NCBI GenBank assembly: GCA_024281055.1
Contig: JAMXLF010000008.1
Span: 1-64,000, forward strand
Origin: Geobacteraceae bacterium
GTDB taxonomy: Bacteria; Desulfobacterota; Desulfuromonadia; Geobacterales; Geobacteraceae
Length of the DNA stretch: 64,000 nt
Reading direction: 5' to 3'
In this document: positions 1 through 64,000 of the stretch, piece by piece
Layout: each line of letters starts with the position of its first letter
How positions within the stretch are numbered: position 1 is the stretch's first letter
Program-made: the position numbers and the translations under genes
The notes under the pieces: generated by a model
Database searches by the model: none
What the model was told of the DNA's origin: nothing
The model's input: the letters and a program-made list of their open reading frames with translations, nothing else

Positions 1-286
1 GATGAAAGGGCTGACCTCCCAGGTGCGGGCTTCAACCCGCGAGCAGAGCAAGGTCGGTAATTTCATCGCCAAGTCGACGGAGAACATCACCGGGATGATC
101 CAGCAGATAAAGCGGGCTTGCGACGAACAGAGCAAAGGGAGTGAACAGATAGTCCATTCCGTTGAAGATATCCAGATGTCGACCAACGTCAATCTCGAGG
201 CGACCCAGGTCCTGGGGGAAGTGGTTGCGGGCCTTTCACGGCAGATCGAGATATTGCAGAAGGAAATGGGCACCTTCAGTGTCTAA
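1..286 (+). CDS. methyl-accepting chemotaxis protein, C-terminal end (partial)
   Basis: Only the last ~94 codons are in the window; the reading frame is open at the left edge and ends at TAA 284-286. The fragment is helical and Gln/Glu/Ser-rich with heptad character. It includes EQSKGSEQIVHSVEDI, typical of the cytoplasmic signalling coiled coil next to the C-terminal methylation helix of chemoreceptors. Such proteins relay ligand signals to CheA. Sensor domain, membrane segments and HAMP would lie upstream and cannot be judged. Confidence 0.7.
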   Translation, partial: MKGLTSQVRASTREQSKVGNFIAKSTENITGMIQQIKRACDEQSKGSEQIVHSVEDIQMSTNVNLEATQVLGEVVAGLSRQIEILQKEMGTFSV

Positions 287-416
287 GCCGGCGCTGGCAC
301 CGTCAACGCTGATTTCGTGACAGCATTCCCGGCGTTATCCGCAGCAGGCCCTCCCTCCCATCAAGCCATTCCCTGGAGTGTGCGACCTGACAACGTTATA
401 TGTAGAGGAGCAGTGA

Positions 417-1220
417 ATGAGCAGGATTGCTGCAAAGTTTGAGGAAATCCGGAAAAAGCAGGGTAAAGCCCTGATCACCTTTATCACTGCCGGCGATCCG
501 GAACTCGCCGTAACCGAAAAACTCGTGCCGGTACTGGAGAAAGCAGGTGCCGATATCCTGGAACTCGGGGTTCCCTTTTCTGACCCGATGGCGGACGGCC
601 CCACGATTCAGAAAGCCTCAGAGCGCGCCCTGAGCAGCGGGACCACCTTGCCGAAAATTTTAGCCATGGTAAAATCAGCGCGAAAGGTCTCCCAGATCCC
701 GATCATTCTCATGGGCTATTACAACCCGATTTTCCTTTACGGTCCCGAGCGTTTTGCCGCCGATGCCGCTGTTGCCGGGGTTGACGGGGTACTGGTGGTC
801 GACTTCCCCCCCGAGGAGGCCGGAACATTCAAGAAAGTGGCTGCCCGGCAGGGATTGGACGTCATATTTCTCCTTGCGCCGACATCCGATGATGCCAGAG
901 TGGCTAAGATTGCCGAATACGGAGGGGGCTTCGTCTACTACGTATCGGTCACCGGGGTGACCGGCGCCAGGAAGAGCGTGGCGGTTTCGGTCTTCGATCA
1001 GGTAAAGAAGATAAAAGAACGGGTCAACCTTCCGGTTGTCGTCGGGTTCGGAATTTCCGATCCCGTCCAGGCTGGCCAGGTAGCGGCGGCTGCCGATGGT
1101 GTGGTGGTGGGAAGCGCTCTGGTCAAGCTGTTCGAGGAGTCCAGTGGTGAGGAGTTGCAAGGGAGATTGGCGACCTTCGTTGCGGCCATCAGAGATGGGA
1201 TTGATAAGGGCAAACAATAA
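417..1220 (+). CDS. trpA: tryptophan synthase alpha chain
   Basis: 267 aa, normal length. TrpA cleaves indole-3-glycerol phosphate to indole and glyceraldehyde-3-phosphate, passing indole to TrpB. The catalytic acids are present and fall at the canonical numbers: Glu49 in LELGVPFSD and Asp60 in PMADGP. The phosphate-binding end of the TIM barrel is seen as VVGFGIS and [16 protein letters not shown] lies just upstream of the ATG. trpB is not in the window; upstream is a chemoreceptor end and downstream accD, so trpA is probably the last gene of a trp operon or stands alone. Confidence 0.95.
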
Positions 1221-1297
1221 ACGCGAAGCTTGAAGAGTCGGGGCTTGATTCCCCGCTACCCACCAAGGCATCATTCATGCTATCTGGCAGGTAAAGA

Positions 1298-1326
1298 TTG
1301 ACAGCACTCTTCTTTTCTGGTATCAG
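1298..1326 (+). promoter_or_regulatory. candidate sigma-70 promoter for accD
   Basis: TTGACA at 1298-1303, 17-nt spacer, TATCAG at 1321-1326, placing the start of transcription near 1333, about 50 nt before accD. Confidence 0.55.
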
Positions 1327-1382
1327 ACGGTTTCATTTTTACTAAAAATGAGGGTAGACAGTTTACCCTTTGCGAGGCGATA

Positions 1383-2234
1383 ATGGCTTGGTTTAAAAGG
1401 GAGAAGGCACCGATGGCACAGGCGGAAGGGAAAAGGGTAAAGGTTCCCGAAGGGCTCTGGACCAAGTGCGTGGGGTGCAAGGAAACCCTCATTACGAAGG
1501 AACTGGAAAAAAACCTCAATGTCTGCCCCAAGTGCAACCACCACTACCGGATTTCCGCCCGGCAACGTCTCGATCTCCTCCTCGACCAGGGGAGTTTTGT
1601 CGAGTTTGATGCGGGGATGGTTTCGGTGGATTTCCTGGCGTTCAAAGATTCAAAGAGTTACCAGGAGCGAATCAACGCCGCCGTTGCCAAGGGGGGCTCG
1701 AAGGATGCGGTCATTTGCGGCGAGGGGAAAATTGAGGGAACCCCCGTGCAGATGGCGGTCTTCGATTTTTCCTTCATGGGCGGAAGCATGGGTAGTGTCG
1801 TCGGGGAGAAAATCACCCGTGTCATCGAGCGTGCCCTGGAGAAACTGACCCCGGTCATCATCGTTTCGGCTTCGGGGGGGGCACGGATGCAGGAGAGCAT
1901 CCTCTCGCTCATGCAGATGGCCAAGACATCCGCAGCCTTGGCCAAGTTGCGCGAAGCGGGGCTCCCCTTCGTCTCGATTCTCACCGATCCCACCACTGGC
2001 GGAGTGACCGCCAGTTTTGCCATGCTTGGGGACGTCAACATGGCGGAGCCCAAGGCGCTTATTGGGTTTGCCGGTCCGCGGGTCATAGAACAGACCATCA
2101 GGCAGAAACTCCCCGAAGGCTTCCAGCGTGCAGAGTATCTCCTTGAACACGGCATGGTCGATCTCATCGTGGATCGGAAGGATATGAAGGGGACACTCTC
2201 CCGTATTCTGAAGATGCTCCACCGGCCGGCATAG
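1383..2234 (+). CDS. accD: acetyl-CoA carboxylase carboxyltransferase subunit beta
   Basis: 283 aa. Beta half of the carboxyltransferase that moves CO2 from carboxybiotin-BCCP to acetyl-CoA to give malonyl-CoA. A four-Cys zinc ribbon is visible at Cys29, Cys32, Cys48 and Cys51, followed by the crotonase-like fold with the [11 protein letters not shown] and [10 protein letters not shown] segments. The ATG at 1383 has GAGG about 7 nt upstream. accA is not in the window; folC follows, an adjacency common in bacteria. Confidence 0.96.
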
Positions 2235-2306
2235 CCGCGAAGGCTTGCGGATTGCCGGCCTTAAGGGTGGTCTGCCCGGCGCCTGCGGGTTTGTTTGCGG
2301 TGGACT

Positions 2307-2336
2307 TTTCTCCCCGGATTCCCTATAATCCCCGCC
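2307..2336 (+). promoter_or_regulatory. candidate folC promoter with a consensus -10 box
   Basis: TATAAT at 2324-2329 is a perfect -10 element. A weak -35 (TGGACT, 2301-2306) sits 17 nt upstream. The predicted start point near 2336 is only a few bases before the folC initiation codons at 2338/2341. Confidence 0.45.
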
Positions 2337-2340
2337 TGTG

Positions 2341-3615
2341 ATGACCTACCAGGAGACCCTCGCATATATCTACGGCCTTGGACGTTTCGGCATGAAACCG
2401 GGGCTGGAGAGAATAACGGCTCTCCTGCATGCACTCCATAACCCCCACGAACGACTGCAGACCGTTCATGTGGCTGGGACCAACGGTAAAGGGTCCACCG
2501 CTGCTTTCCTTGCGACGATCCTCGCCGAGGGGGGTTACCGCGTCGGTCTGTTCAGTTCTCCCCATCTGATCAGTTTCACGGAGCGCTTCCGGATAAACGG
2601 TGTCGAGATCAGTGAAGACAGGGTGGTTGACCTCGCTAGCAGGGTGATCGCCGGAGCCCCCCCCGCGACTACCTTTTTCGAGGTGGTTACCGCCATGGCG
2701 TTTCTCTGGTTTGCCGAACAGAAGGTGGATCTGGCCGTGATGGAGGTCGGGATGGGAGGGCGGTTCGATGCCACTAACGCGGCGAAGGGCGTTCTCTCGC
2801 TGATCACCCCGATCTCCATCGACCACAGCCAGTACCTTGGTTCGACCATTGCCGAGATTGCCGTGGAGAAGGCCGGCATCATCAAGGCCGGCCGGCCGGT
2901 GGTGGTTTCCCGGCAACTCCCGGACGTCCTGGCAGTAATCAGAGAAGAAAGTGTACGTCAAGGGAGTCCTCTTTTCTGCTATGGGCAGGATTTTAAGGCG
3001 GGGTGGAGGGAGGCTGGCCTTGTGTATCACGGGCTGCACACGGGGTTATCCGGGCTCATGCCAGGTATTGGCGGGCGTTACCAGGCGGTGAATGCTGCCT
3101 GTGCAATGGCGGCGGCCGAGGTGCTCGATTCCCGAGGATTTCCACTTTCAGCTGAGGCACTGCAGAGTGGGATAGAACGGGCTGTCTGGCCCGGCAGGAT
3201 GGAATTCGTGGCCGATGCACCGCGCATTCTTCTCGATTGTGCGCACAACCCTGCAGGGGCGGAAGCCCTTGCCGAGTCCCTGTCGGCCATTCCGCGTCGC
3301 CGACTCTTCCTAGTGGTCGGTATCATGGGAGACAAGGATGCGGAGGGAATACTCGCGCCTCTTCTCCCTCTGACTGACGAGGTATTCGCCGTTGCGCCTG
3401 CCTTGGAACGGGCCTGCCCGCCGGACGTTCTCACGGCCCTTTGCCGAGCCCGGGGAAGCGTCTGCACCGATGCCGGAACGGTGTCTGCCGGGATCGAGGC
3501 AGCAAGGCTGAAGGCAGAGGCGGCTGATCTCATCCTGATCTGTGGATCCCTTTTTACCGTCGGTGAGGCAAAGGGGTTGCTCTGTGGCAGGAATTTCGAG
3601 CCCTTTCGCGGGTGA
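2341..3615 (+). CDS. folC: bifunctional folylpolyglutamate synthase/dihydrofolate synthase
   Basis: 424 aa from ATG 2341; the preceding GTG (2338) is an alternative start one codon longer. FolC adds L-glutamate to dihydropteroate and to tetrahydrofolates using ATP. The Mur-ligase type P-loop GTNGKGSTAAFL is near residues 48-59, with the omega-loop region SSPHLISFTERFRING after it. The C-terminal ligase domain has DCAHNPAGAEAL. No Shine-Dalgarno sequence is seen before either start; together with the TATAAT just upstream this suggests a leaderless or nearly leaderless message. Confidence 0.93.
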   Translation: MTYQETLAYIYGLGRFGMKPGLERITALLHALHNPHERLQTVHVAGTNGKGSTAAFLATILAEGGYRVGLFSSPHLISFTERFRINGVEISEDRVVDLASRVIAGAPPATTFFEVVTAMAFLWFAEQKVDLAVMEVGMGGRFDATNAAKGVLSLITPISIDHSQYLGSTIAEIAVEKAGIIKAGRPVVVSRQLPDVLAVIREESVRQGSPLFCYGQDFKAGWREAGLVYHGLHTGLSGLMPGIGGRYQAVNAACAMAAAEVLDSRGFPLSAEALQSGIERAVWPGRMEFVADAPRILLDCAHNPAGAEALAESLSAIPRRRLFLVVGIMGDKDAEGILAPLLPLTDEVFAVAPALERACPPDVLTALCRARGSVCTDAGTVSAGIEAARLKAEAADLILICGSLFTVGEAKGLLCGRNFEPFRG

Positions 3616-3675
3616 GACGCCGCCTTAGCGGAAAGTGCGTGTGACACTCTTGGGAAACGAGTCTGACAAGGTGCG

Positions 3676-5835
3676 ATGAAATCTTTTCCGGCCATATTCA
3701 TAGTGGCAGCCTTTGCTCTTCTCCTGTCCGGCAATCTGCCTGCCTGCGGAGAGGAGTTTGCTCGTCCCGGCGTAACCATAAAGGCGAACACCCTTACCTA
3801 TGACAAAGACGAGGATACCTACAACGCGTCCGGCAACGTGGAAATCCTCTGGAATGGCTATACCCTGCTGTCCGATATCGCGTCTCTGCATCAAACGGCC
3901 AACAAGGCGGATGCCGAGGGGCGGGTGAAACTGATCCGGGACAGCGATACCCTCTCGTGCGACCGCCTCGACGTCAACCTTGCCAATGACCAGGGAGAGG
4001 CGCTCAACGGCGACATCTTTGTCCGCCAGAACAATTTTCACGTCCGCGGGAAGCGGCTTGCCAAGGTTGGACCGGAGGCGTACCGGCTGGAACACGGGGT
4101 TTTCACCACCTGCGACGGTGAGTCCCCCAGTTGGAAGTTCACAGCCAGCAAACTGGACGTGACCCTCGACGATTACGCTACCGGCCGGGATGCCATGTTC
4201 TACATCAAGGACCTGCCGTTATTCTATTTCCCGTACCTCGCCTTTCCCGTCAAGCGAGAACGCCAGTCGGGGTTTCTCTTCCCCCGGGTGGGAAGTTCCT
4301 CCCAGAAGGGATTCAACCTCGATATCCCCTATTACTGGGTGATCTCTCCCAGCCAGGATGCAACGTTCGATATGGATATCCAGACCAAGCGTGGTGTTGG
4401 ACTTGGGGTCGATTACCGGTACCTCCGCCCCCAGGAGAGCAAGGGGGACATAAAAAGCTATTTCATTTACGATACCCAGAAGGACATGGCACGCGGCAAT
4501 CTCATCGTCAAGCAGGTGGAGGCGCTCTCTCCCTCGCTGACTTTCAGGTCGGACGTCAACCTTACCCTTGACCGGCAGTTTTACGCGGATTACGGCGAAG
4601 TGACCGGTGACTACAACCGGCAGTTCCTCGATTCGACGATCGCCCTTTCCTGGAGAAGGCAAACCTCTCTGCTCAACAGTGAGCTCAGGTATGAGGACGA
4701 CCTGTACGCTGCCAATAACGGGGCGACATTGCAAAAACTGCCGGCGGTGACCTTTACCACCGTCGGTGAGAAGCTGGGGGCCTCGCCGCTCTACGTCGGC
4801 CTGGACTCCAGCTTCACCCACTTCTATCGCTCAAACGGTCAGAAGGGACAGCGCGTCGAGCTTCACCCTACTGCGGCTCTATACACGACAATTCCGGGTG
4901 GACTTGACCTCTCCTTCCGGGCAGGGTATCTCCTTCGCTTCTACAACGCCTACGGGGGGGATCTCTTCTTCAACGACATGGGTCAGCCGGCCATCATTCC
5001 TCAACCGGCCGTCAGGTTAGATGACACAACGAATGGCTACCATGGCGACGGCCTCGCCGACGCAGCGGCAACCATGTCCACGAATCTCGTCCGGGTCTAT
5101 GACACGGAGTGGGGGAGCATGCGCCGGCTGCGCCATGCCCTTGTCCCGGAGGTGGGGTACACGATCATCCAGGATAAGGGACAGAATTCCCTTCCTTTCT
5201 TCGATTTCGACGACCGGATCGTCGGGGGACAGTTGCTCTCCTGGTCGCTGACCAATTATTTTACCGGCAAGTTTGCGGAAGGAGACACCCCGGTCTATCG
5301 CGATCTCGCCTGGCTCAGGCTGAGTCAGGGATACCAAGTGAGCGGCTCCCGCCGCAACCTACTCACCCTGGAGGACGAGGGACGTCGTCTTACCGACCTC
5401 AGGGTCGAGGCCCGGATCACCCCTATTCCGAAAGTCTCGTTTACCATCGACAGTCAGTACAATACGTACCGGGCCCGTTTTTCCACCGGCAATGCCGGCC
5501 TCGACCTCAGCGATGACAAAGGCAATCTTCTCGGCCTCAGCTACCGCTTTTCCAGTAGCCAGGTCGACTACCTGGAGGGAAAGGCAGGGGTTGCCCTTGT
5601 AAAACCGTTCGTTTTGAAGTACACTGGCCGCTATTCCATTGATAATCGCGGATTTCTCGAAAACGTGGTCGACTTGGAATACCGGCAGCAATGCTGGAGT
5701 GTGGTTCTGGAGTACCGGCAGCGTCCCGACTCAGTGGTGCTCCCTGGCGGCCTGCGGCTTCCCGGCGCTAACGAGCTTGTCGTGAACTTCACCCTGTCCG
5801 GGCTCGGCTCGATCGGCAAGGTGCGGGCATTCTGA
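3676..5835 (+). CDS. lptD: LPS-assembly outer-membrane protein LptD
   Basis: 719 aa with an N-terminal hydrophobic signal segment (about residues 1-24). An OstA/LptA-like beta-jellyroll follows (about 30-140; TLTYDKDEDTYNASGNVEI is typical), then a long C-terminal beta-barrel domain rich in alternating aromatic strands. LptD forms the outer-membrane translocon that inserts LPS. AAGG lies ~7 nt before the ATG. It follows folC and precedes nucleotide-sugar genes. At 719 residues it is a little shorter than the E. coli protein (784 aa), within family range. Its partner genes lptF/lptG are elsewhere in the window (37729-39977). Confidence 0.9.
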   Translation: MKSFPAIFIVAAFALLLSGNLPACGEEFARPGVTIKANTLTYDKDEDTYNASGNVEILWNGYTLLSDIASLHQTANKADAEGRVKLIRDSDTLSCDRLDVNLANDQGEALNGDIFVRQNNFHVRGKRLAKVGPEAYRLEHGVFTTCDGESPSWKFTASKLDVTLDDYATGRDAMFYIKDLPLFYFPYLAFPVKRERQSGFLFPRVGSSSQKGFNLDIPYYWVISPSQDATFDMDIQTKRGVGLGVDYRYLRPQESKGDIKSYFIYDTQKDMARGNLIVKQVEALSPSLTFRSDVNLTLDRQFYADYGEVTGDYNRQFLDSTIALSWRRQTSLLNSELRYEDDLYAANNGATLQKLPAVTFTTVGEKLGASPLYVGLDSSFTHFYRSNGQKGQRVELHPTAALYTTIPGGLDLSFRAGYLLRFYNAYGGDLFFNDMGQPAIIPQPAVRLDDTTNGYHGDGLADAAATMSTNLVRVYDTEWGSMRRLRHALVPEVGYTIIQDKGQNSLPFFDFDDRIVGGQLLSWSLTNYFTGKFAEGDTPVYRDLAWLRLSQGYQVSGSRRNLLTLEDEGRRLTDLRVEARITPIPKVSFTIDSQYNTYRARFSTGNAGLDLSDDKGNLLGLSYRFSSSQVDYLEGKAGVALVKPFVLKYTGRYSIDNRGFLENVVDLEYRQQCWSVVLEYRQRPDSVVLPGGLRLPGANELVVNFTLSGLGSIGKVRAF

Positions 5836-5868
5836 TACGATGTGAATATTTTACCTGCGGAGGAAGAG

Positions 5869-6942
5869 ATGACGGATAGCTTTACTCCCCGTGCCGTTCT
5901 CGTTACCGGTGGCGCGGGCTTCATCGGCTCGAATTTCATCAACTACTTCATGGCGGCCAACCCCGGGTGCCGGGTGGTCAACCTGGATATCCTCACCTAC
6001 GCCGGCAATCTGAAGAACCTCACGGCGGTGGAAAACAACCCGAACTACCGGTTTGTCAGAGGGGATATCTGCGACGCTCCGCTGGTGGCGGATATTCTGG
6101 CAGCGGAGAAGATCGACGCCGTGGTCCACTTTGCCGCCGAATCCCACGTGGACCGTTCGATCTCCGGGCCTGAGATCTTCGTCCGCACCAACGTTCTCGG
6201 TACCCAGGTCTTGCTCGAGGAAAGCCGCAAACATAGGGAGTCCGGGGTTGCTCCGGAATTTCGTTACCTGCAGATTTCCACCGATGAAGTCTACGGCTCT
6301 CTGGGGCCTGCCGGATACTTTACCGAGACCACCCCGCTAGCCGCGAATTCTCCGTATTCAGCGAGCAAGGCAGGGGGGGATCTCCTGGTCCGCGCCTACC
6401 ACGAGACCTTTGGCCTTCCTACGCTCAATACCCGCTGCTCCAACAATTACGGGCCCTACCATTTCCCCGAAAAGCTTATTCCCCTCATGATCCACAACAT
6501 CATTGACAAAAAGCCGCTCCCGGTTTACGGCGACGGTCAGAACGTCCGCGACTGGCTCCATGTGAAGGACCACTCGCGGGCCGTGGAAACCGTCCTGAAG
6601 AAGGGACGCTCGGGGGAGGTGTACAATATTGGCGGCAACAACGAGTGGAAGAATATCGACATCGTCAACCTGGTATGCGACCTCCTCGACGAAAGGCTCG
6701 GGCGCAAGCCTGGCGAAAATCGCGAGCTCATCACCTTCGTCAAGGACCGTCCGGGACACGACCGTCGCTACGCCATCGATGCCGCGAAAATCAAGCGGGA
6801 GCTGGGGTGGGAGCCCTCTTACACCTTCGATAAAGGCATCGCGGAGACCATTGACTGGTACCTGGCCAACCAGACATGGGTGGCCGAAGTGACGTCCGGG
6901 GCCTACCGGGAGTATTACGAGAAACAGTACGGGGGACGCTAG
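5869..6942 (+). CDS. rfbB: dTDP-glucose 4,6-dehydratase
   Basis: 357 aa from ATG 5869, chosen because GGAGGAAG lies just upstream; an in-frame GTG at 5842 would add nine residues but lacks a ribosome site. Extended short-chain dehydrogenase: NAD-binding VTGGAGFIGSNF near the N-terminus, STDEVYG, and the YSASK catalytic Tyr-Lys pair. Second step of dTDP-L-rhamnose synthesis. It is 3 nt from rfbD; the first and third enzymes (rfbA, rfbC) are 18 kb downstream. Confidence 0.95.
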   Translation: MTDSFTPRAVLVTGGAGFIGSNFINYFMAANPGCRVVNLDILTYAGNLKNLTAVENNPNYRFVRGDICDAPLVADILAAEKIDAVVHFAAESHVDRSISGPEIFVRTNVLGTQVLLEESRKHRESGVAPEFRYLQISTDEVYGSLGPAGYFTETTPLAANSPYSASKAGGDLLVRAYHETFGLPTLNTRCSNNYGPYHFPEKLIPLMIHNIIDKKPLPVYGDGQNVRDWLHVKDHSRAVETVLKKGRSGEVYNIGGNNEWKNIDIVNLVCDLLDERLGRKPGENRELITFVKDRPGHDRRYAIDAAKIKRELGWEPSYTFDKGIAETIDWYLANQTWVAEVTSGAYREYYEKQYGGR

Positions 6943-6945
6943 ACG

Positions 6946-7791
6946 ATGATTCTGGTTGTCGGTGCGAAAGGGATGCTCGGCCAGGACCTCATGCGGATCC
7001 TTGCCGGCGATGTGCGCGGGGTGGATATCGATGAGATCGATATCACCTCCTTGGAATCTGTGCGACGGGTGCTCCTGACCCTGCGGCCGGCCGTGGTGGT
7101 CAACGCTGCGGCCTATACCGATGTGGATGGTTGCGAGACCAACAAGGAGCTGGCCATGCAGGTGAATGGCGAGGGGGTTGCCCATCTTGCGCTGACCTGC
7201 CGCGAGATTGGTGCGAAGCTCGTCCAGGTGAGCACCGATTATGTCTTTGACGGGAGCAAGGACTCCCCCTGGCTTGAGGATGACCCGATGAATCCCTTAA
7301 GCGTCTACGGCGAGTCCAAGCTGGCCGGGGAGTTGAACGTCTCCCTTGCCCCGGAACACCTGATCGTGCGGACCCAATGGCTCTATGGCCTCGGCGGGAA
7401 AAATTTCGTGGAAACCATGCTCCGCCTGGCCGGTGACAAGAAGGAACTGACGGTGGTGGACGATCAGATCGGCTCCCCCACCTGGACCGTAGACCTTGCC
7501 CTGGCCATCCGGGCACTCGTGGAGAAGGGGTGTACCGGCACATACCATGCGGCCAACGCCGGTTCCTGCAGCTGGAACGAGTTTGCCCGGGCGATCTTCG
7601 CAGCAACCGGGGTTGACATCACGGTCAAGCCGATGTCGACGGCGGAGCTTGGCCGGCCGGCAACGAGACCGCTCTATTCCGTGCTCGACTGCGGCAAGCT
7701 GATACGGGATACGGGGTTTGCCCCCGAACCATGGCATGAAGCTCTGGGCAAATACCTGCACGTGAGGAGGGATGCCGATGGAGGTCGGTGA
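6946..7791 (+). CDS. rfbD: dTDP-4-dehydrorhamnose reductase
   Basis: 281 aa. Reduces dTDP-4-keto-L-rhamnose with NAD(P)H to dTDP-L-rhamnose. N-terminal VVGAKGMLGQDL is the dinucleotide-binding loop; STDYVFDGS and VYGESKLAGE (YxxxK) are the active-site segments. It starts 3 nt after rfbB and its end overlaps the next gene, so rfbB-rfbD-cupin form one transcription unit. Confidence 0.95.
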   Translation: MILVVGAKGMLGQDLMRILAGDVRGVDIDEIDITSLESVRRVLLTLRPAVVVNAAAYTDVDGCETNKELAMQVNGEGVAHLALTCREIGAKLVQVSTDYVFDGSKDSPWLEDDPMNPLSVYGESKLAGELNVSLAPEHLIVRTQWLYGLGGKNFVETMLRLAGDKKELTVVDDQIGSPTWTVDLALAIRALVEKGCTGTYHAANAGSCSWNEFARAIFAATGVDITVKPMSTAELGRPATRPLYSVLDCGKLIRDTGFAPEPWHEALGKYLHVRRDADGGR

Positions 7792-8143
7792 AAGACCTTG
7801 GGGGACGTACACCGTTCTTGAGGAGAACAAGAGTTACAAGATCAAGCGGATCGAGGTGCTTCCCGGGCAGCGGCTTTCTCTCCAGATGCATCACCACCGG
7901 AGCGAGCACTGGATCGTCGTCTCGGGTACCGCCAAGGTAACCTGTGGCGAGCGCGAAACCATCGTCAATGTCAACGAGTCGACCTTCATCCCCATCGCTC
8001 ACACGCACCGCCTCGAGAATCCCGGCGTCATTCCCCTCATCATCATCGAGGTGCAGAGCGGTGAATACCTGGGGGAAGACGACATCGTTCGCTTCCAGGA
8101 CGACTACCAACGCTGCGCCGACGGGGAGGAAGCGGCGGGGTGA
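7778..8143 (+). CDS. cupin-domain mannose-6-phosphate isomerase (type II PMI domain, stand-alone)
   Basis: 121 aa from ATG 7778, where GAGGAGG is 7 nt upstream; the ATG at 7772 is too close to that site. The whole protein is a single cupin matching the C-terminal isomerase domain of bifunctional PMI/GDP-mannose pyrophosphorylases: ERPWGTYTVLEE start, then LPGQRLSLQMHHHRSEHW with the metal-ligand His/Glu set, and IPIAHTHRLEN. It should interconvert fructose-6-P and mannose-6-P. The matching guanylyltransferase is the separate manC at 11000. It overlaps rfbD by 14 nt. Confidence 0.85.
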   Translation: MEVGERPWGTYTVLEENKSYKIKRIEVLPGQRLSLQMHHHRSEHWIVVSGTAKVTCGERETIVNVNESTFIPIAHTHRLENPGVIPLIIIEVQSGEYLGEDDIVRFQDDYQRCADGEEAAG

Positions 8144-8152
8144 TCTGCACCC

Positions 8153-9454
8153 TCACCTGATCGCCACAACCTGGATATCCATCACGTTCGTCCCGGTCGG
8201 ACCGGTGACGAAGAGTCCTCCCTCCTCCCGGAAGAAAGAGTAAGAATCGTTCTCTGCCAGAAATGCAGCGGGGTCAAGCCCCTTCTCTCTTCCCCGGAGA
8301 ACTGTGTTCCCGTCCGCCACTGCCCCGGCGGCATCGGTCGGCCCGTCGCGGCCGTCGGTCCCGCCGGAGAGGAGGATGATGTCGGGAACCCCCTCGATTT
8401 CCCTGGCGAAAGCGAGGGCGAGTTCCATGTTTCTTCCCCCGATTCCCTTCCCGTGCACGGTGACAGTAGTCTCTCCTCCCGACAGCAGGCAGATTGGCAG
8501 CTCCGTCCTCCGTGTCTGCTGTATGGCAATTGCCTTGCGAGCGAGCCAGCGGCCCGCCTCTCGCGCCTCTCCGGCGATCTCCGCCGACAGAATCTCCCCC
8601 TTCAGCCCATAGCCGGTCGTGGCTTGCTGTGCCGCCGCCAAGGCGGACCGGTTGTCCGCGACAATCCGGTTATCCACCCGGCGGAATACCGGGGCGCCCG
8701 CTTTCGGCGTCTCGGGGAGCTTTCCGGTGCTCCCGGCTACGAGGTGGCGGAGCACCGCCTGCGGCGCCTTTTCACGGAGACGGTATCTGTCGAGGACGGC
8801 AAGGGCGCCGGCAAAGGTTGAACGGTCCGGGGCGGTGGGCCCGGAGGCGATGACATCGAGGCGGTTGCCGATCACGTCGGAGATGATGAGGGAGATGGTC
8901 GTGGCCGGCGAGAGGAACTCGGCGAGTCTCCCTCCTTTCACCCGCGAGAGATGTTTCCGTACCGCATTCAACTCCCCGATCTCGGCGCCTGCTCCGAGGA
9001 GAAGGGCCGTGGTCGCCTGCTCCTCGGCGAGGGTGATTCCCTCCCAAGGGGACACGAGAAGGGCCGAGCCCCCACCCGAAATGAGGACAACGACCAGGGT
9101 CAGTTCGTCGGCTTGGACGGCGAGATTGATGAGCTCTTCGGTCCCGAGCATCCCGTTGGCATCGGGCAGCGGGTGTCCCGCCTCGATAGACTTTATCTTG
9201 CGAAGTCCCGGGCCGGCCTGACCGTACGGGACGATGATCTCTCCCCCGTCGATCAGGTCGCCGAGTCTCTCTTCAAGGGCAAGCGCCATGGGAAAGGCAG
9301 CCTTGCCGAAACCGACGGCCAGGCAGCGTTCGAACGCTCCATCACGGTAGCGGGCACGGAGCGACCCCGTCTCACCCGCAACAGCGCGTCCCGGGTCCGC
9401 AGCTGCGAGGGCTGCGTAAAAAATCTGTTCCACGATGTTTCGCATCTCCTTCAT
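8153..9454 (-). CDS. glycerate 2-kinase (MOFRL family)
   Basis: 433 aa from the ATG at 9454; the start is uncertain, since ATGs at 9466 and 9445 are also in frame and no well-spaced ribosome site is seen. The N-terminal DUF4147 domain holds the VLISGGGSALL loop. The C-terminal MOFRL domain has LLSGGETTVTVHGKGIGGRN and LSGGTDGRDGPTDAAG. Phosphorylates D-glycerate to 2-phosphoglycerate; older annotations call it hydroxypyruvate reductase. It lies alone on the minus strand, divergent from the selenoprotein gene and tail-to-tail with the cupin gene. Confidence 0.88.
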   Translation of the reverse strand: MKEMRNIVEQIFYAALAAADPGRAVAGETGSLRARYRDGAFERCLAVGFGKAAFPMALALEERLGDLIDGGEIIVPYGQAGPGLRKIKSIEAGHPLPDANGMLGTEELINLAVQADELTLVVVLISGGGSALLVSPWEGITLAEEQATTALLLGAGAEIGELNAVRKHLSRVKGGRLAEFLSPATTISLIISDVIGNRLDVIASGPTAPDRSTFAGALAVLDRYRLREKAPQAVLRHLVAGSTGKLPETPKAGAPVFRRVDNRIVADNRSALAAAQQATTGYGLKGEILSAEIAGEAREAGRWLARKAIAIQQTRRTELPICLLSGGETTVTVHGKGIGGRNMELALAFAREIEGVPDIILLSGGTDGRDGPTDAAGAVADGNTVLRGREKGLDPAAFLAENDSYSFFREEGGLFVTGPTGTNVMDIQVVAIR

Positions 9455-9558
9455 GGTTGCAACCATACCACAGGCCGGTACGGGACGCAAATGCTTGCCA
9501 GCGGCGCGATGGCGGCTATACTTGAACAAAATGCCCAGCGGCAGCAAGGAGCGTGGCC

Positions 9559-10914
9559 ATGGCCAGAGAGAAAATCATCATCGTGGGCGGCGATGCCGCC
9601 GGGATGAGTGCGGCGTCACAAGCGAGGCGTCGTCGTCCCGATCTTGAGATCGTCGTGTTCGAGCGGACGCCGTACACATCGTACTCCAACTGAGGGATCC
9701 CCTTCTATGTCGGCCGGGTTGTCGACAGTGAACGGAAACTGGTGATCCGGAGACCGGAGACCTTCCGGGAGAAATTCAACATCGACGTCCGTACCGGTCA
9801 CGAGGTCGTGGAACTCGACCTGGCGGGGCAACGGGTGCTGGCGCGGCGCCTCGCGGACGGCGAGGAACGATGGGAGCCCTTTGACCGGCTTCTCATTGCC
9901 ACCGGTGCCGTGCCGTTCTGTCCCGACCTGCCCGGCGCATCTGCTCGGGGTATCTTTGGCGTGAACAGCCTGCAGCGGGGGATCGAGCTCCGCAGGTTCA
10001 TCGAGGAGGAGAAGCCGCAGCGGGGAGTAATCGTGGGTGGTGGGTACATCGGCCTGGAGATGGCCGAGGCCCTGGTGCGGCAGGGGCTCCAGGTGACCCT
10101 CGTGGACCGCGCCCCCCAGGTTATGGGGACCCTCGATCCCGACATGGGAGCGCTCGTTGCCGAGGCACTCCGGGGGATCGGGGTGACCATCTATCATGGG
10201 GAGTCCCTTGCAGGGTTCGAGACGTCCGGAGGGCGGGTGACCGGGGTGGTGACGGAGACGCGGACCCTGCCGGCGGAGGTCGTCGTCCTCGGTATGGGGG
10301 TCCGCCCCGACAGCCGGTTGGCACGAGCGGCCGGCATTCCCCTCGGCGACGGAGACGCGATCAGGGTGAGCAGCCGCATGGAGACGGGTGTGGCGGGGGT
10401 GTGGGCGGCCGGCGATTGTGCCGAGTCGTTCCATCTTGTGAGCCGGCGGCCTTTCTATATAGCTCTCGGCACAGTGGCCAACAAGCACGGCCGGGTGGCG
10501 GGGATCACCATGGCAGGCGGCGATGCGGAGTTCCGCGGGGTAGTTGGGACCGCCATCACGAAAGTGTGTGACCTGGAGATAGCCAGGAGCGGCCTCCAGG
10601 AAAAGGAACTCAGTCGGCTCGGCCTCGACTGGGTGGCGAGCACAATCGAGAGCTTCACCCGGGCCCACTACTATCCCGGCGCCGGCCCGCTTGCCGTCAA
10701 GCTTCTCGCGGAGAAAGGGAGCGGTCGCCTCCTCGGCGGGCAGATCGTCGGGACGGAGGGGGCAGGGAAAAGGATCGATATCGTCGCCGTTGCCCTCCAC
10801 GCCGGCATGACCGTCGAACAGGTGGCGGAACTCGACCTGGCCTATGCCCCTCCCTTCTCGCCAGTGTGGGACCCGGTGGCGGTTGCGGCCCGCGAAACGG
10901 CAAAGCTCGTGTAA
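9559..10914 (+). CDS. selenocysteine-containing FAD/NAD(P) disulfide reductase (CoA-disulfide / persulfide reductase-like)
   Basis: 451 residues if the in-frame TGA at 9691-9693 is read as selenocysteine 45. ATG 9559 has AAGGAG 7 nt upstream, and the same frame continues past the TGA to 10914. Domains: FAD-binding VGGDAAGMSAASQARR (about 8-23), redox site YSN-U-GIPFYVG, NAD-binding VIVGGGYIGLEMAEAL (about 157-172), second FAD motif VWAAGDCAES (about 281-290), then the dimerisation domain. In CoA-disulfide reductases, NADH oxidases and NADH persulfide reductases the residue at the UGA position is the single catalytic Cys (SxxxCG). A bacterial SECIS-type hairpin follows at 9709-9726. Ordinary calling would start this gene after the UGA (near 9742) and lose the flavin site and redox centre. 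Substrate is not determinable here. A Cys-to-stop sequencing error is the main alternative. Confidence 0.85.
9691..9693 (+). other. in-frame UGA, predicted selenocysteine codon (Sec45)
   Basis: TGA lies between codons for YSN and GIPFY, exactly where homologues carry the catalytic Cys. The frame is open from ATG 9559 on one side and to 10914 on the other. Confidence 0.82.
9709..9726 (+). promoter_or_regulatory. bacterial SECIS element candidate
   Basis: GUCGGC (9709-9714) pairs with GUCGAC (9721-9726): six pairs including one G-U, closing a 6-nt loop CGGGUU. The stem begins 15 nt and the loop 21 nt after the UGA, and the loop has G at its second position. These values fit the bacterial SECIS model of a short stem and a G-containing apical loop some 16-37 nt past the UGA. 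Confidence 0.75.
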
Positions 10915-10999
10915 TCTACGGTTGCAGAGCGCGTTGTTCTTGCGTAAACTGGAGAGCAGTCTGCATACTGCCCTTTCCCCATCGAAGGAGGAACGTCCG

Positions 11000-12079
11000 A
11001 TGTACGTCGTCATCCTCGCCGGCGGTTCCGGCACCCGCTTCTGGCCTCTCTCCCGGAAAAAGACGCCCAAACAGCTCATGTCGATCTTCGGCGGCAGGTC
11101 GATGCTCCAGCGGACCGTGGAGCGGGTCATTCCGCTGAAACCGAAGCGGCTCCTCGTTATCACCAACGAGTTCCAGGCTCGGGAAACGGAGCGGCAGCTC
11201 GAACCGTACCGGGAAGAGCTTCGCTATGACGTCATCGCCGAGCCGGTGGGACGCAACACCGCCCCGGCCATCGGCCTCGCCGCGTCCATCATTGCCCGCT
11301 ACGATCCGGCCGGGGTGATGGCGGTCCTTCCTGCCGACCACTACATCACCGACGAGGAGGGTTTCCGGACGGCGCTCACGGCGGGACGGGAGCCGGCTCT
11401 CAACGGCTATCTCGTGACTATGGGGGTTGTCCCCACCCGACCGGAGACCGGCTACGGCTATATCGAGGCGGACAAGGCACTGCGCGGTGCCGGACCTTAC
11501 CCGGTGCGGCGTTTCGTGGAAAAGCCGCCGATGGAGAAGGCGCTCGAGTTTCTGAACGCCGGCAATTTCTACTGGAACAGCGGCATGTTCATCTGGCAGG
11601 CCGGCGTGATCCTTGATGGGATTCTCGCCCACATGCCGGAGTTGGCCCGGACACTGGCGCTTCTTACCTTCACGAGCGATATCTGGGAGTTGGGTGACCT
11701 GAAGTCCCAGATCGACGCCATGTACCGGGAGATCGAGGGACAGTCCATCGACTATGGGGTGATGGAGAAGGCCGACAACGTGGTGGTGGTCCCGGCCGCC
11801 TTTGGCTGGAGTGACGTGGGGAGCTGGGGGGCGATCCCGGATGTGCTCACCGGGGATGGCGCCGGCAATGTGCTGCTCGATGCCCGGCATGATGTCACCG
11901 TCGATTCCGGCAACTGCCTCATTTACGGCGGTGGGCGGGCTGTCGCTCTGGTGGGTGTGCGGGACACCATCGTTGTGGCCACCGATGACGCCCTTCTCGT
12001 CTGTGCCAAGGATTACTCCCAGGACGTGAAGAAGGTGGTAGAGGAGCTGGAGCGGCGGGGGCTTACGGAGTATCTCTGA
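11000..12079 (+). CDS. manC: mannose-1-phosphate guanylyltransferase
   Basis: 359 aa from ATG 11000, where AAGGAGG is 8 nt upstream. Makes GDP-mannose from mannose-1-P and GTP. N-terminal LAGGSGTRFWPLSRKKTPKQ is the nucleotide-binding signature, EPVGRNTAPAIGLAA follows, and VEKP is the sugar-phosphate segment. It lacks the C-terminal cupin isomerase domain of the ~470-residue bifunctional form; that activity is the separate gene at 7778. It begins 85 nt after the selenoprotein gene. Confidence 0.93.
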   Translation: MYVVILAGGSGTRFWPLSRKKTPKQLMSIFGGRSMLQRTVERVIPLKPKRLLVITNEFQARETERQLEPYREELRYDVIAEPVGRNTAPAIGLAASIIARYDPAGVMAVLPADHYITDEEGFRTALTAGREPALNGYLVTMGVVPTRPETGYGYIEADKALRGAGPYPVRRFVEKPPMEKALEFLNAGNFYWNSGMFIWQAGVILDGILAHMPELARTLALLTFTSDIWELGDLKSQIDAMYREIEGQSIDYGVMEKADNVVVVPAAFGWSDVGSWGAIPDVLTGDGAGNVLLDARHDVTVDSGNCLIYGGGRAVALVGVRDTIVVATDDALLVCAKDYSQDVKKVVEELERRGLTEYL

Positions 12080-12205
12080 CGGAGGCGCCTTCCTGCCGGG
12101 CGTTTGTCGCATCTCAAAAGGGGATGGACAGGCTGCCGTCGAAAAGGGTAATATAACTGGAGAACGAACGGGCTGCCCGCGGGCTGCCCGTGTTTTTGGA
12201 GGAGC

Positions 12206-13945
12206 ATGCACGGCTGGACCGGCAACATACTGAGGGTCGACCTGACGACGGGGCGCGCCTGGCGGGAGGATATCCCCCGGGAAGTTCTCCACGCCTACCT
12301 CGGGGGGAGGGGGCTTGGGGTGCGGCTTCTCCGCGACCGCCACCGGCTCGACCCGTTCGATCCCGACCTGCCCCTTATCTTCGCGGTCGGCCCCCTCTGT
12401 GGCACCCCGGCACCAACTGCCGCCCGCCTTACCGTTGTCTCCCGTTCACCCCTCACCGGCACAGTCTACGATTGCTCCGCAGGGGGGCGTTTTCCCTGGC
12501 GTCTCAAGGCCGCCGGCGTGGATGTTCTCTCCATCGAGGGGGAGAGCCCGCAGCCGGTGGTTCTCGCCATCAGCGGCGAGAGTGCCGAACTCCTTCCCGC
12601 CTGCGACCTCTGGGGTAAAGGGGTTCACGAGACCGTCGCCCTTCTCGCCGGCCGAGGGAGCGTGGCAACCATCGGCCCGGCCGGGGAAAACGGTGTCCTC
12701 TTCGCCAACATCATGATGGGGGAGGGGAACTCGGTGGGACGGGGCGGTCTCGGCGCGGTCATGGGGAAAAAACGCCTCAAGGCGGTGGTGGTGAACGGCG
12801 ACCGGCCGGTCACGCTCCTCGACCGGAAGCGCTTTGACCACGCCCGCCAGGACGTCATGCGTCTTTTCCGCGCCTCGCCGGTTATCTTCGGCGAGCTCGG
12901 CATCGCCGAGTACGGCACTCCCGCCCTTGTGGACTTGATGCGACAGCGGCGCATGGCCCCCACCGAGAACTTCCGCCGCACCGTGTTCGATGGGGCGGCG
13001 AACTATTCCGGCCCGGCGCTCCGGAGGGAATACCGGCCGAAAAATGACGGCTGCTACGGCTGTCCCATCCAGTGCAAGAAGAGCACTCCGCAGGGGGAAC
13101 ACCTTCCCGAGTACGAGACCGTCTCACACTTCGGCGCCCTCAACGGGATCGCCAGCCTCGCCGCTATCGTCAGGTCCAACACCCTCTGCAACGAGCTCGG
13201 CCTGGATACCATCTCCGCCGCCGCCACCATCTCCGCCTGGGGGGAGTGGCGGGGGCGCTTTCCCACCGCAGACGAAGTACCGGCCCTCCTCGCGGACATC
13301 GCCTGCCGCCGGCGGGATGGCGAGCTCCTCTCCCTCGGCTCACGCCGGGCTGCAGCGGCGCTCGGCCGACCGGAGCTTTCCATGAGCGTCAAGTCCCTGG
13401 AGCTTCCCGCCTACGACCCGCGCGGGGCATACGGGATGGCGCTCGCCTACTGCACGAGCAACCGCGGGGGGTGCCACCTGCGAGCCTATCCCATCTCCCA
13501 TGAGATCCTGAGAAAGCCGGTGGCCACCGACCGATTCTCCTTCTCCGGCAAGGCGCGGATCATCAAGATCGCCGAGGACACGAACGCCGCGGTGGATTCC
13601 CTGGTCGCCTGCAAATTCTCCTTCTTCGGCGCGACCCTCGAAGAGTACGCCGAGCTCCTCGCCGCCACGACCGGTATGGAGTACACCCCCCAGGGACTCA
13701 AGGAGGTCGGCGAGCGGATCTGCCTCACCGAGCGCTTTTACAACTGCGCCAATGGATTCACCGTGCAGGATGACCTCTTGCCGGAGCGCTTCTTCTCCGA
13801 ACCCGGCTCCTCGGGCGAGGGGATCGAGATTCCTCCCATCGACCGTGCCCGCTTCGACGAGGAACTCCAGAAGTACTACCGCATCAGGGGGCTTACCGCA
13901 GAGGGAGTCTTCGCCGATGCGGATTTCCTGGTTCGTCAGCCATGA
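12206..13945 (+). CDS. aor: aldehyde:ferredoxin oxidoreductase, tungsten-type
   Basis: 579 aa, about the usual AOR length. Oxidises aldehydes to carboxylates with ferredoxin as acceptor, using tungsto-bispterin and one [4Fe-4S] cluster. The N-terminus (GWTGNILRVDLTTG) and GGRGLGVRLL are typical. YGCPIQCKK carries three cluster cysteines (near residues 286-292), and DTNAAVDSLVACKF holds the fourth. The C-terminus has the family FTVQDDLLPERF segment. GGAGGAG lies just before the ATG. The stop overlaps the next gene's ATG (ATGA), so translation is probably coupled to the class II aldolase-like gene. The substrate is not identified. Confidence 0.92.
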   Translation: MHGWTGNILRVDLTTGRAWREDIPREVLHAYLGGRGLGVRLLRDRHRLDPFDPDLPLIFAVGPLCGTPAPTAARLTVVSRSPLTGTVYDCSAGGRFPWRLKAAGVDVLSIEGESPQPVVLAISGESAELLPACDLWGKGVHETVALLAGRGSVATIGPAGENGVLFANIMMGEGNSVGRGGLGAVMGKKRLKAVVVNGDRPVTLLDRKRFDHARQDVMRLFRASPVIFGELGIAEYGTPALVDLMRQRRMAPTENFRRTVFDGAANYSGPALRREYRPKNDGCYGCPIQCKKSTPQGEHLPEYETVSHFGALNGIASLAAIVRSNTLCNELGLDTISAAATISAWGEWRGRFPTADEVPALLADIACRRRDGELLSLGSRRAAAALGRPELSMSVKSLELPAYDPRGAYGMALAYCTSNRGGCHLRAYPISHEILRKPVATDRFSFSGKARIIKIAEDTNAAVDSLVACKFSFFGATLEEYAELLAATTGMEYTPQGLKEVGERICLTERFYNCANGFTVQDDLLPERFFSEPGSSGEGIEIPPIDRARFDEELQKYYRIRGLTAEGVFADADFLVRQP

Positions 13946-15102
13946 GAGACCAGATCGCCAAATACACCGCCAAGCTGATTGCCGACCGGGCGGCGCGGCC
14001 AGACGGGATCGCCTTCGCCGCCCAGGACGACCGGCTCATCGCCGACGGGAACCCGGAGCTGGCCCGGCTCGCTGAGGGGGTCCTCTCCCAGCTCTCCTGC
14101 CTCGGTCTGGTGGCAGCCTGCCCGGCACTTCCCTTTGCCGATTTTCTCGTGGCGCGGGCCAAGCCCGGAGAGTCGACCATCGTTCCCCGCGATACCGAGA
14201 CCCGCACGTTCCTCCACGACATCCCCTTCCTGCGGCGGACGGAGCTTGACTCCGACCCGGCACCGCAGATCGCCCGGTTTCTGGCCAACCGCAAGGGGGT
14301 GGTGGTTGAGGGGGTGGGGATTGTCGCCTCCGGCGCCGTCACCGTCGAGCAGGCGTTCATCAACTACTGCTCGGTCTTCCATGCCACCTTCGTCAAGTAC
14401 CTGCGCGACCTCCTCCACGAGGGGTATCTCATTCACGGCGAAGCCGAGGCGGTGCGGGAGTTCCGCGACCAGTGGCTGCGGCCGCTTAGCGCCGAAGGGC
14501 TTGTCTCCCGGCACGGGTCGCTCGTCGAGCCGGCGGAGATCCTGGCGGAGATCGAGACGGTCGGTCGCTACACAGTGGAACGGGGGCTTGTCGACTCCTT
14601 CTTCGGCAACATCTCGGCCCGCGCCGGGGAGCTTATCTACATCTCCCAGACCGCGGCGAGTCTCGATGAACTGGCTGGCTGCATCGACCCGGTGCCCCTG
14701 GACAACTCATCCACCACCGGGATCACGGCTTCCAGTGAGCTCCTTGCCCACCGGCGGATCTACGAGGCGAGCGGGGCAGCGGTGATCCTCCATGGCCATC
14801 CCAAGTTCGCCGTGGTGATGAGCATGGAGTGTGCGGAGGAGAATTGCCCGATCACCGACTGCTGGAAGGAGTGCCCGCGAGTGCGCTTTCTTGGCGACAT
14901 CCCGGTGGTGGCCGGTGAGATCGGCGCGGGGGGGCTCGCCAAGAGGGTGCCGCCGGTCATTGGCGGGCCGGGAAAGGCCTTGGTCTATGGTCACGGGGTG
15001 TTCACCGTCGGCCGGGCCGATTTTGCCGAGGCATTCCGGGCGATGGTGGATGTGGAGAATTGGTGCCGCGAGGAGTACTTCCGGCGGCTCGCCGCAGTGT
15101 AA
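13942..15102 (+). CDS. class II aldolase/adducin-domain protein coupled to AOR
   Basis: 386 aa. The C-terminal ~200 residues are a class II aldolase fold: FFGNISAR (phosphate loop), DNSSTTGITASSELLAHRRIY, LHGHPKF (zinc His pair) and YGHGVFTVG (third His). The N-terminal ~190 residues are less clear but contain a GVVVEGVGIVASGA stretch and look like part of a larger sugar-phosphate aldolase-like protein. Start ATG 13942 overlaps the AOR stop by 4 nt. Inferred role: an aldolase giving a short aldehyde that AOR oxidises; the actual reaction is not shown by the sequence. Confidence 0.75.
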   Translation: MRDQIAKYTAKLIADRAARPDGIAFAAQDDRLIADGNPELARLAEGVLSQLSCLGLVAACPALPFADFLVARAKPGESTIVPRDTETRTFLHDIPFLRRTELDSDPAPQIARFLANRKGVVVEGVGIVASGAVTVEQAFINYCSVFHATFVKYLRDLLHEGYLIHGEAEAVREFRDQWLRPLSAEGLVSRHGSLVEPAEILAEIETVGRYTVERGLVDSFFGNISARAGELIYISQTAASLDELAGCIDPVPLDNSSTTGITASSELLAHRRIYEASGAAVILHGHPKFAVVMSMECAEENCPITDCWKECPRVRFLGDIPVVAGEIGAGGLAKRVPPVIGGPGKALVYGHGVFTVGRADFAEAFRAMVDVENWCREEYFRRLAAV

Positions 15103-15185
15103 AAAGATTGAGGAAGCAGCCGCTTCACCGGTGGGTCATGGGAAGATGCGGTTGGGGTAATCTCTGCTCTCGGTCATAGTGTACG

Positions 15186-16595
15186 TCACGCCTTTTTTGC
15201 CTCGTATTCCTTCCGGAAGCGCAGGAACGTCGGAAGGTCCATCCAGAACCGCCGCCAGCTGTCGGGCGATTTCCATATCATCGTGGCATAGTTGAGGAGC
15301 ACCTTTGGCCTTGTGTAGTAACGGCGGTTGAACTCGCGGTAGCGCTCTTCGAGCTGCTCCCGGGAAAAGCCGCGGGGGACGAAGGTGAAGTTGAGCGCGT
15401 TCATCAGCTCCCAGTTCTCGTCGAAGATGCCGTGCTCCTTGATGTCGCCGTACATGGGCGCGCCGGGGAACGGCGTCAGCTTGGCGAGATTGAACTCATC
15501 CAGCGGCAGGCTCAGCACGTAGTCCATGCTCTTGGCGATGCTTTCCTCGGTCTCGCCCGGCAGCCCCAGCATGAACAGCCCCTTGACGCGGATCCCCGCC
15601 TTCTTGATGAGCTGGACCATGGCGCGGATGTTTTCGAGGGGGGTCTCCATCGTAACGGAGGGGAGATAGGAGCGATGCCTGCTGAGCAGATCGGGGTCGC
15701 CCGTCTCGATGCCGAGGCTGATCATCCAGCACCCGGCTTTCTTCATCATCCTGAGCATCTCGAAATCGAGCTGTTCCGTGCGGGCCGCGCAGTTGAATGT
15801 AGTCTTCAGGCCCGATTCGATTTTGAGCTTGCAGAACTTCATCACCCTATCGCGGTTAAGTGTGAACGTGTCATCGTAGATATTAACGTGCCTGATGTTG
15901 AACTGCTGCCGCAGGTGGGTGAGCAGCGCCAGCATGTATTCGGGTGAATTGGACCGGTAGCTGCGGCGAAAGACCGAGCGGTCGCAGTAGGAACAGGTAT
16001 AGGGGCAGCCACGGCTGGTGATGATCGTGGTGTTCGGGGCTTTCGGATAGCTGAAGATGGGGAGCTTGTAGCTGTCGGGAAATCCCAGTAGCTTGTCGTA
16101 GGCGGGGAAGGGGAGCTCGTCCAGGTCGAGGAGCTTCGTGCGGAAGCCGGTGAAGGCAACGCTGTCCCGGTCGCGATAGACGAGCCCCTCGATCGCCGGG
16201 AGCCCATCGCCGTCCGCTTCCATCAGCTCCACCAAGGCTTGTTCGCCTTCACCCACCACTCCGTAGTCGATGACCGGGAAATCGCGCAGCAACTGCTCGC
16301 GCAGGGCCGACATGTGGACTCCGCCGAAGACGACTCTTATGCCGGGAAGCACTTCCTTGGCCCGTTCCGCCAGCCGGACACCGTCCAGGAAGCTGGACGT
16401 CGTGGTGGAAAACCCGATAAAGTCGGGCCGCTCCTCCCGAAGATAGGCGAAAATCCGTTCGTTTAGCCCCGGGAAGGCGTAGCAATCATGGATGTCCGCG
16501 CGATGGCCGCACTTTTCCACCCATGCCGCCAGCGAAAGCAGGCCCATGGGTGCCATGATATTCACGATGTGCGACAGGTCCTGCTCGGAGGGCAT
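15186..16595 (-). CDS. B12-binding-domain radical SAM protein
   Basis: 469 aa counted from ATG 16595. The N-terminal cobalamin-binding Rossmann domain contains VVFGGVHMSAL and GVVGEGEQALVELM. The radical SAM core has SRGCPYTCSYCDRS (about residues 197-210) with CxxxCxxC, then IYDDTFTLNRDR. The upstream frame is open and encodes KKKILLVHPLGENW, the expected first beta strand, so translation probably begins upstream, possibly at an AUC at 16646. Family members are methyltransferases or catalyse other radical reactions; no specific substrate can be named. A terminator separates it from purC. Confidence 0.8.
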   Translation of the reverse strand: MPSEQDLSHIVNIMAPMGLLSLAAWVEKCGHRADIHDCYAFPGLNERIFAYLREERPDFIGFSTTTSSFLDGVRLAERAKEVLPGIRVVFGGVHMSALREQLLRDFPVIDYGVVGEGEQALVELMEADGDGLPAIEGLVYRDRDSVAFTGFRTKLLDLDELPFPAYDKLLGFPDSYKLPIFSYPKAPNTTIITSRGCPYTCSYCDRSVFRRSYRSNSPEYMLALLTHLRQQFNIRHVNIYDDTFTLNRDRVMKFCKLKIESGLKTTFNCAARTEQLDFEMLRMMKKAGCWMISLGIETGDPDLLSRHRSYLPSVTMETPLENIRAMVQLIKKAGIRVKGLFMLGLPGETEESIAKSMDYVLSLPLDEFNLAKLTPFPGAPMYGDIKEHGIFDENWELMNALNFTFVPRGFSREQLEERYREFNRRYYTRPKVLLNYATMIWKSPDSWRRFWMDLPTFLRFRKEYEAKKA

Positions 16596-16790
16596 CCAGT
16601 TTTCGCCCAGGGGGTGGACGAGGAGTATTTTTTTCTTTACGGCGATGACGTTGCTCCTTGCGAAAACCGGTCGTGGCCGGTATCGGTTCCGTTTTCCATT
16701 CGGGGGACTATACGCAAGAAATTGGCCGGAGTCAATCCGCCTTGTTTGGTTTGAATGGCATATTCAGTCCACAACTGGCCAAGAACGCAC

Positions 16791-16813
16791 AAAGCCCGCT
16801 TCCGCGGGCTTTT
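16791..16813 (-). terminator. intrinsic terminator after purC
   Basis: AAAGCCCGC, TTCC loop, GCGGGCTTT: a 9-bp stem with T tracts on both strands, lying between purC and the radical SAM gene. Confidence 0.75.
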
Positions 16814-16841
16814 CGATGCAGGTATTATGGGGTTCTTGATT

Positions 16842-17732
16842 TTACTTTCCTTTGCCGGTCAACCTCACCAGCGCCTCCATGTACTTCTCCGCGGTCTTGC
16901 GGACGATCTCCTCAGGGAGCGGCGGGGCCGGGGCGGTCTTGTTCCAGTCGAGGGTTTCCAGGTAGTCACGCAGGAACTGCTTGTCGAAGGAGGGCTGGGG
17001 GCCGCCCGGCTTGTAGGTGTCCTTCGGCCAGAAGCGGGAGGAATCCGGGGTCATGCACTCGTCGATGATGATCAGTTCGCCGTTGTAGATGCCGTACTCG
17101 AACTTGGTGTCGGCGATGATGATCCCCTTGGCGTCGGCGATGTCGCGGGCCTTCTTGTAGATGGCGATGGTGACGTCGCGGATCTTCGCGGCGGTTTCCG
17201 CGCCCACCAGTTCCACGGTCTGCTCGAAGGAGATGTTTTCGTCGTGGGTGCCGAGCTCGGCCTTGGTGGAGGGGGTGAAGATCGGCTCCGGGAGGCGATC
17301 TGACTCGACGAGGCCGGCGGGAAGCTTGATGCCGCAGATGGCGCCTGACGCCTTATAATCCTTCCATCCCGAGCCGGAGAGATACCCCCGTACGATGCAC
17401 TCCGCGGGCAGGGGCTTCGCCTTCTTCACCAGCATGGAGCGTCCTTCGAGGACGTCGGCGTACTTCCGGCATTCCGCGGGGAAATCCCGCACATCGGTGG
17501 AGATGATGTGGTTGGGGATGATGTCCTCCATCTGCCGGAACCAGAAGGCGGATATCTGGGTGAGGACGTACCCCTTGTCCGGCACCGGCTCGTTCATGAT
17601 GACGTCGAAGGCGGAGATCCGGTCGGTGGTGACGATGAGAAGTGTTTCCCCCAGGTCGTAGATGTCGCGTACCTTGCCGCGGCCGGCTAGTTTCAGGTCG
17701 GGAAAGTCGGTCTGGAGTACCAGGTTTGCCAT
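16842..17732 (-). CDS. purC: phosphoribosylaminoimidazole-succinocarboxamide synthase
   Basis: 296 aa from ATG 17732, with AAGGAG 8 nt upstream; a longer in-frame start at 17771 has no ribosome site. Joins CAIR and aspartate using ATP in purine synthesis. Seen: [11 protein letters not shown] (ATP site), [34 protein letters not shown] and DTKFEYGI. Length and motifs match the eukaryote/bacteria ~300-residue subclass. Flanked upstream by an inverted heptamer repeat array. Confidence 0.95.
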
Positions 17733-17750
17733 AGAGTCGTCTCCTTTAAA

Positions 17751-17831
17751 AGTTCGATGTTCAAGGTTCAATGTTCAACGTTAAGAGCCGGGATGTACAA
17801 CCTTGAACTTTGAACGTAGAACGTTGAACGG
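17751..17831. repeat. inverted arrays of a 7-nt tandem repeat (GTTCAAN)
   Basis: Plus strand 17752-17782 reads four units GTTCGAT, GTTCAAG, GTTCAAT, GTTCAAC and then GTT. The minus strand of 17799-17829 reads GTTCAAC, GTTCTAC, GTTCAAA, GTTCAAG, GTT. The two arms face each other across ~16 nt and could form a long hairpin between the ppiD-like gene and purC. Confidence 0.85.
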
Positions 17832-17834
17832 TCT

Positions 17835-19421
17835 TTAGTCCGCCAGCAGGGCGTCGTTGATTTCGATCTTTGCCTTCTTCCGCAGTCCCTGCAGCCAGGT
17901 GTCCAGCGCCTCTTGCTGCTTCTTCGGGAGTATACTCTGCTTGATCTGCTCCTTGGTCTTCTGGAAGTCGGTCGTGTCTGCGGCGATCCGGTTCTTCAGC
18001 TTGATCGCGTACCAGCGGTCGCCCACCTTGAAGGGGGTCTTGGCCACCGGGGAGGCGGTGGTGAGAGAGAAGGCCGCTTCCATGATCTCCGGCGAGGCGC
18101 CGATGCGCGGGATATCACCCTTGGGGGAATAGGCGAAGCTGCCGGTGTCCTGAAGCTTCAGGCCGGCGCCACCCTTGGCAAGGGCCGCCAGGGACTCATC
18201 CGCCTTTTTCTTGGCCAGCTCCCGTGACTTGTCCTCGGCGGCTGCCCGTTCCACCTGTGCCCTTATCTTGGCCAGAGGCGGCACCGCGGCCGGTTGTTTT
18301 TCCTTGAGCTTCAGCAGGTAGATCCCGCGGGAGGTTTCCACCGGCCCCCCGAGTTCCCCCTGCTTGAGGGCGAAGGCCCGTGTGACGACCTCTGCCTCAC
18401 CGGCGAGCGCGGCAGGTGGTGCCGCCGCGGTGAAGAGCGGGGTTTCCAGCATCTTGGCCCCGAGGGCGGTCGCTGCTGCGGCGAGGTCACCTGTTTTCAT
18501 GTTCTTGTTGAGGGCGTCAGCGGCCGTTTCGTAGGCATCACGCGCCATCTTCGCCTTTAGGGCATCGGCCTTGGCGCGGTCCTTCACCTCGGTGAAGGGA
18601 AGGATTCCCCCTTTACCCTGGTAGCGGTCGATGTTCTTCTGGTAGAAGGTCTGAGCCTCCTCGTCGGTGACGGTCGTTTTGGCGGCTGCCCTGGCGGGGT
18701 CGACGACACAGTAAGCGATGCTGACCTCCTCCGGGGCCTTGAACTGCTCCGGGTGGCTCTGCAGATAGGCGTTCAGGTCCTGCTCCGAAAGCTTCACCTC
18801 GCCCTTCGTATCGGCGGGGGAGAACGCGACGAACTGGAGTTCCACCTTGTCGTGCTCCTTTTTAAACGCCTGCAGCGCCTCATCATCGCTTACCTGGGCC
18901 TTGGCCTCAATCTGTTGCCGCGTCTTCTTGATGAGGAGCTCTTCTTTCTTGCTTTCTTCGAAATCCTTGGGAGTGAGGCGGTTCATCTGCAGGACCTGCT
19001 GGTACTGCTGGAGATCGAACGCACCGTTTTTCTGGAACTCGGGCATGGCGGCAATGGCGGCCCGGACTTCGTCTTTGCTCACCTTGATTCCCATCCGTTT
19101 CGCTTCGGCACGGACGAGAGTGTTGTCGATGAGGGAATTGAGGGCCAGTTTCCTGATTCCCATCTGTTTCTCGATCTCGGGGGAGAGGGACTTGCCGTAG
19201 ATCTGCTCGTAGATGTTGCGCAACCGGTAATAGCTTCGCTGGAACTCTTCAACGGGTATTTTCGTGCCGTTGACCCTGGCGGCGTAGGCGGAGCTTCCCG
19301 ACAGCTTATCTCCCCCTCTTCCCCAGACGAGGAAGATGGTGCCGATGAAGGAGAGGACGATGACACCGAAGACGAACTTGATGATGATAGATTGTTTATA
19401 CTTCCTCATGATGCCGAGCAT
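17835..19421 (-). CDS. ppiD: SurA/PpiD-like membrane-anchored peptidyl-prolyl isomerase
   Basis: 528 aa from ATG 19421 (AAGGAG 10 nt upstream). A single N-terminal membrane anchor (IIIKFVFGVIVLSFIGTIFL, about residues 12-31) is followed by a SurA_N-type chaperone domain starting at ARVNGTKIPVEEFQR. A PPIC/rotamase-like region and a second C-terminal chaperone segment come after. PpiD proteins assist folding of outer-membrane proteins at the periplasmic face of the inner membrane, which fits the envelope genes around it. Symbol given by domain layout; SurA-family naming is an alternative. Confidence 0.8.
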   Translation of the reverse strand: MLGIMRKYKQSIIIKFVFGVIVLSFIGTIFLVWGRGGDKLSGSSAYAARVNGTKIPVEEFQRSYYRLRNIYEQIYGKSLSPEIEKQMGIRKLALNSLIDNTLVRAEAKRMGIKVSKDEVRAAIAAMPEFQKNGAFDLQQYQQVLQMNRLTPKDFEESKKEELLIKKTRQQIEAKAQVSDDEALQAFKKEHDKVELQFVAFSPADTKGEVKLSEQDLNAYLQSHPEQFKAPEEVSIAYCVVDPARAAAKTTVTDEEAQTFYQKNIDRYQGKGGILPFTEVKDRAKADALKAKMARDAYETAADALNKNMKTGDLAAAATALGAKMLETPLFTAAAPPAALAGEAEVVTRAFALKQGELGGPVETSRGIYLLKLKEKQPAAVPPLAKIRAQVERAAAEDKSRELAKKKADESLAALAKGGAGLKLQDTGSFAYSPKGDIPRIGASPEIMEAAFSLTTASPVAKTPFKVGDRWYAIKLKNRIAADTTDFQKTKEQIKQSILPKKQQEALDTWLQGLRKKAKIEINDALLAD

Positions 19422-19488
19422 TGTGGGACAACTCCTTTTATGGGGGAATTTATGCGTATGGCGGTCGAAAAAACAACGATTGCGCATA

Positions 19489-20742
<1,254 letters not shown>

Positions 20743-20764
20743 TCTGATGCCGGGTCCGGGCTGG

Positions 20765-20795
20765 GGCATGGCGTGTTCAATGCCATGCTTTGTCC
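20765..20795 (+). terminator. possible weak terminator after mreB
   Basis: GCATGGC (20766-20772) pairs with GCCATGC (20782-20788), followed by a modest T-containing run. It may separate mreB from the next gene. Confidence 0.35.
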
Positions 20796-20905
20796 GTTTT
20801 CTCGCTCGGGATGCGGTGTACGGTGTGTCCCGGTGTGTTTATCCTGCAACGCGTCGCCCTCCTGAAATCTTTCTTTCCGGACCCGTTTGCTGAAGCGTAT
20901 CGGCC

Positions 20906-21961
20906 ATGGACAATCCCGAAGTTGACATAATCATCCCTGTCTGGAATAAGCCGGTAGAGACCCGTGAGTGTCTGGTGAGCCTTATGGAACACTCAGCCGG
21001 TGCCCGGCTGATCCTGGTGGATAACGGCAGCGACCGGGAAACCGAGCGGCTGTTGCAAGAGTTTGCGGAACTCCTCGATCACCGGGCACTCTTGTTGCGC
21101 AACGAGGTTAACCGGGGGATGATCAGGGCGGTGAATCGCGGGATGGCCCGGGCCGAAGCTCCGCATGTCGGGATCGTGCGCAGCACCTCGGTGGTAACCG
21201 CTGGATGGCTGGAGCCGCTCCTGGACCTGGCGCGGGAGAAAGCCGACGCAGGATTCGTCGTTCCCCGGCTGGTTCCCACTGCCGGGCGGAAAGGCAAAGA
21301 CCGGCACGGACCGCTGCTTGCCAGGCGGGAAGAGGATCACGGCTCACTGGCGGCGATGCTCGTGAGGAAGAAGGTCTGTGACGACATCGGTGGTCTCGAC
21401 GAGGAGATGGACGGAGGAATCTGGTGTCTCAGGGACTATGCCCGGCGTGCCTATCGGGCCGGTTATCTCACTTACAGCGCTGCCGGCGGGACGGTCTATT
21501 TCACTGAGGAACAAATGCTCGGCTCCGCGGCCCGACGGGAGGAAACCGCCCTGCGAAGCAGCGCACGCTACCGGGAGCGGTGGGGGGATTCTGGCGCCTT
21601 CTGCGTCTACCTGCCCAAGGATGCCGATGGGAACGTCCTGCAGCGAAGCCTTGATATTCTCGTCGAGGGAGCACGCCAGGGACATGCGATTACGGTCCTT
21701 GTCCATCCCCCGCTTTGCAAAGGGGCGGTGCTGGCCGGCTGTAACGGTCTTCATGGAAATATCCGCATCGAGCCGCTGCCGGCACTTTTTGCGGCGTCGG
21801 CTGTGCAAAAGCGCTTTGCCCATCTTAGTCAGGCGAATCCCGGCATCCGTGCCGTCACCGGCATCGATGGTATTCCGTTTCCGGGCGTGGCGGAGAGCAT
21901 GCCCTTTGCCCGGCTGGTCGAGACCATTGCCGAGACCAGGCTGAAGCTGTATGGCGGTTGA
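20906..21961 (+). CDS. glycosyltransferase family 2-like protein, degenerate DxD
   Basis: 351 aa. N-terminal GT-A nucleotide-sugar fold: [21 protein letters not shown] and [16 protein letters not shown] are classic. Where family members usually have an N-x-D/DxD metal site before the Gly-Trp, this one reads [14 protein letters not shown], lacking the acidic pair. The C-terminal ~130 residues are not recognised. It overlaps the next frame near 21958 and heads the heptose cluster, so a role in LPS core or cell-surface glycan is likely; catalytic competence is uncertain. Confidence 0.68.
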
Positions 21962-22011
21962 TTGAGGTCGTCGGGGAAATCATACAAAAGAAAGTGCGCA
22001 GGGAGGAGCCA

Positions 22012-22581
22012 ATGGAGAACGAGATACGGGGTCAGCTCGCGTCTCACCGGGAGGTGATCGAGGCGATCGAGCAGAGCCTCGCGCCGCGCATCGCGGCCGT
22101 GGCCGATATCCTCGTCGAGGCCCTCGGAACGGGGAAGAAGCTTCTCGTCATGGGGAACGGCGGCTCTGCCGCAGATGCCCAGCACTTCGCGGCCGAGATC
22201 GTCGGCCGGTTCAAGCGGGAGCGGCGCGGCCTGCCGGCGCTCGCCCTCTCCACTGACACTTCCATCCTGACCGCCCTTGGTAACGACTATGGTTTCGACT
22301 CCATCTTTCGCCGGCAGGTGGAGGCCCTGGCCGGTCCGGGGGATGTGGTGATCGGCATCTCCACGAGCGGTTCCTCGCCCAATGTCCGCGAGGCGCTCCT
22401 CCTTGCCCGGGAACAGGACTGCAGGACCGTCGGGCTTCTCGGCCGTGACGGCGGCACCATCAGGGGAATCGTGGACCTCGACCTGACCGTGCCGAGCCAG
22501 GATACGCCCCGCATTCAGGAAGGGCATATCACCATCATCCACATCCTGTGCGATCTGGTGGAAAGACGGTTGTTCGCCTAG
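22012..22581 (+). CDS. gmhA: sedoheptulose-7-phosphate isomerase
   Basis: 189 aa from ATG 22012 (GGGAGGAG upstream). Converts sedoheptulose-7-P to D-glycero-D-manno-heptose-7-P, the first step of ADP-heptose synthesis for LPS inner core. SIS-domain motifs: [21 protein letters not shown] and [15 protein letters not shown]. Immediately followed by hldE and gmhB, completing three of the four pathway enzymes; hldD is not in the window. DiaA is a related family but the context favours GmhA. Confidence 0.93.
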
Positions 22582-22637
22582 GGGCTACATGATTTCAGAG
22601 GCTGTTCCCGCCGGGCAGCTATTCACAGGGAGTTTCC

Positions 22638-24104
22638 ATGGAACGCAGGGACGTTGAATCCCTCTTTACGCGGGCACGGAGTATCCGCGCGCTAGTTATC
22701 GGCGATCTGATGCTCGACGAGTACCTGTGGGGAAAGGCGGAGCGCATCTCACCGGAGGCGCCGGTGCAGGTCGTGGACGTGACCCGAGAGGAACTGCGCC
22801 TCGGCGGCGCCGGCAACGTGGTCAACAACCTGGTGGCGCTCGGTTGCGGGGTAACGGTCTGCAGCGTGATCGGCGGCGATGAGAACGGCACCATACTGCA
22901 GCATGTCTTTTCCGGCAAGGGGGTGGATACGAGCGGGGTATTCGAAGATCCCCTTCGTACGACCAGCAAGAAAACCCGGGTGGTTGCCGTGAACCAGCAG
23001 ATCGTCCGGATCGACCGGGAATCTCGTGAGAGTATCTCCGGCGACTTCGAGGAGAGGATCCTCGCGTTTCTGGCTGCCCGTGGTCGCGAGTTCCAGGTCA
23101 TTCTGGTGTCGGACTATGCCAAGGGGGTACTGACCCCTCGTCTTTTGGCCGGCATCACCACTGCGGCGCGTAACCTCGGAGTACCGGTGGTTGTCGACCC
23201 CAAGGGGAACGATTACGGCAGGTACCGTGGCGCGACAATTCTGACGCCAAACCGGCGGGAGGCGGAGATCGCCTCGGGGGTCATGATCCGCGACGAGGAG
23301 AGCCTTGCACATGCTGCTACAGACCTCCTTGCCGCGGGAGAATTCGAGGCCCTCCTCATTACCAGGAGCGAACAGGGGATGTCGCTTTTCCTTAGGGATG
23401 GGGGGAAAATCCATATTCCGACCGTCGCCCGCGAGGTGTACGACGTCACCGGTGCTGGAGACACGGTGCTGGCGGTTCTGGGAGTGGCATTGGCGAGCGG
23501 CCTCGATTTCGCCGGGGCGGCCCGTCTCGCCAACGTGGCGGCGGGCATCGCGGTCGGCAAGGTGGGGACATCCACGGTTTCCCCTGCCGAGATTATCGCG
23601 GAGGTGAGCCACAGCCACCCGGACAGTGATACCAAGATCAAGAACCTCGACGTGCTTGCCGGCATCATCTCTGCCGAAAAAGAGAAGGGGAGGCGGGTGG
23701 TCTTCACAAACGGCTGTTTCGACCTCATCCACGTTGGGCATGTGAAATACCTGCAGAAGGCCCGAAGTCTAGGCGACCTTCTTGTGCTCGGGCTGAACAG
23801 CGATGCTTCGGTGCGCCGGCTCAAGGGGGAGATGCGTCCCCTCATCGGTGAGGCGGAGCGGGCACATATCCTCGCCGCCCTCGACTGTGTTGACTACGTC
23901 GTCATCTTCGACGAGGACACCCCCTTGCGGCTCATCGAGACCCTGAAGCCACTGGTGCTCGTGAAAGGGGGGGACTACACTCCTGAAGGAGTTGTGGGGA
24001 AGGACGTGGTGGAGGCATACGGCGGCCGGGTGGAACTGGTGGAGTTTGTGGACGGGCGGTCGACAACCAATATCATCGAGAAGATCCTGAAGACATACGG
24101 ATGA
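22638..24104 (+). CDS. hldE: bifunctional heptose-7-phosphate kinase/heptose-1-phosphate adenylyltransferase
   Basis: 488 aa, the full fused form. The N-terminal ribokinase-fold domain shows [20 protein letters not shown] and the catalytic [17 protein letters not shown]. The C-terminal nucleotidyltransferase domain begins about residue 340 with [20 protein letters not shown] (HxGH). Makes heptose-1,7-bisphosphate, then after GmhB dephosphorylation ADP-heptose. 56 nt after gmhA and 21 nt before gmhB. Confidence 0.96.
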
Positions 24105-24125
24105 ACGGTATAAGAGAACAGCCGA

Positions 24126-24710
24126 ATGCCACACGACGCGAAATTAAAGCGTGCCGTTTTCCTTGACCGGGACGGCACCATCAACATAGAGAAGGAATAC
24201 CTCTACCGGCCGGAGGATTTCGAGTTTATCCCCGGTGCGCCGCAGGCGATCAGGATGTTGAACGATGCCGGATTTTGCGTCATCGTTGTCACCAACCAGT
24301 CGGGAGTCGCCCGTGGGTACTATGATGAAGCTGCTGTAGAACGGCTTCACCGTTACATGGACGTTGAACTTGCTCGCTTTGGTGCCAGGGTGGATGCCTA
24401 TTACTTCTGTCCCCATCATCCCAAGCACGGGGCTGGACTGCATACGAGAGAATGTGCCTGTCGCAAACCCTTGCCCGGCATGCTCGTGCAGGCGGCCGCC
24501 GATCTTAGCATCGATCTGACGGCATCGTGGATCATCGGCGACAAGCTTGCCGATGTGGAGGCGGGGCTGCGGGCGGGGTGTCGTCCCCTCCTCGTGAGGA
24601 CCGGCTACGGTGGCGGCGAGGAGAGCAGTCTGCCGCGGGATGTTGCGGCCCATGATGACATTCTGGCGGCGGCCCGCGCCATAGTCCGGCTGTCCGGCAT
24701 TCCCACATAA
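24126..24710 (+). CDS. gmhB: D-glycero-beta-D-manno-heptose-1,7-bisphosphate 7-phosphatase
   Basis: 194 aa HAD phosphatase. FLDRDGTIN near the N-terminus carries the nucleophile and acid Asp; VVTNQSGVARGYY and IIGDKLADVEAG supply motifs II and IV. The zinc site CPHHPKHGAGLHTRECACRK has the Cys/His set of the GmhB subclass. Completes the run gmhA-hldE-gmhB. Confidence 0.94.
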   Translation: MPHDAKLKRAVFLDRDGTINIEKEYLYRPEDFEFIPGAPQAIRMLNDAGFCVIVVTNQSGVARGYYDEAAVERLHRYMDVELARFGARVDAYYFCPHHPKHGAGLHTRECACRKPLPGMLVQAAADLSIDLTASWIIGDKLADVEAGLRAGCRPLLVRTGYGGGEESSLPRDVAAHDDILAAARAIVRLSGIPT

Positions 24711-24713
24711 TAA

Positions 24714-24743
24714 TTGACGGTTTTAACTGCATTGTGGTAGTAA
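24714..24743 (+). promoter_or_regulatory. possible promoter for rfbA
   Basis: TTGACG (24714-24719), 18-nt spacer, TAGTAA (24738-24743), about 65 nt before the rfbA ATG. Confidence 0.4.
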
Positions 24744-24813
24744 AAAAAGGTTTTTTCCCCCTGTCCGGGGCTGGGATGCCGCCACCTGAATCTACTAAGA
24801 AAGGGCACGCCAT

Positions 24814-25698
24814 ATGGGTATCAAGAAAGGAATTGTCCTTGCCGGTGGCGCCGGCAGCAGGCTCTATCCGCTGACCCTGGTCGCCAGCAAGCAGCTGCAA
24901 CCGGTCTATGACAAGCCGATGATCTACTATCCCCTCGCCACCCTCATGATGGCGGGGATCAACGACATCCTCGTCATCTCCACCCCCCATGATACCCCCC
25001 GCTTCGAGGCCCTTCTCGGTGACGGCTCCCGCTGGGGGGTCCGTCTCACGTACCGGGTTCAGGCTGAACCGAAGGGGATTGCCCAGGCCTTTCTCGTCGG
25101 CGAGGAGTTCATCGACGGCGATCCGGTCTGCCTGATCCTCGGTGACAACATTTTCTATGGCAAGATGGGGCTCGACCATGTGGCTGCGGGCTTTAGCAGC
25201 GGGGCGAAAATCTTCGGCTACTATGTGCACGACCCGGAGCGCTACGGGGTGGTGGAGTTCAACGAACAGGGGATTGCCATCGGCATCGAGGAGAAACCGG
25301 CGAAGCCCAAGACCCACTATGCTGTCCCCGGGCTCTACCTCTACGACCACAAGGTGGTGGAGATCGCCCGCAACCTCAAGCCGTCGCCTCGCGGCGAGTT
25401 GGAGATAACGGATGTCAACCTCGAGTACCTGCGGCGGGGGGAACTCCAGGTGGAAAAGCTGGGGCGAGGGGTCGCATGGCTCGATACCGGTACCCACCAG
25501 AGCCTCCTGGAGGCGAGCCATTTCATCGGCACGCTGGAGGCACGGCAGGGGCTGAAGATCGCCTGCCTGGAAGAGATCGCGCTGCGCGTGGGGTTCATCG
25601 ACTGCCCTGGGATGAAGGCCGCCATTGCCGCTACCCCCAAGTCGTCGTACCGCGACTACCTGGAAAGGGTGCTCCAGGAAGTTACTGACCTGAATTGA
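24814..25698 (+). CDS. rfbA: glucose-1-phosphate thymidylyltransferase
   Basis: 294 aa. Makes dTDP-glucose, the first step to dTDP-L-rhamnose. Seen: [13 protein letters not shown] (nucleotide loop), [16 protein letters not shown] and [11 protein letters not shown]. Next to rfbC, but rfbB and rfbD are at 5869-7791, so the four-gene pathway is split between two places in the window. Confidence 0.96.
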
Positions 25699-25709
25699 GG
25701 AGAGAGTGC

Positions 25710-26201
25710 GTGACGGAGAACAAAGCGGCTTTTGCCAAAGGAAAAATCCACGATGTGGTTGTCAAACCCCTCGCCAAGTACCTCGACGAACGGGGCTGGC
25801 TTGCCGAGCTGTTTCGTAACGACGAGCTCGAACCGGAGGTGATGCCGGTCATGGCCTACATCTCCATGACCCAGCCCGGCGTGGCCCGCGGTCCCCACGA
25901 GCATGTGGATCAGACCGACTATTTCTGCTTCATCGGCCCCTCCAACTTCAAGGTCTATCTCTGGGATGCCCGTGAAGGGTCGCTGTCACACGGTGTGAGG
26001 CAGGTCATCTTCGCCGGGGTGGATAACCCCGTGATGGTGATCGTGCCGCCGGGGGTCGTACACGCCTACAAGAATATCGGTATTGACAACGGCATCGTCT
26101 TCAATGCGCCGAACCGCCTCTACGCCGGGGAAGGGAAGCGGTCGCCGGTGGACGAGATCCGCCACGAGGAGGCGGCGGGCTCGCCCTACCCCCTCGATTG
26201 A
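25710..26201 (+). CDS. rfbC: dTDP-4-dehydrorhamnose 3,5-epimerase family protein
   Basis: 163 aa from GTG 25710, with GAGGAGAG ~7 nt upstream. RmlC-type cupin: RGWLAELFRNDEL, then RGPHEHVDQTDYFCFIG and IVPPGVVHAYKNIG. Shorter than the typical ~180-residue RfbC, and its motifs differ somewhat from the strict RmlC set, so a related sugar-nucleotide epimerase is possible; adjacency to rfbA supports the rhamnose role. Confidence 0.8.
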   Translation: MTENKAAFAKGKIHDVVVKPLAKYLDERGWLAELFRNDELEPEVMPVMAYISMTQPGVARGPHEHVDQTDYFCFIGPSNFKVYLWDAREGSLSHGVRQVIFAGVDNPVMVIVPPGVVHAYKNIGIDNGIVFNAPNRLYAGEGKRSPVDEIRHEEAAGSPYPLD

Positions 26202-26294
26202 GCCGGTACGGTTTCATGAGGACTATACAGAATACCTGCACATCATCGGAAGGGGGGACACGCTTGTTCCCCCTTGCCCGTTTGTAGAAGGCTC

Positions 26295-27119
26295 ATGCTG
26301 GATTTTATCAAGAAATACAGGCTCCACATTGCCACCGGCGGTGTTCTCCTGGCGGCATTCGTCTTCTACAGCCTGAATCTGAAGCAGAAAAGCCATGCCA
26401 ATGCCTTCGAAAGGGGGGTGCAGAATGTCATGGCCCCCTTTTACCGGGTGGTGGACCGGGTGAGCGGGACCGTAACGCTCGTCTGGGAGGATTACCTCGA
26501 CCTCGTTAACGTACGGAGGGAGAATAAGGAACTGCGCGAGAGCGTAAAGACCCTCAACGCACGCCTGCTCGAAACTCACGAGGCAGTGCTCGCCAACGAA
26601 CGGTTGAAAAAGCTTCTCGACATGAAGAACACGCTTCGTGTCCCGACCATGGCGGCATCCGTCATTGGCGAGGATGGTGCCCCCTGGTTCAAGACCATTC
26701 TCATCGACCGGGGAGAATCCGACGGCCTCAGGGAAGGGATGGCGGTCGTGACGAGCGAGGGTGTGGTCGGCCAGCTCGTCAAGGTGGCGGCCCGCAGCTC
26801 GCGGGTGCTCCTTCTCACCGATAACGCCAGTGCCGTTGCCGGTGTCGTGCAGCGCTCCCGTGCTCGTGGGGTGGTGAAAGGGAAGGGGGGTGGCCGCTGC
26901 GCTCTTGACTTCGCCGTCCATGACGAAGACGTGAAGGTTGGAGATCTGGTTGTCGCCTCAGGGATCGGCGGCGTGTTTCCGAAGGGGATGCCGGTCGGCG
27001 AGGTGACCATGGTGAAGAAGGGGGATTACGGCATCTTCCAGACCATCGAGGTCCGGCCGGCGGTCAATATCACCAGGCTTGAAGAAGTGCTGGTGCTCTT
27101 GCAGCAGAACAATGATTAA
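26295..27119 (+). CDS. mreC: rod shape-determining protein MreC
   Basis: 274 aa from ATG 26295. A short cytoplasmic tail and one membrane helix (about residues 11-27) are followed by a coiled coil (NVRRENKELRESVKTLNARL) and the beta-domain ending with PVGEVTMVKKGDYG. Periplasmic scaffold linking MreB to the elongation PBPs. It overlaps mreD by 8 nt. Confidence 0.94.
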   Translation: MLDFIKKYRLHIATGGVLLAAFVFYSLNLKQKSHANAFERGVQNVMAPFYRVVDRVSGTVTLVWEDYLDLVNVRRENKELRESVKTLNARLLETHEAVLANERLKKLLDMKNTLRVPTMAASVIGEDGAPWFKTILIDRGESDGLREGMAVVTSEGVVGQLVKVAARSSRVLLLTDNASAVAGVVQRSRARGVVKGKGGGRCALDFAVHDEDVKVGDLVVASGIGGVFPKGMPVGEVTMVKKGDYGIFQTIEVRPAVNITRLEEVLVLLQQNND

Positions 27120-27600
27120 GATTCTCAAGTATGCCACAATCATAACGGGCCTGCTGGTGGCGCAGGTAACTCTCCTGCCGGCCCACTTCACGGACCCGTT
27201 CAAGCCCAACCTCCTGATCATTGTGGTCGCGTATCTTGCCCTCAAGGGGACAAGCCGCGCCGACGCCGGTCTTGCCTTTCTCCTGGGGCTTGTGCAGGAT
27301 TGTTTCAGCGGCCTCTATCTGGGGCTCAACGGTTTTTCCTTTCTGGTCATCTATCTCCTCCTGAAAAAGACCGCGGATCGTCTTTACACCGACAGCTACT
27401 ACCTGATGATCCTCGTGGTTTTTCTCATCACGATCGTGAACAGTTTTATCCACCTCTTTCTCCTCGCTATTTTTTCCGTGGCGGACGGCGTCTACGCGCC
27501 CCTTCTCGCTGCTCTTCTCCCCCAGGGACTGGTGAATGCCCTGGCAGCCTCGCTACTGTCCGGCGCAACGGCCCTGAAAGCTGCAGAGGAAGGAAAATGA
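27112..27600 (+). CDS. mreD: rod shape-determining protein MreD
   Basis: 162 aa from ATG 27112. Almost entirely hydrophobic with five or so membrane helices and the FKPNLLIIVVAYLAL and GLVQDCFSGLYLGLNGFSF segments typical of MreD. Inner-membrane member of the elongasome. Overlaps mreC at its start and mrdA at its end (ATGA). Confidence 0.92.
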   Translation: MIKILKYATIITGLLVAQVTLLPAHFTDPFKPNLLIIVVAYLALKGTSRADAGLAFLLGLVQDCFSGLYLGLNGFSFLVIYLLLKKTADRLYTDSYYLMILVVFLITIVNSFIHLFLLAIFSVADGVYAPLLAALLPQGLVNALAASLLSGATALKAAEEGK

Positions 27601-29513
27601 AGGAACAGCGCTACATCCAGGACGGCGGTGGGTCCGGCAGAAGAATCTTTGGACTGTCGATCGCTGTCACGGCCGTGTTTTTCCTCCTCCTGGCCAGACT
27701 CTGGTATCTTCAGATCATCCAGTCGGAGTACCTGCGCGAGCTTTCGGAGAACAATCGCCTGCGCTTTGTTCCGGTGGCAGCCTCGCGTGGCTCGATCCTC
27801 GACCGCAATGGTAAGGTCCTCGTGGGCAATTCCCCCTCTTTCAGCGTTGCGGCGATTCCCCAGGACGTGAAGGACAAGGACATGCTCCTCGGCCGACTGG
27901 CGAAATACCTCGGCATGGATCCGGCGGAACTCCAGCGGCGCTGGGACAAGGGGCGAGGGCGGGCCAAATATTTCCCCATCATCATGGCATCGGGGATCAG
28001 CCGTGATCAGCTGGAATTTCTCGAGGAGAACCGCCTTCGGCTCCCCGGCCTCGACATCGAGATGAAGCCGGTCAGGGAATATCCCAACGGCCAGTTGGCG
28101 GCCCACCTTCTCGGTTACCTCGCGGAAGTGAGCGATGACGAACTGGGCGATGATGCCTTCAAGGATTATAACCCCGGTGACTATACCGGCAAGAACGGGA
28201 TCGAGCGGAACTGGGAGCATGATCTCCACGGTGTCGACGGGGGGCGGCAGATTGAGGTGGATGCCCGGGGAAGATTCCTGCGGACCGTTGCGGAGACGGT
28301 GCCCACTGTCGGGAACAGCGTTGTCCTGACCATCGACAGTGAGCTGCAAAAGGCGGCCGAGCAAGCATTTGGCGACAAGGCCGGTGCTGCTGTCGCCATG
28401 GACGTCAATAATGGGGATATCCTCGCCTTCGCCAGCAATCCCAGCTTCGATCCGGCCCTGTTCACCGGCAGGATGTCTCCCGAACAGTGGAAGAGTTACA
28501 TTGAGGATAAGCGTCATCCCTTGGAGAATAAGGCGCTGAAGGGGATGTACCCTCCCGGCTCGACCTTCAAGATTATTACGGCCATCGCTGGGCTCGAGGA
28601 AGGGGTCATAACCCCGGATACCACCATTAACTGCGGTGGGGCATACACCGTAGGGAAGACCACGTTCAGGTGTTGGGAAAAACACGGCCATGGATCGGTA
28701 AACTTGAAACGGGCGCTCAAGGAGTCCTGTGACGTTTACTTCTATCAGCTGGGGGAGAAACTCGGCGTCGACCGGATTGCTCGTTACGCAAAGGCGTTCG
28801 GATTCGGTGCTCCGCTCGGGATAGGGCTGGACCACGAAAAGGGGGGGCTTGTCCCGACCTCCGAATGGAAAGAGAAAAGATTCAAGAAAAAATGGTTCCG
28901 CGGGGAAACCCTGCCGGTTGCCATCGGCCAGGGGTATGTGCTGGCGACTCCCGTTCAGCTTGCTGCAATGACGGCTGCCGTTGCCAACGAAGGGACCATC
29001 TACCGGCCGCACTTGGTGAAGCGGGTCGTGGATCCGGACGGCAAGGTGCTCAAGGAATTCGCACCGCAGGTACTCATGAAAACACCCGGCCGGGGCGAAA
29101 ACTTCCGGGCGGTGAAAGAGGGGCTCCTCGCTGTGGTCAATGAACCGCGGGGGACGGGGGCCTCAGCCCGGCTCTACGAAGTGAAGGTGGCAGGGAAGAC
29201 CGGCACGTCCCAAGTGGTGAAGATGCGCGACAGCAGGGGGGGGACGCCGTACGAATACCGGGATCACGCGCTGTTTGTGGCCTTTGCTCCTTACGACAAG
29301 CCGGAAATTGCCGTTGCCGTCGTTGTCGAGCATGGTGAGCACGGCGGTTCGGCGGCGGCTCCCATAGCCGGACGTATCCTGCGGGCCTACTTCGAGGGGA
29401 AGGGGGTCATCAAGAAGCCTCAGCCGAAGTCCCAGTCGCTGGACGAAGAGGGAAATGCTCTCGCGCCTCCGGACATGGAGGAGCGATCGCGGGACGAGAA
29501 AACGGGAGATTAA
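27597..29513 (+). CDS. mrdA: penicillin-binding protein 2 (elongation transpeptidase)
   Basis: 638 aa from ATG 27597, overlapping the mreD stop. N-terminal membrane anchor (about residues 18-38), a PBP dimer domain starting at ASRGSILDRNGKVL, then the transpeptidase domain with catalytic PPGSTFK (Ser near 322), SCD as the second motif and AGKTGTSQ as the third. Cross-links peptidoglycan during rod elongation. The last ~40 residues are charged and Pro-rich and lie in the periplasm. Confidence 0.96.
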   Translation: MKEQRYIQDGGGSGRRIFGLSIAVTAVFFLLLARLWYLQIIQSEYLRELSENNRLRFVPVAASRGSILDRNGKVLVGNSPSFSVAAIPQDVKDKDMLLGRLAKYLGMDPAELQRRWDKGRGRAKYFPIIMASGISRDQLEFLEENRLRLPGLDIEMKPVREYPNGQLAAHLLGYLAEVSDDELGDDAFKDYNPGDYTGKNGIERNWEHDLHGVDGGRQIEVDARGRFLRTVAETVPTVGNSVVLTIDSELQKAAEQAFGDKAGAAVAMDVNNGDILAFASNPSFDPALFTGRMSPEQWKSYIEDKRHPLENKALKGMYPPGSTFKIITAIAGLEEGVITPDTTINCGGAYTVGKTTFRCWEKHGHGSVNLKRALKESCDVYFYQLGEKLGVDRIARYAKAFGFGAPLGIGLDHEKGGLVPTSEWKEKRFKKKWFRGETLPVAIGQGYVLATPVQLAAMTAAVANEGTIYRPHLVKRVVDPDGKVLKEFAPQVLMKTPGRGENFRAVKEGLLAVVNEPRGTGASARLYEVKVAGKTGTSQVVKMRDSRGGTPYEYRDHALFVAFAPYDKPEIAVAVVVEHGEHGGSAAAPIAGRILRAYFEGKGVIKKPQPKSQSLDEEGNALAPPDMEERSRDEKTGD

Positions 29514-29519
29514 CGGACC

Positions 29520-30620
29520 ATGATTGATCGCAGGCTGTTCACCAATTTCGACTGGACCCTCTTCGGCTTCATATTTCTCATTTCCGCCATCGGAGTCCTC
29601 AACATCTACAGTGCGGCCACCCCCTACAAGGTCGTCGGGACCCCGTATTTCCTCAAGCAGATATACTGGATCCTGACCGGCCTCCTCCTCATCGTCACGG
29701 TATGCGGCATCGATTACCATGTGCTGGAGGACATCTCCTACTGGCTTTACGGGCTTGTGCTCCTGCTCCTCTGCGTGGTCCTCGTTGCCGGCAAGACCTC
29801 CATGGGGGCCACCCGCTGGCTCCGCCTGGGCTTCATAACCCTTCAGCCGTCGGAACCGATGAAGATCGTCATCATCATAACCTTTGCCCGCTATTTCAAT
29901 CGCGTTCCCATATTCCAGGGGCTTCGCCTGCGGGACCTCGTCTATCCCCTCATGCTCCTCGGTGCACCGGCACTTCTCATCATGAAGCAGCCCGACTTGG
30001 GGACCGCCATTCTTGTCGTTCTCATTGCCTGTTCCATGATGCTCTTCGTGGGGATCCGGTGGAGCACCTTCGTTTCGGTCGGCCTTGCGGCAATTCCTCT
30101 TTGCTATGGCGGGTGGCGTTTCGTTCTCCGCGATTACCAGAAAAACCGCATCCTCAATTTCCTCAACCCGGAGCGGGACCCCCTTGGCAGCGGTTACCAC
30201 CTCATCCAGAGCAAGATTGCGGTCGGCTCCGGAGGGTTGTTCGGCAAGGGGTTTATCCACGGGACCCAGTCCCAGCTCCGCTTTCTCCCCGAGCAGCACA
30301 CCGACTTCGCCTTTTCGGTCTTTGCCGAGGAATGGGGATTCGCGGGGTGCCTCGTCGTCCTTCTGCTCTACCTGTTCCTTGTTCTTTGGGGGCTCCATAT
30401 CGCCAGCCGTTGCAACGACCGGTTCGGGAGCCTTCTGGCGGTGGGGGTGACGGCCATGCTCTGCTGGCACATCGTCATCAACATGGGGATGGTGATCGGC
30501 CTCTTCCCGGTGGTCGGCGTGCCGCTCCCGCTGTTTTCCTATGGCGGAACCTCCATGGTCACTTCTATGGTGGGAGCGGGTATTCTCCTGAATATCAGCA
30601 TGCGCAGGTTCATGTTCTGA
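29520..30620 (+). CDS. rodA: peptidoglycan glycosyltransferase RodA
   Basis: 366 aa, polytopic SEDS protein with about ten membrane helices. Seen: GATRWLRLGFITLQPSEPMK, KQPDLGTAILV, LPEQHTDFAFSVFAEEWGF and PLPLFSYGGTSM, all SEDS signatures including the catalytic Asp region. Works with MrdA in wall elongation. Six nt after mrdA; a terminator follows at 30678-30710, ending the operon. Confidence 0.96.
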   Translation: MIDRRLFTNFDWTLFGFIFLISAIGVLNIYSAATPYKVVGTPYFLKQIYWILTGLLLIVTVCGIDYHVLEDISYWLYGLVLLLLCVVLVAGKTSMGATRWLRLGFITLQPSEPMKIVIIITFARYFNRVPIFQGLRLRDLVYPLMLLGAPALLIMKQPDLGTAILVVLIACSMMLFVGIRWSTFVSVGLAAIPLCYGGWRFVLRDYQKNRILNFLNPERDPLGSGYHLIQSKIAVGSGGLFGKGFIHGTQSQLRFLPEQHTDFAFSVFAEEWGFAGCLVVLLLYLFLVLWGLHIASRCNDRFGSLLAVGVTAMLCWHIVINMGMVIGLFPVVGVPLPLFSYGGTSMVTSMVGAGILLNISMRRFMF

Positions 30621-30677
30621 GGTTTGCTGCGGCTCCATTCCCATTCGCCGGCCGAAGAAGGCAGGAGACGGGCACAA

Positions 30678-30710
30678 AAAAACGCCGGGTCTTATGGACT
30701 CGGCGTTTTT
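30678..30710 (+). terminator. intrinsic terminator after rodA
   Basis: AAAAACGCCG (30678-30687) pairs with CGGCGTTTTT (30701-30710). A and T tracts on both sides make it usable from either strand, so it may also end the small minus-strand gene. Confidence 0.8.
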
Positions 30711-30736
30711 CTTTCAGACTTTGTATCGATGATATC

Positions 30737-30889
30737 TCAGGCCACCTTCTTGTTCAGGAGGACTATACCTTCGCTGGTGACGGTCCATAGTGCTTCGCAG
30801 TTGGTGCACTCGAGCAGGTCCTTGGTATAGCCGTCAGAGTGCATGTCGATTTCGATATTGTTAGTTGTGCTGCAGATTGGGCATTTCAT
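30737..30889 (-). CDS. small zinc-ribbon protein, 50 aa
   Basis: ATG at 30889, TGA at 30737-30739, 50 residues. It begins MKCPIC and carries a second pair in ECTNCEALW, a two-CxxC zinc ribbon of Cys3, Cys6, Cys28 and Cys31. AAGGAG sits 8 nt before the ATG, and a good promoter lies upstream at 30926-30954. No known function; the size suggests a nucleic-acid or protein-binding adaptor. Easily missed because of its length. Confidence 0.8.
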   Translation of the reverse strand: MKCPICSTTNNIEIDMHSDGYTKDLLECTNCEALWTVTSEGIVLLNKKVA

Positions 30890-31287
30890 GGCACTTTCTC
30901 CTTTTTTACGATTCTGTCTGTTTTAAATATACCCAAACAAAAAATTTTACGCAAGGGCTGATTTTAAAAAAATGCTTTTAAAACAGTATGTTATAATTTT
31001 TATCCGGGAAAAATAAAATCGATATTTTAAAACACTCTTTTTTGTGATAGTAAGTCATTTTTTTTTACTTTGTATAACATGATGAAATAATTTAATAAAA
31101 TGGTAGTCAAACAAAATTATAGGATATCGTTCGCCGATATTGCTTTGAACGAAAATAAAACATAGCGGTGGAAAAAATTTTTTGGAGGTTGTCTGTAAAC
31201 CCCGGTTTGGTAAGGTGGGTATTTTACGCCGGCTTGCTCGCTGTGACCTCTCTGCTATAATGGGGGTGGATGACTGAAGGAGCGGGC
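30890..31287. other. AT-rich intergenic island
   Basis: About 400 nt without a gene, and by eye far richer in A+T than the rest of the window from about 30900 to 31170. TTTTAAA(A) recurs at 30921, 30962, 30976 and 31025. Plus strand TTGTAT (31070-31075), 17 nt, TAATAA (31093-31098) could be a promoter for the radical SAM gene. No RNA gene or longer reading frame was recognised. Confidence 0.6.
30926..30954 (-). promoter_or_regulatory. promoter for the small zinc-ribbon gene
   Basis: Minus strand TTGCGT (30954-30949), 17-nt spacer, TATATT (30931-30926), about 37 nt upstream of the ATG. Confidence 0.6.
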
Positions 31288-32301
31288 ATGAAAGAGGCGA
31301 TGTTCTACGAGAAGGTCGGCGAGAAAAAGGTCCGGTGCGGGCTGTGCCGATTTCGCTGTCTCATCGGGGATGGGGGACGGGGGATCTGCGCGGTGCGGGA
31401 AAACCGTGGCGGGACCCTTTACTCTCTGGTCTATGGTAAGGCCGTGGCCGAACATGTTGACCCAATCGAGAAAAAGCCGCTCTACCATTTTCTTCCCGGG
31501 AGCACATCATACTCGGTGGCGACTGTCGGCTGCAACTTCCGTTGTCTCCATTGCCAGAACTATTCTATCTCCCAGTCGCCGCGGGACCGCATCTCCATTG
31601 CCGGGTTCGAGCTGGCGCCCGAGGCAATCGTCGCAAAGGCTCTGGCGACCGGATGCCGCTCCATCTCGTATACGTATACGGAGCCGACCATCTTCTATGA
31701 ATATGCCTACGATACGGCGGTGCTTGCCCATGCGGCGGGTCTGAAGAACGTTTTCGTCACCAACGGCTACATCACCCCGGAGGCGCTGGCCCACATCCGC
31801 CCCTACCTGGACGCTGCCAATATCGACCTGAAGGGTTTCTCTGAGAAGTTCTACCAGGAGGTGGTCCACGCTATGCTCCACGAAGTGCTCGATTCCATCG
31901 TCGAGTACAAGCGCCAGGGAGTCTGGGTCGAGCTGACCACCCTCATCATCCCTGGTTGGAATGATGCCGACGACGAATTGCAGGGCATTGCCCGTTTTAT
32001 CGCCGAAAAAGCAGGGGTGGAAACCCCCTGGCACGTGACTCAGTTCTATCCGACATACAAGCTGACCGACCGGCCGGCGACCCCGGTCTCTACCCTTCGC
32101 CGGGCCAGGCAGATCGGACTTGCCGCGGGGCTCCGCTACGTCTACGAGGGGAATGTCCCTGGCGAGGGAGGGGAAAACACCTGGTGTCCTTCGTGTGGAA
32201 ATCTTCTGATCCAGCGCTTCGGTTTCTCCATTGGGGAAAACCGGATTCGAGAGGGGAAATGCCCCGGCTGCGGTGTTGTCGTTGATGGCGTGGATATGTG
32301 A
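31288..32301 (+). CDS. amrS: AmmeMemoRadiSam-type radical SAM enzyme (PflA-like)
   Basis: 337 aa from ATG 31288, preceded by AAGGAG at 5 nt; an upstream ATG at 31270 has no site. The N-terminal CGLCRFRCLIGDGGRGIC has four Cys typical of this subfamily. The radical SAM core CNFRCLHCQNYSISQ follows near residue 80, and C-terminal CPSCG and CPGCG pairs form a zinc-ribbon-like end. Family members sit with AMMECR1 and MEMO partners; neither is in this window. Reaction unknown. Confidence 0.85.
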   Translation: MKEAMFYEKVGEKKVRCGLCRFRCLIGDGGRGICAVRENRGGTLYSLVYGKAVAEHVDPIEKKPLYHFLPGSTSYSVATVGCNFRCLHCQNYSISQSPRDRISIAGFELAPEAIVAKALATGCRSISYTYTEPTIFYEYAYDTAVLAHAAGLKNVFVTNGYITPEALAHIRPYLDAANIDLKGFSEKFYQEVVHAMLHEVLDSIVEYKRQGVWVELTTLIIPGWNDADDELQGIARFIAEKAGVETPWHVTQFYPTYKLTDRPATPVSTLRRARQIGLAAGLRYVYEGNVPGEGGENTWCPSCGNLLIQRFGFSIGENRIREGKCPGCGVVVDGVDM

Positions 32302-32535
32302 ATTCGCCTTCCTTGTCCCCGTTGTTCCCTCATTTCATATGCCTCCTTTTATTCGCCCTCCTTCCCCGATTTCAACCTTTAGATTTCCGTGAAATGACGA
32401 GCACTTGGTTCCGGAATGCTGGATGGGATTGATTTGTCAAAAATGAGAATCCACGATCAAATAGTATAACTATCTGTGATTGCAGGAAATAATCTGTTGC
32501 GGTATTGCAGGCATGCTATTTGCTGAAATGGATTT

Positions 32536-34293
32536 TTGACTGAGCTCGTTTTTTATGCTGCCATTTCGCAATGGATGATCAACTTGCAAGAGCACGCCAC
32601 TAAATTTACTGGAGGGCAGCAACGGCTTCTCATTGCTGGTGCCGCGCTCATGCTCCTTTTCTGGGTAGCCAATTCCTGTATCGATGCGGTGTTCGATCGC
32701 ACCAGTTTGTCTGCTGAGCTGTTCTCTCCTGATACCCACGAAATTGCTATTCGCCTGCTTTCCATCGCTTTTCTGGCCCTTTTTGTCGTCTATATCTCCA
32801 GGATATTGATCAGGCGCCGGAAGCTGGAGGAGGAATTGACGGCGGCTGTCGTCGCGGCGAAGTCCGAGAAGGATCGCTCCGAGGCGATCGTCGCAGCCAT
32901 GGGAGATGCCGTCAGCATCCAGGACACCACCCTGCGGATCCTCTATCAGAACGAGGCGCATCAGCAGATGATGGGAGCCCATGCCGGCGAGTTCTGCTTT
33001 GCCGCCTACCAACACATGGAGTGTCCCTGCGAATGGTGCCATCTGGTCCTGTCCTTCCAGGATGGCCAGGTTCACCGTCGGGAAGCGTGCAACCAGGGTC
33101 CCGCAGGAATCCGGCATGTGGAGATCATTTCTTCACCTTTGAAGGATCTTTCCGGAAACGTCATTGCCGGCATCGAGACGGTCAGGGATATTACGGAACG
33201 GAAGCTCCTCGAGAACCAGCTCCGGAAGCAGATGACAGCGATTGAAGCCTCCATGGACGGAATCGCCATCCTCAACGAAAAGGAAGAGTACACCTATCTC
33301 AACCTGGCCCATGCCAGGATTTACGGCTTCGACTCTCCGTCCGAGATTCTGGGCAAGACATGGCGGACTCTGTATGGTGTGGAAGAAGTGTTGCGCTTTG
33401 AGCGGGATGTCCTGCCGGCCATACGGGAATCTGGCAGCTGGCGGGGGGAATCCGTCGGCAAGAAGCATGACGGGGGCTTGTTCCCCCAGGAGGTTTCCCT
33501 GTCTCTCCTCGGGGATGGCGGCTTGGTCTGTGTCGTCCGCGACATTACCGACCGGAAGAGGGCCGAGGGCGAGATTCGGAAACTCAACGAAGATCTCGGA
33601 CAGCGCGCTGCGGAACTCCTTGCGGGAAACCAGGAACTGGAGGCCTTCAGTTATTCTCTTTCCCACGATCTGCGTAACCATCTTACGCGCACGTACCTTT
33701 CCGCCCAAGCCTTGGAGGAAGTCTGCTCGGGAATTCTTGACGAAAATGGCCGGCAATTTGCCAAGAGTCTGCGCACCTCCATCGAGCACATGGGGGAGCT
33801 GGTAGAGGCTATGCTTGTCTTGGCACGGGCTTCGAGGAGTGAGATGCGCTGCGAAAGTGTGGATTTGGGCATACTCGCCCGGGAGATCTCTGTCGAACTG
33901 GAGCAGGGAGAGTCTGGGAGGCATGTTGAGTTTGTCATTGACACTGGAGAGCCGGTCCAGGGAGACCCCGAGCTGCTGCGGGTGGCTCTCGAAAATCTCC
34001 TCGGCAATGCTTGGAAGTACACAGGAAAGCGCGCCGCGGCGCGCATTGAATTCGCGGAACGTGATCGGGGCGGGGAGAGGGTCTTTTCCATTCATGATAA
34101 CGGTGTCGGCTTTGCCAGGAAGGATGCCGAAAGGGTTTTCGAGCCTTTCGAACGGTTGCACAAGAACGGTGAGTTTCCCGGGACAGGCATCGGCCTGGCG
34201 ACCGTGCAGCGCATCATCGAGCGCCATGGTGGCAGGGTGTGGTGTGAGGGAGAGACAGATCGGGGCGCGACCTTCTACTTCACCCTCAAATAG
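32536..34293 (+). CDS. PAS-domain sensor histidine kinase
   Basis: 585 aa from TTG 32536; ATG 32575 (572 aa) is equally possible, and no clear ribosome site decides. Two membrane helices (about residues 34-55 and 73-93) are followed by a PAS domain with an ECPCEWCHL cysteine cluster ending in TVRDITERK. A second PAS ends in VVRDITDRK. The HisKA box is SYSLSHDLRNHLTR (His377) and the ATPase domain has NLLGNAWKYT, DNGVGF and GTGIGLATVQ. No receiver domain and no adjacent response regulator, so it is an orphan kinase. Signal unknown; the Cys cluster hints at metal or redox sensing. Confidence 0.88.
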   Translation: MTELVFYAAISQWMINLQEHATKFTGGQQRLLIAGAALMLLFWVANSCIDAVFDRTSLSAELFSPDTHEIAIRLLSIAFLALFVVYISRILIRRRKLEEELTAAVVAAKSEKDRSEAIVAAMGDAVSIQDTTLRILYQNEAHQQMMGAHAGEFCFAAYQHMECPCEWCHLVLSFQDGQVHRREACNQGPAGIRHVEIISSPLKDLSGNVIAGIETVRDITERKLLENQLRKQMTAIEASMDGIAILNEKEEYTYLNLAHARIYGFDSPSEILGKTWRTLYGVEEVLRFERDVLPAIRESGSWRGESVGKKHDGGLFPQEVSLSLLGDGGLVCVVRDITDRKRAEGEIRKLNEDLGQRAAELLAGNQELEAFSYSLSHDLRNHLTRTYLSAQALEEVCSGILDENGRQFAKSLRTSIEHMGELVEAMLVLARASRSEMRCESVDLGILAREISVELEQGESGRHVEFVIDTGEPVQGDPELLRVALENLLGNAWKYTGKRAAARIEFAERDRGGERVFSIHDNGVGFARKDAERVFEPFERLHKNGEFPGTGIGLATVQRIIERHGGRVWCEGETDRGATFYFTLK

Positions 34294-34360
34294 CCGGTTG
34301 CCCTGATCCCTGCAAAAATGGTATAAGAAGTATGTTCCATTTTCACTTCGCGAGGTATGT

Positions 34361-35014
34361 TTGAAGGCTTCATTCATCCGTCGTTTCTGGATCACCTTTT
34401 CCGCCTACGTCATCGGTTTCTACGCTTCCATTCTCAACAGGTTCCGCACCAAAGGAGCAGAGAACATCCCTATCACGGGGGGGGTGCTCCTGGCTTCCAA
34501 CCACATCTCGGCCTACGAGACTATTTTCCTTCCCTGGGCGGTCATAAGAAAATTCCCCTTCCGGATGGTCTGGGCCCCGGCCAAAGAGGAGCTCTTCGTC
34601 AATCGGTTCAGCGGCTGGCTCTATGCCACGTGGGGAGCTTTCCCGGTGAAGCGTGGCCGCGACGTGCGCTCGGGTAAGATCCTCAACAATCTGCTCCAGG
34701 ACCAGCGAGTGATGCTTTTCCCCGAGGGGACCAGACACAAGGACGGGGTGCTCGGCAAGGGGAACCGCGGGGTGGGAAAGATTATCTACGACACGCGGCC
34801 GGCCGTTGTCCCGACGGCCCTCATTGGACTCAACCGCTGGAAATTTCCCGGCTTCGGTCAGGAGGGCCTCGTCGTGTTCGGCCCGCCCCTAGATTTTTCC
34901 GATCTCTATGCTTGTGAAGACGTCAAGGAAACCCACCAGCTCATTGTCGAGCGGGTCATGGCGGCGATCGCCGACCTCCTGAGAAGTGAAGGTGCCTATG
35001 TCAACGAAGATTGA
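34361..35014 (+). CDS. plsC: lysophospholipid acyltransferase family protein (PlsC-like)
   Basis: 217 aa from TTG 34361, with GAGG a few nt upstream. One N-terminal membrane segment, then an acyltransferase domain with [10 protein letters not shown] and VVPTALIG. The catalytic block reads NHISAYE, giving H48-X4-E53 in place of the usual H-X4-D. If active it esterifies 1-acylglycerol-3-phosphate to phosphatidate; the Glu substitution makes another acyl acceptor possible. Its end overlaps rnhA by 17 nt. Confidence 0.82.
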
Positions 35015-35453
35015 TATCTTCTGCGATGGCGCCTGCAGTGGCAACCCCGGTGTCGGCGGCTGGGGGTGCATCCTCCGCTGGAACGGGCACGAGAAGGAGC
35101 TCTCCGGTGCGGCTGGTGAGACCACCAACAACCGGATGGAGCTTACCGCCGCCATAGAGGCACTGACCTCGCTCAAGCGCTCCTGCGACGTGGCGCTCAC
35201 CACCGATTCCCAGTATCTGACCAAGGGAATGACTGAGTGGATCGCCGGCTGGCAGAGGCGGGGCTGGGTGAACAGCAAGAAGGAGCCGGTGCTGAATCGT
35301 GACCTGTGGGAACGGCTCCTGGAACTCGCGAAAGTCCACAAGGTTCAATGGGTATGGGTCAGGGGGCATAACGGCCACCCGGAGAACGAGCGCTGTGACG
35401 AGTTGGCGCGGCGGGCTATCGAGGAATATAAAAGCGTGAAAGGTGAAAAGTGA
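34998..35453 (+). CDS. rnhA: ribonuclease HI
   Basis: 151 aa from ATG 34998, overlapping plsC. Cleaves the RNA strand of RNA-DNA hybrids. The four catalytic acids are in [11 protein letters not shown] (Asp), NNRMELTAA (Glu), TTDSQYL (Asp) and CDELAR (Asp, after [12 protein letters not shown]). The last five codons (VKGEK) are encoded by the GTGAAAG heptamer repeat that follows, so the repeat has supplied the C-terminus. Confidence 0.95.
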
Positions 35454-35505
35454 AAGGTGAAAGCATTTCGGTTGGCGTTCACCATTCACCGTTCGCCATT
35501 CACCG
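35436..35505. repeat. second inverted array of 7-nt tandem repeats (GTGAANN)
   Basis: 35436-35463 is GTGAAAG, GTGAAAA, GTGAAAG, GTGAAAG. 35478-35505 is TTCACCA, TTCACCG, TTCGCCA, TTCACCG, i.e. inverted GTGAA-type units. The layout of four 7-nt units facing four across 14 nt is the same as at 17751-17831, with a different unit sequence. The left arm overlaps the end of rnhA. Confidence 0.85.
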
Positions 35506-35520
35506 TTGACGGAGTTCCAG

Positions 35521-35817
35521 TTGGATTATTTCATCAGCGAAGTTACCGAACAGGAGCTGAAGCGGGAAAAGGAGAAGGCCCGGGAGCTCCGCAAGAGCCA
35601 GTGGTGGAAGAACCGTCTGTCAAAAGGTGTCTGTCACTATTGCGGCGGTACCTTTCCCCCCACCGATCTCACCATGGACCACATCGTCCCCCTCATCCGT
35701 GGCGGCAAGAGCAGTCGCGGCAACGTGGCGCCCGCCTGCAAGGAGTGCAATAACAAGAAGAAGCACCTGCTGCCTGTCGAGTGGGAGGAGAACCTGAAAG
35801 CGGTAAAGAGTGAGTAG
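35521..35817 (+). CDS. HNH endonuclease domain protein
   Basis: 98 aa from TTG 35521, with GGAG 6 nt upstream; TTG 35506 would add five residues. A basic, helical N-terminus (EQELKREKEKARELRKSQWW) precedes a complete HNH zinc fold: CHYCGG, TMDHIVPLIRGGKSS and ACKECNNKKK. Such small stand-alone HNH proteins nick or cut DNA, but the specific role is unknown. It begins right after a hairpin repeat. Confidence 0.82.
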   Translation: MDYFISEVTEQELKREKEKARELRKSQWWKNRLSKGVCHYCGGTFPPTDLTMDHIVPLIRGGKSSRGNVAPACKECNNKKKHLLPVEWEENLKAVKSE

Positions 35818-35852
35818 GGCGCGCAGCGGCGTCTTCGGTGTAAGGAGAATAT

Positions 35853-36488
35853 GTGGGGACTGGAACAGTATATAAGGCCGTGATTTACGACTGCGACGGA
35901 GTGATGTTCGATTCCTTCGAGGCGAATCTTGCCTTTTACGACCGGATCATGGCGGCGCTCGGCAAGCCATCACTTGACCGCAGGAACGCAGAGCATATGC
36001 AGGTCCTTCATACTTACGCCAACCGTGAGGTGCTGCGGTATTTCTTTTCCGACGAGTCGACATACAGCGCCGCTGTGTATACCGCCGGGGCCATCGACTA
36101 CCGTGAGCTCGTGCCGTTCATGCGGCTGGAAGAGGGGTTCCGCGAGACTCTGGAGGTGCTCTCATCCCGGGTCGAACTTGCGGTCTGCACCAACCGCTCA
36201 ACCTCCATGGATATGGTTCTCGAAACGTTCGACCTGGCGCGTTATTTCGGCCTCGTCATGACCGCTTCCCGGGTGATCAATCCCAAGCCCCATCCCGAGC
36301 CGCTCCTCAAGGTGCTCAATCATTACCGCCTTGAGCCGGAGCAAGCCCTTTTCGTCGGTGATTCCGACGTCGATCGTCAGGCCGCCCTGGCCGCCGGCGT
36401 ACCGTTCGTCGCCTATAAGGCCGATCTGCCGGCTGTTGCCCGCATTGACCGGCACGAGGCAATCCTCGCCCTCCTCTCTCCCCGATAA
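35853..36488 (+). CDS. HAD-family hydrolase (phosphoglycolate phosphatase-like)
   Basis: 211 aa from GTG 35853 (AAGGAG 5 nt upstream). HAD motifs: VIYDCDGVMFDS with nucleophile Asp, VCTNRS, NPKPHPEPLLK with the Lys, and FVGDSDVDRQAA. The helical cap between motifs I and II is of the phosphoglycolate phosphatase/beta-phosphoglucomutase class. Substrate not identified. Convergent with the TIG protein across a bidirectional terminator. Confidence 0.82.
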   Translation: MGTGTVYKAVIYDCDGVMFDSFEANLAFYDRIMAALGKPSLDRRNAEHMQVLHTYANREVLRYFFSDESTYSAAVYTAGAIDYRELVPFMRLEEGFRETLEVLSSRVELAVCTNRSTSMDMVLETFDLARYFGLVMTASRVINPKPHPEPLLKVLNHYRLEPEQALFVGDSDVDRQAALAAGVPFVAYKADLPAVARIDRHEAILALLSPR

Positions 36489-36574
36489 CATCTCTGGTTT
36501 TTTTCGACAAAGACCCGGTCTGCGGGTTGCTTACGGCATTTGCACGTGCATGAGTTGAGGCTGAAGCAATAAAA

Positions 36575-36604
36575 AAAGGGACGGTAATGGCTTTCCGTCC
36601 CTTT
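36575..36604. terminator. bidirectional terminator
   Basis: AAAGGGACGG (36575-36584) pairs with CCGTCCCTTT (36595-36604); an A tract and a T tract flank it, between convergent genes. Confidence 0.8.
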
Positions 36605-36631
36605 TCCTCTGCATGATCTTCGAGTGCCGGC

Positions 36632-37600
36632 TTATGGTGCAGTGATCGAGACGACTGAGCTCTCGGTCCCGTCCGGGTTGACCACTTGGACCTGGAAACT
36701 CTTGGGGGCGGTGCTGTAGGGATGTCGCCGGTAGATGAGCTTGTTGCAGGAAGAGAAAATTGCCACATCCTGGCTGATCACGTCGGCTGTGCCGACACGG
36801 ATGCGCTTCACGTCCATGCGTGGCGGGGAGAGGTTCTGCTCGACGGTGCTCTCCTCCATGACCACCAGAACGGAATTCTGCTGGAAATTCTTACCATCGA
36901 CGAACAAGTTGTAGTAGTTCACGTACCCCTCACCCGTGGTGATCCCCGTGATTTCGGGCCGGCCGTTGATGAGCAGGGCGAGGGTCACGGAGTAAGTGTC
37001 CTCGGGGTTACGCACCTGCACCTGGTGAAGTCCGGCGGCTACCTGAGGGACAACGAAAGAGATTGTCTCGCTGCTCGTGAACTTTGTTCTGACTGCTGCC
37101 CCGTCAAAGAGGACTTGTGACCCTGCCTTGAAATTCGAGCCGGATATGGTCACCTCCCGCTCCCTCGGTGCGGCACAGGCGTCGATGCTGTCCGGTGTGA
37201 GGCCTGTTGCTATCGGTTTCAATGGCTGAACGGCGAAGGAGTAAGTCCGGCTCGTGGTGCCGTCCTCCCGTCTGAGGAAGAGTGCGTAGAGACCGGGAGC
37301 GAGGTCGGGGATGGTGAAGGTGAGCTGTTTTGCCTCGATAAGCTTCGCCGGCACCTCGGTACTGCCGAGAAAAGCAGTTGTGCCTGCCGAAAAACCCGTG
37401 CCGGAGAGGATGACCGTGGTGCCCGGTTCGCCTTGGGCCGGAATGATGCTGAGGATGCTGACGGACGGAGACTTCATGCCTTCCCCGGTGCCCGTTGACG
37501 GAGTTTTCCGGGTTCCGCCGGGTTCTTGCGGCTGAGCGTGGGCGGGGATGACCGTAGCGAGGGCAAGAACAATGACAGTGGTAATGAGGCGGTGCGACAC
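36632..37600 (-). CDS. exported IPT/TIG-domain protein
   Basis: 322 aa from GTG 37600, which has AAGGAG 8 nt upstream. Signal peptide of about 23 residues (ITTVIVLALATVIPAHA, cleaved after AHA), then a short Pro/Thr/Gly linker. Three immunoglobulin-like TIG repeats follow, each opening with a hydrophobic strand and a G-S-N/G-T-G-F turn: SIIPAQGEPGTTVILSGTGF, EREVTISGSNF and NYYNLFVDGKNF. Probably periplasmic or surface-exposed, possibly for adhesion or carbohydrate binding. No close family recognised. It precedes lptFG on the same strand but 129 nt downstream of lptG. Confidence 0.72.
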   Translation of the reverse strand: MSHRLITTVIVLALATVIPAHAQPQEPGGTRKTPSTGTGEGMKSPSVSILSIIPAQGEPGTTVILSGTGFSAGTTAFLGSTEVPAKLIEAKQLTFTIPDLAPGLYALFLRREDGTTSRTYSFAVQPLKPIATGLTPDSIDACAAPREREVTISGSNFKAGSQVLFDGAAVRTKFTSSETISFVVPQVAAGLHQVQVRNPEDTYSVTLALLINGRPEITGITTGEGYVNYYNLFVDGKNFQQNSVLVVMEESTVEQNLSPPRMDVKRIRVGTADVISQDVAIFSSCNKLIYRRHPYSTAPKSFQVQVVNPDGTESSVVSITAP

Positions 37601-37728
37601 AATGCACGCTCCTTCCTGGGTGGACGGGGCAACCCGGTCCTTGTCCGTTGCGTTGCCTCTCCCTTCGCAAATTAAAGCATGGCTGTATGACTTGTCAACG
37701 GTCAAAATGGCTGCTACGGGGTGCGATG

Positions 37729-38808
37729 TCAACGGTTGACGGTCATGGCGAGCCAAACCCCGGCAGCGGCAAAGATGAAGTTGGCGGCCCACGCCGCGAT
37801 GAGCGGAGGAAGCACGCCGGTCTGGCCGTAGGAGAGGACAAAAGCGTTTGTGAAAAAATAGCTGAAGCCGATGCCGAGGCTCATTCCGATGCCGGCTGCT
37901 GTTCCGCTCGAACGCCCGCCGCGCAGGGCGAAGGGGATGCCGAGGCAGGCCATGATGAGCGAGGAGAAGGGGAGGGAGATGCGGGAGTGCATCTGTGCCA
38001 CGTAACGGACGGGATTGTATCCCCCTCGTTTAAGCTTTTTGCAGTAGCGCCGCAGCTCGAAGAAGCCCATATCGTCGGAGAACTTCTCAATGACCTTGAG
38101 ATCGGAAACCCGGAGGTTGATGGGAAGCGGGGTCTCTTTGGCGGTCGTCGTGCCGGTCACGCCACCCGCGGTGATGTCCCGACAGGTGACATCTTTCAGG
38201 AGGCACCCGCCGTTAACGAAAGCCGCCTGGTCGGCCTCGATCCGTTTCACCGGTTGCATGCCAGGTCCCATGAGCCAGATGGTTACCCCCCGGAGCGTTG
38301 AGGTTGGTGGGTCAAAGAGATGTGCCCGCAGGATGAGAAACGCTTCCCGGTACCAGATATTGCTCTGGCGGAAGAAGGTGCTCGGGCTCTTCTTGGCGAT
38401 CTGCACTTCCTCGATATACTTCATCCGCTCGTTGCTCCGCGGGACGATAAACTCGCCGAGCACAAAGGTAAGAAGGCTCGCTGCCAGGGCAATACCGAGG
38501 ATTGGCGCCACGATTCGCGGCAGACTCATGCCGCAGCTCCGCATGGCGGTGATCTCACTACTTTTGGCGAGAAGACCGAGAGTGAGAAGTGTTGCCATGA
38601 GAACCGCCAGAGGTGTTACCTGAACGACTACTTCCGGGACTTTGCAGAGGAAATAGAGGATAATGGATCCGGGAGCGCCATGGGCAGCGGTGAAGCGCCC
38701 GATTTTTTCGAGAAAATGGATGACCAGGTAGATGGCGAGGAATGCTCCGATGCAGAGCCAGAGCATCCGCAGGTAGATGGAGGCGATGTAGCGGTTTGCG
38801 ATCTTCAC
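37729..38808 (-). CDS. lptG: LPS export ABC transporter permease LptG
   Basis: 359 aa from GTG 38808 (GAGGAG upstream). YjgP/YjgQ family: two membrane helices near the N-terminus, EITAMRSCGMSL, a periplasmic beta-jellyroll domain in the middle, and three or so C-terminal helices. It overlaps the upstream permease by 4 nt (GTGA), so the two are co-translated. LptF and LptG form the inner-membrane half of the LPS export bridge that ends in LptD (3676). Second position suggests LptG, though F and G are hard to tell apart. Confidence 0.88.
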   Translation of the reverse strand: MKIANRYIASIYLRMLWLCIGAFLAIYLVIHFLEKIGRFTAAHGAPGSIILYFLCKVPEVVVQVTPLAVLMATLLTLGLLAKSSEITAMRSCGMSLPRIVAPILGIALAASLLTFVLGEFIVPRSNERMKYIEEVQIAKKSPSTFFRQSNIWYREAFLILRAHLFDPPTSTLRGVTIWLMGPGMQPVKRIEADQAAFVNGGCLLKDVTCRDITAGGVTGTTTAKETPLPINLRVSDLKVIEKFSDDMGFFELRRYCKKLKRGGYNPVRYVAQMHSRISLPFSSLIMACLGIPFALRGGRSSGTAAGIGMSLGIGFSYFFTNAFVLSYGQTGVLPPLIAAWAANFIFAAAGVWLAMTVNR

Positions 38809-39977
38809 GGCGCACTCCTCGGGCGGTCGAGTATCCTGCGTCCCCGCATGATGATGGCCGGTACGAGATCGAAGAACCAGGGCCGCTCTTCCCGTGACGC
38901 TTTCAAAAAGAGGTAGATCCCGGCAATGAAAAAGAGAATATTCGGCAACCACACCGCCGCTGCCGGGTGGACGAAGCCTCGTTCGCCGAGGATTCTCCCT
39001 GCCGAAAGAACGACATAGTAGACGAGGATGACGACAATACTCATGGTGAAGCCTGCTCCCTTGCCGGAACGTTCGTTCTGGATTCCGAGCGGTACGCCGA
39101 TGAGGGCGAAGACAAAGCAGGCGAAAGGAAGGGAAAGGCGGCGGTGGAACTCCAGTTGCAGGTCGCGGAGGATCCTGACGTCGATATGGGATAAGTGCAT
39201 CGTGTTGCGCAGTTCCTTGAAGGTCATGTCGAGTTCATTGGTGAACATCATTCTGTCGGTCGGGAGCAGGTTGATGGAGAGGTCGTAGTCCCGGAACTCG
39301 AGCATGCGATATCCCTTGTTGGCCAGACTGCGGTGGATGCTGCCGTTCTTGAGTTGCAGACGGATTACCCGCGTGGCGGTATCGGCGGCGACCACGCCTT
39401 GTTCGGCGAAAATGGTGGACGGTTCGGCGGGATCCCGTTCATCATAGATGAGAACCCCTGAGAGCGTGTGCTTTTCCGGATCGGACCGCTCGGCATAGAG
39501 AACCACTCCGGGGAAGTCGTCGTTGAAGACCCGTTCCCGGATAGTTGTTGCTGCCCGTGTCTCGATCTCCTCGTAGATGAGCTTTTTGAAAGAGGTGTTG
39601 CCCCAGGGAAGGGCGTAAACGGTAACGAAGGTAGTGGCCAGGTAGGCAAGGAGAGCGCAGCCGAGCACCGGCGGAAGGAGGCTCGTGAGACCAACGCCGC
39701 ATGACTTCATCGCCGTGATCTCGCTATCTGCGGAGAGCCTGCCGAAAGCAAGGAGGAGCGCGAGCAGGAATGCCATCGGGATGGTAACGAGACCGAAGCC
39801 GGGGAGGAGGTAGCAGATGGTGCGGAAGATGTCCGTGAGAGGAACCCCCTTGGCCACCACCAGGTCAGCGATCTTGAGAAGCCGACCCATGATGAGTACG
39901 CCTGTGAAAGTCGCCGTCCCGAGCAGGAACGGAACAGAGATCTCCTTGCAGAGATAAATGTAGAGGGTTTTCTTCAT
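38805..39977 (-). CDS. lptF: LPS export ABC transporter permease LptF
   Basis: 390 aa from ATG 39977; no strong ribosome site, and ATG 39995 is an alternative. Same family and layout as Lpt[21 protein letters not shown] helix, [13 protein letters not shown] loop, a central periplasmic domain and C-terminal helices. Extracts LPS from the inner membrane with LptB2. It starts about 260 nt from rpsB, transcribed divergently. Confidence 0.88.
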
Positions 39978-40099
39978 AACCGATGTATCATACATGAGAT
40001 AAGGAGTGGATGCAAAGACCAAAGTGCGCTCGCAGAAAGCACGGTGGGATGGAGGGCTGGTTGTTCACCGTGGAGGGGAGGAAGCCGGAAAAAATCCCC

Positions 40100-40128
40100 T
40101 TGCCAAACGGGGTTCTCTGTGTTATACA
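40100..40128 (+). promoter_or_regulatory. rpsB promoter
   Basis: TTGCCA (40100-40105), 17-nt spacer, TATACA (40123-40128), giving a ~100-nt leader before rpsB. Confidence 0.6.
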
Positions 40129-40164
40129 GATTTGCTGTTCATAATACGCACGCCTACTGTATAT

Positions 40165-40201
40165 TCCCCGGCGGTGTCCGTCGAGCGGCGGATTCCGGGG
40201 A
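40165..40201 (+). promoter_or_regulatory. rpsB leader hairpin, possible autoregulatory site
   Basis: TCCCCGG (40165-40171) pairs with CCGGGGA (40195-40201), enclosing a smaller CCGTC/GCGG hairpin. It lies inside the predicted mRNA leader, 38 nt before the S2 start. S2 leaders are autoregulatory in several bacteria; binding here is only inferred. Confidence 0.4.
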
Positions 40202-40238
40202 TTCAGGGAGGCGGAGGCACAACCAAAAGGAGAGAATC

Positions 40239-41012
40239 ATGTCGAACATCACTATGAAGGAACTGCTGGAGGCTGGCGTCCACTTCGGCCACCAGACCAA
40301 GAGATGGAACCCGAAGATGAAGCCGTATATCTTTGGGGCACGCAACGGGATTTATATCATCGATCTGCAGAAGACCGTGCGGCTTTTCAAAAATGCCTAC
40401 AATTTCGTTGTGGAAACGGCCCAAGCCGGCGAGAACATGCTGTTTGTGGGGACCAAGAAGCAGGCGCAGGACTCGGTTGCTGAGGAGGCGAGTCGTTGCG
40501 GCATGTTTTATGTTAATCAGCGCTGGCTTGGCGGTATGCTCACCAACTTTGCCACGGTCAAGCAGAGCATCGACCGGCTCAAGCGCCTCGACGCCATGTT
40601 CGCCGATGGTTCCATAGAGTTCTACACCAAGAAGGAGGCGCTCCAACTGGAAAAAGAGCGGCGGAAGCTCGAGAAGACCTTGGGTGGGATCAAGGGGATG
40701 TCGCGGCTTCCCGGGGCGCTTTTCGTTATTGACCCGAAGAACGAGGAGATAGCCGTTGCAGAGGCGAAGAAGCTGGGAATCCCGGTGGTCGCCATCGTCG
40801 ACACCAACTGCGACCCCGATCCAATCGATTACATCATTCCCGGCAATGACGACGCGATCCGGGCGATCAGGCTTCTTACGAGCAAGATGTCCGATGCTGT
40901 TGTTGAGGGTACGCAGGCCCGGGAAACCCGGCTCCAGACCGACAATGAAGGAGAAGAAGCCGAGGGGACAGCGGATGTCGCCGCGGAAGAGACGGCCGCT
41001 GGCGAGGCCTGA
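40239..41012 (+). CDS. rpsB: 30S ribosomal protein S2
   Basis: 257 aa from ATG 40239 (AAAAGGAG 7 nt upstream). [20 protein letters not shown] and [12 protein letters not shown] are S2 signatures, followed by the coiled-coil hairpin rich in Glu/Lys and [12 protein letters not shown]. The C-terminus is an acidic, Ala-rich tail. Starts the rpsB-tsf-pyrH-frr gene order common to many bacteria. Confidence 0.98.
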
Positions 41013-41125
41013 GATTGCCGATTTTCCCAACCAACGGGAGAGTTCGTCGATCCAGGTAAAGTAAGAATACATCAAGTGAACAACAATGGCCGGCCGGTAA
41101 TGCCGGTCGTCATGTGGAGGATACT

Positions 41126-41776
41126 GTGAGTATTACAGCAGCGCAGGTAAATGAGCTGAGAAAAATCACCGGTGCCGGTCTTATGGACTGCAAGAAGGCG
41201 CTTACGGAGACCGGCGGCGACCAGGAGAAAGCCGTCGACTTTCTGCGGAAAAAAGGACTTGCCGCGGCATCCAAGAAAGCCGGGCGGGTTGCGACGGAGG
41301 GGCTTGTCGGTTCCTACATCCATGCCGGCGGCAAGATTGGCGTGCTCGTCGAAGTGAACTGCGAGACCGATTTCGTGGCCAAAAACGAAAACTTCCAGGC
41401 TTTTGTCAAAGACATCGCCATGCATGTAGCCGCCGCTGCTCCCCAGTATGTGCGTCGCGAAGAAGTTCCGGCCGATGCGCTCGAACGGGAGAAGGAAATC
41501 TATCGGTCCAAAGCCCGCGAAACCGGCAAGCCGGAAAACATCATCGAAAAGATCATCGAGGGGCAGATCAACAAGTTCTATGCCGCTATCTGCCTTCTTG
41601 AGCAGTCTTATGTCAAGGACCCGGACAAGACTATCCAGACATACCTCAACGAGACCATCGCGGCTATCGGTGAAAATATTTCCATACGCCGCTTTGCCAG
41701 GTTCGCTCTTGGCGAGGGATTGGCCAAGAAAGAAACCGATTTCGCCGCTGAGGTTGCGGCGGCGGCCGGCGTCTGA
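41126..41776 (+). CDS. tsf: elongation factor Ts
   Basis: 216 aa from GTG 41126 with GGAGG 7 nt upstream. Nucleotide exchange factor for EF-Tu. N-terminal UBA-like domain [19 protein letters not shown] with the conserved TGAGLMDCK, then [17 protein letters not shown]. The protein is the shorter form lacking part of the second core subdomain (E. coli is 283 aa), as in many non-enteric bacteria. Confidence 0.97.
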
Positions 41777-41785
41777 CGGTGCGAC

Positions 41786-41816
41786 AAGCCGGCCATGAAA
41801 ATGGCCGGTTTTTTTG
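41786..41816 (+). terminator. intrinsic terminator after tsf
   Basis: CCGGCCAT (41789-41796), GAAA loop, ATGGCCGG (41801-41808), then eight T. Confidence 0.85.
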
Positions 41817-41849
41817 TGTCCTGTTCACGCTGAGTATGTGGTAAATTAA

Positions 41850-42596
<747 letters not shown>

Positions 42597-42597
42597 C

Positions 42598-43155
42598 ATG
42601 ACCAAGGAAGTCATCAAACATATGAGCGCCCATATGGACAAGACCATCGACGCGCTCCGCAAGGAATACCAGAAGATCCGTACCGGCAGGGCATCGACCT
42701 CTTTGCTCGACGACATAAAGATCGATTATTACGGAACTCCTACACCCCTCAGCCAGGCGGCGACCTTGGCGATTCCCGAACCCCGCACCATAACCCTTCA
42801 ACCATGGGAAGGGAAGTTGATCCCCGTTATCGAAAAAGCGATACTCAATGCCAATCTCGGTCTTACCCCTGCCAATGACGGCAAGGTCATCCGTCTTAAC
42901 CTCCCGCCGCTGACCGAGGAGCGTCGCAAGGAGATTGTGAAGCAGCTGAAAAAGATGGCCGAAGATGCCAAGGTCGCGGTCAGGAATATCCGCCGTGATG
43001 CCATCGATGAGCTGAAGAAGCTGGAGAAAGAGAAAAAGATCTCCGAAGACGACCAGAAAAGGGCGGAAAAAGAAGTGCAGGACGTGACCAACAGTCACGT
43101 TGCCAAGATCGACGACGTTCTTTCCCACAAGGAGAAAGAAGTGCTGGAAGTTTAA
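42598..43155 (+). CDS. frr: ribosome recycling factor
   Basis: 185 aa, one nt after the pyrH stop and preceded by GAAAGGAG. Splits post-termination ribosomes with EF-G. Motifs: [41 protein letters not shown], and the long C-terminal helix [20 protein letters not shown]. Confidence 0.97.
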
Positions 43156-43273
43156 CCGGGGTACGGCGCACCGTATCTCCGTATGCTGTCATTTTTTCCT
43201 TGCACAGCCGTACAAAGTGTGCTTCAATCCCCCCACCCCTGAACTCAAGGGGATTTTTTTTTCCAGGCCTTTC

Positions 43274-44014
43274 ATGAACAATATGCAACAGGAAAAACTT
43301 CCCCGCCATCTCGCAATCATCATGGACGGTAATGGGCGCTGGGCTCGGGAGCGGATGTTGAGGCGGATTGTCGGCCACCAGAAGGGAGTGGAGACAGTCA
43401 GAGGGATCGTCGATGAGTGCTCGCGTCTCGGCATCGGTTTCTTGACGCTGTATGCCTTCTCTGCGGAGAACTGGCTTCGCCCCAAGACTGAGGTGAAGGC
43501 CCTCATGACGCTCCTCAAGAAATACATAAAGGCCGAAACGCCGCGAATGATGAACGACAACGTCCGCTTCAACATTATCGGCAATCGCGATGACCTTCCT
43601 GCCGATGTGAACCGGGCCATCGACGAGGCGATTGCCCGCACAACCGGCAACAGCGGGATGGTCCTGACTCTGGCGCTTTCTTACGGAGCCCGGCAGGAAA
43701 TCGTCCGGGCGGCACGTCTCCTCTCGGCTGACCTGGCCGCGGGTCGGGTAACCGACGGCGAGATCGGTGAAGGGCTGTTTGCCGGCTATCTCTATACGGC
43801 CGGCATTCCCGAGCCGGACTTTCTCATCAGGACCAGCGGTGAGATGCGGATCAGCAACTTTCTTCTCTGGCAACTGGCTTATACGGAGCTTTATTTTTCC
43901 GAGGTGAACTGGCCCGACTTCACCGTTCCGGAGCTCCACAAGGCACTCCGCGATTACCAAGCCAGAGAGAGGCGCTTCGGGCGTACCAGTGATCAACTGC
44001 AAAAGAGGAGTTGA
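43274..44014 (+). CDS. uppS: undecaprenyl diphosphate synthase
   Basis: 246 aa from ATG 43274; ATG 43283 is a second candidate and the ribosome site is weak. Makes the C55 carrier for peptidoglycan and O-antigen. Seen: HLAIIMDGNGRWA with the catalytic Asp, GHQKGVETVR, YAFSAENWLRPKTEV and LIRTSGEMRISNFLLWQLAY. Stop overlaps the next gene start. Confidence 0.95.
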   Translation: MNNMQQEKLPRHLAIIMDGNGRWARERMLRRIVGHQKGVETVRGIVDECSRLGIGFLTLYAFSAENWLRPKTEVKALMTLLKKYIKAETPRMMNDNVRFNIIGNRDDLPADVNRAIDEAIARTTGNSGMVLTLALSYGARQEIVRAARLLSADLAAGRVTDGEIGEGLFAGYLYTAGIPEPDFLIRTSGEMRISNFLLWQLAYTELYFSEVNWPDFTVPELHKALRDYQARERRFGRTSDQLQKRS

Positions 44015-44808
44015 CCATCAAACGACTGCTTACCGGGGCTGTTGCTCTGCCTCTTCTCATCCTGTTGATACTCAAAGGGGGCTTTTCCCTCTTCGCCGGT
44101 CTTGTCATGCTCCTTTCCCTGCTGGGACTCACCGAGTTCTACCGCATGGCCTTTCCCGACCGAAAAGCGGTGGCACTGGTGGCTGCCTTTGGCGGTGCTC
44201 TGCTGCCACTGGCCCTGCTTAACCCGTTTCGCGCTATGTTCGCACTTACCCTGCTGGTCATTCTGTTCGGGGTGATCATTCTCTTCACATTCACTGATGT
44301 TAAGAAAGCGGCGGGCGATATGGCGTTTCTGCTCATGGGCTTTCTCTACGTGCCGCTGCTCCTTGGCCATCTGCTCCTGCTCAGGGACCTGCCCGACGGC
44401 ATACCGTGGATATTTTTGATGATGATCATCGTCATGGGCGGGGATACAGGTGCCTATTATCTCGGCAGCAGCTTTGGCAAACGTAAGCTGTATCCGGCTG
44501 TCAGTCCCAATAAGAGCGTAGAAGGGGCACTGGGGGGCTTGGCCGGCAGCATAACCGGTGCTTTCATCGCCAAAGCCATCTTTTTCCCTGCTCTTTCCGT
44601 TGCCGACTGTCTTGCGACCGCTCTTGTGCTCGGCCTCCTCGGACAGGTGGGAGACCTTTTCGAATCGCTCCTCAAGCGAAGCTTCGGGGTGAAGGACTCC
44701 GGAATGATTGTCCCCGGCCACGGTGGAATACTCGACCGGCTCGACAGCATCCTGTTTGCCTCGCCAGCGGCTTTTTACTACGCTCGCTTCATCTTCATGC
44801 ATCATTAA
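44011..44808 (+). CDS. cdsA: phosphatidate cytidylyltransferase
   Basis: 265 aa counted from TTG 44011. GAGGAG ends at 44010, directly against the TTG; an AUC at 44017 sits 6 nt from it, a normal spacing, so initiation is unclear. Polytopic protein of about eight helices with the CDS signature LKRSFGVKDSG, PGHGGILDRLDS. Makes CDP-diacylglycerol, the substrate of PssA in this window. Confidence 0.92.
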   Translation: MTIKRLLTGAVALPLLILLILKGGFSLFAGLVMLLSLLGLTEFYRMAFPDRKAVALVAAFGGALLPLALLNPFRAMFALTLLVILFGVIILFTFTDVKKAAGDMAFLLMGFLYVPLLLGHLLLLRDLPDGIPWIFLMMIIVMGGDTGAYYLGSSFGKRKLYPAVSPNKSVEGALGGLAGSITGAFIAKAIFFPALSVADCLATALVLGLLGQVGDLFESLLKRSFGVKDSGMIVPGHGGILDRLDSILFASPAAFYYARFIFMHH

Positions 44809-44910
44809 CGATCTGCCGCATGGGCAGACGCCGGATTTGTCTCAAAACTGGCAACCCAGCGTTTGCCTCTCCCGTGCAATGCAGTATGCTTTTGTCATAC
44901 GAGGGTAATC

Positions 44911-46071
44911 ATGAAGAAGCTCAGCATACTTGGTTCTACCGGATCCATCGGTGTCAGTACCCTGGAGATCGTGGCTGCTCATCCTGACCGGTTTGAAGTG
45001 GTGGCGCTTACCGCGGGGAATAACCTGGAACTTTTGCGGCAGCAAATAGAGCGGTTCAGACCGCAACTCGCCGTGGTCCTCACCGAAGCGTCGGCAAAGA
45101 CGCTACGGCAGACACTGTCTGGAGGGAAGACGGAAATCCTCCACGGGGTTCCCGGTCTTATTGCCGCGGCGACCGCGACCGAAACCGAGATGGTAGTTGC
45201 GGCCATAGTGGGGGCGGCGGGACTCGTACCGACTGCTGCAGCTATCAGCGCCGGAAAGGATGTGGCGCTGGCAAACAAGGAAACTCTTGTGACTGCCGGA
45301 CACCTGATCATGGGGATGGTGCGGGAAAAAGGGAATCGACTCTACCCGGTGGACAGCGAACACAGCGCCGTGTTCCAGTCCCTGCAGGGACATCGGGCAG
45401 AGGATGTGAAGCGGATCATCCTCACGGCCTCGGGAGGCCCCTTTTTCAATCTTCCCCCTGTACGGCTGGCGCAGGTTTCCATCGCCGATGCTCTCAATCA
45501 CCCCAATTGGAGTATGGGACAGAAGATAACCATTGATTCGGCCACCATGATGAACAAAGGGCTCGAGGTAATCGAAGCGCGCTGGCTGTTCGACATCCCC
45601 GGGGAGAAAATCGCAGTCAATATCCACCCCCAAAGCATCATCCATTCGATGGTGGAGTATGTGGACGGTTGCGTCATGGCCCAGCTCGGAGTGCCTGACA
45701 TGAAGGCCCCCATCGCCTACGCCCTCACCTATCCGGAACGGGTGTCGACCGGCGTTAAACCGCTCGACCTGACCACCTTGTCCGGTCTCACGTTCTTCGC
45801 TCCGGACAATTCCCGGTTTCCGGCCCTTCGGCTCGCCTATCGGGCACTCTTGGATGGTGAAAGCATGCCCGCTGTCCTCAATGCCGCCAATGAGGTGGCG
45901 GTCGAGGCCTTTCTTGAGGGGAAGATACCGTTCACCGCAATCTCCCGAGCCATCGAGTCCACCATGGATGTTCATCAGCCGCACGTTCTTTCCAGCATCG
46001 AAGAAGTCCTGTCTGTCGACCGCTGGGCCAGGGACAAGACGCGGGAGATGCTATCCCTCTCCCGTTTCTGA
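44911..46071 (+). CDS. dxr: 1-deoxy-D-xylulose-5-phosphate reductoisomerase
   Basis: 386 aa from ATG 44911 (GAGG 6 nt upstream). Second step of the MEP isoprenoid pathway, supplying UppS. NADPH site [17 protein letters not shown], then [26 protein letters not shown] with the metal acids and [20 protein letters not shown]. Upstream of rseP as in many bacteria. Confidence 0.97.
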
Positions 46072-46108
46072 CAAAGCGACTTTAACCCATAAGGGGCAAA
46101 AGTTTATC

Positions 46109-47176
46109 ATGTTCAGCCTGCTATCATTCATTGTTGCACTCGGTATCCTTATTTTTGTCCATGAACTGGGGCATTTCATCGTTGCCAAGCTCTTCGGCGT
46201 CGGTGTGGAGAAGTTCTCACTCGGCTTTGGTCCGAAGATTGTCGGGATAAAGAAGGGGGAAACCGAATATCTGATATCCGCCTTTCCTTTGGGCGGCTAT
46301 GTGAAGATGATTGGCGAGACCGACGAGAACGAGCTGTCGGAGGAAGACCTGAGACGCTCGTTTACCGGCAAGTCGCCGGTGAAGCGGATGGCTATTGTGG
46401 CTGCAGGTCCTCTGTTCAATATACTGTTCGCCTGGCTTGTCTACGTTATGATCCTTGCTACCGGCACCCCATTCGACAGCTCGAGGATACTGGTGGTGAA
46501 AGGCATGCCCGCAGAACGTGTCGGGATCCGGGATAACGATGTGATAACGGCTATAAACGGCAAGCCGGTGCGTCTGTGGGATGATGTGGTACTTGCCGTT
46601 ATCGACAGCAAGGGAAAGCAGGTTGACATCAAGGTACGTCGCGATGGTGCCGATCTTGAATTCCATGTGTTGCCGGAAGTGACGACCGATAAGAACCTGA
46701 TCGGGGAGGCGGTAACGAGTCCGAAGGTCGGGGTAAAACCTTCGGGTGAAAAAGTTGTCGAGCGGTTCGGCCTGGGGCGTGCCTTGGCCATGGGGACCCT
46801 GCAGGTGCTGACCGTGACAAAGCTGATTGCGCTCGTGCTGGTGAAAATCGTGATCGGTGCAATCCCTGCCAAGGGAAACGTCGGTGGTCCGATCAGTATC
46901 GCCGTCGAGGCGGGAAAACAGGCGGCCGCGGGCCTTAGCAGTTTCCTGCTGCTGTTGGCCGGTTTGAGCGTCAATCTGGGAGTGTTGAATCTCCTCCCTA
47001 TTCCTATCCTCGATGGCGGCCATATAGCGTTCAATTTCTGGGAAGCCGTTTTCAGAAAACCAGTCAGTGCGAGGGTTCGGGAAGTTGCCCAGCAGATAGG
47101 GTTGGTGATCCTGGTCGGTCTGATGGCGCTGGCGTTCTATACTGACATCGCGAAATATCTGTTTGGTCAGGGGTGA
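46109..47176 (+). CDS. rseP: site-2 intramembrane zinc metalloprotease RseP
   Basis: 355 aa. Cuts membrane-bound anti-sigma or signal proteins. VHELGHFIVAKLFG gives the HExxH zinc site in the first helix. A single PDZ domain (about residues 125-190; VGIRDNDVITAINGKPVRLW) is seen, and LNLLPIPILDGGHI gives the third ligand. E. coli RseP has two PDZ domains; this shorter form has one. Start ATG 46109; AAGGGG is ~12 nt upstream. Confidence 0.93.
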   Translation: MFSLLSFIVALGILIFVHELGHFIVAKLFGVGVEKFSLGFGPKIVGIKKGETEYLISAFPLGGYVKMIGETDENELSEEDLRRSFTGKSPVKRMAIVAAGPLFNILFAWLVYVMILATGTPFDSSRILVVKGMPAERVGIRDNDVITAINGKPVRLWDDVVLAVIDSKGKQVDIKVRRDGADLEFHVLPEVTTDKNLIGEAVTSPKVGVKPSGEKVVERFGLGRALAMGTLQVLTVTKLIALVLVKIVIGAIPAKGNVGGPISIAVEAGKQAAAGLSSFLLLLAGLSVNLGVLNLLPIPILDGGHIAFNFWEAVFRKPVSARVREVAQQIGLVILVGLMALAFYTDIAKYLFGQG

Positions 47177-47192
47177 CCTGAGAGATGTCCGC

Positions 47193-47885
47193 GTGAAACT
47201 CCTGGCTATCGATACATCTACCAATGCCTGCAGTGTGGCCCTGACCTGCGACGGAGAACTGGTGGCGGAATACCTGTTGAACCAGGGCAAAACCCTATCC
47301 GGCCGCCTCCTGGAATGCATGGATGCGGTGCTCGACGGCGCAGGACTGACCATGGCCGATCTGGACGGTTTCGGAGTGGCCCTCGGGCCAGGCTCCTTCA
47401 CTGGACTGCGAATCGGCGTCGCCACCGTCAAGGGGCTGGCTTTGGCCACGGGGAAGCCGGTGGCCGGTTTTTCCTCCCTGGCCATGCTTGCCATGAACCT
47501 CCCCTGGGCTCCCTTTCCGGTCTGTCCCATGTTCGATGCCAGGAAAGGGGAGGTCTACGCTGCCATTTACGACTGCCGCGGGCTGCCTGAAGCAAGACGT
47601 GCCGATTGTGTCCTTTCTCCGGCAGCTTTTCTCGACAGCATCTCCGGTACCACCATCTTCATCGGCGAGGGTGCGATCCGTTACCGGGATCTTATCGAGG
47701 CGCGCCTCGGCGGGCGTGCTCTTTTTGCACCATCGAGCTTCAACCCGCCTCGGGCCTCCAGCGGGGTCCTTCTGGCTGCGGATGCCTTCCGGCGTGGCGA
47801 CGTTGCCTCTCTCGTCACCCTTTCTCCTGTCTATATCAGGCCTTCCGAAGCGGAGTTGGCCAAGCTGAAGCGGGAAGGCCTATAA
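47193..47885 (+). CDS. tsaB: tRNA N6-threonylcarbamoyladenosine biosynthesis protein TsaB
   Basis: 230 aa from GTG 47193. ASKHA-fold partner of TsaD/TsaE for t6A37 modification of tRNAs. Seen: LLAIDTSTNACSVAL, then GFGVALGPGSFTGLRIGVAT and PVCPMFDARKGEVYAA. The usual YeaZ length is ~230. It ends the rpsB-to-rseP run. Confidence 0.92.
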   Translation: MKLLAIDTSTNACSVALTCDGELVAEYLLNQGKTLSGRLLECMDAVLDGAGLTMADLDGFGVALGPGSFTGLRIGVATVKGLALATGKPVAGFSSLAMLAMNLPWAPFPVCPMFDARKGEVYAAIYDCRGLPEARRADCVLSPAAFLDSISGTTIFIGEGAIRYRDLIEARLGGRALFAPSSFNPPRASSGVLLAADAFRRGDVASLVTLSPVYIRPSEAELAKLKREGL

Positions 47886-47901
47886 CATTATTCTATTGAT
47901 G

Positions 47902-47930
47902 TTGACAGTCGGCGGTTAATGTATTAACGT
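47902..47930 (+). promoter_or_regulatory. ilvD promoter overlapping a palindrome
   Basis: TTGACA (47902-47907), 17-nt spacer, TAACGT (47925-47930). The perfect 6-2-6 inverted repeat GTTAAT-GT-ATTAAC (47915-47928) covers the spacer and the -10 region, a likely repressor site. Confidence 0.5.
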
Positions 47931-48005
47931 ACTAGCTTATTTTCTTCGCGGCGGGTAGTCGTTCAGGTGAATATCCGGGCTCGCCGTTCCGGACAGAGGT
48001 TTTTG

Positions 48006-49667
48006 ATGCGCAGTGATACGATTAAGAAAGGGCTGGAGCGCACTCCCCACCGGGCTCTCATCAAGGGAACCGGTGTTCCCGAGAGTGAGATGGAAAAACC
48101 GTTCATAGGGGTGGCAACCAGCTTCACCGACCTCATTCCCGGCCATGTGGGGATGAGGGACCTGGAGCGCTTCATCGAAAAAGGGATCCATTCGGGCGGT
48201 GGCTATGCCTTTTTCTTTGGTATTCCCGGGGTCTGTGACGGCATTGCCATGGGGCACAAGGGAATGCACTATTCCCTCCCGACCCGCGAGCTGATTGCCG
48301 ACATGGTGGAATCGGTGGCCGAGGCTCATCGGTTGGACGGTCTCGTCCTCCTTACCAACTGCGACAAGATCACCCCCGGCATGCTCATGGCTGCGGCGCG
48401 TCTCGACATACCGTGCATCGTCGTCACTGCGGGGCCGATGCTCTCCGGTCGAGGAGAAAAAGGGCGGAAGTATTCGTTCGTCACCGACACCTTCGAGGCG
48501 ATGGCCCGCTACAAGGCGGGGGTCATCGATGACAAACAGCTCAAAATTTGCGAGGACAACGCCTGCCCCGGTATGGGGTCCTGCCAGGGACTCTTTACTG
48601 CCAACACTATGGCGATCCTCACAGAAACTCTCGGGATGAGCCTGCCCCGCTGCGGAACAGCCCTGGCGGTATCGGCCCTGAAGCGGCGGATCGCCTTCGC
48701 CTCCGGAGAAAAGATCGTCGAACTGGTGAACAATAGCATCACCCCCCGGCAAATTCTCACCCGTGCGGCTTTCGAGAATGCAATCCGGGTAGACCTCGCC
48801 CTCGGCGGTTCCTCCAATACGGTCCTCCACCTCCTTGCGATAGCCCACGAGGCGGGCGTGGAGCTGCCGCTCGAGACCTTCGACATTCTTGCCAAGGAAA
48901 CCCCGCAGCTCTCCTCAATGAACCCGGCAGGTGAATACTTCATGGAGGATCTGGACGCCGCCGGCGGGGTGTTGGGGGTGTTGAAACAACTGGGCGAGCG
49001 GATCAAAGACAACCCGACGGTCATGGGGCTCACCACCCGGCAGTTGGCGGCGAGCATCGAGAACGTCGACGAGGAGGTCATTCGCCCCCTCTCTAATCCG
49101 GTGAAACCCGAAGGGGGAATCGCGATCCTCTTCGGAAACCTCGCTCCGAAAGGGGCGGTGGTGAAGCAGTCCGGCGTGTCTGCCGCCATGATGCACTTTG
49201 AGGGGACGGCCCGCTGTTTCGATTCCGAGGAGGGAGCGATGGCTGCCCTCATGGGAGGGGAGATCACTGCGGGAGATGTCGTGGTGATCCGCTACGAAGG
49301 GCCGAAGGGGGGGCCAGGGATGCGGGAGATGCTGGCGCCCACCGCCACCCTCATGGGGCTCGGCCTCGGCGATTCGGTTGCCCTCATTACCGACGGCCGC
49401 TTTTCCGGTGGAACCCGCGGCCCCTGTATCGGGCATATTTCGCCGGAAGCCGCCGAAGGGGGACCGATCGCCCTTGTCGAGGAAGGGGACCGGATACTTC
49501 TCGACATCCCGGCTCGTCGGCTGGAACTCCTCGTGGACGGGGCAACACTCGCGGAACGGCGTGCCCGGTGGCAGGCGCCGGCGCCGAAAATCAAGAGCGG
49601 TTGGCTGGCGCGCTACGCCAAGGTGGTGACGTCGGCGTATACAGGCGCGGTCACGACGGCGGAGTAG
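48006..49667 (+). CDS. ilvD: dihydroxyacid dehydratase
   Basis: 553 aa from ATG 48006 (GAGG upstream). Fe-S enzyme dehydrating the dihydroxy acids to 2-ketoisovalerate and 2-keto-3-methylvalerate. Cluster cysteines appear in [15 protein letters not shown] and [39 protein letters not shown] is the C-terminal signature. First of four ilv genes, with ilvB, ilvH and ilvC following. Confidence 0.97.
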
Positions 49668-49743
49668 GAACCGCACTTATTCTGCTTCGGGATTCCTTGT
49701 GACTCGGGTGACGGCCTCGCCCTTTGGGCAGCCGAAAACTGTC

Positions 49744-49765
49744 AACTTTCGCTGGCGCGAAAGTT
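49744..49765 (+). terminator. 9-bp hairpin between ilvD and ilvB
   Basis: AACTTTCGC, loop TGGC, GCGAAAGTT: a perfect 9-bp stem. No clear T tract follows, so it could be a terminator, an mRNA stabiliser or an operator. Confidence 0.4.
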
Positions 49766-49884
49766 TGCGGCGTATCGAAAGAAAGTTATCAGCGTCATTC
49801 CTCGATCGTCTTGACCTTGCGAAAAATTGCGATTCCTTCAAGTCAGATTAAATTTTGATATCCCCTGTCGGGAGGATTTTGTCT

Positions 49885-51582
49885 ATGAAAATGAACGGGG
49901 CACGAATTCTTTTGGAATGTCTCAAAATGGAGGGGGTGGATACGGTTTTCGGCTATCCCGGTGGAACCGTCATCAACCTCTATGACGAGCTGTTCACGTT
50001 CAAGGAGATTCGCCATATCCTCCCGCGCCATGAGCAGGCCGGAGTCCATGCCGCCGACGGTTACGCCCGGGCTACCGGCAAGGTAGGGGTAGCAATCGCC
50101 ACCTCCGGGCCGGGTGCTACCAACACCGTGACCGGGATCGCCACCGCCTACATGGATTCCATTCCGCTCGTGGTCATCACTGGCCAGGTGCCTACCGCAC
50201 TGATCGGTAATGATGCCTTCCAGGAGGTGGATATCATCGGCATCACTCGTCCCTGCACCAAGCACAACTTCCTCGTCAGGGATGTGAAAGAGCTTGCGGC
50301 CATTGTCAAGAAGGCCTTCTACATCGCCCGGTCCGGGCGGCCCGGTCCGGTCCTTATCGACCTTCCCAAGGATGTGCAGATTGCCATCTCAGAGTTTAAG
50401 TACCCCGACAGCGTCGATATCCGCGGCTACAAGCCGACTATCGAGGGGCATCCGAAGCAGGTGGAAAAGGCAGTCTCCCTCCTCCTCGGGGCGAAAAGAC
50501 CGGTCATCTATGTGGGGGGAGGGGTGATTTCCAGCGATGCTGCGGCAGAGCTCACGGAACTTGCCCGCAGCCTCGGAACGCCGGTGACTACTACCCTTAT
50601 GGGGCTTGGCGCATTCCCGGAAAACGATCCGCTGTCTCTGGGGCTCCTCGGGATGCACGGCACCTATTATGCCAATATGGCCATGACCAATTCGGACCTG
50701 ATTGTGGCGGTGGGTGCCCGCTTCGATGACCGGGTGACCGGAAAGATTGCTACCTTTGCCCCCCACGCCAAGATCATCCACATCGACGTCGACCCGACCT
50801 CCATCAAGAAGAATGTCCGGGTCGATCTCCCCATCGTCGGTGATGTGAAGGACGTCCTGACCCGTATGCTCAAGGTCGTCGAGGAGCAGGACCGTGTCGA
50901 GGAATTCAGGGCCGGGCTTGCCCCCTGGCTCGATGAGATTGCCGGGTGGAAGGCCAAGCACCCGATCACTTACAAACAGCCGGCTTCGACCATCAAGCCC
51001 CAGTACGTGATCCAGAAGCTCCGGGAGCTTTCCGACGCCGATGCCATCATAGCCACCGATGTGGGGCAGCACCAGATGTGGACCGCCCAGTTCTTCGGTT
51101 TTACCCGGCCTCGGACCCTTCTTTCCTCCGGCGGCCTGGGTACCATGGGGTACGGGCTTCCGGCAGCCATGGGAGCACAGGCGGCGTTTCCCAAAAGGCA
51201 GGTGATTGCCGTCTGCGGTGATGGCGGGTTCCAGATGAACTTGCAGGAACTGGCGACCCTGGTTCAGAACCGGCTGCCGGTGAAAATCGTGATCCTCAAC
51301 AACAACTTCCTCGGAATGGTGCGGCAGTGGCAGGAACTCTTCTTCGAGAAACGGTACTCCTCGACCTGCCTCGAGCTTCCCATCGATTTCATCAAGCTGG
51401 CCGAGGCTTACGGGGCCAAGGGCTTCCAGGCCACGAAACCCGACGAGGTGGAGAAGGTTATCCGAGAGGGCTTTAAAGCGTCCGGACCGGTGATCATGGA
51501 GTTCAAGGTCGCCCGGGAAGAAAAGGTACTTCCCATGGTTCCGGCTGGGGCGTCCCTCAATGAAATGGTGTTGAATGCGTAA
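49885..51582 (+). CDS. ilvB: acetolactate synthase large subunit
   Basis: 565 aa from ATG 49885, with GGAGGA 8 nt upstream. Thiamine diphosphate enzyme making acetolactate and acetohydroxybutyrate. TPP-activating Glu is in PRHEQAGVHAADGYAR, the central FAD-type domain follows, and the ThDP/metal motif GDGGFQMNLQELATLVQNRL is near the C-terminus. The small regulatory subunit is next door. Confidence 0.97.
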   Translation: MKMNGARILLECLKMEGVDTVFGYPGGTVINLYDELFTFKEIRHILPRHEQAGVHAADGYARATGKVGVAIATSGPGATNTVTGIATAYMDSIPLVVITGQVPTALIGNDAFQEVDIIGITRPCTKHNFLVRDVKELAAIVKKAFYIARSGRPGPVLIDLPKDVQIAISEFKYPDSVDIRGYKPTIEGHPKQVEKAVSLLLGAKRPVIYVGGGVISSDAAAELTELARSLGTPVTTTLMGLGAFPENDPLSLGLLGMHGTYYANMAMTNSDLIVAVGARFDDRVTGKIATFAPHAKIIHIDVDPTSIKKNVRVDLPIVGDVKDVLTRMLKVVEEQDRVEEFRAGLAPWLDEIAGWKAKHPITYKQPASTIKPQYVIQKLRELSDADAIIATDVGQHQMWTAQFFGFTRPRTLLSSGGLGTMGYGLPAAMGAQAAFPKRQVIAVCGDGGFQMNLQELATLVQNRLPVKIVILNNNFLGMVRQWQELFFEKRYSSTCLELPIDFIKLAEAYGAKGFQATKPDEVEKVIREGFKASGPVIMEFKVAREEKVLPMVPAGASLNEMVLNA

Positions 51583-51657
51583 ATTCTGTAAAAGTTGAGG
51601 CGCAGAACGGCTGAATCGTTCGTCTAGCGTCTCATCCTTTGCTTCGAGGAGGTTTCC

Positions 51658-52149
51658 ATGCAGCATACCATCGCCGTCCTGGTGGAAAACGAGTTCGGGG
51701 TACTGTCACGTGTTGCCGGCCTCTTTTCCGGCCGTGGCTTCAATATCGACTCCCTGTCAGTGGCTCCCACCAATGACGAGTCCATCTCACGCATGACCAT
51801 CGTGACGCGGGGTGACGAGCAGATCCTCGAGCAGATTAACAAACAGCTCAACAAGCTGATCGACGTGATCAAGGTCATTGACTACACCGACGAGAGCGCC
51901 ATTGAGCGGGAGATGGCTCTTATCAAGGTTACCGCCGAGGAGGAAAGCCGGGCCGAGGTTCTGCGCATCGTCGATATCTTCCGGGCCAAGATCATCGACG
52001 TGACTCCCAAGTCCTACACCATCGAGGCGACAGGAGCGCCGGCCAAGATCGATGCTATCCTGGAACTCCTCCGTCCCTTGGGACTCAAAGAGTTGGTGCG
52101 AACCGGGCCGGTGGCCATAGGGCGCGGCGCCAAAGGCTGGAAAGGCTGA
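51658..52149 (+). CDS. ilvH: acetolactate synthase small (regulatory) subunit
   Basis: 163 aa. ACT domain at residues 3-75 (TIAVLVENEFGVLSRVAGLF, FNIDSLSVAPT) that binds valine for feedback inhibition, plus the ALS_ss C-terminal domain (RIVDIFRAKIIDV). GAGGAGG lies 7 nt upstream of the ATG. Pairs with IlvB. Confidence 0.96.
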   Translation: MQHTIAVLVENEFGVLSRVAGLFSGRGFNIDSLSVAPTNDESISRMTIVTRGDEQILEQINKQLNKLIDVIKVIDYTDESAIEREMALIKVTAEEESRAEVLRIVDIFRAKIIDVTPKSYTIEATGAPAKIDAILELLRPLGLKELVRTGPVAIGRGAKGWKG

Positions 52150-52150
52150 G

Positions 52151-52268
52151 AAACGCCGTTTTTCCGCCCCTGGCTTCGTCAGACTGCACGACTCCTTGTA
52201 CGGCGTACCAAACGGTACGCCTCCGTGTCGCCGCTTGTCTTCCTTGCCAGACCGAAAAATCGACGTTT
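52151..52268. repeat. long imperfect palindrome between ilvH and ilvC
   Basis: Outer arms AAACGCCGTTTTTC (52151-52164) and GAAAAATCGACGTTT (52254-52268), then CTGGC (52170-52174) with GCCAG (52246-52250). The centre is a perfect 8-bp hairpin GGCGTACC-AAAC-GGTACGCC (52202-52221). Together about 118 nt fills the gap between two ilv genes. Confidence 0.75.
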
Positions 52269-52305
52269 CCCTGAGAAAGTACTTTAACCATCAATTGGAG
52301 GATAA

Positions 52306-53325
<1,020 letters not shown>

Positions 53326-53344
53326 TGTGCCAGTGATATATGCG

Positions 53345-53408
53345 AAGGCCGGGTTCGGGATGATGCGGGACGTGCTCTCCGATATTCCTTGAAACCCGGC
53401 CTTTTTGC
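53345..53408 (+). terminator. terminator after ilvC
   Basis: AAGGCCGGGTT (53345-53355) pairs with AACCCGGCCTT (53393-53403), followed by T. The loop is ~37 nt. Confidence 0.7.
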
Positions 53409-53440
53409 ACTGCATGACCCTGCCCGCCGGAGTTTGCCAG

Positions 53441-54082
53441 ATGCGAAATGAAAATACTCCCATTGCCGTCGAAGGGTATCCGTTTATCGGCGCTGCGGCC
53501 TTTGTCACCCTGGTGTTCGCCCTTCTTTCCTGGAAGCTGCTCACCGTCGTTGCCCTGGCGGTAACACTGTTCATCGCCTTTTTTTTCCGGAATCCGGAGC
53601 GGGTTACTCCTGAAGACGAAAATGCAGTAGTAGCCCCGGCTGATGGGCGGGTCATCTACCTGGGACCTTCCCGTGAAGAGCACCTCCAGGAAGAAATGCT
53701 CAAGATCAGCATCTTTATGTCGGTCTTTAACGTGCACGTGAATCGTGCTCCACTTTCGGGTCGTGTCCTTGACACCTTTTACCGGCATGGGAAGTTTCTC
53801 GATGTCCGCGATGAACGGGCCACCTTCGAGAATGAGCAGCAGGGGCTCGTTCTGGAAAATGCCGGTGGAAAGAGGATCGTAGTGGTCCAAGTCGCTGGCC
53901 TGATTGCCCGGCGGATTGTGTGTTATGCCCGGAAAGGCGATACGCTCAAACGGGGCGAGCGGTACGGACTGATCCGTTTCGGTTCGCGTCTTGATGTCTA
54001 TCTCCCGAAAGATGCAGTCGTAAAGGTGGCCGTGGGGGATAAAACCGTGGCTGGCGAAACCGTGCTGGGGTACGTATCGTGA
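53441..54082 (+). CDS. psd: phosphatidylserine decarboxylase proenzyme
   Basis: 213 aa from ATG 53441, with CGGAG upstream. Short, soluble-domain Psd with two N-terminal membrane segments (about 18-55). FFRNPERVTP, VVAPADGRVIYLG, SVFNVHVNRAP (His) and the self-cleaving FGSRLDVYLP, with Gly-Ser as the pyruvoyl cleavage site. Makes phosphatidylethanolamine from the PssA product; overlaps pssA by 4 nt. Confidence 0.93.
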   Translation: MRNENTPIAVEGYPFIGAAAFVTLVFALLSWKLLTVVALAVTLFIAFFFRNPERVTPEDENAVVAPADGRVIYLGPSREEHLQEEMLKISIFMSVFNVHVNRAPLSGRVLDTFYRHGKFLDVRDERATFENEQQGLVLENAGGKRIVVVQVAGLIARRIVCYARKGDTLKRGERYGLIRFGSRLDVYLPKDAVVKVAVGDKTVAGETVLGYVS

Positions 54083-54849
54083 ATGGCGAAAAGATCGACA
54101 TGTCGGAGAGTATGCGGAAGGGAATCTATATCCTTCCCAATCTTTTTACCACCGGGAGTCTATTTGCGGGTTTTTACGGGATGGTTGCCACAATGGGAGG
54201 AGATTACCGATCAGCGGCCATCTGGATCCTTGTTTCGTCCATTTTTGACGGCCTTGACGGCAAGGTGGCGCGGCTTACCGGCACCTCCAGCAAATTCGGG
54301 GTCGAGTACGACTCCCTTGCGGATCTCGTGGCATTCGGGGTTGCGCCGGGACTCCTCATGTATTCATGGGCGCTCAAACCGTTCGGCCGGCTCGGCTGGC
54401 TGGCCGCCTTCCTGTTCGTAGTCTGCGGAGCACTACGGCTGGCTCGTTTTAACGTCCAGGTCAATACTGTGGAAAGCAAGCGATTTGTCGGGCTTCCTAT
54501 CCCAGCGGCTGCGAGCATGGTTTCTTCCACGGTCCTCTTTTTCCATCACTTCGGATGGCCAAGCTCTTTCAAGAAACTTGCCATTCTTATCCTCATCTAT
54601 CTGCTTGCTTTCCTGATGGTTTCCAACATCCGCTATTACTCGTTCAAGGATCCCGAGCTCATCAAGCGTCAACCGTTTGCATTCCTGGTACTGGCCGTGC
54701 TTCTCCTGATCATTATCGCCGCAGAGCCGGTGGTTATGCTGTTCGTTCTTTTTATCTGCTACGTTCTTTCGGGCCCTGTCGGCTTTATCATGACGTATCC
54801 ACGCAGGCGGCGCCTGGAAAAAGCGTTCCACAAGGGGGCGAAGCAGTGA
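54079..54849 (+). CDS. pssA: CDP-diacylglycerol-serine O-phosphatidyltransferase
   Basis: 256 aa from GTG 54079; ATG 54100 is an alternative. CDP-alcohol phosphotransferase with the complete motif DGKVARLTGTSSKFGVEYD and SLAD after it, set among about seven membrane helices. Makes phosphatidylserine from CDP-DAG and serine. Coupled to psd. Confidence 0.94.
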   Translation: MNGEKIDMSESMRKGIYILPNLFTTGSLFAGFYGMVATMGGDYRSAAIWILVSSIFDGLDGKVARLTGTSSKFGVEYDSLADLVAFGVAPGLLMYSWALKPFGRLGWLAAFLFVVCGALRLARFNVQVNTVESKRFVGLPIPAAASMVSSTVLFFHHFGWPSSFKKLAILILIYLLAFLMVSNIRYYSFKDPELIKRQPFAFLVLAVLLLIIIAAEPVVMLFVLFICYVLSGPVGFIMTYPRRRRLEKAFHKGAKQ

Positions 54850-54927
54850 TGCCTCTGTGCTCTTCGTTTAAAGTGAGCAAAAAATGATGGGACAGATTTC
54901 GCCTTTGCGGGAAAATGTAGTTTGTCC

Positions 54928-54956
54928 TTGACAGAAGCGAATAGTTTTTCTATTAT
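54928..54956 (+). promoter_or_regulatory. leuA promoter
   Basis: TTGACA (54928-54933), 17-nt spacer, TATTAT (54951-54956), immediately before the T-box leader. Initiation near 54963. Confidence 0.8.
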
Positions 54957-54971
54957 CATAAAAATTTTATA

Positions 54972-55239
54972 AAGGCTGAGAAGAGGAGTAGTAGTCTTCA
55001 TCCTTTTTCCAGAGAGCCGGTGGCTGGTGCAAACCGGTAAAAGGAAAGACGAACTCGCCTCGGAGCCTCTCCCTTGATTGCTTCATGAAAGGTAGGGGGA
55101 GACGCAATGCCCACGTGACGGGCCAAAGAAGATCCTCTATCGATTGCATTTGCGCATGAAGGCGAGACGGTAAAGGATGAACGAGGGTGGTACCGCGGAG
55201 CTTAGCCTTCGCCCCTTGATGGGGCGAAGGCTTTTTTAT
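54972..55239 (+). promoter_or_regulatory. T-box riboswitch (Leu) controlling leuA
   Basis: Stem I features are seen: AGAGAGCC, then GGTGGCTGGTGCAAACCGG, and a candidate specifier CTC (Leu) at 55054-55056 in GAACTCGC. The T-box core AGGGTGGTACCGCGG is at 55184-55198, followed by the terminator AGCCTTCGCCCC-TTGA-TGGGGCGAAGGCT at 55204-55231 with T tract. Uncharged tRNA-Leu would bind and permit read-through into leuA. This accounts for most of the ~490 nt gap between pssA and leuA; nothing else is seen in the rest. Confidence 0.9.
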
Positions 55240-55340
55240 TATCCGGCTGTGGCGCATCGTTAGTCATATGGGACAATTGTTGGGTGCAGCATTGCCTTGA
55301 ATTCGCGCGTTTCGATAAGTTTACTACAAAGGAGGCGAGC

Positions 55341-56894
55341 ATGGCCAAAAAGAAGACCGAACTCACAACCGTCAAGATTTTCGACACCACCCTCAGGGAC
55401 GGCGAACAGTCGCCTGGTGCCAGTATGAACATCGAGGAAAAACTCAGGGTGGCCAAACAGTTGCAGAGACTTAACGTGGATGTGATCGAGGCGGGATTCC
55501 CCATCGCTTCCGAGGGGGACTTCGAAGCAGTGAAGAGAGTTGCCCAGACCATCAAGGGGCCTGAAATCGCCGGGCTTTGTCGAGCCAGCACTAAGGATAT
55601 AGATCGGGGATGGGAGGCTCTTCAGTACGCAGGAGAGAAGGGACGGATCCATACCTTCATCGCAACTTCGGACATCCATATGAAGTACAAGCTCAAGATG
55701 AGCCCGAAGGAGGTTCTGGCCGCAGCGGTCAAGGCGGTGAAGCGGGCTAAGTCCTACACTCCGAATGTGGAGTTTTCCTGCGAAGATGCGGTACGTACGG
55801 ATCTCAAGTTCATGGCCGAGGTGGTGGGCGCAGTCATCGATGCTGGTGCGACCACGGTCAATATCCCTGACACGGTCGGTTATACCATTCCGTTCGAGTA
55901 TTTCAACATCATCAAGTACCTCAAGGAAAACGTCGCCAATATCGACCACGCAGTCATTTCCGTCCACTGCCACAACGACCTCGGACTCTCTGTCGCTAAC
56001 TCCATTGCGGCGGTGCAGGCTGGAGCCGGCCAAGTGGAATGCACCATCAACGGCATCGGCGAACGGGCAGGCAACTGCTCCCTTGAGGAGTTCGTCATGA
56101 CCCTCAAAACGCGGAGCGACATACTTCCCTTCAGGACTAATGTGGTCACCGAACAGCTGACCCCCGCGAGCCGGCTTGTCACAACGGTGACCGGAATTGT
56201 CGTCCAGCCCAATAAGGCTATCGTCGGGACCAATGCCTTCGCCCACGAGGCGGGAATCCACCAGCACGGGGTGCTCATGGAGAAGTCTACCTATGAGATC
56301 ATGACGCCCGAGTCGGTGGGGTTGAAGGCCAACGTTCTCGTGCTCGGGAAACACTCCGGCCGCCACGCCTTCAAGAAACGGCTGGATGAACTGGGGTATG
56401 AACTCGATGACGAGATGCTCAATCGGGCCTTCGAGCGTTTCAAGGCGCTGGCTGATCTGAAAAAGGAGGTCTTCGACGAGGACCTGGATGCCATCGTGGC
56501 GGACGAAGAGGTTATGCGGGCCACTGAAAAGTACAAACTATCCCACATTACTGTCACATGTGGTTCCTTTGCCGTGGCCACAGCCACCGTGCAAATGGAG
56601 ATTGACGGCAACCCGGTGCGAACCGCTGAACTTGGTGACGGGCCGGTCGATGCTACGTTGAAGGCGATCAAGAAATTGACGAAAACAAGGGCCAAGCTTC
56701 AGCAGTACAACGTCGGTTCCATCACCGGCGGCACTGACGCCCAGGGAGAGGTTACCGTGCGGCTTGCAGAAGGCGAGAAAACGGTAATCGGCAAGGGTTC
56801 TTCGACTGATATCATCGAGGCCTCGGCAAAGGCATACATCCATGCTCTGAACCGGCTGAACTTCAAGAAAGAGAAGCTCACGGAGCATCTCTGA
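55341..56894 (+). CDS. leuA: 2-isopropylmalate synthase
   Basis: 517 aa from ATG 55341 (AAAGGAGG 7 nt upstream). Condenses acetyl-CoA with 2-ketoisovalerate, the committed step of leucine synthesis. DTTLRDGEQSPGASM starts the TIM barrel, SVHCHNDLGLSVANSIAAV has the metal His, GNCSLEE follows, and the C-terminal LeuA regulatory domain (about 390-510) carries leucine feedback. Preceded by a T-box. Citramalate synthase is a sister family, but length, motifs and T-box specificity favour LeuA. Confidence 0.94.
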   Translation: MAKKKTELTTVKIFDTTLRDGEQSPGASMNIEEKLRVAKQLQRLNVDVIEAGFPIASEGDFEAVKRVAQTIKGPEIAGLCRASTKDIDRGWEALQYAGEKGRIHTFIATSDIHMKYKLKMSPKEVLAAAVKAVKRAKSYTPNVEFSCEDAVRTDLKFMAEVVGAVIDAGATTVNIPDTVGYTIPFEYFNIIKYLKENVANIDHAVISVHCHNDLGLSVANSIAAVQAGAGQVECTINGIGERAGNCSLEEFVMTLKTRSDILPFRTNVVTEQLTPASRLVTTVTGIVVQPNKAIVGTNAFAHEAGIHQHGVLMEKSTYEIMTPESVGLKANVLVLGKHSGRHAFKKRLDELGYELDDEMLNRAFERFKALADLKKEVFDEDLDAIVADEEVMRATEKYKLSHITVTCGSFAVATATVQMEIDGNPVRTAELGDGPVDATLKAIKKLTKTRAKLQQYNVGSITGGTDAQGEVTVRLAEGEKTVIGKGSSTDIIEASAKAYIHALNRLNFKKEKLTEHL

Positions 56895-56931
56895 CATTCA
56901 CTGTGCGGTCGACTTTTCGTTTGCAAAAAAC

Positions 56932-56956
56932 GGGCTGCTTCCGCGGCCCTTTTTTG
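56932..56956 (+). terminator. terminator after leuA
   Basis: GGGCTGC (56932-56938), TTCC, GCGGCCC (56943-56949), then T. Confidence 0.75.
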
Positions 56957-57004
56957 CCCAAACAGTCGTCCTTGGCGAGGTTTTTTAGCTGAGGCTCTTG
57001 AGTC

Positions 57005-57039
57005 AAAAAAAAACCCCGCCGGATTTCTCCGGCGGGGTT
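57005..57039 (-). terminator. terminator of the cold-shock gene
   Basis: On the minus strand CCCCGCCGGA, GAAA, TCCGGCGGGG, then a run of nine T. Confidence 0.8.
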
Positions 57040-57070
57040 ATGTGTCACAAAAACCGTTTCTGAATGTTGC

Positions 57071-57271
57071 TTAGATTTTTCTGACGTTGGCGGCCTGAAG
57101 CCCTTTCGGGCCGGTAACCACGTCGAACGTGACAGCCTGCCCTTCGGCGAGGGATTTAAACCCTTCCGACTGAATAGCGGAGAAGTGTACGAACACGTCC
57201 TCACCGTTGTCCTGTTCAATGAAGCCGAAACCTTTGGCATCGTTGAACCATTTCACTTTGCCCTGTGCCAT
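57071..57271 (-). CDS. cspA: cold-shock protein (CspA family)
   Basis: 66 aa from ATG 57271, with AAAGGAGG 8 nt upstream; the open frame extends 5' but the family start is here. Single OB-fold with RNP1 KGFGFIEQ and RNP2 VFVHFSAI, then the [10 protein letters not shown] ending. RNA/ssDNA-binding chaperone. It has its own promoter and a long leader, as is usual for csp genes. It lies between leuA and leuC on the opposite strand. Confidence 0.95.
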
Positions 57272-57426
57272 TTCCCTACCTCCTTTGGTGCCTCCGGATC
57301 TAAATGCCGGAACTTCGTGGAATCCGCAGTTTCCGGAGTCTTGAGGCAGGAAACGAGGCGAGGCATTCAGTGGGCCTTCCTGGTTTTCCAGGTGCTGCAA
57401 AAACGTCCGAAACTTGCTACCGTAGC

Positions 57427-57455
57427 AAATTAACAAAGTAACATGATACTGTCAA
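57427..57455 (-). promoter_or_regulatory. cspA promoter with ~150-nt leader
   Basis: Minus strand TTGACA (57455-57450), 17-nt spacer, TAATTT (57432-57427). The start near 57420 gives a leader of about 150 nt, typical of cold-shock mRNAs. Confidence 0.65.
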
Positions 57456-57504
57456 GGGGTATTTTATGGTTGTTTAGAAAAAGTTCACCAGCGAGGTCGT
57501 GGAA

Positions 57505-58533
57505 TCAAAAGGTATTGAGCCTCCCGATAAATGCGGTCAATAACCCGTAATGCTGATGGTTAAAATGAAGCGCGATGCGGGGCAGTGTCAGAAGGTCCGG
57601 TTCATCCATCTCTTCCGGCAGCGGCGAGCAGACCTCGATTCTTGTCCCGGGATGGCGCAGTTCGGGGAATTCGCTTTCCAGTTCTTCGATATTTTCTGGT
57701 GTGAGTTCCTTGTTGAGCCGTATGATGAGGCGTCCTTCTGCAAACCGCAAGGAATGGTAGGTACGGTAGAATTCCTCGATGACCTGGATCGCTTCATCTT
57801 CGCTGCGGGAAATGGTGAAGATGGCAAAATCTTCCGCTGAGATCAACCCCCTGCCGAGCATGGCATCCTTGATGAAATTAAACCAGCGATCCCAATAGCC
57901 GCTCTCGTCGTCGATGAGGACCAGCGGCTTAGGGGAAGTTTTGCCGGTCTGGATCAGGGTGAAAACCTCCATGGCCTCATCGAGGGTGCCGAATCCGCCG
58001 GGGAAAACGGCAATGGCGTCAGACTCTTTGACGAACGCCACTTTGCGGTTGAAAAAGTACTTGTAAGTGATAAGCCGGGGATTTTTCATCATGACCGGAT
58101 TGGGAGACTGTTCAAAAGGAAGGCGGATATTGACGGCAAAGGAATTTTCACTGCCGGCACCCTCGTTGCCCGCCTGCATGATTCCCGGCCCTCCGCCGGT
58201 TATGATCATGTAGCCGAGTTGTGCGAGGCGCCTGCTGAAGCGGACACATTTCTGGTATATCTGTTCGCCGGGTTCCGTCCGGGCTGACCCGAAAATGGTT
58301 ACCTTTTTCCTGGGCCGGTAAGGAGCGAAAACCTTGTTCGTGTAACGCATCTCCTTCATGGTATTGTTGAGCATCTTGAGGTCGGCCAGGTAATCGCTTT
58401 CCTGGCCTGCTTTCAGGGCGGATATGATCATCTCCCGGATGAGGTGCGGGTGGTGTATCTGATCTGCTTTGCTGATCAGGTTATCTATAAGTTGATCGAT
58501 CTCGCCGTTGGTTCGGGCAAAGCTCAGTTCCAT
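57505..58533 (-). CDS. LOG-family (TIGR00730-type) Rossmann-fold protein
   Basis: 342 aa from ATG 58533. The LOG/lysine decarboxylase-like fold shows VTIFGSARTEPGE, GGGPGIMQAGNEGA and FPGGFGTLDEAMEVF, the PGGxGTxxE signature. Proteins of this family are nucleoside 5'-monophosphate phosphoribohydrolases in the cytokinin sense, but many bacterial ones have unknown substrates. The C-terminal ~100 residues extend beyond the usual ~190-residue core. AAGGAG is 13 nt from the ATG but only 7 nt from an in-frame AUC at 58539. Confidence 0.85.
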   Translation of the reverse strand: MELSFARTNGEIDQLIDNLISKADQIHHPHLIREMIISALKAGQESDYLADLKMLNNTMKEMRYTNKVFAPYRPRKKVTIFGSARTEPGEQIYQKCVRFSRRLAQLGYMIITGGGPGIMQAGNEGAGSENSFAVNIRLPFEQSPNPVMMKNPRLITYKYFFNRKVAFVKESDAIAVFPGGFGTLDEAMEVFTLIQTGKTSPKPLVLIDDESGYWDRWFNFIKDAMLGRGLISAEDFAIFTISRSEDEAIQVIEEFYRTYHSLRFAEGRLIIRLNKELTPENIEELESEFPELRHPGTRIEVCSPLPEEMDEPDLLTLPRIALHFNHQHYGLLTAFIGRLNTF

Positions 58534-58567
58534 GGTGATGCGGGTTCTCCTTGGTGAAAGTTCATTG

Positions 58568-58596
58568 ATTATAGCATTTGCCGGTTCCGGAGGCAA
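58568..58596 (-). promoter_or_regulatory. promoter of the LOG-family gene
   Basis: Minus strand TTGCCT (58596-58591), 17-nt spacer, perfect TATAAT (58573-58568), about 35 nt from the start codon. Confidence 0.7.
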
Positions 58597-58626
58597 ACGT
58601 TAAGCTTGATTGCCCAAAATAATAAA

Positions 58627-58655
58627 TTGATTTATCCCTTGCCTTTAGGTACATT
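58627..58655 (+). promoter_or_regulatory. possible leuC promoter
   Basis: TTGATT (58627-58632), 17-nt spacer, TACATT (58650-58655), 43 nt before leuC. Confidence 0.5.
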
Positions 58656-58697
58656 ATGACGGTTAAACGACCAATCTGCGGGTGAAAGGACGGATTC

Positions 58698-59981
58698 ATG
58701 GGTAAGACGACAGCAGAGAAAATATTTGCCAGCCATCTGGTTGACGAACCCTTTCCGGGAACCAGGGTGCTGCACCTCGACGTGGTCATGTGCCACGAAA
58801 TCACCACCCCCATCGCCATTGCTGATCTGATGGCACGGGGGAAAGATCGGGTCTTCAATAACGCGAAAATCAAGGCGGTTATCGATCACGTGACCCCGAG
58901 CAAGGATACGAAGACTGCAACCCAGGCTAAAATGCTCCGCGACTGGGCACGCCGCCATACTATCAAGGACTTCTTCGATATCGGACATAACGGAGTCTGT
59001 CATGCACTCTTCCCGGAAAAGGGGTTCATCCGCCCCGGCTATACGGTCATTATGGGCGACTCCCATACCTGCACGCACGGCGCTTTCGGCGCTTTCGCAG
59101 CAGGGGTGGGAACCACGGACCTGGAGGTGGGTATTCTCAAGGGGGTCTGCGCCTTCCGTGAGCCGAAAACCATTCGTATCAATATCCACGGAACACTTCC
59201 GCAAGGTGTCTACGCGAAAGACGTCATCCTCCACGTTATCGGCCGGCTCGGCGTGAACGGTGCCACCGACCGGGTGATGGAATTCCGGGGTCCGGTGGTG
59301 GAGGCGATGACCATGGAGTCGCGCATGACTCTCTGCAACATGGCCATCGAGGCGGGCGGGACATCCGGTATCTGCATGCCCGATGCCGTCACCGTTGATT
59401 ACCTGTGGCCCTTCATTCAGGGCGATTATCCGACGAAGGAGGCCGCACTGGCCGACTTCAAGAAGTGGTGGTCCGATGAGGACGCGGAGTACGACCGGGT
59501 ACTCGACCTCGATGTTTCCGGCCTTGCGCCACTGGTCACCTACGGTTACAAGCCGGACATGGTCAAACCGGTCACGGAAATGGCTGGTGAACCTGTGGAC
59601 CAGGTTTACCTGGGATCTTGCACGAACGGTCGCCTGGAAGATCTGCGAGTGGCTGCTGCCATCCTGAAGGGAAAGAAAATCGCTCCGAACGTACGGGCCA
59701 TCCTTTCGCCTGCCACGCCTAAGATTTACAGTGACGCCCTCCGTGAGGGGCTGATCGATGTATTCATGGAGGCCGGGTTTTGCGTCACCAACCCGACCTG
59801 CGGCGCCTGCCTCGGAATGAGCAATGGCGTCCTTGCCGAAGGCGAAGTCTGCGCTTCCACCACTAACCGCAATTTCATGGGGAGGATGGGGAAGGGGGGA
59901 ATGGTCCATCTCATGTCGCCGGCGACGAGTGCCGCTACGGCCATCGAGGGGACCATTGCCGATCCGCGTCGTTACCTGTAG
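58698..59981 (+). CDS. leuC: 3-isopropylmalate dehydratase large subunit
   Basis: 427 aa, the shorter form rather than the ~466-residue enterobacterial one. Aconitase-family Fe-S enzyme. YTVIMGDSHTCTHGAFGAFA and the cluster Cys motif YLGSCTNGRLEDL, with NPTCGACLGMSNGVLAEGE later. GAAAGGA is upstream. leuD follows after 137 nt; leuB is not in the window. Confidence 0.95.
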   Translation: MGKTTAEKIFASHLVDEPFPGTRVLHLDVVMCHEITTPIAIADLMARGKDRVFNNAKIKAVIDHVTPSKDTKTATQAKMLRDWARRHTIKDFFDIGHNGVCHALFPEKGFIRPGYTVIMGDSHTCTHGAFGAFAAGVGTTDLEVGILKGVCAFREPKTIRINIHGTLPQGVYAKDVILHVIGRLGVNGATDRVMEFRGPVVEAMTMESRMTLCNMAIEAGGTSGICMPDAVTVDYLWPFIQGDYPTKEAALADFKKWWSDEDAEYDRVLDLDVSGLAPLVTYGYKPDMVKPVTEMAGEPVDQVYLGSCTNGRLEDLRVAAAILKGKKIAPNVRAILSPATPKIYSDALREGLIDVFMEAGFCVTNPTCGACLGMSNGVLAEGEVCASTTNRNFMGRMGKGGMVHLMSPATSAATAIEGTIADPRRYL

Positions 59982-60118
59982 CTCCGCCATAATCGATGTG
60001 AGTCAGGTGGCAATCTGCTGCAAAGGCATGCTGCGAAGCACCGGAGTGAGAGTCGATTTTAATCGATTCTCTCCCCATGCATCCGTAGGATATTAATTTT
60101 CCAGATAAGGAGTTCGAT

Positions 60119-60646
60119 ATGAAAACCTTCGGCGGCCCCGTGCTGTTTCTTGACCGCTCCGACATCAACACTGACGAGATCATTCCTGCCAAATACCTTA
60201 CCGAGATTACCAAGGAAGATCTGAAACCGTACATTCTCGAGGATTTGAAGCTTACCGGTTTCGACCCCAACGGGGAAAAAACGAGAAACGCTCGCGTGAT
60301 TATCTCCCGTGCCAATTTCGGCTGTGGTTCCTCCCGGGAGCATGCCCCGTGGGTTTTCGAAGTGAATGACATCACCGCGGTCGTTGCCGAGTCCTTCGCC
60401 CGCATTTTCCGCCAGAACATGTTCAACTGCGGCATGGCGGCCATAGAACTGCCCAAGGAAAAGATCGATGCCCTGTTTGCCTTTGCCGGGTTTGCCGACA
60501 GCAGCATGGCAGTGGATGTGGAGGCGCAGACCCTGACCATCAAGGGCGGGGGGAAGGAGGAGACGTTTTCTTTCGATATTTCCCCCTTCGATAAGGCGCT
60601 CGTGCTCGCCGGCGGATGGGTGGATTACGCCGACCAGAAGTATTGA
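60119..60646 (+). CDS. leuD: 3-isopropylmalate dehydratase small subunit
   Basis: 175 aa with AAGGAG 6 nt upstream. DRSDINTDEIIPAKYL and NFGCGSSREHAPW are the small-subunit signatures, forming the substrate pocket with LeuC. A terminator follows. Confidence 0.95.
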   Translation: MKTFGGPVLFLDRSDINTDEIIPAKYLTEITKEDLKPYILEDLKLTGFDPNGEKTRNARVIISRANFGCGSSREHAPWVFEVNDITAVVAESFARIFRQNMFNCGMAAIELPKEKIDALFAFAGFADSSMAVDVEAQTLTIKGGGKEETFSFDISPFDKALVLAGGWVDYADQKY

Positions 60647-60707
60647 TCGGAGCACCTTGCTCTGATGCCCGGGATGCGGCCAGAGCAGAAGCTGTTCTTG
60701 TTGCTTG

Positions 60708-60739
60708 AAAGGCCCGCAGAAAAACTGTGGGCCTTTTTT
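60708..60739 (+). terminator. terminator after leuD
   Basis: GGCCCGCAG (60711-60719), AAAAA loop, CTGTGGGCC (60725-60733), then six T. Confidence 0.85.
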
Positions 60740-60832
60740 GATAACAAGCCAAGATCGACGTTTTTGGTTGACTATGTTTCGTTTAGGGAGATAATATTCA
60801 AACTTGTCTATTTTCAGGGTGTTCAGGGGTTT

Positions 60833-62332
60833 ATGGCCGGTAAAGTCATGTTGATAGCCAGTTTTCTCGTCTGCCTGTTTGCGGGTAGCCCCCTTTTTGC
60901 TGCTGAGAAAGGAGCTGCCGAGGAGGATGGAACGATCTTTACATTCTGGCCTCTCATCGATTACCGAAGCAGCCCCGCGGACGGATACCGTAACCTTGCC
61001 TTATTGGGGCCTCTGGTGAAATTCCAGCAGTGGGGTAACGATAGCGATATCGCCGTACGTCCCTTGATGTATCGGAGTGCGAATGCCGCCAACCACACCG
61101 TTGCAACCGACTATCTCTACCCCATTGCCTCTGCCGAGTCCACGCCGGAAGTGACGACGGTGCAAGGGTTGCAGCTCTTCCAGAAAAACGTTTACCGCAA
61201 AGGCGAGGGGGAAAACGAAGAGCGGAGCAGCATGCTGTTTCCCTTCTATATCAGTGGTGTATCTAAGAAATATGGCCCCTATACTTCCGTATTTCCTTTC
61301 TACGGGGATATTTATGAGCGCTTCTGGCGGGACGAGTATCATTACGCCATGTTTCCCCTGTATGCCCGGACTGTGAAACAGGGGACTACCACCCGTAATT
61401 ATCTCTATCCAGTCTTCTCAACCGTAGAAGGGGAGAAGGAGAGCGGGTTCCAGATCTGGCCCCTTTACGGAGAGGCTGCCAAGGAAGGTTCATACCGGAA
61501 GAGGTTCGTCCTCTGGCCGTTCTTCATGCAGGAGAAGAGCGGCCTTGGGGGTAGCAACCCCACGGACAAGCTGTTCGTTCTTCCCTTCTATGCATCGATC
61601 GATTCGACCAAGAGCACGGCCCATTACTACCCGTGGCCTTTTATCGGCCACAAGATGGAGGTTGAGGGGAACCAGGAGGAATGGGACTACTTCTGGCCCT
61701 TCTGGCGGACGGTGCGAGGGGAACGGCGGAATGTGTCGAGTTGGCTACCCTTCTATGCCAAAGAGGAGGAGAAGGAGAACTCGAAACGCTGGGTCATGTG
61801 GCCCTTCTACAAGCATGAGGAGATCACTTCGGACGTATTCCGGCAGGAGCGTGACAGACTCCTCTACTTTTTCTATTCCGACAGTCGGGAGAGTTGGCCC
61901 AAGGATGGGGCCCAGCGCCGCCGCACGGCCTTATGGCCGTTATTCCTCTACAATCGTGATCCGCAGGGAGTAATGTCGCTGTCGTTCCCCGCCCCCGTCG
62001 AGCCGGTCCTTGACCGGGAAGGGATCGAGAAGAGCTGGGCACCCCTCTGGCGGATCTACCAGATGAAATGGGACGACAGCGGCAATTCGGCGGTCTCTTT
62101 TCTGTGGAATCTGTACTGGCACGATGCGCGCAAAGATGCCCTCGCCTATGAGCTTTTCCCGCTGGTGGCCTACCGGTCCACGCAGAGGTTTTCCGACCTG
62201 CAACTCCTCAAGGGTTTATTCCGGTACAGGGACCGGGGTGGAGATAAAAGCCTCTCTTTCCTATGGCTCCCCTTCGGAGTACACTGGGGAGAGACCACAA
62301 AGACGGCCACGATCACAGGGGGCGCACCGTGA
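60833..62332 (+). CDS. exported aromatic-proline (W/F-P-F/L-Y) repeat protein
   Basis: 499 aa from ATG 60833, chosen because the frame opening at 60665 would run through the leuD terminator. Signal peptide of about 23 residues (VMLIASFLVCLFAGSPLFA). The mature protein repeats an aromatic-Pro-aromatic strand about every 20-30 residues: TFWPLID, MLFPFYI, SVFPFYGD, AMFPLYA, QIWPLYGE, VLWPFFM, FVLPFY, YFWPFWRT, VMWPFYKH, ALWPLFLY, ELFPLVAY. This suggests a beta-structured envelope protein. Stop overlaps the mlaE GTG. No known family recognised. Confidence 0.7.
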   Translation: MAGKVMLIASFLVCLFAGSPLFAAEKGAAEEDGTIFTFWPLIDYRSSPADGYRNLALLGPLVKFQQWGNDSDIAVRPLMYRSANAANHTVATDYLYPIASAESTPEVTTVQGLQLFQKNVYRKGEGENEERSSMLFPFYISGVSKKYGPYTSVFPFYGDIYERFWRDEYHYAMFPLYARTVKQGTTTRNYLYPVFSTVEGEKESGFQIWPLYGEAAKEGSYRKRFVLWPFFMQEKSGLGGSNPTDKLFVLPFYASIDSTKSTAHYYPWPFIGHKMEVEGNQEEWDYFWPFWRTVRGERRNVSSWLPFYAKEEEKENSKRWVMWPFYKHEEITSDVFRQERDRLLYFFYSDSRESWPKDGAQRRRTALWPLFLYNRDPQGVMSLSFPAPVEPVLDREGIEKSWAPLWRIYQMKWDDSGNSAVSFLWNLYWHDARKDALAYELFPLVAYRSTQRFSDLQLLKGLFRYRDRGGDKSLSFLWLPFGVHWGETTKTATITGGAP

Positions 62333-63105
62333 CGGGAGTTCTGGACAGAATCGGGAAAAGAATCCTGAGCTTTCACGAGATCGTCGGCGAAATGTTGATG
62401 CTTCTCGGCAAGACCATCTATTTTTTCCGGGAGGCTCCCCGCAACATCCAGAGCATCTTTGTGCAGATGTCCATCATCGGTTACGATACCCTGCCGGTCG
62501 CATCGGTAATGGCGTTCTTTGTCGGCATGGTGCTTGCTCTCAACACCGGTGTCGAGTTGCAGAAATATGGTGGACAGAACATCATTGGCGCGATCGTCGG
62601 ACATTCCATGGTTCGGGAGCTTGGTCCGGTCATGACGAGCTTTCTCGTTGCCGGTCGCGTCGGTTCGGCCATGGCCGCAGAGATCGGCGTCATGAAAGTC
62701 TATGAGGAGATCGATGCTCTCAAGACCCTCGACATCAACCCGATCCGCTACCTGGCGATGCCCCGACTGATAGCTTGTCTCATTTGTGTGCCGGCCCTTG
62801 TCGTCTATTCGGATTGTGTCGGCATCATCGGGGGAGCCATTATCAGCAATCTTCACCCGAAGATCTTCGTCTCGTATACCACCTACTATGACAGCCTGAC
62901 CGATGCCCTGAAACTCAGGGAGGTGGGGAACGGTCTCATCAAATCGGTGGTTTTTGGTGGAGTCATCGCCCTCGTGGCCTGCTATGTGGGGTTCAAAACC
63001 AGTGGCGGTGCGCGGGGGATCGGCCAGTCCACCACCCGCTCCGTGGTGCTGTCGTTCATGCTGATTCTGATTGCGGACTATTTCCTGACGCGGGTGCTCA
63101 TGTGA
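62329..63105 (+). CDS. mlaE: ABC transporter permease MlaE
   Basis: 258 aa from GTG 62329, overlapping the preceding stop (GTGA). MlaE permease with about five helices; ASVMAFFVGMVLALNTGVELQ and RVGSAMAAEIGVMKVYEEIDAL (with the conserved acidic residues) are typical. Moves phospholipid between the inner membrane and the periplasmic MlaD ring. The ATPase mlaF, usually adjacent, is not seen. Confidence 0.92.
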   Translation: MTGVLDRIGKRILSFHEIVGEMLMLLGKTIYFFREAPRNIQSIFVQMSIIGYDTLPVASVMAFFVGMVLALNTGVELQKYGGQNIIGAIVGHSMVRELGPVMTSFLVAGRVGSAMAAEIGVMKVYEEIDALKTLDINPIRYLAMPRLIACLICVPALVVYSDCVGIIGGAIISNLHPKIFVSYTTYYDSLTDALKLREVGNGLIKSVVFGGVIALVACYVGFKTSGGARGIGQSTTRSVVLSFMLILIADYFLTRVLM

Positions 63106-63192
63106 GGATACATGGTCCGTATATAATCGCGTTAATCTTAATATCTCGAGCAGGGGGCATGTTGTCGCTCGTTACAGGAGGCATTGATTACA

Positions 63193-64000
63193 ATGGCGCT
63201 CTCGGTTGAAAAGAAGGTCGGCTTCTTTTTCGTCTTCTGCCTGGTGATCCTGGGGGTTTTGCTGGAGGTGGGGGAGAAGTGGAATCCGTTCGAGCAAAAA
63301 ATCAGATACAAAACCTTCCTCTCCAGCATCACCGGACTCAAGGTTGGCGATCCGGTCAGGCTGGCCGGTGTCGATGTGGGGAAAATTGATGTAATAACCA
63401 TTGTCGATAACAAGATTCAGATAGATTTCGAGGTTAAACCGGGAACAAAAATCAAGACTGATTCCGTGGCCAGCCTGCGCTTAACCAATCTCCTCGGGGG
63501 ACAATTTCTCGGTGTCTCCTTTGGATCGCCCGATGCCCCGCTCCTTCCTCCGGGAGGGACGGTAAAAGGTAAGGACGTTGCCAATATCGACATCATCGTG
63601 GATAACGTGAGCGAGCTCACCAAGGATGCCAAGACACTTATCACCGATTTGAACCGGAACCAGAACGAGGTGTTGGGGAAGATCTCCGCAATGCTCGACG
63701 AGAACCGCGGCACGCTTCGCGATGCCATTGCCAATGTCGACAGTATCAGCGCCAAGCTCGACCGGGGCGATGGCTCACTGGCAATGCTGCTCAACGACAA
63801 GACCCTATACAACAACGCCAACGAAACGACGGCTTACCTGAAGGATATCACCGGCAAGATCAACCGGGGCGAGGGGACCATCGGCAAACTGGTCAACGAC
63901 GACGCCTTCTACAGGGACGCCAAAGGTGCCGTCGCCCAGATTAACGACGGGATGAAGGATGTTCGGGAGATAGCCGCCAAGATAAATCGCGGCGAAGGGA
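63193..64000 (+). CDS. mlaD: MlaD-family MCE lipid-binding protein (partial)
   Basis: First 269 codons from ATG 63193; the frame is open at the window end. One N-terminal membrane helix (about 9-26), an MCE domain (about 36-115: GLKVGDPVRLAGVDVGKI and TNLLGGQFLGVSF), then helical repeats rich in LDRGDGSLAML and INRGEGTIGKL. The MCE domain forms the hexameric periplasmic lipid ring. The C-terminus lies outside the window. Confidence 0.92.
   Translation, partial: MALSVEKKVGFFFVFCLVILGVLLEVGEKWNPFEQKIRYKTFLSSITGLKVGDPVRLAGVDVGKIDVITIVDNKIQIDFEVKPGTKIKTDSVASLRLTNLLGGQFLGVSFGSPDAPLLPPGGTVKGKDVANIDIIVDNVSELTKDAKTLITDLNRNQNEVLGKISAMLDENRGTLRDAIANVDSISAKLDRGDGSLAMLLNDKTLYNNANETTAYLKDITGKINRGEGTIGKLVNDDAFYRDAKGAVAQINDGMKDVREIAAKINRGEG

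Follow-up and report, generated by a model that had tools for sequence, protein, structure and literature searches.

Does the in-frame TGA at positions 9691-9693 of a Geobacteraceae contig (GenBank JAMXLF010000008.1) end a protein or encode selenocysteine (Sec), and, if the latter, what would the resulting enzyme do? The window analysed here is the whole stretch of 64,000 nucleotides that contains this codon. The original prediction described a reading frame broken only at this TGA, and this was found to be exact in the sequence: a single forward-strand frame of 451 codons plus a stop runs from ATG 9559 to TAA 10912-10914, and TGA 9691-9693 is the sole in-frame stop between them. An ordinary ORF caller returns only 9742-10914 from a GTG, a product of 390 residues lacking both the FAD motif and the redox centre, which read-through restores. 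Profile scans of the read-through protein, run with Cys replacing Sec, matched Pfam Pyr_redox_2 and a dimerisation domain, and the full TIGR03385 (CoA-disulfide reductase) profile (1-439) was matched at 427.3 bits, below its equivalog cut-off of 578.8. No Pfam match to a rhodanese domain was obtained in the protein, which stops at residue 451. The N-terminal IIIVGGDAAGM is presumably the FAD dinucleotide-binding motif. The coordinates of the features are collected in Table 1.

Table 1. Positions in the window of the gene, its signals and the residues discussed in the text.
Feature	Position	Strand	Remark
Shine-Dalgarno-like AAGGAG	9546..9551	+	7 nt before ATG 9559; by eye, without tool score
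Selenoprotein gene, CoA-disulfide/persulfide-reductase-like FAD/NAD(P)H enzyme	9559..10914	+	451 residues, predicted Sec45
N-terminal FAD dinucleotide-binding motif (name assumed), residues 6-16	9574..9606	+	Pyr_redox_2 match (Pfam) starts at residue 5
UGA codon, predicted selenocysteine 45	9691..9693	+	aligned to the family's catalytic Cys
Bacterial SECIS-type stem-loop, UGUCGGC / CGGGUU loop / GUCGACA	9708..9727	+	6-7 bp
Codon CGG for Arg53	9715..9717	+	loop bases 1-3
Tyr371	10669..10671	+	aligned to 3cgb tyrosine
Tyr429	10843..10845	+	aligned to 3cgb tyrosine

The window protein had five matches in its own genome, the next best being 31% identical over residues 6-329, so it is the only close member found there. 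The 30 longest frames of the window that can be joined across one TGA were inspected by eye and no read-through candidate besides that at 9691 was found; the remaining joined frames resemble ordinary gene ends or antisense frames. In a plasmid collection, 17 records matched, each with a DNA identity in the 60-80% band, and these were uninformative. Elsewhere in the window, a T-box leader (54969-55219, 116.8 bits) lies just 5' of an ORF at 55284-56894, which by eye resembles 2-isopropylmalate synthase.

The TGA had been proposed to sit at the catalytic Cys of the family, and the corresponding column was indeed found to be Cys in five solved homologues and in the Cys-containing relatives, of which Trichlorobacter thiogenes L052 is an example. 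A tblastn search (E <= 1e-30) gave 176 loci, a set that counts the window's own gene and includes some genes twice or more; 125 of them carry Cys in this column, 47 carry a stop (TGA wherever the codon was checked), one carries Pro, and three do not cover it. Cys or a stop is thus present in 172 of the 173 loci covering the column, the lone Pro belonging to a distant match from the window's own genome, and this pattern is far beyond chance. A gathered set of 89 members (71 plus 18) comprises 38 with TGA, including the window, and 51 with Cys; it omits repeats, rows that are fused to a rhodanese domain or more distantly related, L032, which is partial because its contig stops before the redox codon, and a distant Sec locus, L129. 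Two observations on individual relatives may be recorded here. In the Cys relative L173 (G075:C81), the frame is interrupted by TAA immediately ahead of the redox site, where the near-identical gene of G073 is intact, and the members from G433, G457 and G520 have open frames of 564-581 residues around a domain of about 450, which suggests that they are extended upstream or that translation starts late.

What would direct recoding of this UGA? As originally described, a 6-bp stem with a CGGGUU loop begins 15 nt past the UGA, with its core formed by GTCGGC (9709-9714) and GTCGAC (9721-9726) around CGGGTT (9715-9720), and an optional seventh pair between T9708 and A9727. The element lies directly 3' of the UGA and carries G in its apical loop, a feature named for SECIS elements in a figure legend of an earlier survey (PMC1794560). 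Its proposed identity as a SECIS is borne out by its conservation chiefly where the codon is UGA: all six core pairs can be formed in 37 of 38 Sec rows versus 6 of 51 Cys rows, the latter being four rows nested within Sec clades and the near-identical pair L171/L173. In the single Sec exception, L062 (6127-6168), the element adopts an alternative fold that contains a bulged U and has GGUCU as its loop; this fold, unlike that of the other 37, resembles what we take to be the form of the E. coli fdhF SECIS.

In the alignment of the 38 Sec rows (35 distinct), 98.0% of cells were paired, compared with at most 77% in slid registers and 62.4% in a Cys control of 41 of the 51 rows. Compensatory changes in the Sec set were observed at two pairs (C-G/U-A and G-C/A-U), amounting to 21 cells versus 8.5 in shuffles, and the covariation score was 0.226 versus 0.129; no value as high was reached in 500 shuffles in either case. 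Two of the five covariation measures were not above shuffles (pairs changed on both sides, with 399/500 shuffles as high; further pair types, with 500/500). Because the Cys control likewise exceeded shuffles on some measures, it is the contrast between Sec and Cys rows that counts, and relatedness contributes to the signal. Synonymous codon identity, scored in 9-codon windows, reached its maximum at codons 51-59, which correspond to the stem-loop, both in 20 near Sec rows (0.89 versus a mean of 0.54) and in 16 Sec rows made up of 15 distant ones and the window (0.76 versus 0.40), ranking 1/443 each time, with the window gene present in both sets. The stem-loop windows of 30 of the 47 non-nested Cys rows gave 0.46-0.49 (mean 0.42; ranks 40-90/438). 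A covariance model, R1, was made from coding sequence and therefore also scores protein homology, so it was not used as independent proof. It scored 62.3 bits on the window, which belongs to the model by construction (next match 10.3), and 6.3-56.8 bits, not all at the redox codon, in a search of 31 sources (30 Cys loci and L129) with E up to 10; no match was obtained to L129 among hits up to that E value.

The genome was also found to hold all four of the decoding genes to which the original prediction had pointed, selA, selB, selC (tRNA-Sec) and selD, each matched above its curated cut-off in an assembly of 4.44 Mb in 103 contigs (99.6% complete, 3.4% contamination). Two tRNA-Sec genes exceed the gathering score (C38:11775-11868 and C70:84441-84534) and two SelB genes, 74% identical, exceed the cut-off (C38:9762-11651 and C89:817-2706), together with one SelA gene, on contig C42, and one SelD gene above cut-off (C98:45253-46173, L217). 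The SelD gene carries an in-frame TGA, and its product is probably itself a selenoprotein. The doubling of SelB and tRNA-Sec, in an assembly with this level of contamination, reflects either genuine duplication or a mixed bin.

What kind of enzyme would be produced? An AlphaFold2 model built from 56 rows had a mean pLDDT of 95.6, and its closest solved fold was 6ruz, which is 44% identical and superposes with Z 51.0 and an rmsd of 1.6 across 441 residues. The remaining CoA disulfide/persulfide reductases showed 34-39% identity, and the CoA disulfide reductase (CoADR) of S. aureus 28-29% at a Z of about 45. The Pfam domains, the identity to 6ruz and the predicted fold agree with the flavoenzyme class proposed at the outset, a CoA-disulfide/persulfide reductase-like protein. 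NADH oxidases and peroxidases, at Z 45.6-48.3 and 23-28% identity, share this fold and rank among the CoA enzymes, so the fold alone leaves the reaction undecided; nor can the substrate be read from the family name, since the TIGR03385 score lies below the cut-off. Tyr371 and Tyr429 are Tyr in 88 of the 89 rows, the remaining row (the partial L176) being uncovered there, and we take them to be the first and second active-site tyrosines of CoA disulfide reductases. PDB titles include the S. aureus CoADR mutants Y361F, Y419F and C43S, whose positions are presumably equivalent to Tyr371, Tyr429 and residue 45 of the window protein. The catalytic Cys/Sec column, the two tyrosines and a predicted CoADR catalytic-domain fold were all found. 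NADH would be preferred, by the rule that relies on an acidic residue, here the one in the VTLVD that follows GGGYIGLE.

Two readings would deny the gene a functional selenocysteine. One is that the UGA is a true stop, with a short product followed by restart at GTG 9742, as the output of the ordinary ORF caller has it. That 390-residue product would lack the FAD motif and the redox residue, although both are conserved upstream in 11 full-length rows, and the stem-loop would be left unexplained, which makes a restart highly improbable. Even less credible is a pseudogene or sequencing error, in which TGC or TGT of a Cys enzyme has undergone a nonsense change to TGA. TGA is indeed one base from either Cys codon, and the assembly is fragmented into its 103 contigs; however, UGA occupies the same codon in 38 of the 89 members, a group that spans many genera and several families, and 38 assemblies would need the identical change. 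The synonymous constraint on the stem-loop and the presence of the decoding machinery also speak against it. We therefore regard 9559-10914 as almost certainly a working selenoprotein gene.

The reaction leaves more room for disagreement. The same selenoprotein might instead carry out NADH oxidase or peroxidase chemistry, acting on O2 or peroxide through a selenenic acid in oxygen defence. The family was originally listed as 'NADH oxidase', and the water-forming NADH oxidases and NADH peroxidase score above S. aureus CoADR by fold. In addition, Archaeoglobus fulgidus Npsr was reported to show NADH oxidase activity in air and no CoA disulfide reduction (PMC7969121). Against this, the best sequence and fold matches are CoA disulfide/persulfide reductases, mostly at 34-44% identity compared with 23-28% for the oxidases and peroxidases, and both tyrosines are retained. 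The N-terminus reads GGDAAG and not GSSHxG, which we take to be the motif of the Npx/Nox type. Oxidase or peroxidase chemistry is accordingly unlikely, and the reading that we consider probable is that of a Sec45 enzyme reducing CoA-S species via Sec-Se-S-CoA.

In the reductase so proposed, SelB bound to the stem-loop after UGA 9691 would bring Sec-tRNA to the ribosome, and residue 45 of a putatively homodimeric FAD enzyme would become selenocysteine. NADH would reduce FAD, and FAD would reduce a Sec45-CoA selenylsulfide, Sec-Se-S-CoA. The freed selenolate could then attack the next S-S bond, that of CoA disulfide, CoA persulfide or polysulfide, to give CoASH or sulfide. The cycle would be the same as that of the Cys enzymes, with Sec-Se-S-CoA as its characteristic species. 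When the 610 ORFs lying next to the gene at 62 loci were compared all-versus-all, no family was common to more than nine loci, and the most widespread one, at nine loci, sits at scattered distances; thus, no operon partner emerges. Because no gene partner is conserved, a role in sulfane-sulfur or thiol-disulfide housekeeping is likely.

How are the Sec and Cys forms distributed? Desulfobacterota genomes account for 35 of the 38 Sec members, the other three coming from the named contigs L051, L056 and L062. In the class Desulfuromonadia, 64 of 277 genomes matched at E <= 1e-120 and a TGA row was present in 21 of these, and a draw of 395 Desulfobacterota genomes gave 21 matches at E <= 1e-190, 17 with TGA and four without. 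SelB was tried as a discriminator between Sec and Cys genomes and rejected, being above cut-off in 31/34 of the former and in 30/33 of the latter, one of which (G165) is classed as Cys only because no stop appeared in its row; the six genomes in which SelB is not above cut-off are 53-93% complete. Since SelB is equally frequent in both, the Cys forms are not explained by loss of the machinery.

Two trees were constructed with the redox column masked, one of 71 rows and one of 81 (8 of the 89 dropped as long, partial or near-repeat). They require seven and eight changes of Sec/Cys label, respectively, at least five of which are forced by well-supported branches. Four Cys members are nested within Sec clades, all able to form the six core pairs: starred branches join L188 and L142 to Sec rows, and L145 and L147 fall inside a starred, mostly Sec group in which their closest kin are weakly supported. 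The stem energies of L188, L142, L145 and L147 are -6.4, -4.1, -3.4 and -2.7 kcal/mol, so that the last three, but not L188, have less stable stems than any of the 37 Sec rows that pair fully, whose weakest stem is at -5.0 kcal/mol. The trees were rooted by midpoint only, some rows are long-branched and the window row lacks a firm position in the 81-row tree, so the direction of the deep Sec/Cys changes is something that we infer.

Residue 53 was found to be the column that best separates Sec from Cys rows by frequency difference when all columns were compared: 34 of the 38 Sec rows carry Arg there, and 40 of 47 Cys rows (four distant ones omitted) carry Gly. Among the 38 Sec rows, its Arg codons are CGG in 19, AGG in 12 and CGT in three, and codon 53 of the four nested Cys rows is CGG in three and CAG in one. 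On the simplest reading of these sequences, Arg53 would serve the RNA as part of the SECIS loop and drift to Gly after Sec loss; alternatively, the Sec rows may share Arg53 by common descent. On balance we lean towards a history in which Sec is ancestral for this enzyme in Desulfobacterota, with several reversions to Cys in genomes that still decode Sec and an Arg53 dictated by the SECIS. To the same degree, and jointly with that history, we favour a graded series from a full-strength SECIS behind Cys (L188), through weakened ones (L142, L145 and L147), to one long lost in a 30-row Cys clade. If true, this reading departs from the 2006 view, in which replacement of Sec by Cys is a rare event in bacteria and occurs mostly in FdhA and SelD.

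The distant relative L129 (6001-7338 of L129; JAUNVW010000011.1, a Tissierellia MAG) is 26% identical to the window protein and likewise carries TGA in place of a codon for the catalytic Cys. Its N-terminal GSSHAG is NADH peroxidase/oxidase-like, a type that we assign by assumption, and a possible stem, AUACC-UGGAA-GGUAU, can be seen by eye after the TGA. A tRNA-Sec, scoring 65.5 bits, is present in the genome of L129. A search of 150 genomes of its order matched 19 of them at E <= 1e-70, with TGA in that of L129 only. L129 possibly represents an independent origin of Sec in the peroxidase/oxidase branch, seen in a single MAG.

How does the window protein compare with known systems? Geobacter metallireducens, which we take to belong to the same order as the window organism, provides the nearest precedent. 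Its 'NADH oxidase' appears in the 2006 selenoproteome tables, where it is a single case given as lost in sister organisms (PMC1794560). An 'NADH oxidase' selenoprotein, PRK09564, was listed from the GOS data (PMC2398784), reviews name an 'FAD-dependent oxidoreductase (CoA-disulfide reductase)', WP_011365774.1 (PMC9312934, PMC13188914), and a 2026 review gives TIGR03385 with the motif UGxP (PMC13188914). The novelty implied by the original prediction therefore does not hold: the family has been in print as a selenoprotein since 2006 (PMC1794560), and the window gene is a further member of it. The G. metallireducens protein, assumed to be identical to WP_011365774.1, resembles the window protein in its Sec at the redox position, its TIGR03385 name and its UG-x-P motif; the likeness is drawn by family name and motif, and in those sources its Sec is a prediction. 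Among the papers listed by literature searches, none was an experimental study of this Sec enzyme.

Among enzymes of solved structure, 6ruz, an NADH-dependent CoA disulfide reductase, is alike in its full-length fold and catalytic column but has Cys in place of Sec. The enzymes 4fx9 (Pyrococcus horikoshii), 3cgb (Bacillus anthracis) and 1yqz (S. aureus CoADR), at 28-39% identity, likewise have Cys and not Sec; they share the catalytic Cys column, both aligned tyrosines (seen for 3cgb) and the absence of a rhodanese domain. The Npsr/CoADR-RHD/CoAPR enzymes (3nt6, 6pfz, 3ict and 8a56) have the same catalytic fold at 34-39% identity but carry a C-terminal rhodanese domain, whereas the window protein ends at 451. 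NADH peroxidase and oxidase (1npx and 5er0) have the same fold at 23-28% identity, with a redox Cys whose position, like their differing N-terminal motif, we take as given. The breadth of the Sec form, the nested Cys members still able to pair and the link between Arg53 and the SECIS loop are added here. The family constitutes a collection of natural Sec/Cys pairs among related bacteria, and the benefit of Sec in a CoA-persulfide/disulfide reductase thereby becomes testable.
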